Positions 1 through 64,000 of a DNA stretch of 64,000 nt are shown here, in pieces. The notes under the pieces were generated by a model. That model worked only from the letters and a program-made list of their open reading frames with translations. It had not been told where the DNA came from and did not search any database. Made by a program: the position numbers and the translations under genes. Source of the stretch: Xanthomarina maritima (lineage in GTDB: Bacteria; Bacteroidota; Bacteroidia; Flavobacteriales; Flavobacteriaceae); assembly GCF_008084905.1 (NCBI RefSeq), contig NZ_VSFC01000023.1:1-64000 (forward strand), written 5' to 3'. Position 1 is the stretch's first letter. Every line of letters starts with the position of its first letter.

Positions 1-6
1 TTTTTA

Positions 7-42
7 GAATCCCGATTCATTTTTTGAGTCGGGATTTTTTTT
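7..42 (+). terminator. Rho-independent terminator at left edge
   Basis: A perfect 8-bp stem (AATCCCGA pairing with TCGGGATT) is followed by a run of T on the plus strand. It would end a plus-strand gene lying to the left of the window. Confidence 0.75.
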
Positions 43-96
43 ATTCTTTTTTTTAATACATGTGTTTATTGTAAAAACACCTTTTATAAATTCCAT

Positions 97-118
97 ACAC
101 TATCTATACACTATCTAT
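97..118. repeat. 11-bp tandem duplication beside the IS
   Basis: ACACTATCTAT occurs twice head to tail just outside the left end of the insertion sequence. It may be replication slippage; it does not match the ends of the element well enough to be called part of it. Confidence 0.5.
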
Positions 119-207
119 ACTTGAGCCATTAAGTTGACCCGTCCTAATATAACTAAACAGATTAATTAATAAATCCTAATATAATTATACAACTCATTTT
201 CTTAATC

Positions 208-1086
208 CTAAAATGACTGATAGTTTTTCCAACTTTTTTTTAACATTGTTGTTTTTAAATGCGCTTGATTAGGTGTCAGATAATCACAACTCGCATGAGG
301 TCTTAATCTATTTTAGTTCTCAATGCTTTTTGAGATATGGTTTTGGGTTTTCTCAAGCCCCATAGCACTCGTGTGTAAATTAAACTCTGTTTTTATAATT
401 CCATTCACGCGTTCAGCTATAGCATTTTCATATGGGTCACCATTTTCTGTCATGCTAATTGCCATCTTGTTTTTGAGCAATAACCTGACGTAATGATGCG
501 AACAATACTGTGAGCCCCTGTCGGAATGATGGATCATTGGTTCCTGGTATATTTTATTGTCCAAAGCCATTTTTAAAGCATCCAGACAGCCTTGTGCCGT
601 TAAATCCATTCTAAAACTATATCCCATTATTTTTCTTGAGTAAGCATCCGTTATTAAACTTAAATATCCCCATTGATTAACCATTCTGATTTAGGTGATA
701 TCGCTAACCCAAACCTGTTCTGGTCGGATTATGGTTATTTCCTTGATTAGATTGCTATACTTTTTCATCCAATGTCTTGAATTTGTTGTAACAGCTTTAC
801 GTTTTCGTTGTCTGACCAATAATTTGTGGTCAGATAATAAATTAAATAGATAATCTCTCCCTATAGTTATATTATGAGACAAAAGGCTGTTTTACAATAG
901 AAAATGTAGTTTTCGAGTCCCTAATTTGGATAACTGTTTTCTAATATCGATAACTTCCTGAAGAATGATATCTTCTTTAATCATGCTACGCTCTTTACGC
1001 CACAGGGCATCATAGTAAGCATGTCTTGTTTTACCAAATAATCGACACAACAAGCCTATTCCTTGTTTAGGAAAATCTTGTTTCAT
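208..1086 (-). pseudogene. IS3-family transposase OrfB, interrupted by three stops
   Basis: This is the catalytic half of the transposase (DDE/RNase H-like integrase core). One continuous frame runs from the ATG at 1086 to a TAG at 208-210, with TAA stops at 892-894, 691-693 and 313-315. All three DDE acids are recognisable: D in WVSDIT, D in LITDAYSRK and E in ENAIAERVNG. The stop at 691 replaces the residue after DIT, and the stop at 313 replaces one just before NRLRPHASCDYL; both are usually tyrosine in this family. The helical N-terminus (about GIGLLCRLFGKTRHAYYDAL) and the C-terminal tail (TPNQAH) are intact. There are no frameshifts, which suggests fairly recent decay by point mutation. 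Confidence 0.85.
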
Positions 1087-1625
1087 TTTTTGGACTGTTT
1101 GGCACCAGACTTTTTTCTGATATCGATTTTCAGCTGCTCCTCGGCCACATCAATCAGTGTATTTAAGGCCTTTATTTTTAATTCTGCCTCCTGTAGAGCT
1201 TTCTCTAAAGCTTGTTTGTCCGGTGATTTTTGCTTTGCCATTTGAGGTTGGATTTTAGCATAAAAATCAACTTTTTCTTCCTTAAAACGTAATATCCAAT
1301 CTCTAATGGTTTTTTTAGTTTTGATATTATAGGCTGTTTGAGCTTCTTTGACGGTCATTCTCCCTTACTCAATAGCTGAGACGATTGTGCGCTTTTGTAG
1401 TTTCGTGTAGCTCTTTCATTTGAGGTTTAGATGGTAATGTTCTAAACCGTATCGTTTCATCCAGATGTCCAATGAGCTTTTTCCCAGTTTGTAGATCCAT
1501 TTGGCTTGTATTCTTGGAAGGCCAGTTTCTACTTCTTTGACAATTTTTAAAATTAGTCGTTTGTCATAACGTCCATTCTTACTTGACCTTTCTTGGTAAT
1601 TTGTGTCTTGTTTTATTGTTTCCAT
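1083..1625 (-). pseudogene. IS3-family transposase OrfA, interrupted by two stops
   Basis: This is the DNA-binding half of the transposase, with helix-turn-helix segments. The frame opens with ATG at 1625 (METIKQDTNYQ) and runs to TGA at 1083-1085, with internal stops TGA at 1416-1418 and TAA at 1365-1367. After the stops it continues in frame as MTVKEAQTAYNIKTKKTIRDW, an HTH-like segment, then a leucine-rich coiled coil (LEKALQEAELKIKALN) as expected for IS3 OrfA multimerisation. OrfA and OrfB overlap as ATGA. A run of six A precedes the overlap (minus strand of 1086-1091), a plausible slippery site for the -1 frameshifting normal in this family. Confidence 0.8.
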
Positions 1626-1758
1626 ACACTTGTTTTAGTGTATAGCTATATTAGGACTAGACATATAGCTATATTAAGACTAGACACATAATTTATAAGT
1701 ATTAATAAAATTTGCTAAGATGAAATTCTTCAAGAAAATATTCATTAAATTAGTTTCT

Positions 1759-2256
1759 ATGAAAATTATTATTCAATCAGCAATAAAGACATTAAATAAA
1801 ACAGAATATATACTTTCTAATATATCCAATGAAATATTTTGCGATACAACAATACCTCCATATAACTCAAGTATAGGATCTCATATTAGACATGTTTTAG
1901 ATTTTTATGATTGTATTTTAAAAGATAGTAGCAAAATTGATTTAATTGCAAGAAAAAGAAATTTAGAAATTGAACAAAATTGTAAAAATGCTTTAGATTA
2001 CTATAATGAAATTATTGAAAAATTGGGAGCTTTAAATGAAGATGATTTAGAAAAAATTGTTTTTGTAACTGATGATTTAGGTTTAGGGAAAACAGTTATT
2101 AAGTATACTTTTTCAGCATTAATGGCTCAAGCAAATAGCCATACTATACATCATTATGCAATAATAAATTACATTTTAGATGGATTAGGAAATAGTTTAA
2201 AGGATGATACATTTGGCTACAATCCAACAACACCAAAAGTAAAAAACTTTAATTAG
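1759..2256 (+). CDS. DinB-like metal-dependent four-helix protein
   Basis: The protein is about 165 residues and resembles the DinB/YfiT-like superfamily, whose members bind a divalent metal with three histidines in a four-helix bundle. The expected histidines are visible: one in SSIGSHIRHVLDFYD and a pair in NSHTIHHYAII. Substrate unknown; family members include thiol-dependent transferases and many uncharacterised proteins. An upstream in-frame ATG at 1720 would add 13 residues (MKFFKKIFIKLVS). I prefer 1759, where the text starts to look like family members (MKIIIQSAIKTLNK), but the sequence does not settle it. The gene lies immediately downstream of the insertion sequence. Its end overlaps the convergent DUF6095 gene by 8 bp. 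Confidence 0.75.
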   Translation: MKIIIQSAIKTLNKTEYILSNISNEIFCDTTIPPYNSSIGSHIRHVLDFYDCILKDSSKIDLIARKRNLEIEQNCKNALDYYNEIIEKLGALNEDDLEKIVFVTDDLGLGKTVIKYTFSALMAQANSHTIHHYAIINYILDGLGNSLKDDTFGYNPTTPKVKNFN

Positions 2257-2488
2257 AAGCTTTATAAAACATACTATCCATTATAGTTTTAAGTCCAATA
2301 AAAGCTAAATATATAGCAAGTACACAAATCAATAAAGATAAAATTAAGAGAGGAATGTAAAGTGTTTTTTCTTGATTACTGAATGAAACATACATTAAAA
2401 TGGGACCTAAGAACATACATACCAGTGACATTCCCATTTTTTTTATTCCTTTTATAAGTATTTCTTTATTAGTTCTTTTAGTTTCCAT
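2249..2488 (-). CDS. DUF6095-like small membrane protein
   Basis: A 79-residue protein with two predicted membrane helices, at about residues 18-35 (MGMSLVCMFLGPILMYVSF) and 43-66 (LYIPLLILSLLICVLAIYLA). The N-terminus is basic (KRTNKEILIKGIKK). It matches my memory of the DUF6095 family, small flavobacterial proteins often found beside murQ. Its ATG overlaps the end of murQ by 11 bp, so the two are probably one transcription unit. Function unknown. Confidence 0.7.
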   Translation of the reverse strand: METKRTNKEILIKGIKKMGMSLVCMFLGPILMYVSFSNQEKTLYIPLLILSLLICVLAIYLAFIGLKTIMDSMFYKASN

Positions 2489-3296
2489 TTTTAAAATTTT
2501 GAATAGCCTCTCGAACGTTTTTGTATTTTAATAACAGTTTATAAGCTAGGTCTTCAGAAATATTAAGTTCATTCATAATTATCTTTGTGCCTCTTTCCAC
2601 TAGCTTATTATTGCTTAGCTGCATATCTACCATCTTATTTCCTTTTATATGGCCTAATTTAATCATTACAGTAGTTGTAATCATATTAAGTACTAGTTTC
2701 TGGGCAGTACCAGCTTTCATTCTTGAGCTTCCAGTTACAAATTCGGGGCCAACAATGACCTCAATTGGAAATTGAGAAGTATTAGAAAGTGGACTGTTTT
2801 TATTACATGTAACGCATCCGGTTATAATGTTATTTTGATTGCACTTTTCTAAGCCACCAATTACATATGGTGTTGTGCCAGATGCAGCAATACCAATTAC
2901 AATATCTTTAGCATTAATGTTATATGTTTTTAAATCTTCCCAGGCTTGTGTTGTAGAATCTTCAGCAAATTCGACAGCTTTTCTAATTGCTTTATCTCCA
3001 CCAGCTATAAGGCCAATTACTAAATCATGAGATACACCAAAAGTTGGAGGGCATTCAGAAGCATCTAAAATTCCTAACCTACCACTTGTACCTGCGCCAA
3101 TGTAAAAAAGGCGACCATTATTTTGTAGTTTTTCAACAATTTGAGTTATTACATTTTCAATTTGAGGAATGGCTTTTTCAACTGCTAAAGGAACCGTTTT
3201 GTCTTCAGAATTAATATTTGTTAATAATTCTGAAATCGACATCTTTTCTAGATGATTAAAATTAGAATCCTGCTCTGTTATTTTTATAAAATTCAT
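2478..3296 (-). CDS. murQ: N-acetylmuramic acid 6-phosphate etherase
   Basis: Cleaves the lactyl ether of MurNAc-6-phosphate to give GlcNAc-6-phosphate and D-lactate in cytoplasmic recycling of cell-wall sugars. The 272 residues are one SIS (sugar isomerase) domain with the signature GAGTSGRLG at 67-75 followed by DASECPPTFG. Glutamates E81 and E112 (in FAEDS) fall where the catalytic acids of characterised MurQ lie. A second SIS motif, IGIAASGTTPYV, is at about 135-146. The C-terminal helical tail (LNISEDLAYKLLLKY) is UBA-like, as usual. Family length is about 300, so this is a slightly short but complete copy. It overlaps the DUF6095 gene downstream. Confidence 0.93.
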   Translation of the reverse strand: MNFIKITEQDSNFNHLEKMSISELLTNINSEDKTVPLAVEKAIPQIENVITQIVEKLQNNGRLFYIGAGTSGRLGILDASECPPTFGVSHDLVIGLIAGGDKAIRKAVEFAEDSTTQAWEDLKTYNINAKDIVIGIAASGTTPYVIGGLEKCNQNNIITGCVTCNKNSPLSNTSQFPIEVIVGPEFVTGSSRMKAGTAQKLVLNMITTTVMIKLGHIKGNKMVDMQLSNNKLVERGTKIIMNELNISEDLAYKLLLKYKNVREAIQNFKNGN

Positions 3297-3352
3297 AGAA
3301 TCAAAATTACATATTTTTAATCTATTGATATATTTAATACTTAAAATATTAA

Positions 3353-4171
3353 TTACTCAACAATGGTATAATTTATTTCAGAAACTTCTGAAAGTCTAAA
3401 GTAACCTAAAGGATAATTATTAGAATTAGAAATATTTATACAGTTTCCTCTTACTGTAGCAGGCTGTGTTTCGAAAGGACCACCAGATTCACCTGTTTGT
3501 TGTAAAAGGATATACATAAATTCATAAAAGCGTTCTGAAACGCCATGATTTCTAATAGTTACACTGTCTCCTGGTTCTATGTCTTCATTAACATAAAAGC
3601 CAAAAATTAAATTTCCATTTACAAATTCATCTTTAAATGTATCTAATGTTTTTATAACAGGAATACTAGGAATGAATTCAAAAAAATAATAGTTTTCTTC
3701 ATTTTCAGGATCTGTAAAAAAAGCTTTTAATTCTGTGTCTTCTCCTGTGAATCCACCTTCTAAATTTTGTTCAACAAACTCAATTTCTGGAACCGCTAAT
3801 AAAGTTTCTGTACCAGTATAAGTTTCATTGTTATAGATAACAGTTAATTGATATTGAGCATTGATAACAGGAATAAATGTAGAGTTTACATAAATACCAG
3901 ATTCTCCATCTTCAATAAAATTGAATATATTACTATTTTCATCTGTTATAAATACTTGCGCATTATTTGCAGGAGGAATTTCTTCATCGAAATATGGAGC
4001 CGTTAGAGTTAATTTAATAAACTGTTCGTTACCTACTGTTCCTTTGTACCAATTTATTGAAGCATCAATTACTAATCTAGGATCTGATTTAGGAACATCT
4101 ACTTCTATCACATCTTCACATGAAAAGAAATTAAAGAAAATAAAAACTATATATATGTGTGTTAATTTCAT
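3353..4171 (-). CDS. DUF4249 lipoprotein, partner of TonB receptor
   Basis: A 272-residue secreted lipoprotein. The signal peptide is followed by a lipobox-like FFNFFSC, with the lipidated Cys at 18. The rest is beta-rich and acidic, starting EDVIEVDVPKSDPRLVIDA, the typical opening of DUF4249 proteins. These are regularly encoded next to TonB-dependent receptors in Bacteroidota and are assumed to be surface-exposed accessory or ligand-capture proteins. The gene follows the receptor gene by 4 bp in the same direction, so they should be co-transcribed. The ligand cannot be told from sequence. Confidence 0.85.
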   Translation of the reverse strand: MKLTHIYIVFIFFNFFSCEDVIEVDVPKSDPRLVIDASINWYKGTVGNEQFIKLTLTAPYFDEEIPPANNAQVFITDENSNIFNFIEDGESGIYVNSTFIPVINAQYQLTVIYNNETYTGTETLLAVPEIEFVEQNLEGGFTGEDTELKAFFTDPENEENYYFFEFIPSIPVIKTLDTFKDEFVNGNLIFGFYVNEDIEPGDSVTIRNHGVSERFYEFMYILLQQTGESGGPFETQPATVRGNCINISNSNNYPLGYFRLSEVSEINYTIVE

Positions 4172-4175
4172 GGTA

Positions 4176-6551
4176 TTAAAATTTAAAATTATAAGAAATA
4201 GAAGGAACGATTCCGAAAATAGATAGTTTAACAGCTTCGTTAGCTCCAGAATCTACATTTTCTCTAAATGAAATTGAGGAAGCGTTTCTTCTGTTATATA
4301 CGTTATAGATTCCAAATACCCATTCACTTTGCCATCCTTTTATTTTTTCTGGTTTAGGGACGTAAGTAGCTGAGAAATCTAGTCTATTGTAACTTGGTAA
4401 TCTATACTCATTTCTTTGGCCATAATTAGGCACATTAATTCCATTGTATTCGTATTGAGCATTTGGATAGGTAACAGGTTGACCAGATTGGAAAACAAAA
4501 TTGGCATTAAAGCGCCATCTTCTATTTAGATCATAACTACCTGTAAATGATATATCATGAGTTTTATCGTAGGCAGTACTATACCATTCACCATTGTTAA
4601 TTCCAGGTTCTTCAGATGTTCTTCCTGGTGTTTGTTGTTCAGACTTTGATAAAGTATATGCTATCCAACCTTTAAATCGACCTTCGTTTTTTCTAAATAA
4701 TATTTCTAAACCGTAAGCTCTCGCTTTACCATTTAAAATAACTTGTTCAATGGCATTATTTGCAATAAGATCAGCTCCATCAATATAATCAATTCTGTTT
4801 TGTATTTTCTTGTAAAAAGTTTCAGCTTCTAAAGAATACATATGGTCTTTTAAGTTTTTAAAATATCCAATTGCAACCTGATCAAGTATTTGTGGTTTTA
4901 TATATTTACCACTAGGGGTCCAAATGTCTAATGGTGTAGGAGAGCTTGTATTTGATAATAAATGCAAATATTGATTTAAACGATTGTAGCTTGCTTTAAT
5001 TGACGTGTTATTGTTTAACTCATAAGCTAATGCAACTCTAGGTTCTAAAGCCCCAAATGATTTAATAATATCACTTCTTTTATAAGTTTCAGTTCCTATA
5101 GGTTCTGCTTTCTCATAAATTTGAAGTTCTTGATTATATAGTACAGCCTCATTGTTTTGGTAAGTATTTAATTCATCTTGACCTAAACGCAAAAAGGAAC
5201 TATATCTTAAGCCATAAGATGCCATTAATTTATTAGATAATTTATGTTCAACATCTAAATAAATGGCATTTTCTAAAGCAAATTTATCAATTAATTTATC
5301 TGCATTGATTCCAGAATCTTCACCAGTTGGTTTAATATCTCCAGGATTAAATTTATAATAAATACTATTTAGCCCATATTGAATTTTAATTTTTTCGCTC
5401 AAATAATGTTTGAAATCATATTTTAAATTGAAATTTCTTATGCCTGAATCCCAATTAAATCCAACAAATTCAAGGTTTAAGCCATAGTAATAATCTGAAT
5501 AAATTAAAGACAGATTGGAAAAGAGTTTGTTTGAAAATAAGTGGTTCCATCTTAAATTAAACACTGAGTTACCATACGTGTTTTTAAAACTATCATTAAA
5601 ACTAAATACATCTCTTCCAAAATAACCTGATACATAAACATTGTTGTTTTGATTTAGTTTATAGCTAATTTTAGTATTTAAATCATAGAAGTACGCTTTG
5701 TTCTCTATATCGAATAAAGGCAAGAATAAATGTGCATAAGTAGCTCTTCCACCTAATAGAAAGGAGCCCTTTCCTTTATTAATAGGACCTTCTGCTAAAA
5801 GACGACTTGATATAAGTCCAATACCACCATTCATGTGGAACTTGTTACTATTTCCTTCTTTTTGATAGATGTCTAAAACAGATGAAACACGACCTCCATA
5901 ACGAGCTGGAATACCTCCTTTATACAATTTTAAATCTTTTATGGCATCTGGATTAAAAACAGAAAACAAACCAAATAAATGTGAAGAGTTAAAAATTGTA
6001 GCTTCGTCTAATAGTATCAAATTTTGATCTGCTGCACCACCACGAACGTTAAAACCTGAAGCACCTTCGCCAGCGTTAGTTACACCTGGTAATAATGTAA
6101 TGGCTCTAATAACATCAGCTTCTCCTAAAACTACTGGAATTTGTTTAATTGTGCTTGATGTTAATGTATTCAAACTCATTTGTGGTTTTCGAATATTGAG
6201 TCTTTCTACATTTTTTTTTATGACGACCTCATTTAGACTTTCTACAGATTCTTCTAAACTGAAATCTCTTGTTAGATCTTCATTTAAATTAATAGTTTCT
6301 GAAATTTCTTCAAACCCTAAATAGCTAATAATAATTTTATAAGTGCCTTTTGGAAGTGTAATGGAATAAAATCCATATTCGTTTGTGATGGCACCTGAAT
6401 TTAATTCTGGGAATAATATGTTAACACCAATTAGTGTTTCATTACTATTTAAGTCTGAAATGATCCCACTCAGTGTTACTTTTTCTTGAGAAAATGCCCA
6501 ATTAGAGTTTAATCCGATTACAAGAAGTAACCAGAAAATGCGTAAATTCAT
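4176..6551 (-). CDS. TonB-dependent receptor with carboxypeptidase-like domain
   Basis: Outer-membrane active transporter, 791 residues. The order is: signal peptide (1-21, ending FSQ), a CarboxypepD_reg-like beta-sandwich (about 25-105, SGIISDLNSNETLIGVNI), a plug domain (about 115-240, containing GEADVIRAITLLPGV and GFNVRGG), then a 22-strand barrel ending in aromatic SYNFKF. There is no SusD gene next to it; the partner is the DUF4249 lipoprotein downstream. That arrangement usually means uptake of something other than a classical Sus polysaccharide, but the substrate is unknown. The first base is 56 bp from the isocitrate dehydrogenase terminator. Confidence 0.9.
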   Translation of the reverse strand: MNLRIFWLLLVIGLNSNWAFSQEKVTLSGIISDLNSNETLIGVNILFPELNSGAITNEYGFYSITLPKGTYKIIISYLGFEEISETINLNEDLTRDFSLEESVESLNEVVIKKNVERLNIRKPQMSLNTLTSSTIKQIPVVLGEADVIRAITLLPGVTNAGEGASGFNVRGGAADQNLILLDEATIFNSSHLFGLFSVFNPDAIKDLKLYKGGIPARYGGRVSSVLDIYQKEGNSNKFHMNGGIGLISSRLLAEGPINKGKGSFLLGGRATYAHLFLPLFDIENKAYFYDLNTKISYKLNQNNNVYVSGYFGRDVFSFNDSFKNTYGNSVFNLRWNHLFSNKLFSNLSLIYSDYYYGLNLEFVGFNWDSGIRNFNLKYDFKHYLSEKIKIQYGLNSIYYKFNPGDIKPTGEDSGINADKLIDKFALENAIYLDVEHKLSNKLMASYGLRYSSFLRLGQDELNTYQNNEAVLYNQELQIYEKAEPIGTETYKRSDIIKSFGALEPRVALAYELNNNTSIKASYNRLNQYLHLLSNTSSPTPLDIWTPSGKYIKPQILDQVAIGYFKNLKDHMYSLEAETFYKKIQNRIDYIDGADLIANNAIEQVILNGKARAYGLEILFRKNEGRFKGWIAYTLSKSEQQTPGRTSEEPGINNGEWYSTAYDKTHDISFTGSYDLNRRWRFNANFVFQSGQPVTYPNAQYEYNGINVPNYGQRNEYRLPSYNRLDFSATYVPKPEKIKGWQSEWVFGIYNVYNRRNASSISFRENVDSGANEAVKLSIFGIVPSISYNFKF

Positions 6552-6580
6552 AAAGGTTGCAATTTTTAATAAAGCTATAA

Positions 6581-6607
6581 AAAAAGCTCCTTAATAGGAG
6601 CTTTTAA
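6581..6607 (-). terminator. Terminator after icd
   Basis: AAAGCTCC and GGAGCTTT pair across a short loop. The minus strand then reads seven T. It ends the isocitrate dehydrogenase transcript. Confidence 0.85.
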
Positions 6608-6621
6608 CAAAATCTTTATAA

Positions 6622-8871
<2,250 letters not shown>

Positions 8872-8898
8872 TTAGAATGCTCAAATTTTTAAGCCTTG

Positions 8899-8906
8899 CA
8901 AATATA
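8899..8906 (-). promoter_or_regulatory. -7 box of icd
   Basis: CAAATATA on the plus strand reads TATATTTG on the minus strand, matching the Bacteroidota TAnnTTTG consensus, 49 bp upstream of the icd ATG. Confidence 0.6.
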
Positions 8907-9003
8907 CAAAATTCCTATAGGAATTTAGAAGTAGAATATATTATAGCTCTTGATTAATTGAGTAGCTATTTTTAATGAATTACATAAAAAGTTGTTTGAT
9001 AAT

Positions 9004-10320
9004 TTAGAATTCGATATTTAATAATTCACCACTTAATTGTAACACAATTAATTCTGCAAGTTTGGCATCATATTTAGCTTCATTTCGACTTAATTCTGCA
9101 TTTCTAAGATTTAATTGAGCCTGTCTGAATTCTATTGAAGTTACTTGACCTAATTTAAATTTTTCTTGAGTTCTTTCGAAATTGTTTACAGAAGTTAGAA
9201 TATTATGTTCTTGAACACGATAAATAACTAATTTGTTTTGATAATCATCCCAAGAATTATTAAAATCTCTTTCTATGTTAAGAATGAGTTGTTCTTTTTC
9301 GAGCTGCTGATTTTCTAAATTTATTTTAGTGTTTTTTACTTGGGTTATTGTTGTACCACCATCAAATAAATTCCAAGCTAAACTAACTCCTCCAGTAAGT
9401 CCAGTGTTTAATGTTGATGTTGCAAATGAAGCTGCATTATTATTATTTTTATTCCAGCCATAAGAGCCAATTAGACCTACTGTAGGTAAATATTGAGATT
9501 TACGAGATTTAATATCTAACTCTCCAATAGCTATATTTTTTTCTGCTTGTAATAATGCCACGTTATTAGCTTTTGTTTTAGCTAATAAATCTTCTTTGTT
9601 TAAATCTAATAAAAAATCGAGATCTGTTTTAACACTAAAATTCTCTGTTAATTGGTTTCCTATAATTACATTTAAATCTCGTTTTGTGTTAATTAAATTC
9701 TGTCTTATATTAATTAGGTTTATGCTATCGTTATTGATGTCTACTTCTGCATTTAATACATCTAACATCGTATTTTGGCCATATTCAAATTGATATTCAG
9801 ATCTTAATAGTCTGTCTCTTGAAATTGTAAGTGTTTGTTCTAATGCAGTCGTATTTTCTGAAATTTTTGCTATAGAATAATAAATAGTAAATAGTTGAAT
9901 AACAACATTTTCTATGGTTTCTCTAGCCTCTAATTGTGATAAATAAAATTCTTCTTTCAAGCGTTTAAAATTATACTGTCTACCTAAGCCATCGAAAACT
10001 ACATAATTTAAGTTTACTGATGCATCATAGCGTGAACTTTCAGCACCATTTAATTTGGTTGTTTCTCCATTAGAAAAATTAGCTTCTGTATTGTCTAGAT
10101 TATAGTTTGCACCTGCATTTCCTGTTACAGTAGGTAAGTAGCCAGAATTTAAAATATTTGAATTATTTTCTGCAATTTCAACTACATTATTAGTAATTTT
10201 AATACCATAATTATGCTCTAAAGCTAAAGAGAAAGCCTCTTCTGGGTTTAAAAGCTTTTGAGAAAACAATGGCAAGGAAAATAAAACAAGACTGTATATT
10301 ATTACTTTTTTAGTGTTCAT
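9004..10320 (-). CDS. TolC-family outer-membrane efflux protein
   Basis: Outer-membrane channel of a tripartite RND pump. I place the start at the ATG at 10318-10320 (MNTKKVIIYSLVLFSLPLFSQ), because this gives a clean signal peptide; the open frame extends further up into the permease gene without a plausible start. The mature protein, about 417 residues, contains two OEP repeats with long coiled helices (for example RDLNVIIGNQL and FERTQEKFKLGQVTSIEFRQAQLNLRNAELSRNEAKYD). The start overlaps the permease stop by 11 bp, so translation is probably coupled. It is the last gene of the three-gene efflux operon. Confidence 0.9.
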   Translation of the reverse strand: MNTKKVIIYSLVLFSLPLFSQKLLNPEEAFSLALEHNYGIKITNNVVEIAENNSNILNSGYLPTVTGNAGANYNLDNTEANFSNGETTKLNGAESSRYDASVNLNYVVFDGLGRQYNFKRLKEEFYLSQLEARETIENVVIQLFTIYYSIAKISENTTALEQTLTISRDRLLRSEYQFEYGQNTMLDVLNAEVDINNDSINLINIRQNLINTKRDLNVIIGNQLTENFSVKTDLDFLLDLNKEDLLAKTKANNVALLQAEKNIAIGELDIKSRKSQYLPTVGLIGSYGWNKNNNNAASFATSTLNTGLTGGVSLAWNLFDGGTTITQVKNTKINLENQQLEKEQLILNIERDFNNSWDDYQNKLVIYRVQEHNILTSVNNFERTQEKFKLGQVTSIEFRQAQLNLRNAELSRNEAKYDAKLAELIVLQLSGELLNIEF

Positions 10321-13300
10321 TTTCTTCTTTTTGTTCTTTAATTGCACGTTCAACTTCTTCTTTTGTAATCGTTTTATTCGTGTATAGCCATTTGGCATTT
10401 TTCTTTAAACTGTTACTAAATGATAAAAACAATGGTAAAACTAATAAAGTTAAAACAGTAGCATACCCAATTCCAAATGAGATAGAAATTGCCATAGGTT
10501 TTAAAAATTGTGCTTGTCTACTTTTTTCCAAAAGTAAAGGAGCTAATCCAGCAATTGTTGTTAAAGAGGTTAGGAAAATTGCTCTAAATCTTGATTTTCC
10601 AGCATCAGTAAGAGCTAAGTCAAAAGACATTCCTGCTTTTAAATTCGTATTAAATTTACCAATAAGTACTAGGCCATCATTTACCATAATTCCAATAAGA
10701 GCAATGATTCCTAATAAGGATAATACATTTACAGGGAATCCTAGAAGCCAATGTCCCCAAGCAACTGCAGTTAAACTAAATGGGACTAATAATAAAAGTA
10801 AAAGAGGTTGGCTATAACTTCTAAATGTAAAAGCTATGGTTATATATATTAGTAATAAAATAACAGTTCCTGCACTTGAAATGGATGATGATAATTTTTG
10901 AGCTTCTCTATTTTGACCTTCAAAAGAAGCTGAAATAGTAGGGTATCTAGATTGTAATTCTGGAATGGTAACCTTTTTTATATCTTCTAAAATATCTGTA
11001 GCACTTATGCTTGGGTCTTTTAAATCTGCAGAAACTCTAATCTCACGTTTTCCATCTAAATGATTAATTGCTACATCTCCACGTTCTATAGTATAAGTAG
11101 CAATATCTTTTAGTGATACTCGATCTCCAGATGGAGTTATTATACGCATATCTTCCAAATCATTAATAGACTCTCTGTTTGGACGATCATATCTTACCCA
11201 TACTTTAATTTCATCTTGTCCTCTTTGAAAACGTTGTGCTTGCGACCCAAAAAATCCAGAACGTACTTGAGCCATAACAGTAGTAAGATCCAAGCCTAAT
11301 AAATAAGCTGTTTCTTTTAATTCTAGTCTTATTTCTTTTATTCCAGCAGGATCATTATCCTCAATATCTTTAAGTAAAGGATTTTCTTGTAAAATATTTT
11401 TTAATTCTTTTTTAGCAGCTTTTAGTTCATCAATATTATTCCCTAATAGAGCTACTGAAACTGGACTGCCTCCAAAATTACCACCAGAACCAAAAATTAA
11501 ACGTTCCGTTCCAATAACTGGCCCAACTAATTCACGTAATCTGTTTGCTACTAAAGATGAATTGATTGCATCTGGTCTTTCTTCTCCAGGCAACATATTA
11601 ATACTTAATTGAGCACTAGAACTACTGTTTAAAGTTAAAATGGTATTTTCAAAAAGCTCTTTTCCTGTTCCTTTTAAATATTTTTCTGTGAACTCTTGAT
11701 TGACAATATAGGATTTCTCCTCTATCATAGAAATGATTGAGTCAGTTATTTTTACATTGGTTCCATTTGGCATATCTAATTCAATAGAAACACGATCACT
11801 AGCAATGGATGGGAAAATAGTAACACCAATAACACTTCCACCAATAGCACCAAGGGTTAAAACCAAAAGAGCGACAAAAATACCTAAAGACAATATTTTA
11901 TATTTTAATACAAAGTGCAATATTGGAGCGTAAACATGATCTCTTAAGTATTTCATGATGCGATCTCCATAGGCATTGATGCCTCGCATTTTAGTAAAAA
12001 ACAGTCTGATTTTAGATGGATTTTCTTGAGGAATTTGTTTTCTTAATGCTTTAGAATGTGCTAAATGCGCTGGTAAAATAATTAAAGCTTCAATTAATGA
12101 AATGGCTAGAGTTAAAATTACAATTACAGATACTTCACTAAAAAATTCACCAATTCTACTATCTAAAAAGAGAAATAATGAGAATGCTAATAAGGTTGTA
12201 ATTATTGCTGAAACAACAGGAGGAATAACTTCCATAGTTCCATCTATGGCTGCTTGGATAGGTGTTTTGCCTTTTTCATAGTGCTGATAAATATTTTCAG
12301 CAATTACAATTCCATCATCAACCAATATACCAATAACGATTATCATTCCAAATAATGAAAGTACATTGATAGTGACATCAAACTGTCCAGCAAAAATGAA
12401 CATACCTAAAAAAGATATTGGAAGCCCAAATGCTACCCAAAAAGCCAATCTGGTATTTAAAAATAAAGACAAAAAAATCAAAACTAAAATCATACCAACT
12501 ATCGCATTTTCAGCAAGGAGTTTGGTACGTTGATTTAATGTAATAGACATGTCTCTTACAATATCCAGACGGACATTTTCATGTTTTTGATTATATTCGT
12601 TAATATACTCTTTTACCTTTTCAGCTGAAGATATTAAATCCTCATTATTCGTACTGGTTACCGAAACATTTACCGATAAATTTTTATTAAAATAAGTTGC
12701 ATTTGGAGTTTCGGAGAATCGATCTCTGATAATTGCTACGTCTTTTAATCGGACTGTTTTACCATCTGGAGTAGCTTTAACAATAATGTTTGAAAGCTCG
12801 TCGCCATAGTAAGAACGATTGTTGGCACGAATAAGATATTCTTCAGCAGAGGTTTTTATATTTCCACCTGTAATTAAAATATTGGAAGATGATACCGCTT
12901 TAGCAACATCGGAAAAAGTTAAATTAAATGCCAATAAACTGTTTTCATTGATTGCAATTTCAATTTCTTCTTGAGGATAGCCGGATACATTTACTTGCGA
13001 AATACCGTCAATAGCTCTTAAATCATTTTCTATTTGACGTCCTAGTTGTTTTAAAGTAGCCAAAGGCACATTATTTCCACTTAATGCAAAAGATATGGTT
13101 TCTCTTATTTCTTCCTGTTTAGAAACAACTAGAGGTTCCATTCCAGTAGGGAATGAAGGCACTCGATCTACGGCATTTTTGACTTCTAATAGCATAAAGT
13201 CAATATTTTCTCCTTTTTCAATTTCTACAGTTATTGACCCACTATTTTCTCTAGAAGTTGATGTTACTCTATCAATACCTTTTAAGCCTTTTAGGTTATC

Positions 13301-13507
13301 TTCAATTTGAAGTACAATTCCTTCTTCAATTTCTTGAGGAGAAGCTCCTGGATAAGTTATGTTTATGTTTATGATTTTAGAATCGACAAGAGGGAAAAAT
13401 GAGGATTTTAAAGACATGATGCCTAATATTCCAAAAGCAAAAAAGGCAATTATAAAAACATTTACTGCTACATGATAACGAATAAAATATGCTATTAATT
13501 TCCTCAT
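10310..13507 (-). CDS. RND-family efflux permease (inner membrane)
   Basis: Proton-driven inner-membrane transporter of the AcrB/HAE1-like RND superfamily, 1065 residues with the duplicated architecture: TM1 at the start (VAVNVFIIAFFAFGILGIMS), a large periplasmic porter loop, six TMs, then a repeat. The charged pair expected in TM4 is visible (IGILVDDGIVIAENIYQH, about residue 395-410), and the matching second-half helix reads IMVNDGLVLIGKFN. Sequence does not fix the substrate; HAE1-type drug or lipid-like export is more likely than the heavy-metal CusA type, because there is no methionine-rich relay. It lies 3 bp downstream of the adaptor gene. Confidence 0.92.
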   Translation of the reverse strand: MRKLIAYFIRYHVAVNVFIIAFFAFGILGIMSLKSSFFPLVDSKIININITYPGASPQEIEEGIVLQIEDNLKGLKGIDRVTSTSRENSGSITVEIEKGENIDFMLLEVKNAVDRVPSFPTGMEPLVVSKQEEIRETISFALSGNNVPLATLKQLGRQIENDLRAIDGISQVNVSGYPQEEIEIAINENSLLAFNLTFSDVAKAVSSSNILITGGNIKTSAEEYLIRANNRSYYGDELSNIIVKATPDGKTVRLKDVAIIRDRFSETPNATYFNKNLSVNVSVTSTNNEDLISSAEKVKEYINEYNQKHENVRLDIVRDMSITLNQRTKLLAENAIVGMILVLIFLSLFLNTRLAFWVAFGLPISFLGMFIFAGQFDVTINVLSLFGMIIVIGILVDDGIVIAENIYQHYEKGKTPIQAAIDGTMEVIPPVVSAIITTLLAFSLFLFLDSRIGEFFSEVSVIVILTLAISLIEALIILPAHLAHSKALRKQIPQENPSKIRLFFTKMRGINAYGDRIMKYLRDHVYAPILHFVLKYKILSLGIFVALLVLTLGAIGGSVIGVTIFPSIASDRVSIELDMPNGTNVKITDSIISMIEEKSYIVNQEFTEKYLKGTGKELFENTILTLNSSSSAQLSINMLPGEERPDAINSSLVANRLRELVGPVIGTERLIFGSGGNFGGSPVSVALLGNNIDELKAAKKELKNILQENPLLKDIEDNDPAGIKEIRLELKETAYLLGLDLTTVMAQVRSGFFGSQAQRFQRGQDEIKVWVRYDRPNRESINDLEDMRIITPSGDRVSLKDIATYTIERGDVAINHLDGKREIRVSADLKDPSISATDILEDIKKVTIPELQSRYPTISASFEGQNREAQKLSSSISSAGTVILLLIYITIAFTFRSYSQPLLLLLLVPFSLTAVAWGHWLLGFPVNVLSLLGIIALIGIMVNDGLVLIGKFNTNLKAGMSFDLALTDAGKSRFRAIFLTSLTTIAGLAPLLLEKSRQAQFLKPMAISISFGIGYATVLTLLVLPLFLSFSNSLKKNAKWLYTNKTITKEEVERAIKEQKEENEH

Positions 13508-13510
13508 AAT

Positions 13511-14644
13511 TTATTGGTTATCTGTTGTAGTACTATTTTCAGAAAAAGGTTTTACTAGCATGCCAGAATATGCGCCAACTACAGGTTTAGCTAGAATAAT
13601 TGTACCATCTGGAACATCTTTTAAAACGACTGTAGTTTCAGAATAAAAAATAGGTTTCACATTTATAATATCAAGGACACTATCTTTTACTATAAAAATC
13701 TGATCACCATCAAGCATTAAATTTCTACTAATCTCTATGGCGTTTTGTTCTTCTTTAGCATTTAAGTTTGCTTCCAGATACATGCCTTCTTTAAGGCGTT
13801 CATCTATAACTTCGATATATGCAGTAATGGTTTGAGTTGTAGCATCTATACTAGCATTTACTCTAGATATTTCACCTTTAAAATTCTCGGTATGTTCTAT
13901 ATTTTGCAGTTCTACTTCTTCACCTACTCTTAAAAGACTAGCATAAGATTTACTTAAGGCTATTTCCATTTCATAGACAGAAGGATCGATATATTCGCCT
14001 AGTTTTTGACCACTTCTAATTAATGCACCTTCATTTGTTAAAGCTTCCGTTAGTGTACCATTAAATGGAGCTGTTATATTATACTTAGCTAAGCGTTGTT
14101 CTAAATTCTTAACATTGTAATAATTGGTAACAATCCCTCTTCCTGTTATAAAATAATTTTCTTTTTCTGAAGTCATTTCTGGTAGTTGAGGTGTTGTTTT
14201 ATTTAAATCAAAGCTATTTAAATAGGTTTGCCATTTCTGAAACATATTAGGAAAATCTAACCTTAAATCTGGCATAATAGCAGCAATTGTATTGTAAAGA
14301 TTACTTTTTGCAGATTGAACACTTGCATAGTATTCTGAAGCATCAATACGTATCAACGTTTCACCTTTATTATAATGTTGTCCTGGCTTAAATAATTTTT
14401 TTCCAGACCTAAAAACTCCTTGAACTTCGGCATATAATTCCACACGTTGCTTAGCAACCAAACTACCATTGGCTGGGATTAAAATGGGAATTGTTTTGTT
14501 TTTAACGGTATCTATATATATAGTTTTTACAACCTTTTCTACAACTGGTTTAGGCTTCGTTTTGTTATCTATTAATTGTTTTGCAAAAAATATAGAGGCT
14601 AGTATAAGTAACACTCCAATAATTGATAGTATAATATTACGCAT
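13511..14644 (-). CDS. RND efflux periplasmic adaptor subunit
   Basis: Membrane-fusion protein linking the RND permease to TolC. It is 377 residues, with an N-terminal membrane anchor (IILSIIGVLLILASIFFA, about 3-20). A barrel-sandwich (lipoyl-like) half follows (VELYAEVQGVFRSGKKLFKPGQHYNKGETLIRID), then a short hairpin and the returning half YNITAPFNGTLTEALTNEGALIRSGQ, a beta-barrel and a membrane-proximal domain. It is the first gene of the adaptor-permease-TolC operon. No local regulator such as TetR or MarR is encoded nearby. Confidence 0.9.
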   Translation of the reverse strand: MRNIILSIIGVLLILASIFFAKQLIDNKTKPKPVVEKVVKTIYIDTVKNKTIPILIPANGSLVAKQRVELYAEVQGVFRSGKKLFKPGQHYNKGETLIRIDASEYYASVQSAKSNLYNTIAAIMPDLRLDFPNMFQKWQTYLNSFDLNKTTPQLPEMTSEKENYFITGRGIVTNYYNVKNLEQRLAKYNITAPFNGTLTEALTNEGALIRSGQKLGEYIDPSVYEMEIALSKSYASLLRVGEEVELQNIEHTENFKGEISRVNASIDATTQTITAYIEVIDERLKEGMYLEANLNAKEEQNAIEISRNLMLDGDQIFIVKDSVLDIINVKPIFYSETTVVLKDVPDGTIILAKPVVGAYSGMLVKPFSENSTTTDNQ

Positions 14645-14676
14645 TAGGTTATATATAAGTCTGGTTTATAAGACTA

Positions 14677-14684
14677 CAAAGCTA
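14677..14684 (-). promoter_or_regulatory. -7 box of the efflux operon
   Basis: The minus strand reads TAGCTTTG, matching TAnnTTTG, 33 bp upstream of the adaptor ATG. Confidence 0.55.
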
Positions 14685-14756
14685 TCTGTAAGTTTAATTT
14701 ATGAGTCTTAAAAAAATCATAAAAAAGTAGATATTTTATAAAGCAATTGTGTTTGC

Positions 14757-15329
14757 TTATTCAATAATCAGGTTATAACTACTTAATAAATCTAAAACAT
14801 TATCTTTTGAAAACTTTGCATATTTTAAATTGTTGCTTTCCAGATTAATACTTAAGTTTTTTGACGAAGTAAAATCTGTATGTTGCAAATTAGTAGTTTC
14901 AAAAATAGTTAGATGTAAATTGCAATCTATAAATTTAGAGTAGGATAGGTCTGCTTGAGAAAAATCGGTTTGTTTTAATGAACAAGATTCGAATTGAGTT
15001 TTCTTTAATTTGAGATTGTTAAAAGACGAGAGATTTAATTGGCATTTATTAAAAGAAACAGATAATAAAAATGGATTGCAATTGTTAAATAAAACACCTA
15101 ATATTTTACAATCTTTAAATAGAATATCTTTAAAAGTGGTGTCTTTAACTTTTATAGAGCTTAAATTGCAGTCTATAAATTCACATTCAATAAAAGAAAT
15201 ATATGACAAATATGAATTTGAAAAGTTACAGTTTATAAATGTGCAATTATCATATTCAGCTTTAGAAAGTTCTTTTTTAGTAAAATCTATTTTTGTAAAT
15301 GTTTTATCTAAAATAAGTGGAAGGTTCAT
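14757..15329 (-). CDS. Pentapeptide-repeat protein
   Basis: A 190-residue protein made almost wholly of pentapeptide repeats of the A(D/N)LXX type, which fold into a right-handed four-sided beta-helix. Examples: CTFINCNF, SYISFIECEFIDCNLSS, TDFSQADLSYSKFIDCNL. Cysteine is common at the repeat corners. The fold is shared by Qnr/MfpA-like DNA mimics that protect gyrase. Many Qnr homologues are about 215 residues with a loop insertion, and I cannot see the diagnostic features well enough to call Qnr. It lies 112 bp upstream of the RND efflux operon on the same strand, so possible co-expression is inference only. Confidence 0.85.
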   Translation of the reverse strand: MNLPLILDKTFTKIDFTKKELSKAEYDNCTFINCNFSNSYLSYISFIECEFIDCNLSSIKVKDTTFKDILFKDCKILGVLFNNCNPFLLSVSFNKCQLNLSSFNNLKLKKTQFESCSLKQTDFSQADLSYSKFIDCNLHLTIFETTNLQHTDFTSSKNLSINLESNNLKYAKFSKDNVLDLLSSYNLIIE

Positions 15330-15375
15330 TGTTAAAGCAGAATTTAAAGAAATTCAAAGATAGTAAGTTTATATA

Positions 15376-15427
15376 AAAACAAAAGCCATATCACAATAGA
15401 TTGAAATCTATGTCTGACATGGCTTTC
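15376..15427 (-). terminator. Strong terminator of an unassigned minus-strand transcript
   Basis: The minus strand reads AAAGCCAT, then an inner perfect 6-bp stem (ATAGAT/ATCTAT with a short loop), then ATGGCTTT and TTGTTTTT. The long two-part hairpin with a U-rich tail is a good intrinsic terminator. It lies upstream of the pentapeptide gene and well downstream of the separate rplS terminator, so it must end some transcript starting between about 15430 and 15970. Confidence 0.7.
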
Positions 15428-15790
15428 TTTGAAAGAGTTTCACGTGATCTAATCTAGCATTGCTACTAAATAGTATAAAATTTACATTTATACGTTTCAA
15501 TTCAAGTGTTGCTATTTCAAAAGAAACATTCGTTAGTGCAACTTTCAAAATGTATTGACATGTTGCCGAATAGTTTCTAGTTTAATTGCTTTTCTTGATG
15601 ATTTACTTAGTGTACGTCGCTTTCACGATTTACACCTTGCAATCCATTGCTTCCTATTCTAGTACTTACTTTCACTTATACCATTTTTGGAAACTTTCAA
15701 CTTTTCTAGTTTTTGTCTGCCAAAACATACAACACTTTTAAAAGTATCATGATCTTTCAGTTAAACACGCATACACCTGCCACTTTAAAA
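15428..15790 (-). ncRNA. Candidate structured non-coding RNA, family unknown
   Basis: This stretch has no sustained open frame on either strand, yet it is less AT-rich than normal spacers here and ends in a strong terminator. The minus strand shows many short hairpins: GTGTA/TACAC enclosing TCG-TGAAAG-CGA; GTATAAA/TTTATAC with a 7-nt loop; GCAA-TGGA-TTGC; the palindrome ACTTTTAAAAGT; and a distant pairing GAATAG/CTATTC. The pentamer TGAAA recurs eight times (TTTCA on the plus strand near 15438, 15495, 15515, 15543, 15621, 15670, 15695, 15755). I found no signature of tmRNA or RNase P RNA. The strand is inferred from the terminator; the 5' end is a guess. Decayed coding DNA is the main alternative. 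Confidence 0.35.
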
Positions 15791-15818
15791 TCTCAAAAAA
15801 CAATTATGATAAAGAACG

Positions 15819-15944
15819 TTACTTTATTGGTCTTATAACAAATTCATTTTCATGAAACCAACCAAAGTTGCTTATAATTCCTTCTGCTAAAATAGGTAAA
15901 GAATTTAAAAAATCAATAAAATTAATAGGTTAGATATCAACCAT
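15819..15944 (-). pseudogene. Short broken reading frame or gene remnant
   Basis: From ATG at 15944 the minus strand encodes MVDI, then TAA (15930-15932), then 36 further open codons ending at 15819: PINFIDFLNSLPILAEG and on to HENEFVIRPIK. The amino-acid mix looks protein-like, with normal codon use. It may be the remnant of a small gene, or the C-terminus of a larger one lost here. I recognise no family. Chance is possible at this length. Confidence 0.25.
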
Positions 15945-15974
15945 TTATAAACTAGAGTTATTAACTTTTGTTAA

Positions 15975-16004
15975 TAAAAAAAGCCCTGTATTTACAGGAC
16001 TTTT
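15975..16004 (-). terminator. Terminator after rplS
   Basis: The minus strand reads AAAAGTCCTGTA, a short loop, TACAGGGC and then seven T (one G-T pair in the stem). It lies 15-20 bp beyond the rplS stop. Confidence 0.8.
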
Positions 16005-16023
16005 CAATGTTATTAAACGTTTA

Positions 16024-16377
16024 TTAACGTTTGATACTTTCTTTAATTCTTGCTTTTTTACCAGTAAGACCTCTGAAGTAATAGATACGAGCTCTACGAA
16101 CACTACCTTTTTTATTCACTTCAATTTTTTGTAAGGCTGGCATGTTTACAGGTATAATACGTTCTACACCTACAGTTCCTGACATTTTTCTAATAGTAAA
16201 TGTTTCAGAAGCTCCAGTACCTCTTTTTTGAATAACTACACCTCTAAAAAACTGAGTACGAACTTTTTCTCCTTCTCTAATTTCATAGTAAACTGTAATT
16301 GTGTCTCCAGCGCTAAACTCTGGAAAATCTTTTTTTGTTACAAACTCGTCTTGAACAAATTTCACTAAAGATTCCAT
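16024..16377 (-). CDS. rplS: 50S ribosomal protein L19
   Basis: Large-subunit protein at the interface with the 30S subunit, 117 residues, normal length. Family text is clear: FSAGDTITVYYEIREGEKVRTQFFRGVVIQKRG split by the usual turns, then a basic C-terminus KGSVRRARIYYFRGLTGKKARIKE. It follows trmD but is separated by 119 bp, with its own TATCTTTG promoter and its own terminator. Confidence 0.97.
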   Translation of the reverse strand: MESLVKFVQDEFVTKKDFPEFSAGDTITVYYEIREGEKVRTQFFRGVVIQKRGTGASETFTIRKMSGTVGVERIIPVNMPALQKIEVNKKGSVRRARIYYFRGLTGKKARIKESIKR

Positions 16378-16451
16378 ATCTTTAAATTTAATTATAATTA
16401 ATTCGAAACAACATTCACGATTCTCGCCAGAGGTTAATCCGAAATTGGCTG

Positions 16452-16459
16452 CAAAGATA
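16452..16459 (-). promoter_or_regulatory. -7 box of rplS
   Basis: The minus strand reads TATCTTTG, a full TAnnTTTG match, 75 bp upstream of the rplS ATG. It leaves a leader long enough for regulation. Confidence 0.6.
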
Positions 16460-16496
16460 GTTAATAATTAATAATGAACAATTAATAATTATTTTT

Positions 16497-17174
16497 TTAT
16501 TCATTTAATAAATCAGGACGTCTTTTTTTAGTGTGCTCGTAAGCTTTTTCTTCTCGCCATTTTTCAATTTCAGGGAAGTTTCCACTAAATAACACTTCTG
16601 GAACTTGCCAACCTTTGTAGTCTCTTGGTCTTGTATAAATTGGAGGCGCTAATAAATTATCTTGAAAAGAATCTGTTAAAGCAGAAGTTTCATTGCCTAA
16701 AACTCCTGGTATCAGTCTGATTACAGCATCGCATAACACAGCAGCACCAAGTTCTCCTCCAGAAAGCACATAATCTCCAATAGAAATTTCTCGAGTTATA
16801 AAATGGTCTCGTACACGTTGATCAACCCCTTTATAATGACCACAAAGAATAATGATGTTCTCTTTTAAGGATAACTGATTAGCAATTCCTTGATTTAAGG
16901 TTTCGCCATCTGGAGTCATATAAATCACTTCGTCGTAATCCCTTTCAGATTTTAATTTTGTGATGCACTTATCTATTGGTTCTACCATCATAACCATTCC
17001 TGCACCACCACCAAACTGGTAATCGTCTATGGTTTTATAATTGTCTGTTGTAAAATCCCTTAAATTATGAAAGTGAACTTCCACTAATTCGGCTTCAATA
17101 GCTCGCTTTAAAATGGAAGCCTCAAACGGACTTTTAAGTAATTCTGGTAAAACGGTTATAATATCGATACGCAT
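16497..17174 (-). CDS. trmD: tRNA (guanine-N1-)-methyltransferase TrmD
   Basis: Methylates G37 of tRNAs next to the anticodon using S-adenosylmethionine, preventing +1 frameshifts. It is 225 residues, the usual length, with the SPOUT trefoil-knot landmarks: [11 protein letters not shown] near 52-62, [13 protein letters not shown], and [13 protein letters not shown] forming the knot. The C-terminal [19 protein letters not shown] segment is the tRNA-binding linker and tail. The TATATTTG promoter is 19 bp upstream. Confidence 0.97.
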
Positions 17175-17192
17175 GATAAGACTTTAGAACTG

Positions 17193-17200
17193 CAAATATA
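17193..17200 (-). promoter_or_regulatory. -7 box of trmD
   Basis: CAAATATA on the plus strand reads TATATTTG on the minus strand, 19 bp upstream of the trmD ATG, giving a very short leader. Confidence 0.6.
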
Positions 17201-17312
17201 CTTGAAATGTTTTAGGAATTTTTGGGTTTGGCAAGGGAAGTTTTGATATGTCTTGATAAGATTTTCTAGATAGGCAGTTAAAGTAGTTCGCTTATTTTTT
17301 CATTAAATCTAG

Positions 17313-17750
17313 TTATTTGTTAGTCCAAAAGAAATGCAAGTCGGCATCTTTTTTAAAACCCAAACGTTGGTATAAATGCTGGGCAGGATTGTTTGACGCA
17401 GTTTGAATAGCCAAACCTTTTAGATTGTTTTTTTTGCAATAGTTTTTTGCTTCATTAATAAGTGCTTCTCCAATGCCATGTCCTCTAAAATTAGCATCTA
17501 CAAATAAATCGTTTAAAAGACACATAGCTTCCATAGATACTGATGAAAACAAAGGAAACAATTGGGTAAATCCAACGGCAACATTTTCTAAATAAGCTAT
17601 AAAAATTTCAGAATCCTTATTTTTTAATCTTTTAAACAGAAAATGTTTTTCAGCTAAAAGATTAGAATCTTGTTTATAGAATACCCGATAGCTATCAAAT
17701 AATGGAATTAAATGGTCTAAGTGTTCTATTTGTGCTCTTATAATAGTCAT
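17313..17750 (-). CDS. GNAT-family N-acetyltransferase
   Basis: A 145-residue Gcn5-related acetyltransferase. The acetyl-CoA pyrophosphate-binding motif A is FVDANFRGHGIGEALI (about 85-100, R/Q-x-x-G-x-G/A type). Motif B follows at GLAIQTASNNPAQHLYQRLGF. Target unknown. The terminator of the upstream gene lies directly before its start. Confidence 0.85.
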   Translation of the reverse strand: MTIIRAQIEHLDHLIPLFDSYRVFYKQDSNLLAEKHFLFKRLKNKDSEIFIAYLENVAVGFTQLFPLFSSVSMEAMCLLNDLFVDANFRGHGIGEALINEAKNYCKKNNLKGLAIQTASNNPAQHLYQRLGFKKDADLHFFWTNK

Positions 17751-17751
17751 A

Positions 17752-17788
17752 AAAAAAAATCTGTAAATGTGAATTTACAGATTTTAAT
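17752..17788 (-). terminator. Terminator after the coiled-coil membrane protein gene
   Basis: The minus strand reads AAAATCTGTAAA, a short loop, TTTACAGATTTT and a long T run. The hairpin abuts the start codon of the next gene. Confidence 0.8.
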
Positions 17789-17823
17789 TTATACTTTGAT
17801 AAGCTTAGTGTATCAATTTGATA

Positions 17824-18453
17824 TTAGTTTAATTTTTGTTTATTTAATTCGTCTTGTAATTGTCGTCTAACTTTTTGTTCTCGCTCTAGAGCAGAACGTC
17901 TGTGTTCTTCAAATTCTTCTTCAATTTCTTCAAGAGCCGTTTTTGCCTCTTTAGTAATTAGATGACTGCTCTTAAATTTATATATAAAAAATATTAAAAA
18001 TGCCAGTAAGCCAGTAATAATAGACCACATTAATACATTGTAACTAGACTTGCTCATTTGCAATCCAAACAAAGACATGTTGTTTTTTTCGTTAGTTGTT
18101 TTATCTAAAGAAGATTGTGTATTTGAAAGATTTATTTTTAAATCTGTTATTTCTTTAGCTTGTGCATCAACAATAGCTTGAGTGTCTGCTAAATCTTTTC
18201 GAAAGGTATTTAAAGAATCGTTAGCATGTGCTTGTAAAGTTGTAAGCATACTACGTTTAACAGCTTCATACATAGAACCATTTGTACCTCTAAAATCACC
18301 AGATTTTTTAAGAACATATTCGAATTGATTGTTAATGGTACTGTTATTTAAAGATAGTTCATCATCTTCTTCGGTAGTTTCGGTTTGAGCATGTAAGGTG
18401 GTGAAACCAGATAACATTAATAAGGTAATGGTAAAAATTTTAAATGCTTTCAT
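17824..18453 (-). CDS. Secreted-signal, single-span coiled-coil protein, function unknown
   Basis: 209 residues. A signal peptide (1-22, ending LHAQ) precedes an acidic stretch, a conserved-looking block NQFEYVLKKSGDFRGTNGSMYEAVK, a coiled coil (about 75-130), a membrane helix (about 140-162, LMWSIITGLLAFLIFFIY) and a charged coiled coil to the end (EEIEEEFEEHRR). Flavobacterial relatives sometimes carry the name tRNA (guanine-N1)-methyltransferase, which I think is a transferred error from the trmD neighbourhood: no methyltransferase motif is present. A role in the cell envelope is plausible but unproven. Confidence 0.75.
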   Translation of the reverse strand: MKAFKIFTITLLMLSGFTTLHAQTETTEEDDELSLNNSTINNQFEYVLKKSGDFRGTNGSMYEAVKRSMLTTLQAHANDSLNTFRKDLADTQAIVDAQAKEITDLKINLSNTQSSLDKTTNEKNNMSLFGLQMSKSSYNVLMWSIITGLLAFLIFFIYKFKSSHLITKEAKTALEEIEEEFEEHRRSALEREQKVRRQLQDELNKQKLN

Positions 18454-18520
18454 TAGGCTTTGTCAGGTTTTGTTGTTTACGAAAATAATAAATTAAGTTA
18501 ATTATTGTTAGATAATAATT

Positions 18521-18549
18521 AAAAAGCCTCACGAATGCGAGGCTTTTTT
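18521..18549 (-). terminator. Terminator after the GAPDH gene
   Basis: AAAAAGCCTC pairs with GAGGCTTTTT around an 8-nt loop. It is symmetrical enough to work in both directions, but only the minus-strand GAPDH gene runs into it. Confidence 0.85.
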
Positions 18550-18587
18550 ATATACGAGTAAAATTTTATTTTAGATGTTTTAATCTA

Positions 18588-20036
18588 TTAATAATATGTA
18601 AAACGTCTTACTTTGGCTATATACTTAGCTAATCTGATTACCTGATGACTGTAGCCATATTCGTTATCGTACCAAATATATAATAAGACATTTTTACCAT
18701 CTTTTCTAACAATGGTTGCTTTACTATCGTAGATAGCTGGAGCAGAACTTCCAACAATATCACTAGAAACAAGCTCATCACTTAATTCATATTTAATCTG
18801 CTCAACTAAGTTTCCTTCAAGAGCTGCTTTTTTAATAATGGCATTAATACCTTCAAGAGATGTTTCTTTTTCTAACTCTAAACATAATATGGCTAAAGAA
18901 CCATTTGGTACAGGAACACGAATGGCATTTGAAGTTAATTTTCCTTCCAAAGCAGGTAATGCTTTAGCAACTGCACTTCCAGCACCAGTTTCAGTAATAA
19001 CCATGTTTAATGCTGCTGCACGTCCACGACGGTATTTTTTGTGAAAATTATCTACTAAATTCTGGTCGTTTGTATAAGCATGAATGGTTTCTAGATGTCC
19101 ACTTTTAACACCAAGAGAATCTTCTACTGCTTTTAAAATTGGAGTAATAGCGTTGGTTGTACATGACGCTGCAGAAAAAATATCTACTATATCAGGATTA
19201 TTTTCTAACTGATTTACACCATGAACAATATTTGGAACTCCTTTTCCAGGAGCAGTTAATAACACTTTATCTACACCTTTAGAATTTAAATGCCTGCTTA
19301 AAGCTTCTTTATCTCTAAAAGCTCCAGTATTATCAATTACTAAGGCATTATTAATTCCGTATTTAGTATAATCAATATCTTCAGGGTTATTTGCTGAAAT
19401 AATATTAACTGTTGTTCCATTAATAATTAAGGCTGAGTTTTTTAAGTCGGCAACAACAGTTCCAGAGAAATCTCCATGAACAGAATCGTTACGTAAAAGA
19501 GAAGCTCTTTTTTCTAAAACCGTTTGATCTATGGCTCCACGAGTAACAATAGCTCTTAAACGTAATTGACTTCCTTTTCCAGTACGAGTCATTAACTCAC
19601 GAGCAACTAAACGACCAATTCTACCAAAACCGTAAAGAACTACATCTTTAGGTTTAATAGCATCGTCTTTATGTGCATCTTTTAATTTGTCTGCAACAAA
19701 AGCAAGTGCATTGCTGTATTTTTTCTCTTCTAAATGATATTCAAACGTTAATTTACCAATATCTAATTTAGCAGGAGGTAAGTCTAACGTTTGAATGGCT
19801 TGAGCAATTTCAACAGAATCGAAAATAGAAATTGGTTTTTGAACAAATTCGCCAGCATATTCGTGTAAGTTTAAAATTTGGCTTACGTTTCTATCGATTA
19901 ATTGATTTCTAAAAAGCACCAATTCAATAGATTTGTCGTACCAAAGATCGCTTACAATTTTAATAAATTCAACTGTTGCTTTTCTTCTATCTGCTTGAAA
20001 AGCTAATTCGTTTTCATAAGTCTCATTAAAACTCAT
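18588..20036 (-). CDS. gap: Glyceraldehyde-3-phosphate dehydrogenase, long form
   Basis: Oxidises glyceraldehyde-3-phosphate to 1,3-bisphosphoglycerate with NAD(P) in glycolysis or gluconeogenesis. The 482 residues comprise an N-terminal extension of about 130 residues and then a normal GAPDH: nucleotide loop GFGRIGR at 136-142, catalytic Cys292 in SAASCTTNAITP, the HAYTNDQ helix, and the closing WYDNEYGYSHQV. Ordinary GAPDH is about 335 residues. The extended type is familiar from Bacteroidota; its N-terminal part has no function I can name. A TATTTTTG box lies 68 bp upstream and a terminator lies just after the stop. Confidence 0.93.
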   Translation of the reverse strand: MSFNETYENELAFQADRRKATVEFIKIVSDLWYDKSIELVLFRNQLIDRNVSQILNLHEYAGEFVQKPISIFDSVEIAQAIQTLDLPPAKLDIGKLTFEYHLEEKKYSNALAFVADKLKDAHKDDAIKPKDVVLYGFGRIGRLVARELMTRTGKGSQLRLRAIVTRGAIDQTVLEKRASLLRNDSVHGDFSGTVVADLKNSALIINGTTVNIISANNPEDIDYTKYGINNALVIDNTGAFRDKEALSRHLNSKGVDKVLLTAPGKGVPNIVHGVNQLENNPDIVDIFSAASCTTNAITPILKAVEDSLGVKSGHLETIHAYTNDQNLVDNFHKKYRRGRAAALNMVITETGAGSAVAKALPALEGKLTSNAIRVPVPNGSLAILCLELEKETSLEGINAIIKKAALEGNLVEQIKYELSDELVSSDIVGSSAPAIYDSKATIVRKDGKNVLLYIWYDNEYGYSHQVIRLAKYIAKVRRFTYY

Positions 20037-20103
20037 AATATTTAAATTTTAGTGTGTTGTTAATATTTTTCAACTTGGCAAAATGCCCTCTTGAATTTGG
20101 TTG

Positions 20104-20111
20104 CAAAAATA
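20104..20111 (-). promoter_or_regulatory. -7 box of the GAPDH gene
   Basis: The minus strand reads TATTTTTG, matching TAnnTTTG, 68 bp upstream of the ATG. Confidence 0.5.
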
Positions 20112-20152
20112 AGATATTTAAGTTGTATTTAAACTCCTTTTATTAAATAAAA

Positions 20153-20180
20153 AATCCTTCAGATTTTTCTGAAGGATTGA
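20153..20180 (-). terminator. Terminator after the HtrA gene
   Basis: A perfect 10-bp stem (AATCCTTCAG with CTGAAGGATT) around a 6-nt loop, followed on the minus strand by T-rich sequence. Confidence 0.85.
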
Positions 20181-20200
20181 AAATCTATTTCTTAGCAAAA

Positions 20201-21610
20201 TTATTTAAAATTATAGCGTTCTATCTCACCTCTTGAATTAATAAGCTCAATACGCATAGGCTCATAAGGAGATTTGTTTCTAATTATTTCTTGGACATCA
20301 TCTACATTATTCACCTTCATATTATTAATTGCAGTTACAATGTTTCCTTCGTCTACACCATTTGCTCTTAAATATTTAGAATAGTTTTCTCCTAATCTTG
20401 ATATTTTAACTCCATTAGTTGCATTATATTTTTTAAGCTCTTCTTTTGATGCATTTCTTACCATACCAAATTGAGGAATAGTGTACGATTGGTTTCTAGT
20501 TAATGTAACAGGAATTTTTTTCATATTTCCTTGTCTTAATATCGAAACTTCAACAACATCATCTGGACGTTTTGTACTTAAATAACCAGATAAGTCTGAA
20601 AATTTAGAAATCTTTACATGATCAATTTTTTTAATAATATCTCCAGATTCTAATCCTGCTAAATCTGCTCCAGACTGTTCTTCTACGGTGTCTATGTAAA
20701 AGCCTTCAGTTTCATTTAGGCTCAATTTCTCAGCAAAACCACTATTTAAAGCACCACCAGTTACACCTAAAATACCATTTTGAACGTTTCCATATTCTAT
20801 AATATCTTGAACTACTTTTTTAGCTATATTACTCGGTACAGCAAAAGAATATCCAATATAAGAACCAGTTTGCGATGAAATGGCTGTATTTATACCAATT
20901 AAATCTCCATTAGAATTAACAAGAGCACCACCAGAATTTCCTGGATTTACAGCAGCATCAGTTTGTATAAAAGATTGTGTATTCTTACCAAACAAATCTC
21001 TTGATTTAGCACTAATTATTCCAGCAGTTACAGTAGAAGTTAAGTTAAAAGGATTTCCAACAGCCAAAACCCATTCACCAATTTTTGCTTGATCGCTATC
21101 TCCAAAAGTAGTAAAAGGTAAATCTTCTTCAGCATCAATTTTTAACAACGCAATATCTGTTTTATCATCTGTTCCTATAATTTCAGCCTGATATGTTCTA
21201 TTGTCATTTAAAGTGACAGAAAGTTCTCTAGAACCGTCAATCACGTGGTTGTTTGTAATAATATATCCATCAGGTGAAATAATGACTCCAGAACCTGTTC
21301 CAACTTGATATCTTTGTGGAGATCTTCCGTAGAATAAATCTTCAAAGGTCATTTGTCCTGAATTTCCTAAAGAGGTACTTTTAACATGAACTACAGAATG
21401 TATTGTTTTATCTGCAGCCATTGTAAAATCAATACTACTTTCAGGTAAAAAAGACCTGTTTGTTGTATTGTTTACAGGAATGGCAAATGGTAATTCGTTA
21501 GTTTGTGATGTCTGAATAGCTTGATCTTTTTCAAGGAATATTTTGTAGGTAGTTAGAGTAATAGCTCCACCTAACACTGAAACTAAAACTAAAGTTAAAA
21601 TCTTATTCAT
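20201..21610 (-). CDS. Do/HtrA-like periplasmic serine protease
   Basis: Envelope protease and chaperone for misfolded proteins. It is 469 residues with an N-terminal signal or anchor (about 4-26). The trypsin-like domain carries the triad His122 (ITNNHVIDGS), Asp152 (DKTDIALLKID) and Ser226 (NPGNSGGALV). Two PDZ domains follow, from about 280 (GILGVTGGALNSGFAEKL) and from about 385. This is the DegP/DegQ layout. The upstream region shared with the divergent dapF contains repeated AACnnCTATTT elements that could be regulatory. Confidence 0.92.
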   Translation of the reverse strand: MNKILTLVLVSVLGGAITLTTYKIFLEKDQAIQTSQTNELPFAIPVNNTTNRSFLPESSIDFTMAADKTIHSVVHVKSTSLGNSGQMTFEDLFYGRSPQRYQVGTGSGVIISPDGYIITNNHVIDGSRELSVTLNDNRTYQAEIIGTDDKTDIALLKIDAEEDLPFTTFGDSDQAKIGEWVLAVGNPFNLTSTVTAGIISAKSRDLFGKNTQSFIQTDAAVNPGNSGGALVNSNGDLIGINTAISSQTGSYIGYSFAVPSNIAKKVVQDIIEYGNVQNGILGVTGGALNSGFAEKLSLNETEGFYIDTVEEQSGADLAGLESGDIIKKIDHVKISKFSDLSGYLSTKRPDDVVEVSILRQGNMKKIPVTLTRNQSYTIPQFGMVRNASKEELKKYNATNGVKISRLGENYSKYLRANGVDEGNIVTAINNMKVNNVDDVQEIIRNKSPYEPMRIELINSRGEIERYNFK

Positions 21611-21686
21611 TATTTATTAGGGTTTTAGGGTTTGTAATCTATTAACGATTAAAATTAATTTTTTATTGAATTTGATTTTAAGTTTT

Positions 21687-21720
21687 AACTATTTTTAACG
21701 TCTATTTTAACGACTATTTA
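21687..21720. promoter_or_regulatory. Tandem AAC-CTATTT elements between htrA-like gene and dapF
   Basis: Three similar units follow each other (AACTATTTTT, AACGTCTATTTT, AACGACTATTTA), with a further AAC after them, in the divergent intergenic space. They sit 30-60 bp upstream of the dapF -7 box and about 80-110 bp upstream of the protease start. The spacing suggests a regulator-binding array, but AT-rich coincidence is possible. Confidence 0.3.
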
Positions 21721-21747
21721 ACATGACAATAAACCATGTTTAATTCA

Positions 21748-21755
21748 TATATTTG
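21748..21755 (+). promoter_or_regulatory. -7 box of dapF
   Basis: TATATTTG, an exact TAnnTTTG match, is 8 bp from the dapF ATG, so the transcript should be almost leaderless. Confidence 0.6.
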
Positions 21756-21763
21756 CCAAGTCT

Positions 21764-22543
21764 ATGAAACTTACATTTTACAAATATCAAGGAACTGGTA
21801 ATGATTTTGTGATGATTGATAATCGTCAACAAATATTTGACAAAAATAACACCAAGCTAGTAGCTGAATTGTGTGACAGACGATTTGGTATTGGAGCAGA
21901 TGGTCTAATTCTGTTGGAAAATCATCCAAAATTAGATTTTAAAATGGTCTATTATAATGCCGATGGTAATGAAAGTTCCATGTGTGGAAATGGTGGACGA
22001 TGTATTACAGCTTTTGCTAAACAATTAGGAATTATTAAAAACAAGGCTTCTTTTGAAGCTATAGATGGTTTGCATCATGCTATTGTTGAAAATGACATAA
22101 TAAAATTGCAAATGCAAGATGTTGTTTCTGTTGAAAATCATCAAGACCATGTGTTTTTAAATACAGGCTCTCCACATCATGTGCAATTAGAAAGTAATTT
22201 AAAGGAATTGGCAATAAAAGAAGTTGGTCCAAAAATTCGATATGGACAGCCATATAATGAAGCAGGAGCCAACGTTAATTTTGTAAACAAACTATCTGAA
22301 AATATTTTTCAAGTAAGAACTTATGAGCGCGGTGTAGAAGATGAAACTCTTTCCTGTGGTACTGGAGTTACTGCTGTAGCAATTGCTATGTTTGAAATTG
22401 GAGAAACTAAAAGCAATTTAGTAACTCTCCAAACAGAAGGAGGAAAACTACAAGTAACTTTCGAAAAGCAGAATGATATTTTTAGAAATATATGGCTTAT
22501 TGGTCCAGCAATTCATGTTTATAAAGGGACTATTACATGTTAA
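21764..22543 (+). CDS. dapF: Diaminopimelate epimerase
   Basis: Converts LL- to meso-diaminopimelate for lysine and peptidoglycan synthesis. It is 259 residues, with the two catalytic cysteines Cys74 (NESSMCGNGGRC) and Cys198 (EDETLSCGTGVTAV) in the two mirror-related halves, and the opening FYKYQGTGNDFVMIDN. The next gene starts inside its last codons (7-bp overlap), so it heads a plus-strand operon running to mltG or beyond. dapA of the same pathway is 20 kb away at 41.8 kb. Confidence 0.97.
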   Translation: MKLTFYKYQGTGNDFVMIDNRQQIFDKNNTKLVAELCDRRFGIGADGLILLENHPKLDFKMVYYNADGNESSMCGNGGRCITAFAKQLGIIKNKASFEAIDGLHHAIVENDIIKLQMQDVVSVENHQDHVFLNTGSPHHVQLESNLKELAIKEVGPKIRYGQPYNEAGANVNFVNKLSENIFQVRTYERGVEDETLSCGTGVTAVAIAMFEIGETKSNLVTLQTEGGKLQVTFEKQNDIFRNIWLIGPAIHVYKGTITC

Positions 22544-23058
22544 CACTAAAAGGAAAACATATTTATTTAAGAGCTTTAGAACCAGAAGATTTAGAGTTTA
22601 TTTATGCCATAGAAAACGATGAATCTATTTGGGAATTAAGTTGTACTCAAACACCTTACTCTAAATTCTTAATTAAACAATACTTGGAAAATGCTCATAA
22701 AGATATTTATGAAGTTAAACAATTACGATTGGTTATATCTAATTATAGTGATATAGCTCTAGGCATGATTGATCTTTTTGATTTCGATTTTAAAAACAGT
22801 AGAGCAGGAGTAGGCATTCTTATTAAAGAAACTTCTGAAAGACAAAAAGGTATTGGCAACGAAGCTTTAAGCTTGTTGCTTGATTATTGTAAATCATATT
22901 TAAATTTGCATCAATTATATTGTAATATTTCTGAAGAAAATGAGGCAAGTTTAAAACTGTTTTCAAAGCATAGGTTTCAAATTATAGGATTAAAAAAAGA
23001 TTGGAACTATGTAAATGGTTCTTATAAAAACGAATATTTACTTCAACGTATTAATTAA
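22537..23058 (+). CDS. GNAT acetyltransferase, RimJ/RimL-like
   Basis: A 173-residue acetyltransferase of the RimJ/RimL branch. It opens LTLKGKHIYLRALEPEDLEFIY, typical of that subgroup. The acetyl-CoA loop is SERQKGIGNEAL (about 106-117) and the following motif is NISEENEASLKLFSKHRF. Substrate not predictable. It overlaps dapF by 7 bp and precedes mltG by 3 bp. Confidence 0.85.
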   Translation: MLTLKGKHIYLRALEPEDLEFIYAIENDESIWELSCTQTPYSKFLIKQYLENAHKDIYEVKQLRLVISNYSDIALGMIDLFDFDFKNSRAGVGILIKETSERQKGIGNEALSLLLDYCKSYLNLHQLYCNISEENEASLKLFSKHRFQIIGLKKDWNYVNGSYKNEYLLQRIN

Positions 23059-23061
23059 CAC

Positions 23062-24105
23062 ATGTATTTTAAAAAAATTCTTTGGGCAATAGCCTTATTA
23101 GGTTTAATAGTAGCTGGGTTGTTTTCTTATTATATCTACGGAGTCATGCTGGATAAGAACACAGCTTTTAATAATGAGGAAGCTTTTATATATGTTCAAA
23201 CAAACGCTACATATGAAGATGTCAGAGAACAATTAAAACCACTTTTAAGAGACATTGAAACATTTGATGCTTTAGCCAAGCAGAAAAAATATATTGAAAA
23301 TATTAAAGCTGGACGGTTTGTTATTAAAAAAGGAATGAATAATAATGATATTATTAATTCTATACGAAGTAATAACTTACCTATTAAATTGGCTTTTAAT
23401 AACCAGCCTAATTTAAAAGCTCTTGCAGGAAGAGTTTCTATGCAAATTGAAGCAGATAGCTTAAAGTTAGTTGAATTAATGAATGATGAAGCTTTTTTAG
23501 CTGAAAACTCATTTAATAAAGCTACAGCATTGGGAATGTACATTCCAAATAGCTATGAATTTTTCTGGAACACATCCTCTATAGAATTTAGAGAAAGAAT
23601 GTTAAAAGAATTTAATCGTTTTTGGAATGATAGTAGAATAGCAAAAGCAAAAGCTATTGGACTAACTAAAAACCAAGTCATGACTTTAGCATCTATTGTT
23701 CATGAAGAGTCTAAACAAGCAAGCGAACAACCAAGAATAGCAGGTGTTTATTTAAATAGATTAAGAATTGGTATGCCATTACAAGCAGATCCAACATTAA
23801 AATTTGCAGCTTATCAATTACCTCAATATCAAAACACAGTTATTAAAAGAGTTTTAAATATTCATAAAGACATAGATTCTCCATATAATACTTACATGTA
23901 TGCAGGATTACCTCCAGGGTTAATTACTATGCCTGATATTTCGGCTATAGATGCTGTTTTAAATCCCGAAACACATACATTTCTTTATTTTGCTGCAGAT
24001 GCAAAAAAATTAGGATATCATAAGTTTGCTAAAACATTAAGTGAGCATAATGCCAATGCAAGAGAGTATCAAAGATATCTATCTTCACAAGGAATAAATA
24101 AATAA
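23062..24105 (+). CDS. mltG: Endolytic transglycosylase MltG
   Basis: Cleaves nascent glycan strands at the inner membrane and so sets chain length. It is 347 residues: an N-terminal membrane helix (about 7-28), a LysM-like region, then the YceG/MltG catalytic domain. Glu216 in TLASIVHEESKQASEQ sits where the catalytic glutamate is expected, followed by family blocks GVYLNRLRIGMPLQADPT, SPYNTYMYAGLPPG and the closing TFLYFAAD. It belongs to the dapF operon. Confidence 0.92.
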   Translation: MYFKKILWAIALLGLIVAGLFSYYIYGVMLDKNTAFNNEEAFIYVQTNATYEDVREQLKPLLRDIETFDALAKQKKYIENIKAGRFVIKKGMNNNDIINSIRSNNLPIKLAFNNQPNLKALAGRVSMQIEADSLKLVELMNDEAFLAENSFNKATALGMYIPNSYEFFWNTSSIEFRERMLKEFNRFWNDSRIAKAKAIGLTKNQVMTLASIVHEESKQASEQPRIAGVYLNRLRIGMPLQADPTLKFAAYQLPQYQNTVIKRVLNIHKDIDSPYNTYMYAGLPPGLITMPDISAIDAVLNPETHTFLYFAADAKKLGYHKFAKTLSEHNANAREYQRYLSSQGINK

Positions 24106-24108
24106 ACT

Positions 24109-25020
24109 TTGAAGCAATATATTAAACATACCATTGTAGCTTGTTTAATAGCTTGTAGTTCATTTTCTCAAAGTAGAATAAATAATTTTTTTACACCTAG
24201 TGACACTTTAAATAAACCAAGAAGAAATTTAGTAGTCATTTCGGAAGCATCTCTAGCAGCTTTAACTTTAGTTGGATTAAATCAGCTATGGTATGCAGAT
24301 TATCCAAAGTCTAAATTCCATACATTAAATGACAATAACGAATGGCTGCAAATGGATAAAATTGGACATGTGTATTCATCATATCAACTAGGAAGAATAG
24401 GTGCCAATATGTTAGCTTGGAGTGGTGTTCGTAAAAAAGATCAATTAATTTATGGTTCAACTATTGGTTTTGCATTTTTAACTGTTGTTGAAGTTTTTGA
24501 TGGTTTTTCAGAAGAATGGGGATTTTCTTGGGGAGATATGGCAGCCAATATAGCAGGAACCGGATTATTTGTTGGCCAAGAATTACTTTGGAATGAACAA
24601 CGAATAACATTAAAGTATTCATTTCATCAAACAAAGTATGCTTCACAAAATCCAGATAAATTAGGTGATGGCTTATCTCAAGAGTTTTTAAAAGACTATA
24701 ATGGACAGACTTATTGGTTGAGTTTAAATTTACATTCTTTTTTTAAAGATAGTGGTATTCCAGTATGGTTAAATGTAGCCTTTGGTTATGGAGCTGAAGG
24801 TTTGATTTCTGGTACAAATGAGACAGAGGATGTAGTAAATACAGATCAAAACCCATATAGACAATATTACTTTAGTTTGGATATTGATTTAACAAGAATT
24901 AAAACAAATTCTCATGTTTTAAGAACTATTTTTGACGTTTTTAACGTTATAAAAGTGCCATTTCCAGCCTTGGAGTTTAACGAAGAAAATGGCATAAAGC
25001 TTCATGGAATCTACTTTTAG
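24109..25020 (+). CDS. DUF2279 family probable periplasmic/outer-membrane protein
   Basis: 303 residues starting at TTG 24109, 3 bp after the mltG stop; no ATG near the N-terminus fits. A signal peptide (about 1-20, ACLIACSSFSQS) comes first. The conserved DUF2279 part contains KIGHVYSSYQLGRIGANML, GSTIGFAFLTVVEVFDGFSEEWGFSWGDMAANIAGTG when read across its turns, and a C-terminal beta-rich part. Function unknown. Its position in a cell-wall operon hints at the envelope but is not proof. Confidence 0.8.
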   Translation: MKQYIKHTIVACLIACSSFSQSRINNFFTPSDTLNKPRRNLVVISEASLAALTLVGLNQLWYADYPKSKFHTLNDNNEWLQMDKIGHVYSSYQLGRIGANMLAWSGVRKKDQLIYGSTIGFAFLTVVEVFDGFSEEWGFSWGDMAANIAGTGLFVGQELLWNEQRITLKYSFHQTKYASQNPDKLGDGLSQEFLKDYNGQTYWLSLNLHSFFKDSGIPVWLNVAFGYGAEGLISGTNETEDVVNTDQNPYRQYYFSLDIDLTRIKTNSHVLRTIFDVFNVIKVPFPALEFNEENGIKLHGIYF

Positions 25021-25062
25021 GAGCACTTAATCGATTAATTTTCAGATATTAAAAAAAGATGC

Positions 25063-25070
25063 TATCTTTG
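25063..25070 (+). promoter_or_regulatory. -7 box of the lysozyme-like gene
   Basis: TATCTTTG, an exact TAnnTTTG match, 57 bp upstream of the ATG. A half-site TCGATTAA lies 32 bp further up. Confidence 0.55.
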
Positions 25071-25127
25071 CATGCTCAAATTTTCAAGTAAATCTCTCAT
25101 GGATTTTTACTGAAGAAATTTAAAGAT

Positions 25128-25793
25128 ATGATAAAAAATATTGGAAGTTACTTAGCCCTATCGCTTACAATATGTTTCTTATTGTTCGGATCTATTTATA
25201 TGAATAAATCGATCAAAGCGAAAAACTACACATCTCCAAGATATGCATTTAATAATGTTAGTCATGGTGAAGTATCTCAAGACAATTTATTTCCAATCCA
25301 CGAGCCTATAGCAGAATTCAGTCCTACATTAGGAAAATCTTTTATAGGATTTAAAGAAGCTTTAGGATTTAAAGAATCTGGAGGAGACTATTTTACAGTT
25401 AATTCTTTTGGATATTTAGGAAAGTATCAATTTGGAAAGGAAACTTTAAAAATGATTGGAATTTATAATCCAGTTCATTTTCTAAAAAATCCTGAATTAC
25501 AAGAAAAAGCATTTATAGCAAATGCAGAACGTAACAAATGGATTTTAAGAAAAGACATTAAACGTTTCTCTGGTAAAGTTGTTAATGGAACTAAAATTAC
25601 TGAATCTGGAATTTTAGCAGCAGCACATTTAGCTGGAGCTGGAAATGTAAAAAAATACCTAAGAAGTTATGGTAAAACTGGTTTTTCTGATGCTTATGGG
25701 ACGTCTGTCTCTTACTATATCAAAAAGTTTTCTGGTTACGATACTTCAAAAATTAAACCAAATAGAAAAGCTAAAGTTAAACTAACTATTTAA
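25128..25793 (+). CDS. Lysozyme-like muramidase/transglycosylase, membrane anchored
   Basis: 221 residues with an N-terminal membrane helix or signal (about 7-25, LALSLTICFLLFGSIYM). The core resembles the goose-lysozyme/SLT fold: FKEALGFKESGGDYFTVNSFGYLGKYQFG carries a likely catalytic Glu in KESGG and the N-x-x-GY-x-G-x-YQF pattern, and ILAAAHLAGAGNVKKYL gives the closing helix. Flavobacterial relatives are often labelled peptidoglycan-binding LysM, but I see no LysM repeat here. It has its own promoter, and its terminator overlaps the end of the convergent methylase gene. Confidence 0.75.
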   Translation: MIKNIGSYLALSLTICFLLFGSIYMNKSIKAKNYTSPRYAFNNVSHGEVSQDNLFPIHEPIAEFSPTLGKSFIGFKEALGFKESGGDYFTVNSFGYLGKYQFGKETLKMIGIYNPVHFLKNPELQEKAFIANAERNKWILRKDIKRFSGKVVNGTKITESGILAAAHLAGAGNVKKYLRSYGKTGFSDAYGTSVSYYIKKFSGYDTSKIKPNRKAKVKLTI

Positions 25794-25799
25794 TTACAG

Positions 25800-26516
25800 C
25801 TATTCTTTGTGAATAATAAATAGCGTAGGTCTTTTATGAAAGTCTACGCTATTTTTTTTCCATTCATTAACTGTTTGTGTTTTAATATACTCACTTGGAA
25901 GAGTAATATCGCAAGCAACACAGACCAATGTGTGATCGTTCAAAGAAACACAGATGTCTTCTAACATTTTGTTGTTTCTGTAAGGTGTTTCAATAAATGC
26001 TTGTGATTGATTTTGGTTAACTGATAATTGTTCTAATCGTTTTAATTCTTTTCTTTTTTCAGCTTTATCAATTGGTAAATAACCATTAAAAGCAAAACTT
26101 TGGCCATTCATTCCAGAACTCATTATAGCCATAATAATAGAAGAAGGTCCAACTAAAGGAACCACTTTTATGTTTTTTTTATGAGCTTCTTTTACAACGT
26201 CTGCTCCAGGATCTGCTATTGCAGGACAGCCAGCTTCAGAAAGTAAGCCTACATTTTTTCCTAGCAAACAAGGATCTAAAAATGAAGGTATTTCATTTGG
26301 ATCTGTAAATTTATTTAAATGAAACATTTGTAATGTAGACTGTTTTTTGCTTGGTTTTATTTTTTTTATAAACCGTCTAGCTGTTTTTTCATTCTCTACA
26401 ATATAGACATCTACTTGTTCTATAATTTTTTTAACTGAAATGGGTAACACCTCTAAAGGTTCTGTTTCACCAAGAGTGGTAGGTATTAAATAAAGCTTTC
26501 CTATTTGGGTAGTCAT
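25800..26516 (-). CDS. RsmI-like tetrapyrrole-fold methyltransferase
   Basis: 238 residues, an S-adenosylmethionine-dependent methylase of the tetrapyrrole (corrin/porphyrin) fold that includes RsmI, which 2'-O-methylates C1402 of 16S rRNA. It opens GKLYLIPTTLGETEPLEVLP; the SAM-binding GLLSEAGCPAIADPG and VVPLVGPSSIIMAIMSSGM blocks are clear. Compared with RsmI of about 290 residues it lacks the C-terminal tail, so I do not assign the rRNA target. Its last codons double as the terminator hairpin of the convergent gene. Confidence 0.85.
   Translation of the reverse strand: MTTQIGKLYLIPTTLGETEPLEVLPISVKKIIEQVDVYIVENEKTARRFIKKIKPSKKQSTLQMFHLNKFTDPNEIPSFLDPCLLGKNVGLLSEAGCPAIADPGADVVKEAHKKNIKVVPLVGPSSIIMAIMSSGMNGQSFAFNGYLPIDKAEKRKELKRLEQLSVNQNQSQAFIETPYRNNKMLEDICVSLNDHTLVCVACDITLPSEYIKTQTVNEWKKNSVDFHKRPTLFIIHKE
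25818..25858 (+). terminator. Terminator embedded in the 3' end of a convergent gene
   Basis: A perfect 11-bp stem (AAATAGCGTAG with CTACGCTATTT), with additional CTTT/AAAG pairing in the loop, then eight T on the plus strand. It serves the lysozyme-like gene. It lies entirely inside the coding sequence of the minus-strand RsmI-like gene. Confidence 0.85.
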
Positions 26517-27931
26517 TAATTTATGATGAGTTTGTTGATTTTTTTAGAACTAGTGTCTGATAATAATTCAATTAAATAAAATCCTTTAGCCATATTCTCT
26601 ATAGAAACATTCACAGATGATTCCATGTTTTTAGAAATTGATTTAATTAACTTTCCTTGTAAGTTGTAAATATTGATAGTTTCAATCGATATTTTAGTAT
26701 TGGTAAATTGAATCGTAAATTGATTTGTTGCTGGATTCGGGAAAATTTTAACATCAAACAACGTATTTTCATCAACACTTAAATTAGGCTCATTAATTTT
26801 AAAAATATCTCCAGAATCTATTCCAGCGACATAGATTTCACCTTCAACATCTTCTCCAAAAGCAGTCCATCCATTGCCATTATATGGTTCTGTAAAGGTC
26901 ATATTCCAAGTTCCTTCATCGTTTTCAAGAATTCCAATTTCATCGCTACAATAATCTGCAAAAAAGTATAAGCCATTTAAGTTTGGTTGAGCTGTTCCTC
27001 TATACCTGTAACCACCAGTAATTGAACATTTAAAATTACCACTAGAAGAATGTGTGTAAAAGGCAATTGGAAAAGTTAAATCGTTAGTATTAGCAGGACA
27101 GTCGCCAGAAGTGTTGTAAACTTGATTTCCTTCGTAACATCTCCAGCCATAATTAACACCTGCTTGATCTGACGTTACCATATCAATTTCTTCTATTTGA
27201 CCTTGGCCAACATCGCCAATCCAAAGGTCTTGTGTTTGTCTGTCAAACGAAAATCGCCAAGGATTTCTTAAACCGGAAGCCCATATTTCTGGTAAAGCAT
27301 TAGGTTCTTCAGTATTAGGATAAGGGTTGTCTGCAGGAATAGCATAATTATTCCCACCATCAGAATTATCTACATTTATTCGAAGCATTTTTCCTAGTAA
27401 AGTTGTTAAATCTTGAGCTCGATCTCCAGGGTCACCACCAGAGCCTCCATCACCAAGACCTATATATAGATAGCCATCGTTGCCAAATGCTAAATCTCCG
27501 CCATTATGATTGGAATAAGGTTGTGTTATAGTAAGTAAAATTTCTTCAGTACTATCATCTGCTACGTTAGAATCTGGTGGATTTGTAATAAATCTAGAAA
27601 CAACCGTATTTCCACTATTATTTATATAGTTAACAAAGAAAAAACCATTTGAGTTATATTGAGGGTGGAATGCTAGTCCAAGTAAGCCACGTTCACCACT
27701 ACTTAAAACTCTTGGATCAATATTAATAAAGGGTGTTGCTTCGGTAGTGCCATCAGAATTTACAATTTTAATAATTCCTCCTCTTTCTACAACAAAAAGT
27801 CTACTATCTCCAGCATGTTTTATGCTTACTGGATTTGTAAAGCCAGAAGCAAACATTTCTAATTCTATATCTTGTGAAAATAGAAAATAAGGCAGTAAAA
27901 AAAGGAACAAGAAATTAGTAATTTTTTTCAT
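26516..27931 (-). CDS. Secreted PQQ-type sugar dehydrogenase with T9SS signal
   Basis: 471 residues. A signal peptide (1-19, ending LFSQ) is followed by a six-bladed propeller of the glucose/sorbosone dehydrogenase family: GFTNPVSIKHAGDSRLFVVERGG, RGLLGLAFHPQYNSNGFFFVNY, NHNGGDLAFGNDGYLYIGLGDGG, and GLRNPWRFSFDRQTQDLWIGDVGQ across its turns. The C-terminus, from about 395, is a type A T9SS sorting domain (VKIFPNPATNQFTI ending KLIIN). The product should therefore be exported across the outer membrane. Sugar specificity is unknown. It overlaps the downstream methylase by one base. Confidence 0.9.
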   Translation of the reverse strand: MKKITNFLFLFLLPYFLFSQDIELEMFASGFTNPVSIKHAGDSRLFVVERGGIIKIVNSDGTTEATPFINIDPRVLSSGERGLLGLAFHPQYNSNGFFFVNYINNSGNTVVSRFITNPPDSNVADDSTEEILLTITQPYSNHNGGDLAFGNDGYLYIGLGDGGSGGDPGDRAQDLTTLLGKMLRINVDNSDGGNNYAIPADNPYPNTEEPNALPEIWASGLRNPWRFSFDRQTQDLWIGDVGQGQIEEIDMVTSDQAGVNYGWRCYEGNQVYNTSGDCPANTNDLTFPIAFYTHSSSGNFKCSITGGYRYRGTAQPNLNGLYFFADYCSDEIGILENDEGTWNMTFTEPYNGNGWTAFGEDVEGEIYVAGIDSGDIFKINEPNLSVDENTLFDVKIFPNPATNQFTIQFTNTKISIETINIYNLQGKLIKSISKNMESSVNVSIENMAKGFYLIELLSDTSSKKINKLIIN

Positions 27932-28002
27932 TTTGATTGTTTTGATGAATTTTAGTACAAATTACAAAAAAACAAGTAGAATACTAAATTTATGAATTTC
28001 AA

Positions 28003-28458
28003 TTAATTAAGTAGTTTTTTTGCAATTTCAGTGCAAGCTTCATCTAACATTTTATAAGTGCTTTCAAAGCCCTGAATGCCACTAGTATAAGGGTCTGGTA
28101 CATCATAATCCTGATCAGGGTATATTTCATTAAGAATCATTTTAACTTTTTCAATGTCCTTTTCGTTTCTGGCTAAACGTATAACATTTTCATAGTTAGA
28201 GCTGTCCATGACATAGATAACATCAAATGTTTCAAAATCAGTATTAGAGAATTGTCTGCCTCTTTGATTTGAAATATCTAAGCCATATTTTTTGGCAACT
28301 TTAATAGAACGATTATCTGGTGAACTTCCAATATGATAGTCTCCTGTTCCAGCAGAATCTATAGTAAAACTGTCTGAAGGTAATTTGGATTTTAGTATAC
28401 CTTCAGCTAATGGCGAACGGCAAATGTTGCCCAAGCAGACCATTAGTATTTTAGTCAT
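28003..28458 (-). CDS. Low-molecular-weight protein-tyrosine-phosphatase
   Basis: 151 residues, normal for the family. The phosphate loop is MVCLGNICRSPLAEG (C-x5-R-S: Cys8 with Arg14). The general acid Asp is in VPDPYTSG (about 121-128). Could act on tyrosine-phosphorylated envelope proteins; the arsenate-reductase relatives share the fold but not the DPY block. It starts 12 bp after dnaA and probably shares its transcript. Confidence 0.92.
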   Translation of the reverse strand: MTKILMVCLGNICRSPLAEGILKSKLPSDSFTIDSAGTGDYHIGSSPDNRSIKVAKKYGLDISNQRGRQFSNTDFETFDVIYVMDSSNYENVIRLARNEKDIEKVKMILNEIYPDQDYDVPDPYTSGIQGFESTYKMLDEACTEIAKKLLN

Positions 28459-28470
28459 AATTAAATAAAT

Positions 28471-29898
28471 TTATACAGATAGCTTTTTAGATAAATCTTC
28501 AACGTATTTTCTAAATTGTTTATCTGTTGAAGTTAAGTTGTCTACTGTTTTGCATGCATGTAATACAGTTGCGTGATCTCTTTTTCCTATTTGAGAACCA
28601 ATGCTAGCTAAAGAGGCTTTGGTTAGCTTTTTAGCAAAAAACATAGCTAATTGTCTAGCTTGAACGATGTGGCGTTTTCTAGTTTTAGATTGTAAAGTGT
28701 CTATATCCATTTGGAAGTAATCTGAAACTACTTTCTGAATATAATCTATAGAAACTTCACGCTTCGTATTTTTAACAAATTTCTCAACCACTTGTTTCGC
28801 TAACTCAATGGTAATTTCTTTTTTGTTAAAAGAGGATTGCGCAATTAATGAGATGATAGCGCCTTCTAATTCACGAATATTAGATTTAATATTCTTGGCT
28901 ACATATTCAACAATATCATCAGGCATTTCAACGCCATCACGATATAATTTGTTTTTTAAGATAGATACACGTGTTTCAAAATCTGGACTTTGCAATTCTG
29001 CAGATAGTCCCCATTTAAATCTAGATAATAAACGTTGCTCAATATCTTGCATGTCTACAGGAGCTTTATCACTAGTTAAAATAACTTGCTTTCCATTTTG
29101 ATGTAAATGGTTGAAAATATGGAAGAATACATCTTGAGTACCAGTTTTTCCTGAAAGGAACTGAACATCATCAATAATAAGTATATCTATTATTTGATAA
29201 AAATGTATAAAATCGTTTCTGTTATTCTTTTTTACAGAATCTATATATTGTTGTGTAAACTTTTCAGCTGAAATGTATAAAACTGTTTTCTCTGGATATT
29301 TATCTTTAATATCCACGCCAATAGCGTGAGCTAAATGTGTTTTTCCTAATCCAACACCACCAAAAATTAAAAGAGGATTGAATGATGTCCCTCCTGGTTT
29401 TGATGCCACAGCTAATCCTGCGCTTCTGGCTAATCTGTTAGAGTCTCCTTCTAAAAAGTTTTCAAAATTATAATTAGGATTTAATTGAGATTCAATTTTT
29501 ACATTTCTAATACCTGGAATTACAAACGGATTACGTAATTCTGGGCTTTTATTGTTTAAAGGAATATCTACATCCTGAGCTTTTACAGCTGATCTATTAG
29601 AACTTGGAATTCTCTCAGTAAAAGGTTGTTTGTTGCCATAGGTGTTTTCCATTTTAATAATGTAAACAAGTTTGGCAGTTTCGCCTAGTTCTTTTGTAAG
29701 AGCAACTTTAAGTATTTTAACATAGTGTTCTTCGAGCCATTCATAAAAGAATTTACTAGGCACTTGAATGCTTAAAGAATTTTCTGAAAGTTTTACTGCT
29801 AAAATGGGTTCAAACCATGTTTTGTAGGCTTGTGGCTGAATGTTATCCTTTATGAAGTCAAGACAATTATTCCATACCGTTTGCGCAGTTACACTCAT
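28471..29898 (-). CDS. dnaA: Chromosomal replication initiator DnaA
   Basis: AAA+ ATPase that unwinds oriC. It is 475 residues in four domains: domain I 1-85 (VWNNCLDFIKDNIQPQAYKTW), a short linker 85-145, the ATPase with Walker A GGVGLGKTH at 180-188 and Walker B IDILIIDDVQFL near 235-245, and a C-terminal helix-turn-helix with the DnaA signature GKRDHATVLHACKTV near 445-459. The neighbours are not dnaN/recF, so gene order gives no origin. I see no DnaA boxes in the 184-bp upstream spacer. Confidence 0.97.
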   Translation of the reverse strand: MSVTAQTVWNNCLDFIKDNIQPQAYKTWFEPILAVKLSENSLSIQVPSKFFYEWLEEHYVKILKVALTKELGETAKLVYIIKMENTYGNKQPFTERIPSSNRSAVKAQDVDIPLNNKSPELRNPFVIPGIRNVKIESQLNPNYNFENFLEGDSNRLARSAGLAVASKPGGTSFNPLLIFGGVGLGKTHLAHAIGVDIKDKYPEKTVLYISAEKFTQQYIDSVKKNNRNDFIHFYQIIDILIIDDVQFLSGKTGTQDVFFHIFNHLHQNGKQVILTSDKAPVDMQDIEQRLLSRFKWGLSAELQSPDFETRVSILKNKLYRDGVEMPDDIVEYVAKNIKSNIRELEGAIISLIAQSSFNKKEITIELAKQVVEKFVKNTKREVSIDYIQKVVSDYFQMDIDTLQSKTRKRHIVQARQLAMFFAKKLTKASLASIGSQIGKRDHATVLHACKTVDNLTSTDKQFRKYVEDLSKKLSV

Positions 29899-30082
29899 TA
29901 TTGATTTTAAAATTTACTAGTTAGTTACTGTAAGAGAAATGGAATTCTCTTGATGATTTTATAGCTTGACAAATATGTGAACAAAATTCTTAAAAAAAAA
30001 ATCAAATGCTATTGAATTTAAAGAATTTTTTTTGCATGTTTAAAGCATTGCCTAAACTACAAAAAATAATTCTAAATACGTT
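29899..30082. other. Divergent spacer between dnaA and thioesterase gene
   Basis: A very AT-rich 184 bp with A and T runs. A near-consensus CATATTTG (minus strand, 29970-29977) could be the dnaA -7 box, 72 bp upstream of the ATG. A 6-bp dyad AGAGAA/TTCTCT lies between it and the gene. No TTATCCACA-type DnaA box is visible. Confidence 0.4.
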
Positions 30083-30481
30083 ATGATTTTCGATGAAATA
30101 CCAATAAGAGTGAGATATGGTGAAACAGACCAAATGAGAGTTGTTCATCATGGTAATTATGCGTTATACTTAGAAATGGGTAGGACAGAATGGTTACGAA
30201 AAATAGGAATTTCATATAAAGAAATGGAAGATGACGGTGTGATGTTGCCTGTAATTTCTATGAGTTTAAATTTCAAAAAGTCAGCTGTTTATGATGAGGT
30301 TATTAAAGTGAAAACACAACTAAAAAAAACACCTTCAGTAAGAATAGAATTTGATTACGAAATTACAAATCAAGCTGGAGATATTTTAGTGACAGCAAAT
30401 ACTGTTTTAGCTTTTATTGATATGAAAACTAAAAGACCAATAAAATGTCCAGATTATATTTTTGAAAAATTAGATAATTAA
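30083..30481 (+). CDS. Acyl-CoA thioesterase, YbgC/FadM-type hotdog
   Basis: 132 residues, single hotdog domain. The active-site pattern YGETDQMRVVHHGNYALYLEMGRTEWLR (Tyr-x-x-x-Asp-x-x-x-x-x-His-x-x-Tyr, about 12-39) is that of 4-hydroxybenzoyl-CoA thioesterase/YbgC enzymes. It hydrolyses acyl-CoA thioesters in the cytoplasm; chain length unknown. Its stop overlaps that of the convergent YigZ gene by 4 bp. Confidence 0.9.
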   Translation: MIFDEIPIRVRYGETDQMRVVHHGNYALYLEMGRTEWLRKIGISYKEMEDDGVMLPVISMSLNFKKSAVYDEVIKVKTQLKKTPSVRIEFDYEITNQAGDILVTANTVLAFIDMKTKRPIKCPDYIFEKLDN

Positions 30482-31095
30482 TTTTCTAATTCATTTATTT
30501 TAACTTCAAAGATGGAATTAAAAGTATTGTAGATGTTTAAACTGTCTTTTAACCTAACAGAAATTATTATATTACAATCTAATTCTAAAGTCTGATCGAT
30601 TACTTTCAAATTCTTTTCTTTAATTACACGCATTACTTTATTCATGTTTTTGTAATCAAAGCGTATTTCAAATTGCTTGTTAATAGTTCGAGTTACAATC
30701 TTAGAAGCTTCTAATGCCATTTGAGCCGATGTTTTATAAGCGTTTATTAATCCACCAACACCAAGTTTTACTCCTCCAAAATATCTTATAACAACAATTA
30801 AAATATTGGTAACTTCAAAAGATTGGATTTGCCCATAAATAGGCATTCCAGCACTATTGTTTGGTTCTCCATCATCATTTGCTCTAAATTGTATGTTGTT
30901 TTTATCTGTGCCAAGTTGATAGGCATAACACCAATGTCTAGCTGAATGATGTTGTTTTTTTAATTCGTCTAAATGATCTTTTATAGCATCTTCATTTAAA
31001 ACTGGAATTGCATAGCCAAAAAACTTGCTGTTTTTATCTTTATAAAGTACTTCTTTTGAAGCTTTTGAAATTGTATTAAATGTGTCTTTAATCAT
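30478..31095 (-). CDS. YigZ/IMPACT family protein
   Basis: 205 residues. The N-terminal UPF0029 (IMPACT) domain is unmistakable: SKFFGYAIPV, then HHSARHWCYAYQLG, NDDGEPNNSAGMPI and IVVIRYFGGVKLGVGGLINAY. A ferredoxin-like C-terminal domain follows. Its molecular role in bacteria is not settled; the eukaryotic relative regulates GCN2. It is last in a tight minus-strand cluster (ribD, HAD, EamA, yigZ) with overlapping or abutting genes. Confidence 0.9.
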   Translation of the reverse strand: MIKDTFNTISKASKEVLYKDKNSKFFGYAIPVLNEDAIKDHLDELKKQHHSARHWCYAYQLGTDKNNIQFRANDDGEPNNSAGMPIYGQIQSFEVTNILIVVIRYFGGVKLGVGGLINAYKTSAQMALEASKIVTRTINKQFEIRFDYKNMNKVMRVIKEKNLKVIDQTLELDCNIIISVRLKDSLNIYNTFNSIFEVKINELEN

Positions 31096-31958
31096 TAGGA
31101 TAAAGTTACTAATAGTATAGAAATGATTGCAAAACTAACACCTATCCAATTTTTAATAGATAATTTTTCTTTAAATAAAATAAGCCCAACTAAAGAAGAT
31201 AACATAACTATAGCCACATTATTGACTGTAAAAATAGTAGAGCTTTCAATAGAGTCGTTATCTAAAGCTTTTAAAATATAATAAATAGAAACATAATTTA
31301 CAATGCCTAAAACAGTTCCACCAATAAGACTTTGTGGATTGAATTTGAATTCTTTTTTTAAGGTTTTATATAGAAGAATACACAACCCAATACAAGCTGC
31401 AAAACAAAATATAGTTGCTGAAAATATGGGAATACCATTTTCTGAAACATAAGTAGTTTCAAGATATTTTATGGATGTGTCTATAATTCCTGAACCTAAA
31501 AATAAGATAAAAGGAAGTAGGATACTGTTCTTTAAATGAATGTTTGAATTTGGCTTAATGGATACAAAATAAACAGCTAAAAGAGCTAATAAAATTCCAA
31601 TTATTTTTTGAATTCCAGTGCTTTCTCCATACATATATATCCCAAAAAACACAGGAATAATGACACTCATTTTTGTTGCTACAGAAGCCACAGAAATGCC
31701 ATTTTGTTGAGCAGTAATGGCCATAACATTAAAGATGAATATAAATAGAAAACCCAAAGCAATGGCTCCAAAAAACCATTTTTCTTGAGTTATTTCGGTT
31801 ATGTCAATAGGTTTGCAATAAGTAACAATTCCGCATAAACAAGCAACAATATAATTAAACACAATAGCTTGAAGCGTATTGACTTTAAATCTGTCAAATA
31901 GTTTAAAGATTAAAAAAATAAATGTAGAAGCTAGGATGCTTAATAATAGATATATCAA
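31095..31958 (-). CDS. EamA/DMT-family transporter
   Basis: 287 residues with about ten membrane helices as two EamA repeats (first from residue 1, second from about 150, each opening with a hydrophobic helix such as ILLPFILFLGSGIIDTSIKYLE). The second-half motif FTVNNVAIVMLSSLVGLILFKEKLSIKNWIGV, read across its turns, is typical. Probably an inner-membrane exporter of a small metabolite; substrate unknown. It abuts yigZ and overlaps the HAD gene by 4 bp. Confidence 0.88.
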   Translation of the reverse strand: MIYLLLSILASTFIFLIFKLFDRFKVNTLQAIVFNYIVACLCGIVTYCKPIDITEITQEKWFFGAIALGFLFIFIFNVMAITAQQNGISVASVATKMSVIIPVFFGIYMYGESTGIQKIIGILLALLAVYFVSIKPNSNIHLKNSILLPFILFLGSGIIDTSIKYLETTYVSENGIPIFSATIFCFAACIGLCILLYKTLKKEFKFNPQSLIGGTVLGIVNYVSIYYILKALDNDSIESSTIFTVNNVAIVMLSSLVGLILFKEKLSIKNWIGVSFAIISILLVTLS

Positions 31959-32566
31959 AAGAGCTCTTCTTTAATAGTGAATAAATCTACAATATCTTGA
32001 GTGGTTTCATCAATATTCCAAACATTGATTCCAAGTTTTTTTGCAGCTTCGGTATTTTCAATAGTGTCGTCAATAAATAAACAGTCTTCTGGTTTTAGAT
32101 TGTTTTCCTTTAAAACGAAGTTATAAATACTTGCTTCTGGTTTTCGTAATTGGATTTCATGAGACAAGTAAAACTTATGAAAGCAGCATTTAAATTCATC
32201 ATAAAAAGTAACTCTCTCTTTAATCAAATTTATATGAAGCGAATTGGTGTTGCTTAATAAAATAAGCTGATATTTTTTTTCTGATGCTAGTTTTTTTATA
32301 AATTCTAAACGATATTCTGGAAAATCTTTTATAATATAATTCCAAGCATAGAGTATTTCATCTACATCTAAATAGGGAAAATTTTCTAAATAAAAATCTA
32401 AAAACTCTTCAGTTGAAATCAAGCCTTGTTCGTAAAAAGCGTTAAACGCAATCATTTCTTCAGAAAAAACATCTAATTTAAATATATCAAGAGCATGTTT
32501 CATTGCGCCTTTTTTGTCTAAGTTAATAAAGACATCTCCAAAATCGAATATTAGAGTTTTAATCAT
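31955..32566 (-). CDS. HAD-superfamily phosphatase
   Basis: 203 residues. Motif I, IFDFGDVFINLDKKG, has Gly in place of the second Asp of DxD, a form that occurs in YihX/epoxide-hydrolase-like HADs. Motif II is LLSNTNSLH, motif III is the Lys in LRKPEASIYNFVL, and motif IV is CLFIDDTIENTEAAKKLG. A four-helix cap lies between. It may dephosphorylate a riboflavin-pathway intermediate, given that it follows ribD with an 8-bp overlap, but this is inference. Confidence 0.88.
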   Translation of the reverse strand: MIKTLIFDFGDVFINLDKKGAMKHALDIFKLDVFSEEMIAFNAFYEQGLISTEEFLDFYLENFPYLDVDEILYAWNYIIKDFPEYRLEFIKKLASEKKYQLILLSNTNSLHINLIKERVTFYDEFKCCFHKFYLSHEIQLRKPEASIYNFVLKENNLKPEDCLFIDDTIENTEAAKKLGINVWNIDETTQDIVDLFTIKEELF

Positions 32567-33563
32567 TCAAGTAAATTTTTAAAGAATCTTCTAACATATT
32601 AGACTCTTGAATTAGTTTTCCTTTAAAAAGAGGTGCTTTAATGCCCTTTTTAAATTCTGTATCTCCTGTAAAGACTCTTGCTTCATCCCAAAGATTTTCG
32701 TCAATAAATGTTTGAAGCGTTTTAGAGCCTCCTTCTATAATTACAGATTGAATGTCTTTATTATGGAGTAATTTGCAAATTTGGAAAGCCACATTATTAG
32801 AGACATCTATCTCTTTTTCTGAAATAACGAATGTTTCAGCTTGATTATTAAAGATGTTATAATCTTTAGAAAGCATTTTCGTTTTATCTAAAACAATTCG
32901 TATTGGATTTTTTCCAGTCCAATCTCTAACAGTTAAACTTGGATTGTCTTCCTTGACTGTGTTTGTTCCAACCAATATAGCTTGTTCTTCTGTTCGCCAT
33001 TTATGGGCTAATTGTCTGGATATTTCATTGGAGATCCAAACAGGTTTTTTTTTAATTTTTATTTCTGGAGCAATAAATCCATCTAGTGTTTCTGCCCATT
33101 TTAAAATAATATACGGTCTTTTTTTATTGTGAAAAGTAAAAAAACGGTTATGATGCTTCTTACATTCATCTTCTAAAACACCAACAATAACGTTGCAACC
33201 TGAATTTTTAAGTTTCTTGATACCTTCTCCAGACACTTTACTATGTGTGTCTGTGGTTCCAATTATCACTTGAGGAATATGGTGTTTAATAATTAAATCA
33301 CTGCATGGTGGAGTTTTTCCAAAATGGCTACATGGTTCTAATGTAACATAAAGAGTAGCCTCGTTAAGTAAAGATTTAATTGTAACAGATTCAATTGCAT
33401 TTACTTCAGCATGATTCCCACCATAAGGACTTGTAAAGCCTTCCCCTATAATTTTGTTATTATGTACAATAACACAGCCAACCATAGGGTTTGGAGCTGT
33501 AGTTCCTAGTCCATTTTTGGCGATTTCTATACAACGTTTTATGTATTTTTCATGTATCTTCAC
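32559..33563 (-). CDS. ribD: Bifunctional riboflavin deaminase/reductase RibD
   Basis: Second and third steps of riboflavin synthesis: pyrimidine deamination, then ribosyl side-chain reduction. It is 334 residues. The deaminase has the zinc site HAEVNAIES (His-Ala-Glu) and TLEPCSHFGKTPPCSD (two Cys). The reductase begins around 145 (YIILKWAETLDGFIAP) with VGTNTVKEDNPSLTVR and IIEGGSKTLQTFIDENLWDEARVF. Other rib genes are not in the window. It heads the minus-strand cluster that continues to yigZ. Confidence 0.95.
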   Translation of the reverse strand: MKIHEKYIKRCIEIAKNGLGTTAPNPMVGCVIVHNNKIIGEGFTSPYGGNHAEVNAIESVTIKSLLNEATLYVTLEPCSHFGKTPPCSDLIIKHHIPQVIIGTTDTHSKVSGEGIKKLKNSGCNVIVGVLEDECKKHHNRFFTFHNKKRPYIILKWAETLDGFIAPEIKIKKKPVWISNEISRQLAHKWRTEEQAILVGTNTVKEDNPSLTVRDWTGKNPIRIVLDKTKMLSKDYNIFNNQAETFVISEKEIDVSNNVAFQICKLLHNKDIQSVIIEGGSKTLQTFIDENLWDEARVFTGDTEFKKGIKAPLFKGKLIQESNMLEDSLKIYLND

Positions 33564-33586
33564 AGGCGTAAAAATAAGATAATAAA

Positions 33587-34078
33587 GTGAGCAATAATAA
33601 TATTGTAATTAGAGAAATAATATCAGAAGACAATATCCAAATTGCAAAAGTAATTCGTGATGTTTTAATTGAATTTGGCGTGCCCAAAGTTGGTACTGCC
33701 TATGCAGATGTTTCATTAGATAAAATGGCTGAAACTTATAATGGAAAAAAGTCAGTTTATTTTGTAATTGATAATGATGGTAAAATAATAGGAGGAGCAG
33801 GAATAGCTCCATTAGATAACTATGAAGGCAATGTATGTGAGCTTCAAAAAATGTATTTTTTACCAGAAGCTAGAGGAGTGGGTTTAGGTAAAAGAATGAT
33901 GGAAACCTGTCTTAAAAGAGCAAAAAATTTTGGTTTTGAAAAATGTTATTTAGAAACCATGCCATATATGGTTGATGCTAAAAAATTGTACGCTAAAGTT
34001 GGATTTGAATCTTTAGATAAACCTATGGGAAACACTGGTCATTATTCTTGTAATGTTTGGATGATTAAAGAATTATGA
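33587..34078 (+). CDS. GNAT-family N-acetyltransferase
   Basis: 163 residues starting at GTG 33587. Acetyl-CoA loop: YFLPEARGVGLGKRMMETCL (about 93-112). Also FEKCYLETMPYMVDAKKLYAKVGF, the usual beta-alpha-beta end. It resembles the MarR-linked or YjgM-like acetyltransferases, but the substrate is unknown. It starts 23 bp from the divergent ribD and overlaps prmC by 4 bp. Confidence 0.85.
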   Translation: MSNNNIVIREIISEDNIQIAKVIRDVLIEFGVPKVGTAYADVSLDKMAETYNGKKSVYFVIDNDGKIIGGAGIAPLDNYEGNVCELQKMYFLPEARGVGLGKRMMETCLKRAKNFGFEKCYLETMPYMVDAKKLYAKVGFESLDKPMGNTGHYSCNVWMIKEL

Positions 34079-34968
34079 GGTTAAAAGATATTAAGGATAT
34101 TTTTCATAAAGAGTTAGATTCCATTTTTGGAGCTAATGAAGTGACTAGTTTTTTTAATATTTTAATTTCTCATTATTTAAAATTAAATAGAATAGCCTTA
34201 GTTCTAGAACCAGATTTAACAATTTCAAAAGACCAAGAACAACCACTTTTTGAAGCACTGAGTAGATTGAAATTGGAAGAACCTGTTCAATATATTATTG
34301 GTGAAACTGAGTTTTTTGGATTGCCATTTAAAGTGAATGAACACACGTTAATTCCAAGACCTGAAACAGAAGAACTCGTTTCTCTCGTTCTTCAAAACGT
34401 CAAAAATCAAAATCTAAATTCAAAAACTATATCGATTTTAGACATTGGAACTGGAACAGGTTGTATTGCTGTTTCATTAGCTAAAAATTTACCTAAGGCA
34501 AATGTTTTTGCATTAGATGTAAGCGAAGAAGCTTTAAAAGTAGCTAGACAAAATGCTGAACTAAGTAAGGTAGATGTAACTTTTATTGAAGCATCAATTC
34601 TAAATATCGAGAATGTCATACAGAGCTTATCTATGCATCTTACAACTTTTCAAAAATTTGACTTCATTGTGTCTAATCCACCTTATGTGAGAAACTTAGA
34701 GAAAATAGAAATAAAGAATAATGTTTTAAAGCATGAACCACATTTGGCATTATTTGTTGAGGATCATAATCCATTGTTATTTTATGAAAGGATATCAGAT
34801 TTTGCTGTTAATAATTTGAAAACGAAGGGTATGCTATTTTTTGAAATTAATCAATATCTTGGCACAGAAACCAAACAACTATTACAAGAAAAAGGTTTTA
34901 CAAATATAGAGTTAAAAACAGATATTTTTGGAAACAATAGGATGTTACAAGGCTTAAAGAATTTTTAA
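34075..34968 (+). CDS. prmC: Peptide chain release factor N5-glutamine methyltransferase
   Basis: Methylates the GGQ glutamine of release factors RF1/RF2. It is 297 residues: an N-terminal helical RF-binding domain (about 1-85, ending with EPVQYIIGETEFFG and LIPRPETEELV), then the Rossmann methyltransferase with SAM loop DIGTGTGCIAVSLA (about 122-135) and the catalytic NPPY in IVSNPPYVRNLE. Middle gene of the GNAT-prmC-ligA run; ligA starts 4 bp later. Confidence 0.95.
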   Translation: MRLKDIKDIFHKELDSIFGANEVTSFFNILISHYLKLNRIALVLEPDLTISKDQEQPLFEALSRLKLEEPVQYIIGETEFFGLPFKVNEHTLIPRPETEELVSLVLQNVKNQNLNSKTISILDIGTGTGCIAVSLAKNLPKANVFALDVSEEALKVARQNAELSKVDVTFIEASILNIENVIQSLSMHLTTFQKFDFIVSNPPYVRNLEKIEIKNNVLKHEPHLALFVEDHNPLLFYERISDFAVNNLKTKGMLFFEINQYLGTETKQLLQEKGFTNIELKTDIFGNNRMLQGLKNF

Positions 34969-34972
34969 TTAA

Positions 34973-36967
<1,995 letters not shown>

Positions 36968-36988
36968 CCAATTAATTGTTTATAAATT

Positions 36989-37017
36989 ATCGCTAAACTG
37001 TATTTTTTATCGATTAA
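36989..37017 (+). promoter_or_regulatory. Direct-repeat element upstream of membrane paralogue A
   Basis: ATCGCTAAA and ATCGATTAA occur 20 bp apart start to start, separated by a T-rich spacer, and end 15 bp before the -7 box. The same arrangement precedes paralogues B and C. Two direct half-sites about two helical turns apart resemble LytTR-type regulator sites, but the protein is unknown. Confidence 0.45.
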
Positions 37018-37032
37018 TTTCAACTTTTAGAA

Positions 37033-37040
37033 TATATTTG
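37033..37040 (+). promoter_or_regulatory. -7 box of membrane paralogue A
   Basis: TATATTTG, exact TAnnTTTG match, without a clear TTG at -33. That would suit an activator-dependent promoter. Confidence 0.55.
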
Positions 37041-37074
37041 TAACAAAATGAGCTTATTATAATTAAATTTAAAT

Positions 37075-37791
37075 TTGAGCTCATATTATGTTATGATTCA
37101 ACTTGTAATTTCAACTTTTATCTTAGAAATTGTTAACTCTAATATTTATGAAGTTTTAGAATTATTAATTGTACCACTTCTAACTATTACTTATTTAATT
37201 AGAATTAAAGACAAGTCTTTATTATTCGCATTATTTCTCGTTACCTATTCAGTTTCTGATTTAATTAATATTATTGATCAAGATAGACTTTATGAGATTA
37301 TATATTTTACATGTAATTGTCTTTATATTTTATCTTATATTTTTTTATTGTTAGAAGTTTTAAAGACTATAAATTTAAAAACCATACTAAAAAGATTTCC
37401 AGCACATTTTATTGTTTTGCTATTATTAAACCTATATATCATTTTCGTAATGGCAACTATAATTAATCCTATAGATTTTGAGACTAATCATCTTAGTCTG
37501 GTAAGGATTATTGAGCATCTTTATAATTTTGTTTTGCTGTCTTTACTTAGTATGTCCTTTTTAAATTATTTATTACATGAAGACACAAAATCACTTCTAA
37601 TGTTTTGTGGTTGTTTAGCTATAACTTTTTCAGAGTTATTGCTTATAGGTTATTATTATTTATCAGAACAAATGCTTGCTTTAGGTTTTGTTTCTACATT
37701 ACTTAATATTTGCGCTTTTATTTTATTCTATTATCAATCTACACTAAAACCTAAAGCTAATAACTCGAATAGCTTAGCAAATAAGGAATAA
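37075..37791 (+). CDS. YhhN-like membrane protein A
   Basis: About 232-238 residues with seven or eight membrane helices. Start is either TTG 37075 or, more likely, ATG 37093 (MIQLVISTFILEIVN). Landmarks shared with the two genes that follow: LIVPLLTITYLI in helix 2, NCLYILSYIFLLLEVLK in the middle, a short HEDTKSLLMFCGCLAITFSELLLIGYYY segment read across its turn, and a final LNICAFILFYY. These align with the YhhN/TMEM86 (lysoplasmalogenase-like) pattern but are divergent; the family histidines and aspartates are mostly absent. First of three tandem paralogues; function unknown. Confidence 0.6.
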   Translation: MSSYYVMIQLVISTFILEIVNSNIYEVLELLIVPLLTITYLIRIKDKSLLFALFLVTYSVSDLINIIDQDRLYEIIYFTCNCLYILSYIFLLLEVLKTINLKTILKRFPAHFIVLLLLNLYIIFVMATIINPIDFETNHLSLVRIIEHLYNFVLLSLLSMSFLNYLLHEDTKSLLMFCGCLAITFSELLLIGYYYLSEQMLALGFVSTLLNICAFILFYYQSTLKPKANNSNSLANKE

Positions 37792-37879
37792 TCTATTTTA
37801 TGTTTTATTTAAAGTTCAAGATTTTTTAATTATAAGAAGAAAGATTATTATTTAGAATTAATTCAAATAATCATGTTGC

Positions 37880-37909
37880 ATCGTTAAAGTGTATGTTTTT
37901 ATCGTTTAA
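37880..37909 (+). promoter_or_regulatory. Direct-repeat element upstream of membrane paralogue B
   Basis: ATCGTTAAA and ATCGTTTAA, 21 bp apart start to start, with T-rich spacer, 14 bp before the -7 box. This is the best-conserved copy of the element. Confidence 0.5.
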
Positions 37910-37923
37910 ATGAAATATTTGTG

Positions 37924-37931
37924 TATATTTG
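37924..37931 (+). promoter_or_regulatory. -7 box of membrane paralogue B
   Basis: TATATTTG, exact consensus, 18 bp upstream of the ATG at 37950. It rules out the TTG at 37929, which would start within the promoter. Confidence 0.6.
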
Positions 37932-37949
37932 CTTTCAAATGTAAGCTAT

Positions 37950-38672
37950 ATGATTTTATCCAAATCGAATATATTAATAGTTACAATTATCCTACTTTGT
38001 TTTTCTTTTGCTCTTTTTGAGTTTCAAGAAGAGTATTTTATATCTAGTATTTCCAAGTCTTTTATTGTGCCTTTGTTTACTTTATTATATTTTATTAATG
38101 AAAAAAACAAATCTCCTTTTTTTACTTGGTTTCTGCTTTTATTTTCAATTTCTGAATTAATGGTATTTGCTGAATTTTACATACAAACTGACAGGGCATT
38201 TGATTTATATTATATGATTGGTAACTTACTTTATATATTTGCTTATATATTGTTGTTAATTGAAGTTTGTAATAGTCTTAATTTTAAATTGGTATTAAAA
38301 AATTATAAAGCACATTTAGTAGTTCTAACCTTATTAAATGTTTATATGGTTTATGTATTAATTACTATTGTGAATCCTTTTATGTTTAATTCATTTATGA
38401 TTGTAATTGAGTTAACATATAACATAGTCATGTTGTTATTGCTTACTTTTTCATTAATAGCCTATTTTTATAATGATGATAAAAAGTCTTTAGCACTTTT
38501 TCTAGGTTCTTTAAGTATCGTGTTTTCTGAGGTTATACAAATTGCTTATTTCTATATAACCGATAAGGAATTATTAAATTTTATTTCAACTATACTTTTT
38601 GTGTTAGCTTTCTGCTTTTTCTATTACCATTCAAGAGTTAAAATGGGAGAAGGATTTAAAGCAGTTGTCTAG
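37950..38672 (+). CDS. YhhN-like membrane protein B
   Basis: 240 residues, about eight membrane helices. Start set to ATG 37950 (MILSKSNILIVTIILLCFSF) because the promoter overlaps the longer TTG alternative. Shared family text: FIVPLFTLLYFINEKNKSPFFTWFLLLFSISELM across its turns, GNLLYIFAYILLLIEV, DDKKSLALFLGSLSIVFSEVIQIAYFY and FVLAFCFFYYHSR. Its closest relative in the window is protein A. It lies 158 bp after A and has its own promoter and repeat element, so the genes are not simply an operon. Function unknown. Confidence 0.6.
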   Translation: MILSKSNILIVTIILLCFSFALFEFQEEYFISSISKSFIVPLFTLLYFINEKNKSPFFTWFLLLFSISELMVFAEFYIQTDRAFDLYYMIGNLLYIFAYILLLIEVCNSLNFKLVLKNYKAHLVVLTLLNVYMVYVLITIVNPFMFNSFMIVIELTYNIVMLLLLTFSLIAYFYNDDKKSLALFLGSLSIVFSEVIQIAYFYITDKELLNFISTILFVLAFCFFYYHSRVKMGEGFKAVV

Positions 38673-38730
38673 TAGGTTATTATTTTCGTTTTTTTTCCCC
38701 ACTTCCTTTCAAATAAATTTTAACATACTT

Positions 38731-38760
38731 TTCGATGAACGGTAGTTTATTATCGTTGAA
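38731..38760 (+). promoter_or_regulatory. Direct-repeat element upstream of membrane paralogue C
   Basis: TTCGATGAA and ATCGTTGAA, 21 bp apart start to start. It is only 6 bp from the -7 box, against 14-15 bp for A and B, so the geometry differs. Confidence 0.4.
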
Positions 38761-38766
38761 ATTAAT

Positions 38767-38774
38767 TATATTTG
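38767..38774 (+). promoter_or_regulatory. -7 box of membrane paralogue C
   Basis: TATATTTG, exact consensus, 26 bp upstream of the GTG start of gene C. An out-of-frame 11-codon frame (ATG 38788, MNYYCERMAKN) overlaps the start and could be a leader peptide or chance. Confidence 0.5.
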
Positions 38775-38800
38775 TTTCAACCTACTTATGAATTACTACT

Positions 38801-39562
38801 GTGAAAGAATGGCTAAAAATTAGTTATAACAGGATATTTTTGTGTATTCTGTGTTTACTTATCTTAATTAATGTTCTTGCTACTATTAGCGAGAGTGGAT
38901 TATTACTTCAAATTACAAAACCTCTTTTTGTACCTGTGTTTATTATGTACTATTTTATAAAAAACAGATTCTTTAGTTTTGTTTTTGTTTTGTTTTTGGT
39001 GTTTTCTTTTGTTGGTGATTTTTCTTCTGTATTTTCATCAAGTAATTTAATTATTAAATTTTCGAGTTTTATATATTTCTTAGGCTATTTAACGCTTATA
39101 TTTTACACTTTTTCGAAGTTTAAACGCATTAGACTTGATATGGTAATTGGGCTTTATTTACTAATTGTTATTAGCATAAATTCATATTTTATTTATGAAT
39201 TATTTTCAATCTTAAAATTACAAATTTCAGACCCTATTGAAGTTAATTTGTTTGCAGCAAAAAGTGTGTCTTTAATTGCTTTAACGTTTTTATCGTTTGT
39301 TGTATATCTAAATTCAGACACTAAACAATCTATAATATTCTTATTAATGGCTTTATGTTTTGTTTTTTCAGATGTCTTGCATTATATAAGCAATTATTAC
39401 ATCTATAACTGGAGTTTTGTATTGTTAGATCGCGTTTTACATGTGGTTGGTTTATTTTTCTTATTCAATTATATAATTGGTGAAAATAGAATAAGAAAAA
39501 GACAAATTGTTGAAGAAAGAATGTCTTCAGAACCTTCCTTAACTCTAACTAGACAATTATAG
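38801..39562 (+). CDS. YhhN-like membrane protein C
   Basis: 253 residues, about eight membrane helices, starting at GTG 38801 (MKEWLKISYNRIFLCIL). Of the three it looks most like YhhN/TMEM86 proteins: ITKPLFVPVFIMYYFI (KP at the helix-2 start), VFSFVGDFSSVF (GD), FIYFLGYLTLIFYTF, LMALCFVFSDVLHYI, and LDRVLHVVGLFFLFNYII with a late histidine. TMEM86 enzymes hydrolyse vinyl-ether lysolipids, which is only a distant guess here. It ends in a basic soluble tail. Its 3' end overlaps the convergent nucleotidase gene by 14 bp. Confidence 0.6.
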   Translation: MKEWLKISYNRIFLCILCLLILINVLATISESGLLLQITKPLFVPVFIMYYFIKNRFFSFVFVLFLVFSFVGDFSSVFSSSNLIIKFSSFIYFLGYLTLIFYTFSKFKRIRLDMVIGLYLLIVISINSYFIYELFSILKLQISDPIEVNLFAAKSVSLIALTFLSFVVYLNSDTKQSIIFLLMALCFVFSDVLHYISNYYIYNWSFVLLDRVLHVVGLFFLFNYIIGENRIRKRQIVEERMSSEPSLTLTRQL

Positions 39563-40466
39563 ATTTTCCGTTTGCAGTTTTGTTATTATCAGAATCGAAA
39601 TAGAAATCTATTCTTCCTAAATTAATACCATAACACCCAACTTGATTTACTAACATATTGTCTCCTAAACTATTTTTAACAACAGTTGGTTTTGGCAAAA
39701 AAGTATGTGTGTGTCCACCTATTATTAAATCTATATCTTTAGTACTAGCAGCCAACTTTAAATCACTTGGTCTTTCTGGATAATCTGAATAATGATAACC
39801 TAAATGCGACAAGCAAATTACTAAATCGCATTGTTCGTCTTCTTTTAAAATACGACTCATATCTTGAGCTCTTTCTGTAGGATCTAAATAAACAGTTTCT
39901 TTGTATAAATCTTTTAATACTAAACCATCTAGCAAAATACCTAAACCAAAAACGCCTATTTTAATACCACTTTTATTAAATATTTTATATGGCTTAACAT
40001 GCGTATCCATTATGGTATTTGAAAAATCGTAATTAGCAGATAAAAAAGCAAATTCAGCATGTGGAAGTTGTGCATATAGTCCATCAATGCCATTATCGAA
40101 ATCATGATTTCCTATAGTAGCTGCATCATATTTTAACTTACTCATCAATTTAAATTCAAGTTCACCTCCATAATAGTTAAAATATGGTGTTCCTTGAAAA
40201 ATATCTCCAGCATCTAAAAGTAACGTGTTAGGGTTTTCATTTCTAATAGCTTGAACTAAACTAGCTCTTCTTGCAACACCACCTTTATTTGGGTTTCTGC
40301 CATCATCTGGTCCAAAAGGATCTATATGGCTATGGACATCATTAGTATGTAAAATAGTAATTTTAGCTGTTTTAGATGATAATTTAAAACTTTGCAAGGT
40401 TAATCCACCTATAGTAACTAGAGCTGTAGCAGCAGTAGTCTGTTGAATAAAATCTCTTCGTTTCAT
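39549..40466 (-). CDS. Metallophosphatase, N-terminal half of a split 5'-nucleotidase
   Basis: 305 residues with a twin-arginine-like signal (MKRRDFIQQTTAATALVTIGG). The calcineurin-like metallophosphatase domain has all motifs: LHTNDVHSHIDPFG, LLDAGDIFQGTP, TIGNHDFDNG, LVICLSHLGYHYSD and LIIGGHTHTF. This corresponds to the N-terminal metal domain of UshA-type 5'-nucleotidases (SusNucH type). The C-terminal substrate domain is encoded separately by the gene 4 bp upstream. Probably periplasmic nucleotide or phosphate-ester hydrolysis. Confidence 0.9.
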   Translation of the reverse strand: MKRRDFIQQTTAATALVTIGGLTLQSFKLSSKTAKITILHTNDVHSHIDPFGPDDGRNPNKGGVARRASLVQAIRNENPNTLLLDAGDIFQGTPYFNYYGGELEFKLMSKLKYDAATIGNHDFDNGIDGLYAQLPHAEFAFLSANYDFSNTIMDTHVKPYKIFNKSGIKIGVFGLGILLDGLVLKDLYKETVYLDPTERAQDMSRILKEDEQCDLVICLSHLGYHYSDYPERPSDLKLAASTKDIDLIIGGHTHTFLPKPTVVKNSLGDNMLVNQVGCYGINLGRIDFYFDSDNNKTANGKSIIV

Positions 40467-40470
40467 AAAT

Positions 40471-41232
40471 CTATTTTTTTAATTTTATAAATCTGTCATC
40501 TATAACAGGGTTTATAGTGTCAACTTTAGCAAAATAATCTAAAAAGGCACTTCGAATTTTATAGTTTAAAATATATAAACTGTCGTTTGGTTGAAAAAAG
40601 GTCATAGAATCTCCTCCACTATATAGATAATCGTTTGTGGCAACATAATATGTTTTTGTTGTATCTATAGGTTTGTTGTTGATGCTTGCTTTTTTAAGAT
40701 TGAAATCTTCATCAACAACTATTTTTAATTTTGAAATTGGATGAGCTCTTTTATCTTCAAGTAAATAGTCAATTAATTTATTAATACTACTTCCTTTAAG
40801 CGCAACAACAACAACACTGTTTTCAAAAGGCATAATCACGTATGCAGTTCTGGTAGTAACATTTCCTTTAGAAATTATAGATCGAATTCCTCCATGGTTA
40901 ACTATAACCATATCAATATCTTTTCCTGTTCTTTGTTTAAAAACAGGGTTGGATTGTTCGAAAATTACATCAGCAAATAGATTTCCAATGGCAGTATTTA
41001 ATTCGCCATCACTTTTGGAATAGGTATCAACCGCATAAGCTAAAACACTATCTAATTCTTTATTAACATGTTCTCTATATGGTTTAATAAAAGATTCAAT
41101 TTCTAAATTTGTTTTCAGGCTATCTGATATAGAAATCTGTTTTCCTTCAATACGCATAAGTTGCTGAGGTTCTTGTTTACAGCTAATTAATAAAACAATA
41201 AGAAGAAAGGAAAATATTGACTTATAATTCAT
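40471..41232 (-). CDS. Lipoprotein, 5'-nucleotidase C-terminal domain
   Basis: 253 residues. Lipoprotein signal with lipobox LLISC (Cys18). The body is the 5'-nucleotidase C-terminal (substrate-binding) domain: GELNTAIGNLFADVI, DMVIVNHGGIRSIISKGNVT, MPFENSVVVVALKG and YYVATNDYLYSGGDSM. It has no metal domain of its own; that is supplied by the next gene. First gene of the pair, so both halves are made from one transcript in the order C-terminal, then N-terminal. Confidence 0.9.
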   Translation of the reverse strand: MNYKSIFSFLLIVLLISCKQEPQQLMRIEGKQISISDSLKTNLEIESFIKPYREHVNKELDSVLAYAVDTYSKSDGELNTAIGNLFADVIFEQSNPVFKQRTGKDIDMVIVNHGGIRSIISKGNVTTRTAYVIMPFENSVVVVALKGSSINKLIDYLLEDKRAHPISKLKIVVDEDFNLKKASINNKPIDTTKTYYVATNDYLYSGGDSMTFFQPNDSLYILNYKIRSAFLDYFAKVDTINPVIDDRFIKLKK

Positions 41233-41276
41233 GTTGAAACATCTAAGTTTTAATAATTTTTTGTGAGTACTTTTAT

Positions 41277-41284
41277 TACCTTTG
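41277..41284 (+). promoter_or_regulatory. -7 box of the DUF6913/dapA unit
   Basis: TACCTTTG matches TAnnTTTG; a TTG at 41261-41263 is in the right area for the -33 element. The ATG follows 19 bp later. Confidence 0.6.
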
Positions 41285-41303
41285 TTGAAAGCATAAAGAT
41301 ATA

Positions 41304-41822
41304 ATGATTTTAAAGGGTTTAAAAGAAAAATCTATTAAAAAGAATTTAAATTTAATTTTAAATAGCAGAGAAGTTTATTCTAGCAATAATAAAATTGAAA
41401 GTTTGGGAATTATATTAAATGCAGATGAGACAAACGATTTTGAAACATTAAAAACCATTGCAGAAATTTTAAATGTAAGACCAAATAAATTAAAAATTAT
41501 TGCGTTTACAACATCTAAAAAAGAAGTAACTTATTCGTGGAATGTGTGTTTTAATCCGAAAGATTTTACTTGGAATGGAAAAATTAATAATATAGAATTA
41601 CAATCTTTTTTAGACAAAGAATTTGATATATTAATTAGTTATTATTCTGAAGATGTCCTTGAGCTTAAGTATTTAACAGCTGCATCTAAGGCTAAATTTA
41701 AAGTAGGAATTTTTCAAGAAGATAAACGATTTAACGATTTAATTATTAAAACAGAATTTAAAAATATTCAGGCTTTTAAAACAGAACTTTTAAAATACGT
41801 AACAGTATTAAATAAAATTTAA
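41304..41822 (+). CDS. DUF6913-like hypothetical protein
   Basis: 172 residues, cytoplasmic, no signal or membrane helix. It has an alternating alpha/beta pattern: a basic N-terminal helix (LKGLKEKSIKKNLNLIL), SLGIILNADE, KLKIIAFT, FDILISYYSEDVLELKYLTAASKAKFKVGIFQE read in turn. This fits DUF6913, a family I associate with a position directly upstream of dapA in flavobacteria. No catalytic motif is seen and function is unknown. It starts the unit with dapA (3-bp gap). Confidence 0.7.
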   Translation: MILKGLKEKSIKKNLNLILNSREVYSSNNKIESLGIILNADETNDFETLKTIAEILNVRPNKLKIIAFTTSKKEVTYSWNVCFNPKDFTWNGKINNIELQSFLDKEFDILISYYSEDVLELKYLTAASKAKFKVGIFQEDKRFNDLIIKTEFKNIQAFKTELLKYVTVLNKI

Positions 41823-41825
41823 AAA

Positions 41826-42704
41826 ATGAAGAACAAATTAACTGGACTTGGAATTGCTATTGTAACACCTTTTAAAAAAGATTTAAGTGTCGATCATGAA
41901 GCATTAACTAAACTTGTAAATTATAATATTGAAAATGGAACAGATTATATAGTAATAAGTGGAACAACAGGAGAAAGTGTTACGGTAACAAAACAAGAAA
42001 AAAAAGATATAATTGCCACTATTGTCAAAGCTAATAACAATCGTGTTCCTTTGGTTTTAGGAATAGGAGGTAACAATACTGCAGATGTAATTGAAGAAAT
42101 TAATGCTACAGAATTTAATCATATTTCTGCTATCTTATCAGTTTCTCCAGCTTATAGTAAACCAACCCAAGATGGTATTTATCAACATTTTAAAGCCATT
42201 TCTTTAGCATCACCAGTTTCTATTATTTTATATAATGTTCCTGGCAGAACCTCTTCAAACATGTTACCGGAAACAGTAATTAGATTGGCTTCAGAATTCG
42301 AAAATATTGTAGCTATAAAAGAAGCAGCAGGAAATATGTCGCAATACTTTCAATTAATAAAAAACAAGCCTAAAGATTTTTTAATTATTTCTGGAGACGA
42401 CGATTTAGCATTGCCAGTAACACTAGCTGGTGGAGCTGGAGTAATATCTGTTATTGGACAGGCTTTTCCAGAACAATTTTCTAAAATGATACATTTAGGT
42501 TTAGAAGGAAATTCTACAGATGCATTTAAATTGCATTATGCTTTTTTAGACATCATAAGTTTAATTTTTGCTGAAAATAATCCTGCAGGAATTAAAGCAG
42601 TATTAGAGCAATTAAATATTACAAACAATAATGTAAGACTTCCATTAGTAGTTGCTTCAAATTCTCTAAAAGATAGGATTACTAAAATCATTAAAAATTT
42701 GTAA
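41826..42704 (+). CDS. dapA: 4-hydroxy-tetrahydrodipicolinate synthase
   Basis: Condenses pyruvate with aspartate semialdehyde, the first committed step of the lysine/diaminopimelate pathway. It is 292 residues, TIM barrel. Visible signatures: LGIAIVTPFKKDLSVD, ISGTTGESVTVT, SPAYSKPTQDGIYQHF, Tyr in LYNVPGRTSSN (about 134-144) and the Schiff-base Lys in AIKEAAGNM (about 163). Feeds the same pathway as dapF at 21.8 kb. Confidence 0.96.
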   Translation: MKNKLTGLGIAIVTPFKKDLSVDHEALTKLVNYNIENGTDYIVISGTTGESVTVTKQEKKDIIATIVKANNNRVPLVLGIGGNNTADVIEEINATEFNHISAILSVSPAYSKPTQDGIYQHFKAISLASPVSIILYNVPGRTSSNMLPETVIRLASEFENIVAIKEAAGNMSQYFQLIKNKPKDFLIISGDDDLALPVTLAGGAGVISVIGQAFPEQFSKMIHLGLEGNSTDAFKLHYAFLDIISLIFAENNPAGIKAVLEQLNITNNNVRLPLVVASNSLKDRITKIIKNL

Positions 42705-42795
42705 AAAAGTTAAATTATACTTAATCCTTGTATAATGCACCTTTAAGCAATTATTTTAGCAGAATAAAATATTTTTAAAATCCATATTAATAGCT

Positions 42796-42803
42796 TAATT
42801 TTG
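42796..42803 (+). promoter_or_regulatory. -7 box of bamD
   Basis: TAATTTTG matches TAnnTTTG, 17 bp before the ATG. Confidence 0.55.
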
Positions 42804-42820
42804 CATTCTGTTTAAAAATT

Positions 42821-43633
42821 ATGAAGAATCTTTTTTATTTATTTATAACTTTCACTGTTTTAAGTTCTTGTAGTCCATATCATAAAGCTTTAAAAAAGCC
42901 TGATGTTGGAGAGAAATTTAGAGTAGGTGAAGAATTATATGATAAAGGTAAATATGAGAAGGCAAATAAGCTTTTTGCTCAAATAGTACCTAACTATAGA
43001 GGAAAACCTCAAGCTGAAAAGCTAATGTATTTATATGCTAAGACCTATTTCGAAATGAAAGACTATTACTTAGCTAGTTACCAGTTTGAAAGATTTGCTT
43101 CAGCATATCCTCAAAGTGAAAAAGTGGAAGAAGCTGCATTTTTAAGTGGAAAAAGTGCTTATTTACTTTCTCCAGTTTATTCTAAGGATCAAACAGAAAC
43201 AAAAGATGCAATAGAGAAGTTGCAAGGATTTATTAATTTGTATCCAGATTCTGAATTCTTAGCAGAAGCTAATAGTTTGGTTAGAGAATTAGATTATAAA
43301 TTAGAAAAGAAAGCTTTTGAAATTGCAAAGCAGTATAATAAAATAGCTGGATATAATGGAGATTATAATGCATCAATAAAAGCATTTGATAATTTTATAT
43401 TAGATTTTCCTGGATCGGAATTTAGAGAAGAAGCGTATTTTCTTAAATTGGATTCTGCTTATAAAATGGCTATAAATAGTGTTGAAACTAAAAGAGAAGA
43501 ACGTTTAGAAGATGTAAAGCTGCATCATAAAAATTATAAAAAGAGTTATAATGAATCTAAACGAATGGAAGATGCAGACAAGATGTTAGAGGAAGTAATT
43601 AAAGAATTAGAAAAATATAGTACTAAAAGCTAA
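42821..43633 (+). CDS. bamD: Outer membrane assembly lipoprotein BamD
   Basis: Part of the BAM complex that folds barrel proteins into the outer membrane. It is 270 residues, lipoprotein signal with Cys in VLSSCSPYHKALKKP. It has TPR-like helical repeats: GEELYDKGKYEKANKLFAQIVPNYRGKPQAEKLMY, YYLASYQFERFASAYPQSEKVEEAAF and a further repeat with FDNFILDFPGSEFREEAYF, each read in parts. Charged C-terminal tail. It is followed closely by the omega-subunit-like gene and coaBC, the conserved Bacteroidota order. Confidence 0.92.
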   Translation: MKNLFYLFITFTVLSSCSPYHKALKKPDVGEKFRVGEELYDKGKYEKANKLFAQIVPNYRGKPQAEKLMYLYAKTYFEMKDYYLASYQFERFASAYPQSEKVEEAAFLSGKSAYLLSPVYSKDQTETKDAIEKLQGFINLYPDSEFLAEANSLVRELDYKLEKKAFEIAKQYNKIAGYNGDYNASIKAFDNFILDFPGSEFREEAYFLKLDSAYKMAINSVETKREERLEDVKLHHKNYKKSYNESKRMEDADKMLEEVIKELEKYSTKS

Positions 43634-43643
43634 AAACAACAAA

Positions 43644-43973
43644 ATGGATTTAAAAAAAATCAAAGCTCCTGTAAATACTATTACTTATAATAGAAATAAA
43701 GTAGATTCTGAAACAGAAAATATCTATGAAGCTATTTCAATTATATCTAGAAGAGCAGAACAAATAAATTCTGAAATTAAAAAAGAATTAATTGAAAAGC
43801 TTGAAGAATTTGCTACCTTTAATGATAGTCTAGAAGAAATATTCGAGAATAAAGAGCAAATTGAGGTTTCTAAATTTTATGAAAAACTTCCTAAACCACA
43901 TGCTTTAGCTGTACAGGAATGGTTAGATAATAAAATTTATTATAGAAATACAGAAGACGATACTCAAGTATAA
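43644..43973 (+). CDS. rpoZ: RNA polymerase omega-like subunit
   Basis: 109 residues. The omega-like core is helical: DSETENIYEAISIISRRAEQI (about 20-40), then an acidic coiled segment and KPHALAVQEWLDNKIYY. The arrangement bamD, omega, coaBC is the usual one in Flavobacteria. It binds the beta-prime subunit and aids assembly. Homology to classical omega is weak, so the assignment rests partly on position. Confidence 0.8.
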   Translation: MDLKKIKAPVNTITYNRNKVDSETENIYEAISIISRRAEQINSEIKKELIEKLEEFATFNDSLEEIFENKEQIEVSKFYEKLPKPHALAVQEWLDNKIYYRNTEDDTQV

Positions 43974-43978
43974 ATTAT

Positions 43979-45187
43979 ATGTCAATATTAAGCGGCAAAA
44001 ACATACTTTTAGGCATTAGTGCTGGTATAGCTGCTTATAAAACTGCTTCATTGGTTCGGCTTTTTGTAAAAGCCGGAGCCAATGTGAAAGTTGTTATTAC
44101 TCCTTCAGCAAAAGATTTTGTTACTCCTTTAACTTTATCTACACTTTCTAAAAATCCTGTTTATTCTACTTTCGTTGACGATGCAGATGAAGATCTTTGG
44201 AATAACCATGTAGAACTAGGCTTATGGGCAGACATATTTATAATCGCTCCAGCAACTGCAAATACCTTATCTAAAATGGCAAATGGTGTATGTGATAATT
44301 TGCTTCTAGCAACTTATTTATCTGCCAAATGTCCTGTATATTTTGCTCCAGCAATGGATTTGGATATGTATAAGCATCCAACAACATTACAATCTTTTAA
44401 AAGCTTAAAATCTTTTGGGAACATTATTATTCCAGCTGCTAGTGGTGAATTAGCCAGTGGTTTAGTTGGCGAAGGACGCATGGCAGAACCAGAAGATATT
44501 CTTGCTTTTATTGAAAACGATATTCTAAATAAATTACCACTTCGTGGAAAAAAAGTACTTATAACAGCAGGACCAACCTACGAAGCCATAGATCCAGTTC
44601 GCTTTATTGGAAATCATTCTAGTGGCAAAATGGGTTTCGAGATAGCTAAATCTGCAGCAAATCTTGGTGCTGAGGTAATTTTAATTACAGGTCCAACTCA
44701 TCAAGTTTTAAATCATAATTTAGTAAATGTTATTGCAGTTATTTCAGCAGAAGACATGTATTTAGAAGCACATAAATACTTTAAAACTGTTGATATAGCT
44801 ATTTTAGCTGCAGCAGTTGCAGATTATAAGCCAAAAAATATTGCCAATCAAAAAATAAAAAAGAACGATAGTACGTTAAAATTAGAACTGGAAAAGACGA
44901 AAGATATTTTAGATTCATTAGGAGAAATTAAAACAAATCAAATTTTAGTAGGTTTTGCACTCGAAACAGAAAATGAACTTGAAAATGCAAAAGCAAAATT
45001 AAAAAAGAAGAATTTAAATTTAATTGTATTAAATTCGTTAAAAGATAAAGGTGCTGGTTTTAAAACGGAAACTAATAAAGTGACCATTATTGATAGTTTT
45101 AATAAAGTTACAGAATATCAATTAAAATCTAAAGCAGAAGTTGCTGAGGACCTTTTAAGAGAAATTATAAAACAATTAGATGAGTAG
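43979..45187 (+). CDS. coaBC: Phosphopantothenoylcysteine decarboxylase/synthetase
   Basis: Bifunctional enzyme for two steps of coenzyme A synthesis. It is 402 residues. The CoaC flavoprotein half has GISAGIAAYKTASLVRLF, the His of NNHVELGLWAD, APATANTLSKMANG and APAMDLDMYKHP. The CoaB half starts around 190 (GKKVLITAGPTYEAIDPVRFIGNHSSGKMG, in parts) with the KIKK/KTKDIL segment. coaE, the last step of the pathway, is at 53.8 kb. It overlaps the next gene by 8 bp. Confidence 0.96.
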   Translation: MSILSGKNILLGISAGIAAYKTASLVRLFVKAGANVKVVITPSAKDFVTPLTLSTLSKNPVYSTFVDDADEDLWNNHVELGLWADIFIIAPATANTLSKMANGVCDNLLLATYLSAKCPVYFAPAMDLDMYKHPTTLQSFKSLKSFGNIIIPAASGELASGLVGEGRMAEPEDILAFIENDILNKLPLRGKKVLITAGPTYEAIDPVRFIGNHSSGKMGFEIAKSAANLGAEVILITGPTHQVLNHNLVNVIAVISAEDMYLEAHKYFKTVDIAILAAAVADYKPKNIANQKIKKNDSTLKLELEKTKDILDSLGEIKTNQILVGFALETENELENAKAKLKKKNLNLIVLNSLKDKGAGFKTETNKVTIIDSFNKVTEYQLKSKAEVAEDLLREIIKQLDE

Positions 45188-46067
45188 AATTCTTTTATTT
45201 TTAATGTTGTGCTTTAGTGTTTCAACTTACGCACAAGAACTAAATTGTAATGTTGTAATTAATGCAAATCAAACAGGTAACCCTAATTTACCTATATTTA
45301 AAACATTAGAAAATCAAGTTAGAGAGTTTGTAAATAATACTAAATGGACTAACAGAGAGTTTACAACTCAAGAACGTATAGAATGTTCTATTTATATAAA
45401 TATCACTGAATATGCAAGTGATGCTTTTAACGGAACAATACAAATACAATCATCAAGACCAGTTTATGAATCTTCTTATACAACTCCTGTTCATAACATA
45501 AACGATAAAGACTTTGCATTCAGGTATTTAGAATATCAAAATATGATATATAATCCTAATCAATTTGAATCTAATTTAATATCAGTATTAGCTTTTCACG
45601 TATATATGGTTTTAGGCGTTGATGCCGACACCTTTTCACCTAATGGAGGACAAAAATATTTTGAACAAGCGCAAATAATCTTAAATTATTCACAAGGTGA
45701 AAGTGCTAGTGGGTGGAAATTAAGCGATGGTAATCAAAACAGATTTACTTTAATAGATAACATGTTGTCTCCAACTTTTGAAGACTACAGAACAGTTATG
45801 TACGAATATCATAGAAATGGTTTAGACTTAATGTCTACTGATCAAAAAAAAGCCAAATCTAATATAGCTGACGCTATCATAAGTTTAGAGAAAATGAATC
45901 GAGTAAGACCTAACTCTTATATTCTAAGAACTTTCTTCGATGCAAAAGCAGACGAAATACAAGATATTTTTAGTGGAGGTCCAAACGTAGAGATAACAGA
46001 TTTAATTTCTGCTCTTAATAATGTAGCTCCAATGTATTCTAATCAATGGAGAAATATTAAGTACTAA
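45180..46067 (+). CDS. porD: DUF4835 protein, PorD-like
   Basis: 295 residues with a signal peptide (about 1-18, STYAQ). The body matches DUF4835: LNCNVVINANQTGNPNLPIFKTLENQVREFVN in parts, ERIECSIYINITEYASDAFNG, RYLEYQNMIYNPNQFESNLISVLAFHVYMVLG in parts. In Porphyromonas the equivalent PorD is linked to T9SS function, consistent with T9SS cargo in this window. The product name is inferred from family knowledge. Confidence 0.85.
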   Translation: MSRILLFLMLCFSVSTYAQELNCNVVINANQTGNPNLPIFKTLENQVREFVNNTKWTNREFTTQERIECSIYINITEYASDAFNGTIQIQSSRPVYESSYTTPVHNINDKDFAFRYLEYQNMIYNPNQFESNLISVLAFHVYMVLGVDADTFSPNGGQKYFEQAQIILNYSQGESASGWKLSDGNQNRFTLIDNMLSPTFEDYRTVMYEYHRNGLDLMSTDQKKAKSNIADAIISLEKMNRVRPNSYILRTFFDAKADEIQDIFSGGPNVEITDLISALNNVAPMYSNQWRNIKY

Positions 46068-46145
46068 TTTATTCTCAATAAATTTGAAGATTTAATATTA
46101 CTTTTCTTAATATTATTTACCTTTAACTAAATTCGTGATACTAGA

Positions 46146-47798
46146 TTGATAACATCTCTTTCCATAAAAAATTATGCGTTAATAGATAACCTGCAAGTTA
46201 ACTTTAATCAAGGGTTTTCTATTATTACTGGTGAAACTGGAGCAGGAAAATCCATCTTACTTGGTGGTTTATCATTAATCTTAGGAAAAAGAGCAGATTT
46301 AGCAAGCATAAAAGATACCTCTAAAAAATGTATTATTGAAGCTGTTTTTGATGTAACCAATTACAATCTAAAGAGTTTTTTTGAAACAAACGATTTAGAT
46401 TATGAGCCTCAAACAATTATACGTAGAGAAATTTTACCAACAGGTAAATCTAGAGCTTTTGTAAACGATTCACCAGTTAATTTAAATAGTCTTCATATTT
46501 TAGGAGAACAACTAATAGATATACATTCGCAACACGAAACGCTTCAGTTAGTTGATGATTCATTTCAGTTTGAAATTATAGATGCTTTAGCAAAAAACAA
46601 CAGCTTATTAATAGACTATACACAACAACTTAAAGCTTATAAATCGATTCAGAAAGATTTAGAAAAGTTATTGAATTTTAAAGCAGAAGCAATTAAAGAA
46701 TACGATTATCATACTTTTTTATTAAATGAACTAAATGAAGCTAATCTTCTTGAGGGTGAATTAGAATCTCTTGAAGAAGAATACGAAACTTTAAACAATA
46801 TAGAAGAAATTAGAGAATCTTTATCGCTTTCTAATAAAATGTTTAATGAAGAAGAAATTGGATTGCTATCTATTTTGACCAATTTAAAAAATAACTTTAA
46901 AAAAATAAGCAACTATTCTAATAAATACGAAAATATGTTTAATAGAATTGAAAGCAGTTTTATTGAATTAGACGATGTCTTTTCTGAAATTGAAACGTTT
47001 CAGGAAAATTTAGATGCAGATCCAGAAAGACTAGAGCAGGTTAATACAAAGTTACAAAACTTAAATAATTTGTTTAAAAAGCATTTAGTTACCAGTGTTA
47101 CAGAGTTAATTCAAATAAAGGGTGAACTTGCATTAAAAGTTTCTGAAACGGATAATCTAGACCAAAACATACAGATAAAACAGAATGCTTTAAAAGCTAT
47201 AGAATTAGAGATTAATAGAACATCAGAAACCATTCATAAAAACAGGATTCAAGCTATTCCTATATTAATAAAACAATTAGAAGGAATATTAATTGGTTTA
47301 GGGATGCCAAATGCTAAATTTAAAATAGATTTATCTTTTTCTGATATGTTTTATGCTAACGGGAAAGACAATCTTTCTTTTATGTTTTCAGCAAATAAAG
47401 GAGGTCAGTTTAACGAACTTAAAAAGGCAGCTTCTGGAGGAGAATTATCAAGAATTATGCTGGCTATAAAATCTATACTTTCTAAGTATAAACAATTACC
47501 AACCATTATGTTTGACGAAATAGACTCGGGAGTTTCAGGAGAGATTTCAAACAAAATGGGACAAATCATGTTGCAAATGAGTCATGATATGCAGGTATTT
47601 GCTATTACTCATATACCTCAAATTGCAGCAAAAGGAAACACACATTTTAAAGTTTATAAAGAAGATATAAATAATTTAACAGTAACAAATCTTAAAAAAT
47701 TAAATCACGATGAGCGATTAGTTGAGATAGCACAAATGCTTGGAGGCATAGAAATATCAAATTCAGCCTTAGCTCATGCTAAACAATTATTGAATTAA
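46146..47798 (+). CDS. recN: DNA repair protein RecN
   Basis: SMC-like ATPase acting in double-strand break repair. It is 550 residues from TTG 46146; the text ITSLSIKNYALIDNLQVNF follows at once, so no earlier start is needed. Walker A is TGETGAGKSILLGG (about 28-41); the ABC signature is KAASGGELSRIMLAIK and Walker B is TIMFDEIDSGVSGE near 458-471. A long coiled coil (about 150-380) separates the two halves. Confidence 0.95.
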   Translation: MITSLSIKNYALIDNLQVNFNQGFSIITGETGAGKSILLGGLSLILGKRADLASIKDTSKKCIIEAVFDVTNYNLKSFFETNDLDYEPQTIIRREILPTGKSRAFVNDSPVNLNSLHILGEQLIDIHSQHETLQLVDDSFQFEIIDALAKNNSLLIDYTQQLKAYKSIQKDLEKLLNFKAEAIKEYDYHTFLLNELNEANLLEGELESLEEEYETLNNIEEIRESLSLSNKMFNEEEIGLLSILTNLKNNFKKISNYSNKYENMFNRIESSFIELDDVFSEIETFQENLDADPERLEQVNTKLQNLNNLFKKHLVTSVTELIQIKGELALKVSETDNLDQNIQIKQNALKAIELEINRTSETIHKNRIQAIPILIKQLEGILIGLGMPNAKFKIDLSFSDMFYANGKDNLSFMFSANKGGQFNELKKAASGGELSRIMLAIKSILSKYKQLPTIMFDEIDSGVSGEISNKMGQIMLQMSHDMQVFAITHIPQIAAKGNTHFKVYKEDINNLTVTNLKKLNHDERLVEIAQMLGGIEISNSALAHAKQLLN

Positions 47799-47801
47799 TA
47801 C

Positions 47802-47809
47802 TATCTTTG
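47802..47809 (+). promoter_or_regulatory. -7 box of fabI
   Basis: TATCTTTG, exact TAnnTTTG, 58 bp upstream of the ATG. Confidence 0.55.
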
Positions 47810-47867
47810 TTTTAAACTAATAATAAATTAAGTTTAAGTTTATTAACTACAACTAAAAATCTAAAAT

Positions 47868-48689
47868 ATGTCATACAACTTATTGAAAGGAAAAAAAGGA
47901 ATCATTTTTGGAGCCCTAGATGAAAACTCAATTGCTTGGAAAACTGCGCTTCGTGTTCATGAAGAAGGTGGAACATTTGTTTTAACAAATGCACCTGTTG
48001 CATTAAGAATGGGTGAAATAAATGCTTTAGCTGAAAAAACTGGGTCACAAATTATTCCAGCTGATGCAACTTCTCTGGAAGATTTAGAAAATTTAGTTGA
48101 AAAATCTATGGAAATTTTAGGTGGCAAAATAGATTTTGTACTGCATTCAATTGGTATGTCTATAAATGTAAGAAAAGGGAATGCATACACTAGTCAAAAT
48201 TACGATTGGACACAAAAAGGAACCGATATTTCTGCTATGTCTTTTCATAAAGTCATGCAAACCTTATACAAAAAAGATGCAATGAATACATGGGGAAGTA
48301 TAGTTGCTCTTACTTATATGGCAGCGCAACGTGTTTTTCCAGATTATAATGATATGGCTGATAATAAAGCCTATTTAGAAAGTATAGCACGAAGTTTTGG
48401 ATATTTTTTCGGAAAAGATAAAAAGGTTCGAGTAAATACCATTTCACAATCTCCAACGCCTACAACAGCAGGTTCTGGTGTAAAAGGGTTTGATGGGTTT
48501 ATTGCTTATGCAGATAAAATGTCGCCTTTAGGAAATGCTACTGCTTTAGATTGTGCAAATTATACAGTGGCTATGTTTAGCGATTTAACAAAAATGGTGA
48601 CACTACAAAACCTATTCCATGATGGTGGTTTTAGTAATGTAGGAGTAAGTAATGAAGTTATGGAGGCTTTTATAAAAGGAGTCGAATAA
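47868..48689 (+). CDS. fabI: Enoyl-[acyl-carrier-protein] reductase FabI
   Basis: Final reduction of each fatty-acid elongation round, NADH-dependent. It is 273 residues, short-chain-dehydrogenase fold. Cofactor part: LKGKKGIIFGALDENSIAWKTA. The FabI catalytic pattern Tyr-x6-Lys is in PDYNDMADNKAYLES, with the second conserved Tyr in ALTYMAAQ. Further marker TISQSPTPTTAGSGVKGF. Monocistronic, with its own promoter and terminator. Confidence 0.96.
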   Translation: MSYNLLKGKKGIIFGALDENSIAWKTALRVHEEGGTFVLTNAPVALRMGEINALAEKTGSQIIPADATSLEDLENLVEKSMEILGGKIDFVLHSIGMSINVRKGNAYTSQNYDWTQKGTDISAMSFHKVMQTLYKKDAMNTWGSIVALTYMAAQRVFPDYNDMADNKAYLESIARSFGYFFGKDKKVRVNTISQSPTPTTAGSGVKGFDGFIAYADKMSPLGNATALDCANYTVAMFSDLTKMVTLQNLFHDGGFSNVGVSNEVMEAFIKGVE

Positions 48690-48713
48690 ATAAAATTATT
48701 TATAAGTTATTTC

Positions 48714-48747
48714 TAAAGCGAAACATATTCATGTTTCGCTTTTTTTG
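48714..48747 (+). terminator. Terminator after fabI
   Basis: AAAGCGAAACAT pairs with ATGTTTCGCTTT, followed by T residues. Confidence 0.85.
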
Positions 48748-48780
48748 CATGAATCTCATCTTTAGTTGATTGCGTATTTA

Positions 48781-48809
48781 ATCGTTTAAAATTGCATTTT
48801 GTCGATTTG
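48781..48809 (+). promoter_or_regulatory. Possible fourth copy of the direct-repeat element
   Basis: ATCGTTTAA and GTCGATTTG are 20 bp apart start to start, with a T-rich spacer, the same layout as the elements before the three YhhN-like genes. It lies about 100 bp upstream of the T9SS surface-protein gene. No good -7 box follows at the same distance. Confidence 0.25.
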
Positions 48810-48881
48810 TTTATATTAACGTTTTATTAACTGATTATTATCAATATTTTTAGACTTTAACAATAATTAAATCAATTAAAT

Positions 48882-50621
48882 ATGAAAAAAATTACTTTAT
48901 TATGTTTTGCTTTTATTGCATTTGCATTTAGCTTTCAAGCTAACGCACAATGTGATTATACTTTAGAAATGAATGATTCATGGGGTGATGGTTGGAATGA
49001 TGGTACTATGGACGTATTAGTTAATGGTATTGTAGTGCTAGACGACGTAACTTTAGATGCTGGTACTCAAGGTACTCTTAGTTTTAGTGTAGTAGATGGT
49101 GATGATGTTACTACAATGTTTGGAGCTGATGGTGATTATCCTGGTGAGATATCCTATCGAGTTCTAAATAATATAGGAACCGAAGTGGGTTCTGGAGATG
49201 TGAATAATAATATTACAACAGGTACAATAACAGTAGTCTGTTTAGCCCCATTACCTGAACCAGACTGTGCAACGAATCCAAATCCTGCAGATACAGCTAT
49301 AGATGTACCAGTAGGAAATGTTACATTTAACTGGGTAGCTCCAGCTACAGGACCAACACCAACATCTTATGATTTATATGCAGGGGCAACACCAGCTCTT
49401 GAGTTTGGTTTAATAGGCAATTTTACAACTGAAAGTGCTGCATTAACAATTAATGGGTATGAAACCTTACTTTATTGGCAAATTGTACCATTAAATGGAA
49501 ACACAGCAGCTACAGGATGTCCAATTTGGTCATTCACTACAGAATCTGCGCCACCACCACCAGCAAATGATTTATGTTCAGGAGCACTTCCAATAATGTG
49601 TGGTACTCCAGTATCTGGAGATACTAGTATTGCTAGTGTTACAAATTCAGGAGGAAACGCTTCTGCAGATTTGTGGTATATGTATTCTAATCCCGTTTTA
49701 GAAGATGTTACATTAAGTCTTTGTGGTTCTGGATATGATACGTTTATTCGTGTGTATACAAATTGTCCGGCTACAACTCAACTTGCATCAAATGATGATG
49801 CTTGCGAAACACAATCTGAAGTGACATTTACAAATGATGGTTCGTCTACTTATTATATTATGGTTGAAGGATATAGTTCAGCTGAAGGCACATTTACATT
49901 AACAGCTACTTGTGATGTATCAATTCCTGCACCAGCTAATGATAATTGTGATGCTTCTCAGGCTTTAGTGATTGGTGATTCAACACTTGGTACAACAGCT
50001 GGAGCAACAGATCAAAGTACAGGAACTACTGATGATACAACGTGTGATCCATTTGATTTTCATGCAGATGTTTGGTATTCTGTAACTTTAACAGGAGGAC
50101 CACAAAATTTAACTGTAACTACTTCAATTCCTGGAGGATCTACATCTACTGAAGCAGGTTTAGCTATCTATCCTACGGAATGTGATTTCTTAGACACTAG
50201 CTCATTAGGCTGTGCTGGAGCTGATTCCCCTACAGGAGGTTCCATAGCGCTTACTAATGTAGCAGATGGAACCTATTATATTAGAGTATGGAGTGATGGT
50301 GTTGCTGCTAGAATGGGTAATCAAAGAATTGAAGGTGATTTTGAAATTGTTGCTACAACATCTGCTTTATCTACTGTTGAGTTTGAAAATGAATTAGCTT
50401 TTACTTACTACCCAAACCCTGTAAAAAACAGTTTAGTTCTTAATGCTCATAAAGATATTCAAAATGTAGCTGTGTATAATATGTTAGGACAAGAAGTAAT
50501 TCGAGTGGCTCCTAATACTGTAAATAGTGATATTGATATGTCCTCTTTACAATCTGGAACGTATTTTGTACAAGTAACAATTGAAAATACAACTAAAACA
50601 ATTAAAGTGATTAAGAATTAA
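48882..50621 (+). CDS. T9SS-exported surface protein with PPC-type beta domains
   Basis: 579 residues. A signal peptide (1-22, ending ANAQ) is followed by a calcium-motif-like start (CDYTLEMNDSWGDGWNDG), an Ig/fibronectin-like region (NPADTAIDVPVGNVTFNW), then two related domains, each opening with AND and cysteines (ANDLCSGALPIMCG at about 227; ANDNCDASQALVIGD at about 351), which resemble bacterial pre-peptidase C-terminal domains. The end is a type A T9SS sorting domain (AFTYYPNPVKNSLVLNAH to KVIKN). No enzyme domain is present; adhesion or surface structure is a guess. Asp, Thr and Gly use is unlike its neighbours, as usual for secreted proteins. Confidence 0.85.
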   Translation: MKKITLLCFAFIAFAFSFQANAQCDYTLEMNDSWGDGWNDGTMDVLVNGIVVLDDVTLDAGTQGTLSFSVVDGDDVTTMFGADGDYPGEISYRVLNNIGTEVGSGDVNNNITTGTITVVCLAPLPEPDCATNPNPADTAIDVPVGNVTFNWVAPATGPTPTSYDLYAGATPALEFGLIGNFTTESAALTINGYETLLYWQIVPLNGNTAATGCPIWSFTTESAPPPPANDLCSGALPIMCGTPVSGDTSIASVTNSGGNASADLWYMYSNPVLEDVTLSLCGSGYDTFIRVYTNCPATTQLASNDDACETQSEVTFTNDGSSTYYIMVEGYSSAEGTFTLTATCDVSIPAPANDNCDASQALVIGDSTLGTTAGATDQSTGTTDDTTCDPFDFHADVWYSVTLTGGPQNLTVTTSIPGGSTSTEAGLAIYPTECDFLDTSSLGCAGADSPTGGSIALTNVADGTYYIRVWSDGVAARMGNQRIEGDFEIVATTSALSTVEFENELAFTYYPNPVKNSLVLNAHKDIQNVAVYNMLGQEVIRVAPNTVNSDIDMSSLQSGTYFVQVTIENTTKTIKVIKN

Positions 50622-50641
50622 TCTACCGCTTATTAAATATT

Positions 50642-50670
50642 AAAAAGCCACTCTACAGAGTGGCTTTTTT
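50642..50670. terminator. Bidirectional terminator
   Basis: AAAAAGCCACTCT pairs with AGAGTGGCTTTTT around a short loop. It has T runs on both strands and serves the T9SS gene (+) and the sulfotransferase-like gene (-). Confidence 0.85.
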
Positions 50671-50683
50671 GATTTTTATTTTA

Positions 50684-51802
50684 CTAATCAAATAGCATTG
50701 ATTTTAATTTTGAAATAACTCCTTTATTTTTATTTAGTTTTTCAAAATTGATAAAATCCTTATTAAAGGAAAGTGATTTTTTATATGTTGAATTAGTTTT
50801 ACCTATTAGAGATTTATTTAAAATTGAACAAATTTCTTCAGTTATATATAAAGGCTCTTCATTTACATTTAAATTTCCTAATAAAGATGATATAGTCGAA
50901 TTTGGAAAAGTTATTTTAAACGTATTAATAAAACAATCATTCCAAAGTTGCACATAATTTTTACCACTTTTTAATTTTAAAGTATGATGCAAATAGTTAT
51001 TTAATTCATTAAAAAATTGTTGATTATTATTTATAAATCTTTTGTCTTTTAATCCAATTTCTAATAAGTTAAACCGTTCAGTATATTTTAAAACATAATT
51101 ATATTTATCTCCAATAAAATTTAAAGTTTTAGTATTATTTAAATCTTGAGTTTTAAGATTAAATTTTTTTAAACAATAATTATAAAGTTTAAAATCTAAA
51201 ACGTTATTTTTTTCTATAAGTTCTTTTATCTCATTTGGGATATTTTCAACTTTTGGTCTATTAAGAGTTATTCTTTTTACTTCAATCTCTTTAGGTAATA
51301 TCATTCTAGTAACAGTACTGAAATAGAGTAATGATTTAGAATATTCTTCAAAAATACCAACATTAATATCTAAATTTTTAATAGTGTTAATAACTAAATC
51401 TAAATCATCTTCAGTTACTAATTCCTCATCATACATTCTTTTGCCAACAAGAAACCCTACCATATAATTTTGAGTTTGATTATTTATTATATATTCTTTT
51501 AAATTTCTTGGAACAGGTTTAATTAATGATATAAATTCTGTTCTGTCTTTAATAAAATAATATTCAGAAATAATTCTATCTATTGGATTTCTTAAAAGCA
51601 TAAACAAGTTATATTCTAAATACTTATCATAATTAATAGGATTAAAGATATCTTTTGTATTAGATCTCTTTGTTTCATATATTATATGTCTATAGTTAAA
51701 GTCTGGCTTGGTTTGCCATTGTGTTTTATTCATAACACAATTAATTGTTGTGCCTCCAGTTTTTGGTATATGAATAAAAATATTTTTTGAACTCATAATC
51801 AT
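50684..51802 (-). CDS. Sulfotransferase-like protein
   Basis: 372 residues. The N-terminal FIHIPKTGGTTINCVM is the 5'-phosphosulfate-binding loop of PAPS-dependent sulfotransferases, and MLLRNPIDRIISEYYFIKD (about 95-113) is the 3'-phosphate motif of the same family (the heparan-sulfate/sulfotransferase-2 type). The C-terminal 150 residues are Asn/Lys-rich and unfamiliar. It may sulfate a surface glycan; the next gene (divergent) is a glycosyltransferase. The gene is visibly more AT-rich than its neighbours and stands alone, so acquisition by transfer is possible. Confidence 0.75.
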   Translation of the reverse strand: MIMSSKNIFIHIPKTGGTTINCVMNKTQWQTKPDFNYRHIIYETKRSNTKDIFNPINYDKYLEYNLFMLLRNPIDRIISEYYFIKDRTEFISLIKPVPRNLKEYIINNQTQNYMVGFLVGKRMYDEELVTEDDLDLVINTIKNLDINVGIFEEYSKSLLYFSTVTRMILPKEIEVKRITLNRPKVENIPNEIKELIEKNNVLDFKLYNYCLKKFNLKTQDLNNTKTLNFIGDKYNYVLKYTERFNLLEIGLKDKRFINNNQQFFNELNNYLHHTLKLKSGKNYVQLWNDCFINTFKITFPNSTISSLLGNLNVNEEPLYITEEICSILNKSLIGKTNSTYKKSLSFNKDFINFEKLNKNKGVISKLKSMLFD

Positions 51803-51855
51803 GTTTTATTATAAAGATACTCATTTTTGAAAGATAATATTTTATAGGTTTATCT

Positions 51856-51863
51856 TACATTTG
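51856..51863 (+). promoter_or_regulatory. -7 box of the glycosyltransferase unit
   Basis: TACATTTG matches TAnnTTTG and ends 4 bp before the ATG, implying a leaderless transcript or a slightly later start. Confidence 0.5.
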
Positions 51864-51867
51864 TTTT

Positions 51868-52869
51868 ATGCAAATTAGCTTTTCATTTATTATTCCAGTT
51901 TATAATCGTCCTAACGAAATAGATGAACTATTATTGAGTTTTTCCAAACTACAAAAAGTAATTAATTATGAAATAGTTATTATCGAAGATGGATCTAGTG
52001 AGACGGCTTTAAACATAGTTAATAAATATAAAGATCTACTAGATATTTCGTATTTTTTTAAGGAAAATTCAGGACCTGGAGATTCACGAAATTATGGTAT
52101 GAAACATGCTAAAGGCAATTATTTCATTATTTTAGATTCAGATTGTATTTTACCACCTCAATATTTAGATGAAGTTCAAAAAAGTTTGGAAGAAGATTTT
52201 GTACATTGTTTTGGTGGTCCAGATGCTGCTCATGATTCATTTTCAAACGTACAAAAAGCCATTAATTATGCTATGACATCTTTTTTCTCTACAGGAGGTA
52301 TTAGAGGTCATAAAAATAGTGTCGATAAGTTTCAACCAAGAAGTTTTAATATGGGACTTTCTAAAGAAGCATTTATAAAAACAGATGGCTTTGGGAAAAT
52401 ACATCCAGGTGAAGATCCTGATCTTACAATAAGATTATGGAAATTAGGATATAATACAAGGTTAATTCCTGCAGCTTTTGTGTTTCATAAACGAAGAATT
52501 TCTTGGTCTAAATTCTATAAACAAGTTGGAAAGTTTGGTATGGTAAGACCTATTTTAAATTTGTGGCATCCAGAAACCCAAAAAGTAACCTATTGGTTCC
52601 CTACATTATTTGTAGTAGGTTTAATTATTTCGGTTGTCCTTTATATTTCTATTCAGTTAGATTGGCTTCTTTATACTTATTTATTTTATTATTTTGTTGT
52701 ATTTATAGATGCACTTTTAAAAACAAAAAGTGTTTATATAGCTTTATTATCTTTATTAGCAATTAACATTCAATTTGTAGGATATGGAATAGGATTTTAT
52801 AAATCTACAGTAGCATTGCAAATATTAAATAAAGACCCAAAAGAATATTTCTCTGAACTGTTTTTTTAA
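51868..52869 (+). CDS. Family 2 glycosyltransferase, membrane-associated
   Basis: 333 residues, GT-A fold inverting transferase. Signatures: FSFIIPVYNRPNEIDELL, VIIEDGSS, the donor/metal motif YFIILDSDCILPP (Asp-Ser-Asp, about 89-91) and the acceptor-side HPGEDPDLTIRLWKLGY. Two C-terminal membrane helices from about 245 (FPTLFVVGLIISVVLYISI) anchor it in the inner membrane. The sugar and acceptor are unknown. It is first in a run with YbbR-like protein and coaE. Confidence 0.9.
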   Translation: MQISFSFIIPVYNRPNEIDELLLSFSKLQKVINYEIVIIEDGSSETALNIVNKYKDLLDISYFFKENSGPGDSRNYGMKHAKGNYFIILDSDCILPPQYLDEVQKSLEEDFVHCFGGPDAAHDSFSNVQKAINYAMTSFFSTGGIRGHKNSVDKFQPRSFNMGLSKEAFIKTDGFGKIHPGEDPDLTIRLWKLGYNTRLIPAAFVFHKRRISWSKFYKQVGKFGMVRPILNLWHPETQKVTYWFPTLFVVGLIISVVLYISIQLDWLLYTYLFYYFVVFIDALLKTKSVYIALLSLLAINIQFVGYGIGFYKSTVALQILNKDPKEYFSELFF

Positions 52870-52875
52870 AAATAT

Positions 52876-53844
52876 ATGTTTAGAAAACTAAAATCTAAAA
52901 TAGTAGCTTCTATTAAAAACAAGAAAATTAATGTTTTTCTATTGTTTTTAATTTTGTCTTTTATAGTGCTAGTGGTTCTAAAACTCTCAACAATATATAC
53001 CAATACTATAGTTTTTAATATTAATAAAACAAATGTTCCAGAACGTTATTTAGTTTTAAATGATAGCTCTCAAACATTAAAAGTTACACTAAGAACTAGT
53101 GGCTTTAATTTGCTTAAATATTATTTCGAAAAACCAAAAATTAATATTGATTTTAGCCAGAATATAGAAGTATCTAAAGATTTTTATATTTGGAATACCT
53201 ATCAAGGATTTTCAGATTTAAATACACAATTTAATAAGGACATTGAAATAGTAAGCATTATTCCAGATACTTTAAAATTTAGATATGATATTAATGCAAT
53301 TAAAAAAGTACCTATTAAATTAAATTCTAAATTATCTTTTAGTCTTGGATTCGACCTATTAGACTCTATAAGATTAGAGCCAGACTCCATTAAAATTATT
53401 GGTCCAAAAATATTAGTTTCTGAGTTGAATTATATTGAGACAGATATTTTTATATTAAATGATATTAAAACAAATATTGATAAATCTATTTCGTTAAACC
53501 TTCCAACTAATAAAAATAAAAACCTAAATTTTTCAGAGGATCACATCAAAATTAAGGCTGAAGTTGATAAGTTTACAGAAGGTCATTTAAAAATTCCAGT
53601 AACAGTAATAAATATTCCAGATAGTCTTAAAATTAAGTATTTTCCAAAAAAACTTTATGTAACTTACTATACAAGTTTATCTAATTACAATCAAATTAAG
53701 GCTAACGATTTTGTTATAACTTGCGATTATAATAACATTGATAGCACATCTGAATTTTTAAAACCACAAATAGTAAAGCAGCCTAAAGAAGCTAGAAATG
53801 TAAAACTTTCTCAAGAACAAATAGAATTTATAATTATAGAATGA
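52876..53844 (+). CDS. YbbR-like domain protein
   Basis: 322 residues. One N-terminal membrane helix (about 20-38, INVFLLFLILSFIVLVVLK), then a beta-rich extracytoplasmic part with YbbR-like repeats: VPERYLVLNDSSQTLKVTLRTSGFNLLKYYF read in parts, then SIIPDTLKFRYDI and KIKYFPKKLYVTYY. In Firmicutes YbbR (CdaR) regulates diadenylate cyclase; no cdaA is adjacent here. Function in Bacteroidota is unknown. It overlaps coaE by 4 bp. Confidence 0.8.
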   Translation: MFRKLKSKIVASIKNKKINVFLLFLILSFIVLVVLKLSTIYTNTIVFNINKTNVPERYLVLNDSSQTLKVTLRTSGFNLLKYYFEKPKINIDFSQNIEVSKDFYIWNTYQGFSDLNTQFNKDIEIVSIIPDTLKFRYDINAIKKVPIKLNSKLSFSLGFDLLDSIRLEPDSIKIIGPKILVSELNYIETDIFILNDIKTNIDKSISLNLPTNKNKNLNFSEDHIKIKAEVDKFTEGHLKIPVTVINIPDSLKIKYFPKKLYVTYYTSLSNYNQIKANDFVITCDYNNIDSTSEFLKPQIVKQPKEARNVKLSQEQIEFIIIE

Positions 53845-54428
53845 TAATAGTAGGACTAACTGGAGGTATTGGTAGTGGTAAAACTACTGTCGCGAAACAA
53901 TTTATGGCTTTGGGCATACCTGTATATATTGCAGATGATGAAGCAAAAAAGCTTATGAATAGGTCTAAAATTATTAAACGAAAATTAATTCAATTGTTTG
54001 GAGAACAAGCTTACATTAATAATAAACTGAATAGACCTTATTTAGCCGATAAAATTTTTAATAATACCTCAGATTTAGAAAAAATGAATGCTATTATTCA
54101 TCCAATAGTAGCTACACATTTTAAAAAATGGGTAGAGAAACAAAAAGCACCTTATGTCCTAAAAGAATCGGCAATTCTGTTTGAAAATGACGCTTATAAA
54201 AATTGCGATTATATAATAACAGTTACTGCTCCTAAGCAATTAAGAATTGAAAGACTTCTTAAACGAGATGAAACCAGTTTAGAAAAGATTCAAGCTATTA
54301 TGGAAAATCAGTGGAATGATAATAAAAAAATAGAAAAATCAGATTTTGTAATAATAAATAAAGACTTAGGTGAAACCATTCATCAAGTGCAACTAACTCA
54401 CAATAAAATCGTTAACTTCACACAATAA
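53841..54428 (+). CDS. coaE: Dephospho-CoA kinase
   Basis: Phosphorylates dephospho-CoA at the 3'-OH, the last step of coenzyme A synthesis. It is 195 residues, normal length. P-loop GLTGGIGSGKTTVAKQF (about 5-21), IYIADDEAKKLM, then VLKESAILFENDAY and APKQLRIERLLKRDE, the lid. It completes the pathway with coaBC at 44 kb. Confidence 0.95.
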   Translation: MIIVGLTGGIGSGKTTVAKQFMALGIPVYIADDEAKKLMNRSKIIKRKLIQLFGEQAYINNKLNRPYLADKIFNNTSDLEKMNAIIHPIVATHFKKWVEKQKAPYVLKESAILFENDAYKNCDYIITVTAPKQLRIERLLKRDETSLEKIQAIMENQWNDNKKIEKSDFVIINKDLGETIHQVQLTHNKIVNFTQ

Positions 54429-54493
54429 ATCCTAAATTTTAACATTTTTGTTAATGTAAGGTTAAATGATAAGAAATCTAAATGTTAAAATGT

Positions 54494-54501
54494 TAATTTT
54501 G
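54494..54501 (+). promoter_or_regulatory. -7 box of the two-component operon
   Basis: TAATTTTG matches TAnnTTTG, ending 4 bp before the kinase ATG. Confidence 0.5.
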
Positions 54502-54505
54502 AACG

Positions 54506-56086
54506 ATGAGCAAAAAGTTATTCATCATACTGATACTGTTAATGAGTTTGTCTTTAATTGGTATCATTTTCGTTCAAGCGTATTATATAAATAACTCTTT
54601 AAAAAATGAAGATGAACAGTTTACTTTTAATGTAAAAAAAGCGTTAAGTTATACATCAAAAGAAATTGAAGACAGAGAATTTAAAGAATATGTAATTAAA
54701 CTTCAACCACTGATAAATCAAGGTGTAACACCAGATACAACAGCATTTAGGGAGTTTTATTTTAAAGAAGACAATAGCGATTCTAACGAAAAGCTTATAT
54801 ATAGAAATAGTATTTTAGAAGAGAATTACAAATTGTCTTCGTCGATCTTTGACATAGGTTTAGATAGTATTAATATTAGAAAAGTATTAAGCGACAGAGA
54901 AACTAAAATTTTGAAAGGAAATGCCTTAGAATCTAATTCAAATTTGAATTTAGATGCTATGATGTTTGAATTTGGTAAACTATCCAAAGGAGTTGAAATA
55001 TTTTACGATACGGCATATGAAGATTTATCATACAGAATGCCAATTCATAAGCGTATAACCAAAGAAGAAATTAACAACTTGCTTAAAAGTAAATTAACTG
55101 AAGATAATATAAATATAGATTATCAATTTGCAATTTATAGCAACGATTTAGCAACGAAAGTTCAAAGTGAAGATTTCGAACTTGAAAATGAAGCAACTTT
55201 TAGTGTGCCAATCTTTCAAAATGAAAATGATTTAAGTAATAATTATAGACTTTTAGTTAATTTTCCAAAGAGGAACACATTTGTTCAGTCTTCTATAATT
55301 AAAATGACACTGCTTTCAATCATTTTTACATCAATAATCATTATTGCTTATGCTAGCGCTTTAATGCAGCTTTTAAGACAACGAAAAATATCTGAAATTA
55401 AAACAGACTTTATTAATAATATGACTCATGAATTTAAAACACCTATTGCTACTATAAATTTAGCTTTAGATGCTATTAGAAATCCAGCTGTTATAGAAGA
55501 TAAAGAACGCGTCTTACGTTACTTAAAAATGATTAAAGATGAAAACAAACGTATGCATGCTCAAGTTGAAAATGTATTAAGAATATCTAAACTAGAAAGA
55601 AACGAACTAAACATTAGTAAGGAACGTGTTATTTTACACGACTTAATTGAAGACGCAATAACACATGTGCAACTAATAGTTGAAGACAGAGAAGGTGAAA
55701 TTAATGTTGATTTATTAGCAGACACATCTTCTGTTTTAGCAAACGAAACACATTTTACAAATGTTTTAGTAAATATTCTAGATAATGCTATAAAATATAC
55801 GCCAGAATCTAGAGCACCAATAATAGATATATCAACAGAAAATGTTGGAACAAATATCTTATTAAAAATAACAGACCAAGGAAGTGGCATGAGTAAAGCT
55901 GCTCAAAAACGTGTTTTTGAAAAATTTTATAGAGAACACACAGGAGATAGGCATGATGTAAAAGGTCATGGATTGGGTTTAGCTTATGTTAAACGAATTG
56001 TAGAAGACCATCAAGGTCATATATCAGTAGAAAGTGAAAAGGACAAAGGAAGTACATTTATTATAAAACTTCCGTTAATATCGTAA
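54506..56086 (+). CDS. rprX: Sensor histidine kinase, RprX-like
   Basis: 526 residues. TM1 at about 6-27, a periplasmic sensor region of roughly 235 residues, TM2 at about 264-286, no HAMP or PAS domain, then a dimerisation helix with phospho-acceptor His308 (NNMTHEFKTPIATI). The ATPase has an N box VNILDNAIKYTPES, a G1 box DQGSGMS, an F box FEKFYREHTGD and a G2 box GHGLGLAYVKRIV. The sensor sequence resembles no ligand-binding domain I know. It pairs with the response regulator 5 bp downstream. The name follows the Bacteroides RprXY pair by similarity of layout. Confidence 0.9.
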   Translation: MSKKLFIILILLMSLSLIGIIFVQAYYINNSLKNEDEQFTFNVKKALSYTSKEIEDREFKEYVIKLQPLINQGVTPDTTAFREFYFKEDNSDSNEKLIYRNSILEENYKLSSSIFDIGLDSINIRKVLSDRETKILKGNALESNSNLNLDAMMFEFGKLSKGVEIFYDTAYEDLSYRMPIHKRITKEEINNLLKSKLTEDNINIDYQFAIYSNDLATKVQSEDFELENEATFSVPIFQNENDLSNNYRLLVNFPKRNTFVQSSIIKMTLLSIIFTSIIIIAYASALMQLLRQRKISEIKTDFINNMTHEFKTPIATINLALDAIRNPAVIEDKERVLRYLKMIKDENKRMHAQVENVLRISKLERNELNISKERVILHDLIEDAITHVQLIVEDREGEINVDLLADTSSVLANETHFTNVLVNILDNAIKYTPESRAPIIDISTENVGTNILLKITDQGSGMSKAAQKRVFEKFYREHTGDRHDVKGHGLGLAYVKRIVEDHQGHISVESEKDKGSTFIIKLPLIS

Positions 56087-56091
56087 AAGCT

Positions 56092-56802
56092 ATGAGTGAA
56101 CAACAAAAGAAAATATTATTAGTTGAAGATGATCCAAATTTTGGAACCATTCTTAAAGATTATTTAATGATGAATGATTATCAAGTTACACATGCTAAAA
56201 ATGGTATGGAAGGCTTTGAGAAATTTAAAAAAGACGATTTCGATTTATGCATACTTGATGTTATGATGCCATATAAAGATGGTTTTACATTAGCTAAAGA
56301 AATAAGAGAGAAAAATACAGACGTACCTATTGTATTCTTAACTGCAAAAGCAATGAAAGAAGATGTTCTTAAAGGCTATAAAGTAGGAGCAGACGATTAT
56401 TTAAACAAACCATTTGATAGCGAAGTTTTATTAATGAAAATTAAAGCTATCATGCAACGTAAAGCTACAGAAACTGTTGCGGACAGCAAGCAATTTGAGT
56501 TTAAAATTGGAAGTTTCCACTTAAACTCTAAACTTCGTTTTTTAACTTTTAATGGTGGAGATCAAGTAAAATTATCTCCTAAAGAAAACGAATTATTACG
56601 TTTATTGGCTTTACATGAAAACGATTTAATGCCAAGAGAATTAGCATTAACTAAAATTTGGAGAGACGATAATTATTTTACTTCTAGAAGTATGGATGTT
56701 TACATTGCTAAATTAAGAAAGTATTTAAAACTTGATGAAAATGTTGAAATTTTAAACATTCATGGAGAAGGGTTTAGGTTAGTAGTAAACCAAAGCGCTT
56801 AA
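56092..56802 (+). CDS. rprY: OmpR-family response regulator, RprY-like
   Basis: 236 residues. The receiver domain has acidic pair E12-D13-D14 (LLVEDDPNFG), phospho-acceptor Asp56 (CILDVMMPYKDGF), and Lys106 (YLNKPF). The winged-helix DNA-binding domain runs from about 135 (FKIGSFHLNSKLRFLTF, LSPKENELLRLLALHENDLMPRE, RSMDVYIAKLRKYLKLDENVEI, HGEGFRLVV). It is a transcription factor responding to the kinase in front of it. It is followed at once by a bidirectional terminator. Confidence 0.94.
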   Translation: MSEQQKKILLVEDDPNFGTILKDYLMMNDYQVTHAKNGMEGFEKFKKDDFDLCILDVMMPYKDGFTLAKEIREKNTDVPIVFLTAKAMKEDVLKGYKVGADDYLNKPFDSEVLLMKIKAIMQRKATETVADSKQFEFKIGSFHLNSKLRFLTFNGGDQVKLSPKENELLRLLALHENDLMPRELALTKIWRDDNYFTSRSMDVYIAKLRKYLKLDENVEILNIHGEGFRLVVNQSA

Positions 56803-56817
56803 ACGCAATAATATTAA

Positions 56818-56848
56818 ATAAAAAAGCCAGCTAAATGCTGGCTTTTTT
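56818..56848. terminator. Bidirectional terminator
   Basis: AAAAAAGCCAGC pairs with GCTGGCTTTTTT, giving T runs on both strands between the regulator gene and the convergent NTF2-like gene. Confidence 0.88.
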
Positions 56849-56850
56849 AT

Positions 56851-57363
56851 TTAATATTTAGAGTAATCATCTATTGGGAAAGCTATATAATATAAAGTAG
56901 AATCTACTGTGTTTTTTTCGCTGGAATCATAATCAACTAATATTTTCCAATTTCCATTTTCATTTTTTAAAATGACATGAAATTGTCCATAATAGCTTTG
57001 TTCTTTATCTGTGTCTGGATATATGGTTAATTTGTAAATGCCTCTTTCAGATGCTGAATGCTCATTATTAAATCGTTCAAAAAAACGAAATGAAATGGTT
57101 TGGCTCATTTCTTTTGTTTTCCATCGTTCTTTATAACCAGTTATATAAGATATTTTATCTTGAATTCGTTTGTTGTCAGCATTAATTCTTATTAATTCTA
57201 TACTATGAATACTAGCAAATAAACTATAATCGAAAGTTTCAAAAGCCTTAGTAAATGGCATCCATACTTGATTGTCTATAGCTTTTAGGGTTGTTTCATT
57301 TTGAGAATAAAGGTGAGCATTTACCATGAAACAAATAAGAAAAAGTATTTTTACTGTTCTCAT
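56851..57363 (-). CDS. Secreted NTF2/SnoaL-like protein
   Basis: 170 residues with a signal peptide (about 1-19, HLYSQ). The remaining 150 resemble the NTF2-like cone fold used for DUF4440-like proteins: VWMPFTKAFETFDYSLFASIHS (helical start), then beta strands KLTIYPDTDKEQSYYGQFHVIL and NGNWKILVDYDS. No catalytic residues can be assigned. It overlaps miaA by 4 bp and should be translated with it. Confidence 0.7.
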   Translation of the reverse strand: MRTVKILFLICFMVNAHLYSQNETTLKAIDNQVWMPFTKAFETFDYSLFASIHSIELIRINADNKRIQDKISYITGYKERWKTKEMSQTISFRFFERFNNEHSASERGIYKLTIYPDTDKEQSYYGQFHVILKNENGNWKILVDYDSSEKNTVDSTLYYIAFPIDDYSKY

Positions 57364-58271
57364 ATTTCATTTGTTTTATATTGGATGTAATTAATAATGT
57401 CTTGTAAATTACTTTTAAAGTCAAACCACTTAATGTCTTCTTTTTTTCTAAACCAAGTTAGTTGCCTTTTTGCAAAACGTCTAGAATTTTTTTTGATTTC
57501 TGAAACAGCAAAACTCAAAGACCATTCACCTTCAAGATAATTAAATAATTCTTTATAACCAACTGTATTTAATGCGTTTAAATGCTTTTTATTTGTAAGG
57601 TTTTTAACTTCATTTATCAATCCTTCATCAATCATAAAATCAACACGATGGTTAATTCTATCATAAATTATTTCTCTATCTGTTGTTAAGCCAATAGTTA
57701 TAGTTTTAAACGGTCGTTTTCCTTTCTCTTTATTTAAAAAAGATGAATAAGGCTTTCCAGATCCTATACAAACTTCTAAAGCTCGAATAACACGTTGAGG
57801 GTTGTCTATAGCAATTGTATTGAATGATTCAAGGTCTAAGGTTTTTAATTTATTTTGAAGAATAGCTAGTCCTTCGGTTTCTAATTCTTTGTTTAAACCC
57901 TCTCTAATACTAGCATCAATTTCTGGAAAAAAATCTAAACCATTTACAACAGCATCTACATATAAACCTGAACCACCAACCATGATAACTGTGTCGTGTA
58001 ATTTAAAAAGTTGTTCTAAAAGATTTATAGCATCTTTTTCGAAAGCACCAACATTATAATCGTTTTCTATAGATTTATGGTGAATAAAATGATGCTTCGC
58101 AGAGGCTAACTCTGTTGGTGTAGGAGCTGCTGTACCAATAGACATTTCTTTATAAAACTGTCTAGAATCTGCAGAAATAATTTCCGTATTAAAATAATTG
58201 GCAAGTTTAATACTAAGTGATGTTTTACCTATAGCGGTAGGCCCTACTATACTTATAAGTGTTTTAGTCAT
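57360..58271 (-). CDS. miaA: tRNA dimethylallyltransferase
   Basis: Adds a dimethylallyl group to A37 of tRNAs reading U-starting codons. It is 303 residues from the ATG at 58271 (MTKTLISIVGPTAIGKTS); the open frame extends 14 codons further up into the channel gene, but GPTAIGKT at 10-17 must lie near the N-terminus. Further signatures: ADSRQFYKEMSIGTAAP, VGGSGLYVDAVVNGLD, NPQRVIRALEV and the late RFAKRQLTWFRK. Its first 8 bp overlap the end of the channel gene. Confidence 0.95.
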   Translation of the reverse strand: MTKTLISIVGPTAIGKTSLSIKLANYFNTEIISADSRQFYKEMSIGTAAPTPTELASAKHHFIHHKSIENDYNVGAFEKDAINLLEQLFKLHDTVIMVGGSGLYVDAVVNGLDFFPEIDASIREGLNKELETEGLAILQNKLKTLDLESFNTIAIDNPQRVIRALEVCIGSGKPYSSFLNKEKGKRPFKTITIGLTTDREIIYDRINHRVDFMIDEGLINEVKNLTNKKHLNALNTVGYKELFNYLEGEWSLSFAVSEIKKNSRRFAKRQLTWFRKKEDIKWFDFKSNLQDIINYIQYKTNEI

Positions 58272-59115
58272 GATGCAAATTACATCCACATTTAAAGCAA
58301 AATTCGGCTCCATCCTGATGCTTTTCGTTTAAACAATTAGCACAACATTGGGTGTTAACATGAACAGTATCCTTTTTTGGTTCTTCTTTAGGCTTATTTT
58401 GAGCTGTATATTCAGCAGAAACTATTCCAGTTGGAACAGCAATAATGCCATAACCTAAAATCATAACTAAAGCAGCTATAAATTGCCCTAAAGGTGTTTG
58501 AGGTGCAATATCTCCAAAACCTACTGTAGTTAAAGTTACAATACACCAATAGACACTTTTTGGAATATTGGTAAATCCGTTTTCTTCACCTTCAACCAGA
58601 TACATTATAGTTCCAAGTATTATTGCTACAATAACAACAGCAAACAAAAACACCGAAATTTTTGCTCTACTGGCTTTTAAAGCATTTACTAAGTTGTTTG
58701 AAGCTCCTAAAAATCTTGCTAATTTTAAAATTCTAAAGATTCTTAATAAACGTAAAGCTCTTAAGGCTACTAAAGCATGAGTTCCTGCAAAAATTATGGA
58801 TAAATATTTAGGTATAGTTGATAATAAATCAATAATACCGTAAAAACTTGTTATATATTTTAATGGTTTTTTTACAGAAATAATTCTGGCAATATATTCA
58901 ATAGTAAAAAGGATGGTTATTACCCATTCAGAAATGTTTAAAAAATTATGAAATCTAACATCTATACTTTTTACACTTTCTAGCATAACCAATACAATAC
59001 TAGCTAGTATGGCTACTAGTAATATCAGATCAAATAATTTCCCAGCTGGAGTGTCTGCTTCATAAATTATTTCATGAAGTTTATCTTTCCAGGTCTTATT
59101 AGAGTTGTTGTCCAT
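58264..59115 (-). CDS. Voltage-gated-type potassium channel with C-terminal zinc ribbon
   Basis: 283 residues, inner membrane, six helices. S4 carries regularly spaced arginines (R119, R122, R125, R128 in LRALRLLRIFRILK). The pore helix and selectivity filter TLTTVGFGD (about 194-202) mark a K+ channel. After the S6 helix there is a short acidic/lysine linker and a Cys4 zinc ribbon: C258-x2-C261 (CANC) and C273-x2-C276 (CFKC). The cytosolic ribbon might gate the pore in response to metal or redox; this is inference. The TACTTTTG box 5 bp upstream suggests a nearly leaderless message. Confidence 0.88.
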   Translation of the reverse strand: MDNNSNKTWKDKLHEIIYEADTPAGKLFDLILLVAILASIVLVMLESVKSIDVRFHNFLNISEWVITILFTIEYIARIISVKKPLKYITSFYGIIDLLSTIPKYLSIIFAGTHALVALRALRLLRIFRILKLARFLGASNNLVNALKASRAKISVFLFAVVIVAIILGTIMYLVEGEENGFTNIPKSVYWCIVTLTTVGFGDIAPQTPLGQFIAALVMILGYGIIAVPTGIVSAEYTAQNKPKEEPKKDTVHVNTQCCANCLNEKHQDGAEFCFKCGCNLHHD

Positions 59116-59120
59116 GTATT

Positions 59121-59128
59121 CAAAAGTA
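59121..59128 (-). promoter_or_regulatory. -7 box of the channel/miaA unit
   Basis: The minus strand reads TACTTTTG, matching TAnnTTTG, directly before the start codon. Confidence 0.4.
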
Positions 59129-59140
59129 ATAAAAGAATTG

Positions 59141-61084
59141 TTATTTACGCTTTAATACTATTAATGAGTTTTTTTGAATGTCTACAATAGTTCCCATAAA
59201 TAGTTTTAAACTCTCGTAATAATCTGGGTTATATATGGTTTCCTTAAAATTAAACTTAAAATATAATAGAATAGAACCTTCTACAATTTTTGTGCTAAAT
59301 ATTAATAATCCTTTATTATTTGGTAAACTAATATTCATTTCTTTGGGTGTTTCTAAAACTTCATATTTGTCTTTTAAATCAATTTTTAAAGTGTACAGAT
59401 AAGCATCTTTAAAACCAAAATCAATTGGATATGTCCTTTCTTGTAATTTTAATGGATTTTCTTCCATTAATTTAAATAAGAACGGATTGATATAAAGATT
59501 TCCACTTATATCTTCAGTTGCGTATTCAATATCAAATTCTTCTAAAAATTCATAACTAGCTTTATCTTTACTAGTTACTTTATGATCTATAAAACTTATT
59601 GAATGGTATTTCTCTTTATATTTATTAACATATGCTGTATTATTTTCATAATACTCTTTTTTTAAAGGTAAAGCATGATAACCAGTTGCAGTTGTATTAA
59701 TTTTACCAACTAATATGTCATTTTCTTCAAGGCTTAAATCGACTTTATATTGAATTGTTGACAGGTTATTAGGAGTAATATCTATCCAAGAACTTCCTTT
59801 TTTAAGATCTAAAAGTCTTCCATATTGGTTTAAACATCTAAAAGGTAATTCTCCAAAAGACACATAATCGTCTGTAGCGTCTAGTAAATAAGTTTTATTG
59901 TAAATGGTTGCTTGAACAATAAGATAATTAAACTCTGATATTACTGGAAACAATTGTGTAGCAAAACCATTTTCTCTAGTGGATAGTAATACTGGTAAAA
60001 CATCGATTCCGTTTGCTTCTAAGATATTGTGAAGAAGCATGTTTATTTCTGTTACATTCCCAGACTTGTTTTTCATTAAATCTCTTACAGAAGTATCACC
60101 AAATATATTAAAAGTTTCATTCCAAGTGTATTCTTCTTGTACATACGAATAAATATTTTCAGCTCTTTTTAATAAATTAGGTTCTGAAGAGAAAGATTCA
60201 TTTGAAACATTCACATTTAATTGTCTACCAAATCTACTGTCTGATCTTAATTCTTTGTCTACATCTTTCCAGGTTTTACTAATCTTATCTATTCTACCAT
60301 CAAATTTTTTAATTGTATTTAATTCGTATTCAATTTTTGATAAATAGTTGTCTTTGGTAGTCATGTAGCTTTCTTCTTTATATGCAGGAATGTCTTCCAT
60401 GACATATTTAGAGATTGTGCAATCTGCATGTCCACCACCATTTACAGTTAAACAATAATTCTCAATAACACTTTCGTTTACTTTTAATTTTAGAAAGCCA
60501 ACTAATTTTATATGATATTCATAATTTGCTGGAATACTTGTATTGTATTCACTAAATATTTTAGGAATATCATCTTGAAACTCCCATTCTTTATAGTTAA
60601 AAACATAAGGAGTTTCTGTAGTATAACTATAAGTTAGAACAGAACCTTCTTTAACATTTGGAAGTGTAAATTTTGCAATAGTATAATTTTCATTATATTT
60701 TTCTTCATAAATTTCATCGTCTCGTAATTTTGTATGAACAACAGTATTTCCTTTTAAATTATAGGTGGTTGCTATTACGTTTCTTAGTTTTTCTTTTGAT
60801 TTCCCGTCGTTATATAAATAAACAGATACAGTTGCTTTATTAAAGCCTTTACTGTTAATAATTTTTAGTTTTCTTTTAATATCTGAAACTAGCTTAAAAT
60901 TACGATCGTCTATATAGCTTTTTCCATATTCATAAATTACTAAAGCATTTGCTGTTGAATCTTTTTCATAAATATTCGTTTCTAAATCGTTAAGAGTTAC
61001 TGTATAATCATTAGAATTAAAACCAGATTGAGCTTGAAAACAAAATGATATTGTAAGTAAGTAGGCTAGGAAAAATGTTTTCAT
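59141..61084 (-). CDS. DUF3857 / transglutaminase-like secreted protein
   Basis: 647 residues with a signal peptide (1-18, ending QAQ). The N-terminal DUF3857 beta-domain (YEYGKSYIDDRNFKLVSDIKRKLKIIN in parts; VKEGSVLTYSYTTETP) comes first. A transglutaminase-like region follows at about 290-400 (ENIYSYVQEEYTWN, KNKSGNVTEINMLLHNILEANGIDVLPVLLSTR in parts, TYLLDATDDYVSFGELP). The usual catalytic Cys is replaced: GNVTEINMLL reads Val-Thr-Glu where Cys would be expected, so the domain is probably inactive. Periplasmic role unknown. Its ATG overlaps the stop of the exonuclease gene by 4 bp. Confidence 0.85.
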   Translation of the reverse strand: MKTFFLAYLLTISFCFQAQSGFNSNDYTVTLNDLETNIYEKDSTANALVIYEYGKSYIDDRNFKLVSDIKRKLKIINSKGFNKATVSVYLYNDGKSKEKLRNVIATTYNLKGNTVVHTKLRDDEIYEEKYNENYTIAKFTLPNVKEGSVLTYSYTTETPYVFNYKEWEFQDDIPKIFSEYNTSIPANYEYHIKLVGFLKLKVNESVIENYCLTVNGGGHADCTISKYVMEDIPAYKEESYMTTKDNYLSKIEYELNTIKKFDGRIDKISKTWKDVDKELRSDSRFGRQLNVNVSNESFSSEPNLLKRAENIYSYVQEEYTWNETFNIFGDTSVRDLMKNKSGNVTEINMLLHNILEANGIDVLPVLLSTRENGFATQLFPVISEFNYLIVQATIYNKTYLLDATDDYVSFGELPFRCLNQYGRLLDLKKGSSWIDITPNNLSTIQYKVDLSLEENDILVGKINTTATGYHALPLKKEYYENNTAYVNKYKEKYHSISFIDHKVTSKDKASYEFLEEFDIEYATEDISGNLYINPFLFKLMEENPLKLQERTYPIDFGFKDAYLYTLKIDLKDKYEVLETPKEMNISLPNNKGLLIFSTKIVEGSILLYFKFNFKETIYNPDYYESLKLFMGTIVDIQKNSLIVLKRK

Positions 61085-62451
61085 AAATTATTTATTGGGA
61101 TTATTTTAAGATTTTTATTTCGTCTTAAATAACTTTGGATTATATGTTGGGTATCCCTATTATTTTCCATAGGAGTAATAATGGACTCAAGTACTTTTCG
61201 GTTTGTAATTTGATAGTTTAAGTCTGCATATCCAAAACCAGCAAAAACTCCATTTTTAATTAGTATCACACTTCGCTCATCTATATCTCGACCTCTATCA
61301 ACTATAGCCATATTGACATTTTTATAGCTATTTTTTTCTATAAGTTTAGTAACACGACTATTATAGTATATTGGTTTTTCTTCTTTAATACAAGCGCCTT
61401 CACATTGTTTTAAATTATAATTAAAACAACTACCCTTTGTAGGATACAAGCCAGAAAGTTTTTGACATAAATTAAATTCTTTGACAGCTTTAAATAAAAA
61501 TTGTTTCGCACTATTTCTAGTGCTAAATGTAGTAATAACAATTTTTTTGCCATCTGCTTTATCAATTTTTAAATTGATATACCCATTTTCATCTTGAAAA
61601 CTATATAAAGCATGAGTAAATATATTTCTTCTAAGAGCTCTGTTAAAAATAGGTTTGTTGCGTTTTATTTCCTCGCTTTCTTTTAATAAAGCTACCAATT
61701 CATTTCCAGTAGCTTCATAAGTTACTGCAGCAGTTTGCAATTGAATTTTTTTAGATTTTGAATTTGTACTTGTAAAATGTTGACTGAGTCTATTTTTAAT
61801 GTTTTTACTTTTTCCTATGTAGATAATTTCTCCTTTTTCATTATGAATATAATAGACTCCAGTAATATTAGGAAGACTGTTTAAAATTTGCTTTAAACTA
61901 GGTTCCATTTTAAAGGTAGGTTCTACAACAATAGCATCTTGAACTATTACTTTTTTGATGTCTTTAGCAAGAAGCATTTTAAATAGCTTCACAGTAGCAA
62001 TAGCGTCACCATTGGCTCTGTGTCTGTCACTAACAGGAATCCCTAAAGCTCTAGCAAGTTTTCCTAAACTATAAGAGTTTTGGTCTGGAATAAGTGTTTT
62101 AGAAAGCGAAACGGTACATAAGGTTTTACGTTTATATGGAAAGCCTAAGCGTTTAAATTCAGTCCGTAAAATTCTGTAGTCAAATTCGGCATTATGAGCA
62201 ACGATTACACAATCTTCGGTAATTTCAATAATACGTTTGGCAACTTCATAGAATTTTGGAGCATTTTTAAGCATGTTGCTGTTAATACCTGTAAGATTAA
62301 CAACAAAAGGTTGAATCTCTCTTTCTGGATTAACTAAACTTATAAATTGATCGACTACTTGATGACCATCAAACTTATAAATGGCTATTTCGGTAATTCC
62401 TTCTTCATTATACTTACCACCTGTGGTTTCTATGTCGACTATTGCGTAAAT
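61081..62451 (-). CDS. DnaQ-like exonuclease fused to GIY-YIG nuclease domain, ATT start
   Basis: 456 residues if it starts at ATT 62449-62451. The N-terminal DEDDh 3'-5' exonuclease has DIETTGG (Asp5, Glu7), AHNAEFD and the late His144-x4-Asp149 (HRANGD). The GIY-YIG domain begins around 197 (TGVYYIHNEKGEIIYIGKSKNI), followed by a UvrC-like Cys-containing stretch (YPTKGSCFNYNLKQCEGAC). The fusion resembles proteins annotated as DNA polymerase III epsilon/UvrC-like (Cho-like). No ATG, GTG, TTG or CTG lies between the in-frame upstream TAG and YAIVDIETTGG. The first ATG (62274) would delete the catalytic DIET. So ATT is the likely start, or the gene is damaged. Confidence 0.8.
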   Translation of the reverse strand: MYAIVDIETTGGKYNEEGITEIAIYKFDGHQVVDQFISLVNPEREIQPFVVNLTGINSNMLKNAPKFYEVAKRIIEITEDCVIVAHNAEFDYRILRTEFKRLGFPYKRKTLCTVSLSKTLIPDQNSYSLGKLARALGIPVSDRHRANGDAIATVKLFKMLLAKDIKKVIVQDAIVVEPTFKMEPSLKQILNSLPNITGVYYIHNEKGEIIYIGKSKNIKNRLSQHFTSTNSKSKKIQLQTAAVTYEATGNELVALLKESEEIKRNKPIFNRALRRNIFTHALYSFQDENGYINLKIDKADGKKIVITTFSTRNSAKQFLFKAVKEFNLCQKLSGLYPTKGSCFNYNLKQCEGACIKEEKPIYYNSRVTKLIEKNSYKNVNMAIVDRGRDIDERSVILIKNGVFAGFGYADLNYQITNRKVLESIITPMENNRDTQHIIQSYLRRNKNLKIIPINNL

Positions 62452-62503
62452 GGTATGTTTTTTTTGTGTGTTGTAAGACGTAGGCTAAAAAGACTACTTT
62501 TTA

Positions 62504-63163
62504 CTAATTATAATTTCGTTCCCCAAAGATACTACTTCCAACACGAATCATGTTACTACCACATGCAATAGCTAATAGATAATCGCCACTCATCCCCATG
62601 GAAATAATTTCTAATTTTGAATGTAAAGGTTTTAATTGATTAAAAGTAGTTTTTAATAGTATAAACTCTTTTTTTATTTGTTCTTGATTATCTGTAAAGG
62701 TTGCCATTCCCATAACGCCAACCACATGGATATTTTTTAATTCTGAAAAATCGCTAGACGTTAATATTTCTGAAGCTTCGTTTGCTGTCATTCCAAATTT
62801 AGAATCTTCTGAAGCTATTTTAATTTGAAGTAAACAGTCAATAATTCTGTTGTGTTTCTTAGCTTGTTTGTTTATTTCTTTAAGCGTCTTAAAATTTTCA
62901 ACACCATGAATTAAACTTACAAAAGAAGCCATGTATTTCACCTTATTTCTCTGTACATGACCAATCATATGCCATTGAATATCTTTTGGCATTTGTTCCT
63001 GTTTCTCAACCATTTCCTGAATTTTATTTTCTCCAAAAATGCGTTGTCCTGCTTGGTAAGCTTCCATAAGGTCGCTAACAGGTTTGGTTTTAGAAACAGC
63101 AACAAGCGTTACTTGTTCAGGGATGGAAGATTTTATACTGTTCAGGTTTTGTTTTATACTCAT
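62504..63163 (-). CDS. YggS/PLPBP pyridoxal-phosphate homeostasis protein
   Basis: 219 residues, TIM-barrel fold related to alanine racemase, binding PLP without known catalysis. PLP-Lys is in LVAVSKTKPVSDLMEAYQAGQRIFGENKIQE, read in parts. Others: WHMIGHVQRNKVKYM, HGVENFKTLKEIN, VVGVMGMATFTDN and LEIISMGMSGDYLLAIACGSNMIRVGSSIFGER at the C-terminus, in parts. It lies 52 bp upstream of the exonuclease and 3 bp after an unrecognised gene. Confidence 0.93.
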   Translation of the reverse strand: MSIKQNLNSIKSSIPEQVTLVAVSKTKPVSDLMEAYQAGQRIFGENKIQEMVEKQEQMPKDIQWHMIGHVQRNKVKYMASFVSLIHGVENFKTLKEINKQAKKHNRIIDCLLQIKIASEDSKFGMTANEASEILTSSDFSELKNIHVVGVMGMATFTDNQEQIKKEFILLKTTFNQLKPLHSKLEIISMGMSGDYLLAIACGSNMIRVGSSIFGERNYN

Positions 63164-63166
63164 TTT

Positions 63167-64000
63167 TTACTGTTTGTTGTTTTTCCATCCAAATTCTTTC
63201 CATATTTCATCTTTATAAATAGGATCTATTATTGGAGCAATTTTTAGCAAATCTGGATTAAATTGTAAAGGTATTTCTTCAACATTTATAAGATCGAATT
63301 TTATTTTTTTATAATGTATAAAACTCCAATTGTCATAATTTTTAAATTCAATATAATCAATTTCATTTTTTAAGTAAGCTTCTTTATAAAAAGGATAAAA
63401 AAGAATCCACGTTTTTTCAAAATTTGGTTTAGCTTGATAATTATGGTATTCAACAACGCCAAAGCTATTTTGGATTAAGGCAAAAGATTTGGCTGTTGGA
63501 TAATAATCATACTTCCTTGTGATAGAATATAATGTGGAGAGATTTTCAAAAAAAGCTCTATGCAAAATATCATAGCTTTGATTTTTTTGAATAGAATCTA
63601 ATTCAAGTGTTTTTTCAATTGTTAGTCGATAATTATTAATTAATTGATCATGATTTTTAAGTTCGTTTAATTTTCTTAAATCTATTTGCTTTAAAAAGTT
63701 ATTTTCCATCCATATAAAATGATTTTCTAAATACATTTTTTTAAACCATTCAGATAATTCACCTACAGTAATAGCATCATAATACGATTTACTTTCAGAT
63801 TCATAAATAATATTGAAACCATAATTTTTTACAAGTGTGCTTAGTTCTTTTTTAAAAAAATCTAAATCATCATTTGAAAAGCTTTTATCTAATAGAATAT
63901 ATTTTAATTCAGGTTCGTAACCATATTTTTTTTCTAGTTCTAGAATGAATGTTTTTGTTTTTAAATAACTTTCAGAATTGTAAATAGAAGGGTAGATCGA
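63167..64000 (-). CDS. Unrecognised protein, 5' end beyond the window
   Basis: The frame runs open to the right window edge (at least 277 codons, no stop), so only the C-terminal part is seen. The sequence seen first is SIYPSIYNSESYLKTKTF. It has alternating helices and strands (LKYILLDKSFSNDDLDFFKKELSTLV, KSYYDAITVGELSEWFKKMYLENHFIWMENNFLKQID, both read in parts) and a late aromatic segment (TWILFYPFYKEAYL). No signal, membrane helix or catalytic motif is visible in this portion, and I know no family. It ends 3 bp before yggS and probably shares its transcript. Confidence 0.65.
   Translation of the reverse strand, partial: SIYPSIYNSESYLKTKTFILELEKKYGYEPELKYILLDKSFSNDDLDFFKKELSTLVKNYGFNIIYESESKSYYDAITVGELSEWFKKMYLENHFIWMENNFLKQIDLRKLNELKNHDQLINNYRLTIEKTLELDSIQKNQSYDILHRAFFENLSTLYSITRKYDYYPTAKSFALIQNSFGVVEYHNYQAKPNFEKTWILFYPFYKEAYLKNEIDYIEFKNYDNWSFIHYKKIKFDLINVEEIPLQFNPDLLKIAPIIDPIYKDEIWKEFGWKNNKQ

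Follow-up and report, generated by a model that had tools for sequence, protein, structure and literature searches.

Tandem genes for YhhN-like membrane proteins in Xanthomarina share a paired, LytTR-like promoter element

What do three related membrane proteins encoded side by side do, and what switches their genes? We addressed this question for three consecutive genes, p1, p2 and p3, on the + strand of Xanthomarina (Flavobacteriaceae) DNA at 36989-39562 of the window, by which we mean the whole 64 kb stretch that was analyzed. All three encode homologous 8-helix membrane proteins:

37093..37791, + strand: p1, YhhN-like 8-TM protein, 232 aa from the ATG kept in relatives (an alternative TTG start at 37075 gives 238 aa)
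37950..38672, + strand: p2, YhhN-like 8-TM protein, 240 aa
38801..39562, + strand: p3, YhhN-like 8-TM protein, 253 aa, GTG start

The preliminary description of this DNA had claimed three consecutive genes for related polytopic proteins, and this was borne out: p1 and p2 are 43% identical, and p3, whose pairwise similarity to p2 is marginal (E 0.008), joins them through profiles (99.3% probability for the p1/p2 profile against the p3 profile in hhalign). The trio was present in 8 of 8 Xanthomarina genomes examined, a p2-type match was found in 60 of 149 family genomes, and p2/p3-type genes are spread across a large family clade. As the best explanation of the whole, we favor on balance a tandem family with a YhhN fold that is switched by a LytTR protein and acts on lipids.

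A distant likeness of these proteins to YhhN/TMEM86 had also been proposed, to be checked by HMM search and structure prediction. The HMM search gave a divided answer. YhhN (PF07947) was not matched by p1, p2 or p3 in a Pfam search with a maximum E-value of 10, neither Pfam nor NCBIfam had a family above cut-off for any of them, and one p3-type gene that reached E 0.0037 against PF07947 did no better than other, unrelated frames in the same list. Profile-profile comparison, however, recovered homology to YhhN for both p3 (97.2%, E 4e-11) and p1/p2 (95.7%, E 1e-8), co-linear over 192-218 columns. Reversed-column controls (n=5) gave 0.2-0.7%, and the four that were run against YhhN gave 0.2-0.5%. 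The predicted models of p2 (AlphaFold2, pLDDT 89.7, pTM 0.86) and p3 (pLDDT 83.8, pTM 0.80) show 8 helices in a GPCR-like topology, with residues ~25-235 aligning to GPCR 7-TM domains at a best Z of 12.8 for both models, a value that the tool's own note places within reach of unrelated helical bundles. The VIA-align rows were for the most part GPCR domains, together with designed GPCR-like folds and human ACER3, and included no YhhN row for either model. With Foldseek, neither model matched a PDB entry at E 0.001 or better, and no solved relative was found there by sequence, so the fold comparison with a YhhN structure is not direct. The available text of PMC4602095 describes a YhhN model as an N-terminal helix plus a GPCR-like 7-TM domain, and the predicted folds of p2 and p3 agree with it. 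On the sequence-profile match and these agreeing predicted folds, p1, p2 and p3 are distant homologues of YhhN/TMEM86, with which they share the 8 helices, the co-linear profile and the GPCR-like predicted fold. Unlike that family, they fall under the Pfam cut-off, have altered catalytic positions and form tandem paralogues with a common promoter element.

We compared the proteins with lysoplasmalogenases at eight catalytic positions (K, G, D, H, G, S, D, Y). None of the three carries the full signature. The p3 of the window keeps 5 of 8 (K40, G72, D73, S190, D191), which could indicate an ordinary lysoplasmalogenase that has merely drifted. Yet it has Y96, M183 and H214 at the equivalents of H104, G182 and Y213, and p1 and p2 have changed further (H to Y, D190 to E, G81 to S, with Y213 not aligned), leaving SD in p3 or SE in p1 and p2 in place of the catalytic SD. 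Moreover, a canonical YhhN (L001) with all eight positions intact is encoded in the same genome, and we regard simple drift of all three as improbable. An unannotated YhhN branch with an altered active site thus coexists with a canonical copy in one genome.

Because catalytic residues are altered, lipid activity of p1-p3 is doubtful. Among p1/p2-type sequences, the D190 equivalent is Glu in 64/64 and the H104 equivalent Tyr in 60/64, and the K43 equivalent is variable; activity of human TMEM86A requires K43, D82, D190 and Y213 (PMC11994398, available text). Both points suit a reading in which p1-p3 are non-catalytic membrane sensors or partners with a YhhN fold, perhaps feeding back on their regulator like the membrane inhibitors that are paired with LytTR regulators in LRS (PMC6193735, available text). 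Polar residues are nonetheless retained, namely D/E69, S193, E194, H122, E154, Y157 and N158 in most p1/p2-type and D73 and S190 in most p3-type sequences, and such a conserved set suggests a working pocket. We consider a non-catalytic role rather unlikely and give lipid chemistry about an even chance. Under this lipid-acting reading, the substrates of p1-p3 would be membrane lipids of lyso or ether type, handled by the altered active site.

Upstream of each gene, we located a pair of half-sites and a -7 box:

36989..37017, + strand: paired half-site before p1, ATCGCTAAA at 36989 and ATCGATTAA at 37009, 20 bp apart, matrix 31.1 bits
37033..37040, + strand: -7 box TATATTTG of p1, from the sequence
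37880..37909, + strand: paired half-site before p2, ATCGTTAAA at 37880 and ATCGTTTAA at 37901, 21 bp apart, matrix 32.0 bits
37924..37931, + strand: -7 box TATATTTG of p2, from the sequence
38731..38760, + strand: paired half-site before p3, TTCGATGAA at 38731 and ATCGTTGAA at 38752, 21 bp apart, matrix 29.6 bits
38767..38774, + strand: -7 box TATATTTG of p3, 8-9 bp nearer the paired site than in p1/p2
38781..38789, + strand: conserved p3 leader motif CCTACTTAT, exact in 23/33 p3 genes and 0/54 p1/p2-type genes

The pairs and boxes were thus present at every gene as described beforehand (half-sites ATCGnTnAA, 20-21 bp apart), but the first p3 half-site starts TTCG. The element has a consensus near ATCGATAAA-N11/12-ATCGTTTAA and is phased to TAnnTTTG, the flavobacterial sigma-A -7 box (PMC9723704, available text). 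By eye, TTG is absent at the -33 distance from all three promoters, in line with the earlier account. The -7 box lay at a fixed distance in 44/48 scoring p1/p2-type genes, 10-12 bp past the site, and in all 27 scoring p3-type genes, at 2, 11 or 12 bp.

To score the element, we used a two-half-site weight matrix whose training set includes the three sites of the window (29.6-32.0 bits). When the 64 kb window was resampled twenty times with a first-order Markov model, no site rose above 20 bits and one rose above 16, so the upstream similarity exceeds background. Of the 50 named loci, 45 are free of overlap with training loci, and in these, sites above 15 bits preceded 40/44 p1/p2-type and 22/28 p3-type genes (62/72 overall), counts that are not independent draws since the 50 scored loci are mutually related. 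No such site occurred elsewhere in the 414,226 bases of all 50 loci. A usable site was missing from 12/54 training homologues, including the p1 of 3/8 Xanthomarina, and genome G012, outside the clade, has two tandem p3-like genes at a different locus, where no element exceeds 8 bits. This deep conservation and fixed phasing bear out the proposal of separate promoters with a common paired element. The best explanation is that p1-p3 are each read from their own sigma-A promoter, with a direct repeat in place of the -33 box. Similar paired elements conserved in many marine flavobacteria point to an undescribed common control circuit, and the titles and abstract openings listed in literature searches contained no earlier description of the cluster or element.

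Which kind of protein could bind the repeat? LytTR sites consist of 9-11 nt repeats with 11-13 nt spacers (PMC4847170, available text). The p1-p3 element, with half-sites of ~9 bp, 11-12 bp between them and 20 or 21 bp from start to start, has this geometry, and the LytTR-like spacing noted in the preliminary description matches the sites of both PMC4847170 and PMC6193735. Like sites of the AgrA, YpdB and ComE type, it comprises two direct repeats adjoining a promoter; unlike them, it is built on the core ATCGNTNAA, occupies the -33 region of a promoter from Bacteroidota and has a binder that is still a candidate. By analogy, a LytTR protein probably binds the element, and it probably also activates p1-p3. 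The element itself offers a well-delimited, testable LytTR-type cis-element in Bacteroidota. The proposed check for a nearby LytTR regulator gene came out negative, as all nine LytTR matches of the genome are on contigs other than that of the window. This could favor a non-LytTR regulator that uses direct repeats two helical turns apart, as could the TCGA palindrome in many half-sites, because of which both strands can score. Still, repeat length, spacing and position before the promoter fit published LytTR sites, and such a regulator has only a small chance of being the binder. The cluster also resembles LRS in joining a LytTR-type repeat to a polytopic membrane product (PMC6193735), but in LRS the LytTR gene stands directly upstream in one operon, whereas here the cluster contains no regulator gene and its membrane genes are served by separate promoters.

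Our leading candidate for this LytTR protein, though more doubtful than not, is an orphan REC-LytTR protein whose gene adjoins priA/rpsF. It is 89-99% identical in 56 genomes, and in genomes without this hyperconserved class identity to the priA-linked protein is at most 72%. The class and the cluster largely coincide (55/57 strong-p2 genomes and 55/56 hyperconserved-regulator genomes). As a clade control, we used a PriA tree plus PriA/RpsF/RpsR identities, comparing 29 class loci (the best-scoring of 56) with 20 non-class genomes that include G048 (p2, 70% regulator) and G096 (weak p2 match). Median identities, class vs. others, were 94.4 vs. 64.3 for REC-LytTR and 79.3 vs. 67.2 for PriA; mean tree distances within the class were 0.109 vs. 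0.369 for the two proteins, and among the others 0.771 vs. 0.807. Because the PriA tree itself sets the class apart from the remaining genomes with a single misplacement, the correlation comes close to a single event in one clade and is a lead, not proof. The regulator's own locus has no good paired element (best 12.5 bits). Should the candidate hold up, a defined target set would be assigned to a response regulator as conserved as a ribosomal protein.

With nine LytTR matches in the genome, another may bind the element, such as L075, whose gene at C21 lies next to one for a histidine kinase, the priA-linked protein being conserved for unrelated reasons. At least 14 of the 24 cluster genomes have L075 orthologues (61-79% identity), which are clade-limited; among 12 candidates scored per genome, the closest match to this part of the query was at ~45% or less, or absent, in 10 genomes lacking p2. 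A joined query of seven other LytTR proteins found the L072 type in both groups, the L075 type clade-limited and the rest patchy; absences are not firm here, with only 12 candidates scored in each genome. By contrast, the priA-linked protein is present in 24/24 of those cluster genomes and far more conserved, and we hold a different LytTR binder to be a possible but minority prospect. A further LytTR protein, P0001 at C4, had looked attractive because an Hpt match adjoins it (one of two in the genome, and the sole one above cut-off) and the promoter region of a TPR hybrid kinase gene also contains a paired site. We rejected P0001: 39/149 family genomes match at E 1e-40, only four of them, its own included, exceed 45% identity, and same-genus G038 has no match at that threshold.

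Under the favored reading, once an envelope or membrane signal is sensed, the LytTR response regulator in its phosphorylated form would bind the direct repeat as a dimer and touch RNA polymerase. Bound at all three promoters, it would switch on p1, p2 and p3 together, a conserved tandem family predicted to have the YhhN/TMEM86 fold of an N-terminal helix and a seven-helix GPCR-like bundle.

One strong site lies outside the cluster and marks a putative regulon member:

48774..48807, - strand: fourth strong paired half-site, 26.0 bits, between a fabI-like gene and a gene for an exported T9SS-type protein (names by eye)

The proposed pattern search across genomes succeeded upstream of homologues but not genome-wide outside the genus. 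In 24 cluster genomes the pattern occurred 40 times (a count that takes in the cluster sites) and its reverse 41 times; the corresponding counts were 13 vs. 8 in 14 genomes without p2, and 23 vs. 8 in the 8 genus genomes, where the cluster itself supplies 12 of the 23. In other genera it is no richer than the reversed control, so we rejected it as a regulon list, and the regulon beyond the cluster is mostly undefined. Matches outside the cluster that recur at a given gene in two or more genera were noted as leads only. A far bolder proposal, which we rate as a long shot, is that a family with the lysoplasmalogenase fold has become, in a marine flavobacterial clade, a set of tandem GPCR-like membrane proteins tied to one near-invariant orphan LytTR regulator. 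In such a lipid sensing or remodeling circuit, the YhhN-like proteins would report to or restrain the regulator of their own promoters, and the circuit would also take in exported surface proteins as well as a TPR hybrid kinase. The paired site of that kinase gene is weak, scoring 15.1, 13.7, 12.2 and 12.2 bits on the gene's own strand (L170, L178, L182 and L198), compared to the cluster line of 15 bits.

Each of the three genes was preceded by TATATTTG and, further upstream, by a half-site pair (20 or 21 bp apart), and none of the three had a TTG at the −33 distance. The preliminary description of the genes, their −7 boxes, the paired half-sites, and the missing TTG was accurate on the window sequence. 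Its half-site consensus, ATCGnTnAA, fit every half-site except the first one of p3, which reads TTCGATGAA. All three genes lie on the plus strand, between a ligA-like gene on one side and a pair of exported 5′-nucleotidase-like genes on the other (names by eye):

37093-37791, plus strand, p1
37950-38672, plus strand, p2
38801-39562, plus strand, p3

The -7 box of sigma-A promoters in Flavobacterium psychrophilum is TAnnTTTG (excerpt of PMC9723704). The length and spacing of the repeats agreed with those of LytTR sites in excerpts of PMC4847170 and PMC6193735, bearing out the LytTR-like geometry proposed earlier.

A two-half-site matrix was built from sequence upstream of 54 homologues; the 42 that scored >7 bits were used for it, and the remaining 12 were not. 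In the 45 named loci without overlap to the training loci, 40 of 44 p1/p2-type and 22 of 28 p3-type genes scored >15 bits, and no place elsewhere in all 50 loci (414,226 bases) did so. Across these 50 loci, the −7 box was phased to the element: of the 48 p1/p2-type genes that scored, 44 had it 10, 11, or 12 bp past the site window. The distance in the 27 scoring p3-type genes was 11 bp (15 genes), 2 bp (11), or 12 bp (1), so p3 falls into two spacing classes that differ by roughly one helical turn. Misses (≤15 bits) amounted to 6/54 p1/p2-type and 6/33 p3-type genes, with one further p1/p2-type gene left out for too little upstream sequence; p1 was without a usable site in three of eight Xanthomarina genomes. 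The element is a real, conserved promoter site that our analysis assigns to the LytTR type by geometry; binding to it is putative and its mechanism of control presumed. The original observation is confirmed and its interpretation partly supported, and a literature search returned no published description of the cluster or element among the matches listed.

The p3-type genes carried a second motif:

38781-38789, p3 leader CCTACTTAT, a few nucleotides past the −7 box

It mostly began 18–20 nt ahead of the start codon and was present exactly in 23 of 33 p3 genes, vs. 0 of 54 p1/p2-type genes. A −7 box preceded 35 of its 46 distinct occurrences in 1.46 Mb (overlapping loci included), and it is possibly an RNA-level element.

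The window's genome belongs to Xanthomarina (Flavobacteriaceae), and the trio was found in all eight genus genomes examined. Gene-by-gene layouts of 12 clusters from other genera placed a ligA-like gene before the first family gene in every case, and 11 of the 12 clusters included a p3-type gene. The 50 named loci (Hanstruepera, Bizionia, Mangrovimonas, Flavivirga, Algibacter, Confluentibacter, and others) comprised 28 with a single p2-type plus a single p3-type gene, 5 with two p2-type genes plus p3, and 17 with a p2-type gene alone within the stretch examined. One genome (G138) had six YhhN-like genes in tandem (L063 1265-6511), with a strong element in front of just one. Another, G012, outside the clade, held two p3-like genes without the element at a different locus (L221 4482-5975), with genes resembling prfA and pyrF (by eye) nearby.

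The proteins p1 and p2 were 43% identical, p3 was distant from both, and none matched Pfam or NCBIfam above cut-off. Relatives were collected with p2 (149 family genomes searched, 60 with a match) and p3 (40 relatives searched, 14 with a match), giving profiles of 64 p1/p2-type, 33 p3-type, and 26 canonical YhhN proteins of the same family; the first two sets hold repeated or partial gene copies owing to overlapping loci. In hhalign, the p1/p2 and p3 profiles matched each other at 99.3% probability. The distant YhhN/TMEM86 resemblance suggested earlier was upheld, at 97.2% for p3 (E 4e-11) and 95.7% for p1/p2 (E 1e-8) vs. 0.2–0.7% for reversed-column controls (n = 5). A PF07947 match to one p3-type gene of another genus (E 0.0037) was given no weight because unrelated frames in that list matched equally. 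AlphaFold2 models, built from window and named-genome sequences, were confident for p2 (pLDDT 89.7, pTM 0.86) and p3 (pLDDT 83.8, pTM 0.80). In both, an N-terminal helix precedes seven helices that align to GPCR domains (p2: Z 12.8, rmsd 3.5, 178 residues; p3: Z 12.8, rmsd 5.9, 189 residues), the topology of the YhhN model in an excerpt of PMC4602095. Because these Z scores fall within the chance range for helical bundles, we treat the folds as supportive only. Judged from profiles and predicted structures, p1–p3 are a diverged YhhN branch.

Eight residues have been proposed as catalytic in TMEM86A/B, most of them required for activity (excerpt of PMC11994398). The canonical YhhN of the same genome has all eight. 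Window p3 retains K40, G72, D73, S190, and D191, with Y96, M183, and H214 at the other positions. The H104 equivalent was Y or F in 32/33 p3-type and Y in 60/64 p1/p2-type proteins, and the D190 equivalent was D in 20/33 and E in 64/64, respectively. In the p1/p2 type, the G81 equivalent was S in 45/64 and the D82 equivalent D or E in 56/64. Given these altered positions, we do not file the p1–p3 types as lysoplasmalogenases, although they are predicted to have the same fold as those enzymes and to retain parts of the pocket; a role in lipids is putative.

A LytTR regulator near the element, as had been envisaged, was not found: none of the nine LytTR matches in the genome was on the window's contig. 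An Hpt-linked LytTR was rejected as regulator. The candidate that emerged was an orphan:

L078 / L244, contig C28 of the same genome, REC-LytTR protein (P0003) between priA-like and rpsF-like genes

It divided the 149 family genomes sharply: 56 of them, the window's own included, had copies at least 89% identical (the class), another 62 had copies at most 72% identical, and 31 had none at E 1e-50. Of the 56 class genomes, 55 (all but G140) also had a p2 match counted as strong, at E 1e-15 or better. Conversely, 57 genomes had such a p2 match, and 55 of them carried a class copy (exceptions G048 and G088; three weaker p2 genomes excluded). The protein stood out from its neighbours in conservation. 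Comparing 29 class loci (best-scoring of 56) with 20 selected non-class genomes (19 for PriA, RpsF, and RpsR), median identity to the own copy was 94.4 vs. 64.3% for REC-LytTR, 79.3 vs. 67.2% for PriA, 88.6 vs. 77.0% for RpsF, and 93.2 vs. 88.2% for RpsR. Mean tree distance within the class (20 members) was 0.109 for REC-LytTR and 0.369 for PriA, and among non-class genomes 0.771 and 0.807. Because the class is nearly one clade, the correlation with the cluster is a lead, indicating that REC-LytTR came under unusual constraint in the lineage with the cluster and element. Within this near-clade, its conservation resembles that of a ribosomal protein.

The strict pattern followed by a −7 box occurred at five places in the genome, vs. 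one for the reversed pattern: the three cluster promoters, a small exported protein (C13), and a histidine kinase:

L085 2713-4938 (contig C8), TPR hybrid histidine kinase, with a promoter-region paired site, weak by matrix

The kinase site recurred by sequence in six of eight genus genomes; in five of these the kinase gene lay downstream (L085, L170, L171, L178, and L182), and gene and site also occurred in Mangrovimonas (L198). It scored only 12–15 bits on the gene's strand and overlaps the end of the GAPDH-like gene that lies upstream, so its conservation may in part reflect coding constraint. Besides its occurrence in the window's genome, the site of the small exported protein was present in G151 (L177, 32.8 bits) and in a different genus (L214, 28.1 bits). 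Outside the genus, total pattern counts were not above those of the reversed pattern, leaving a regulon beyond the cluster hypothetical. The window itself holds a fourth strong site:

48774-48807, minus strand, paired site (26.0 bits) between fabI-like and exported T9SS-type protein genes

On the minus strand it is not followed by a −7 box. In two genera, genes of exported FG-GAP-repeat-like proteins (by eye) were preceded by a paired site with a −7 box (L216, 18.8 bits; L218, 15.1 bits).
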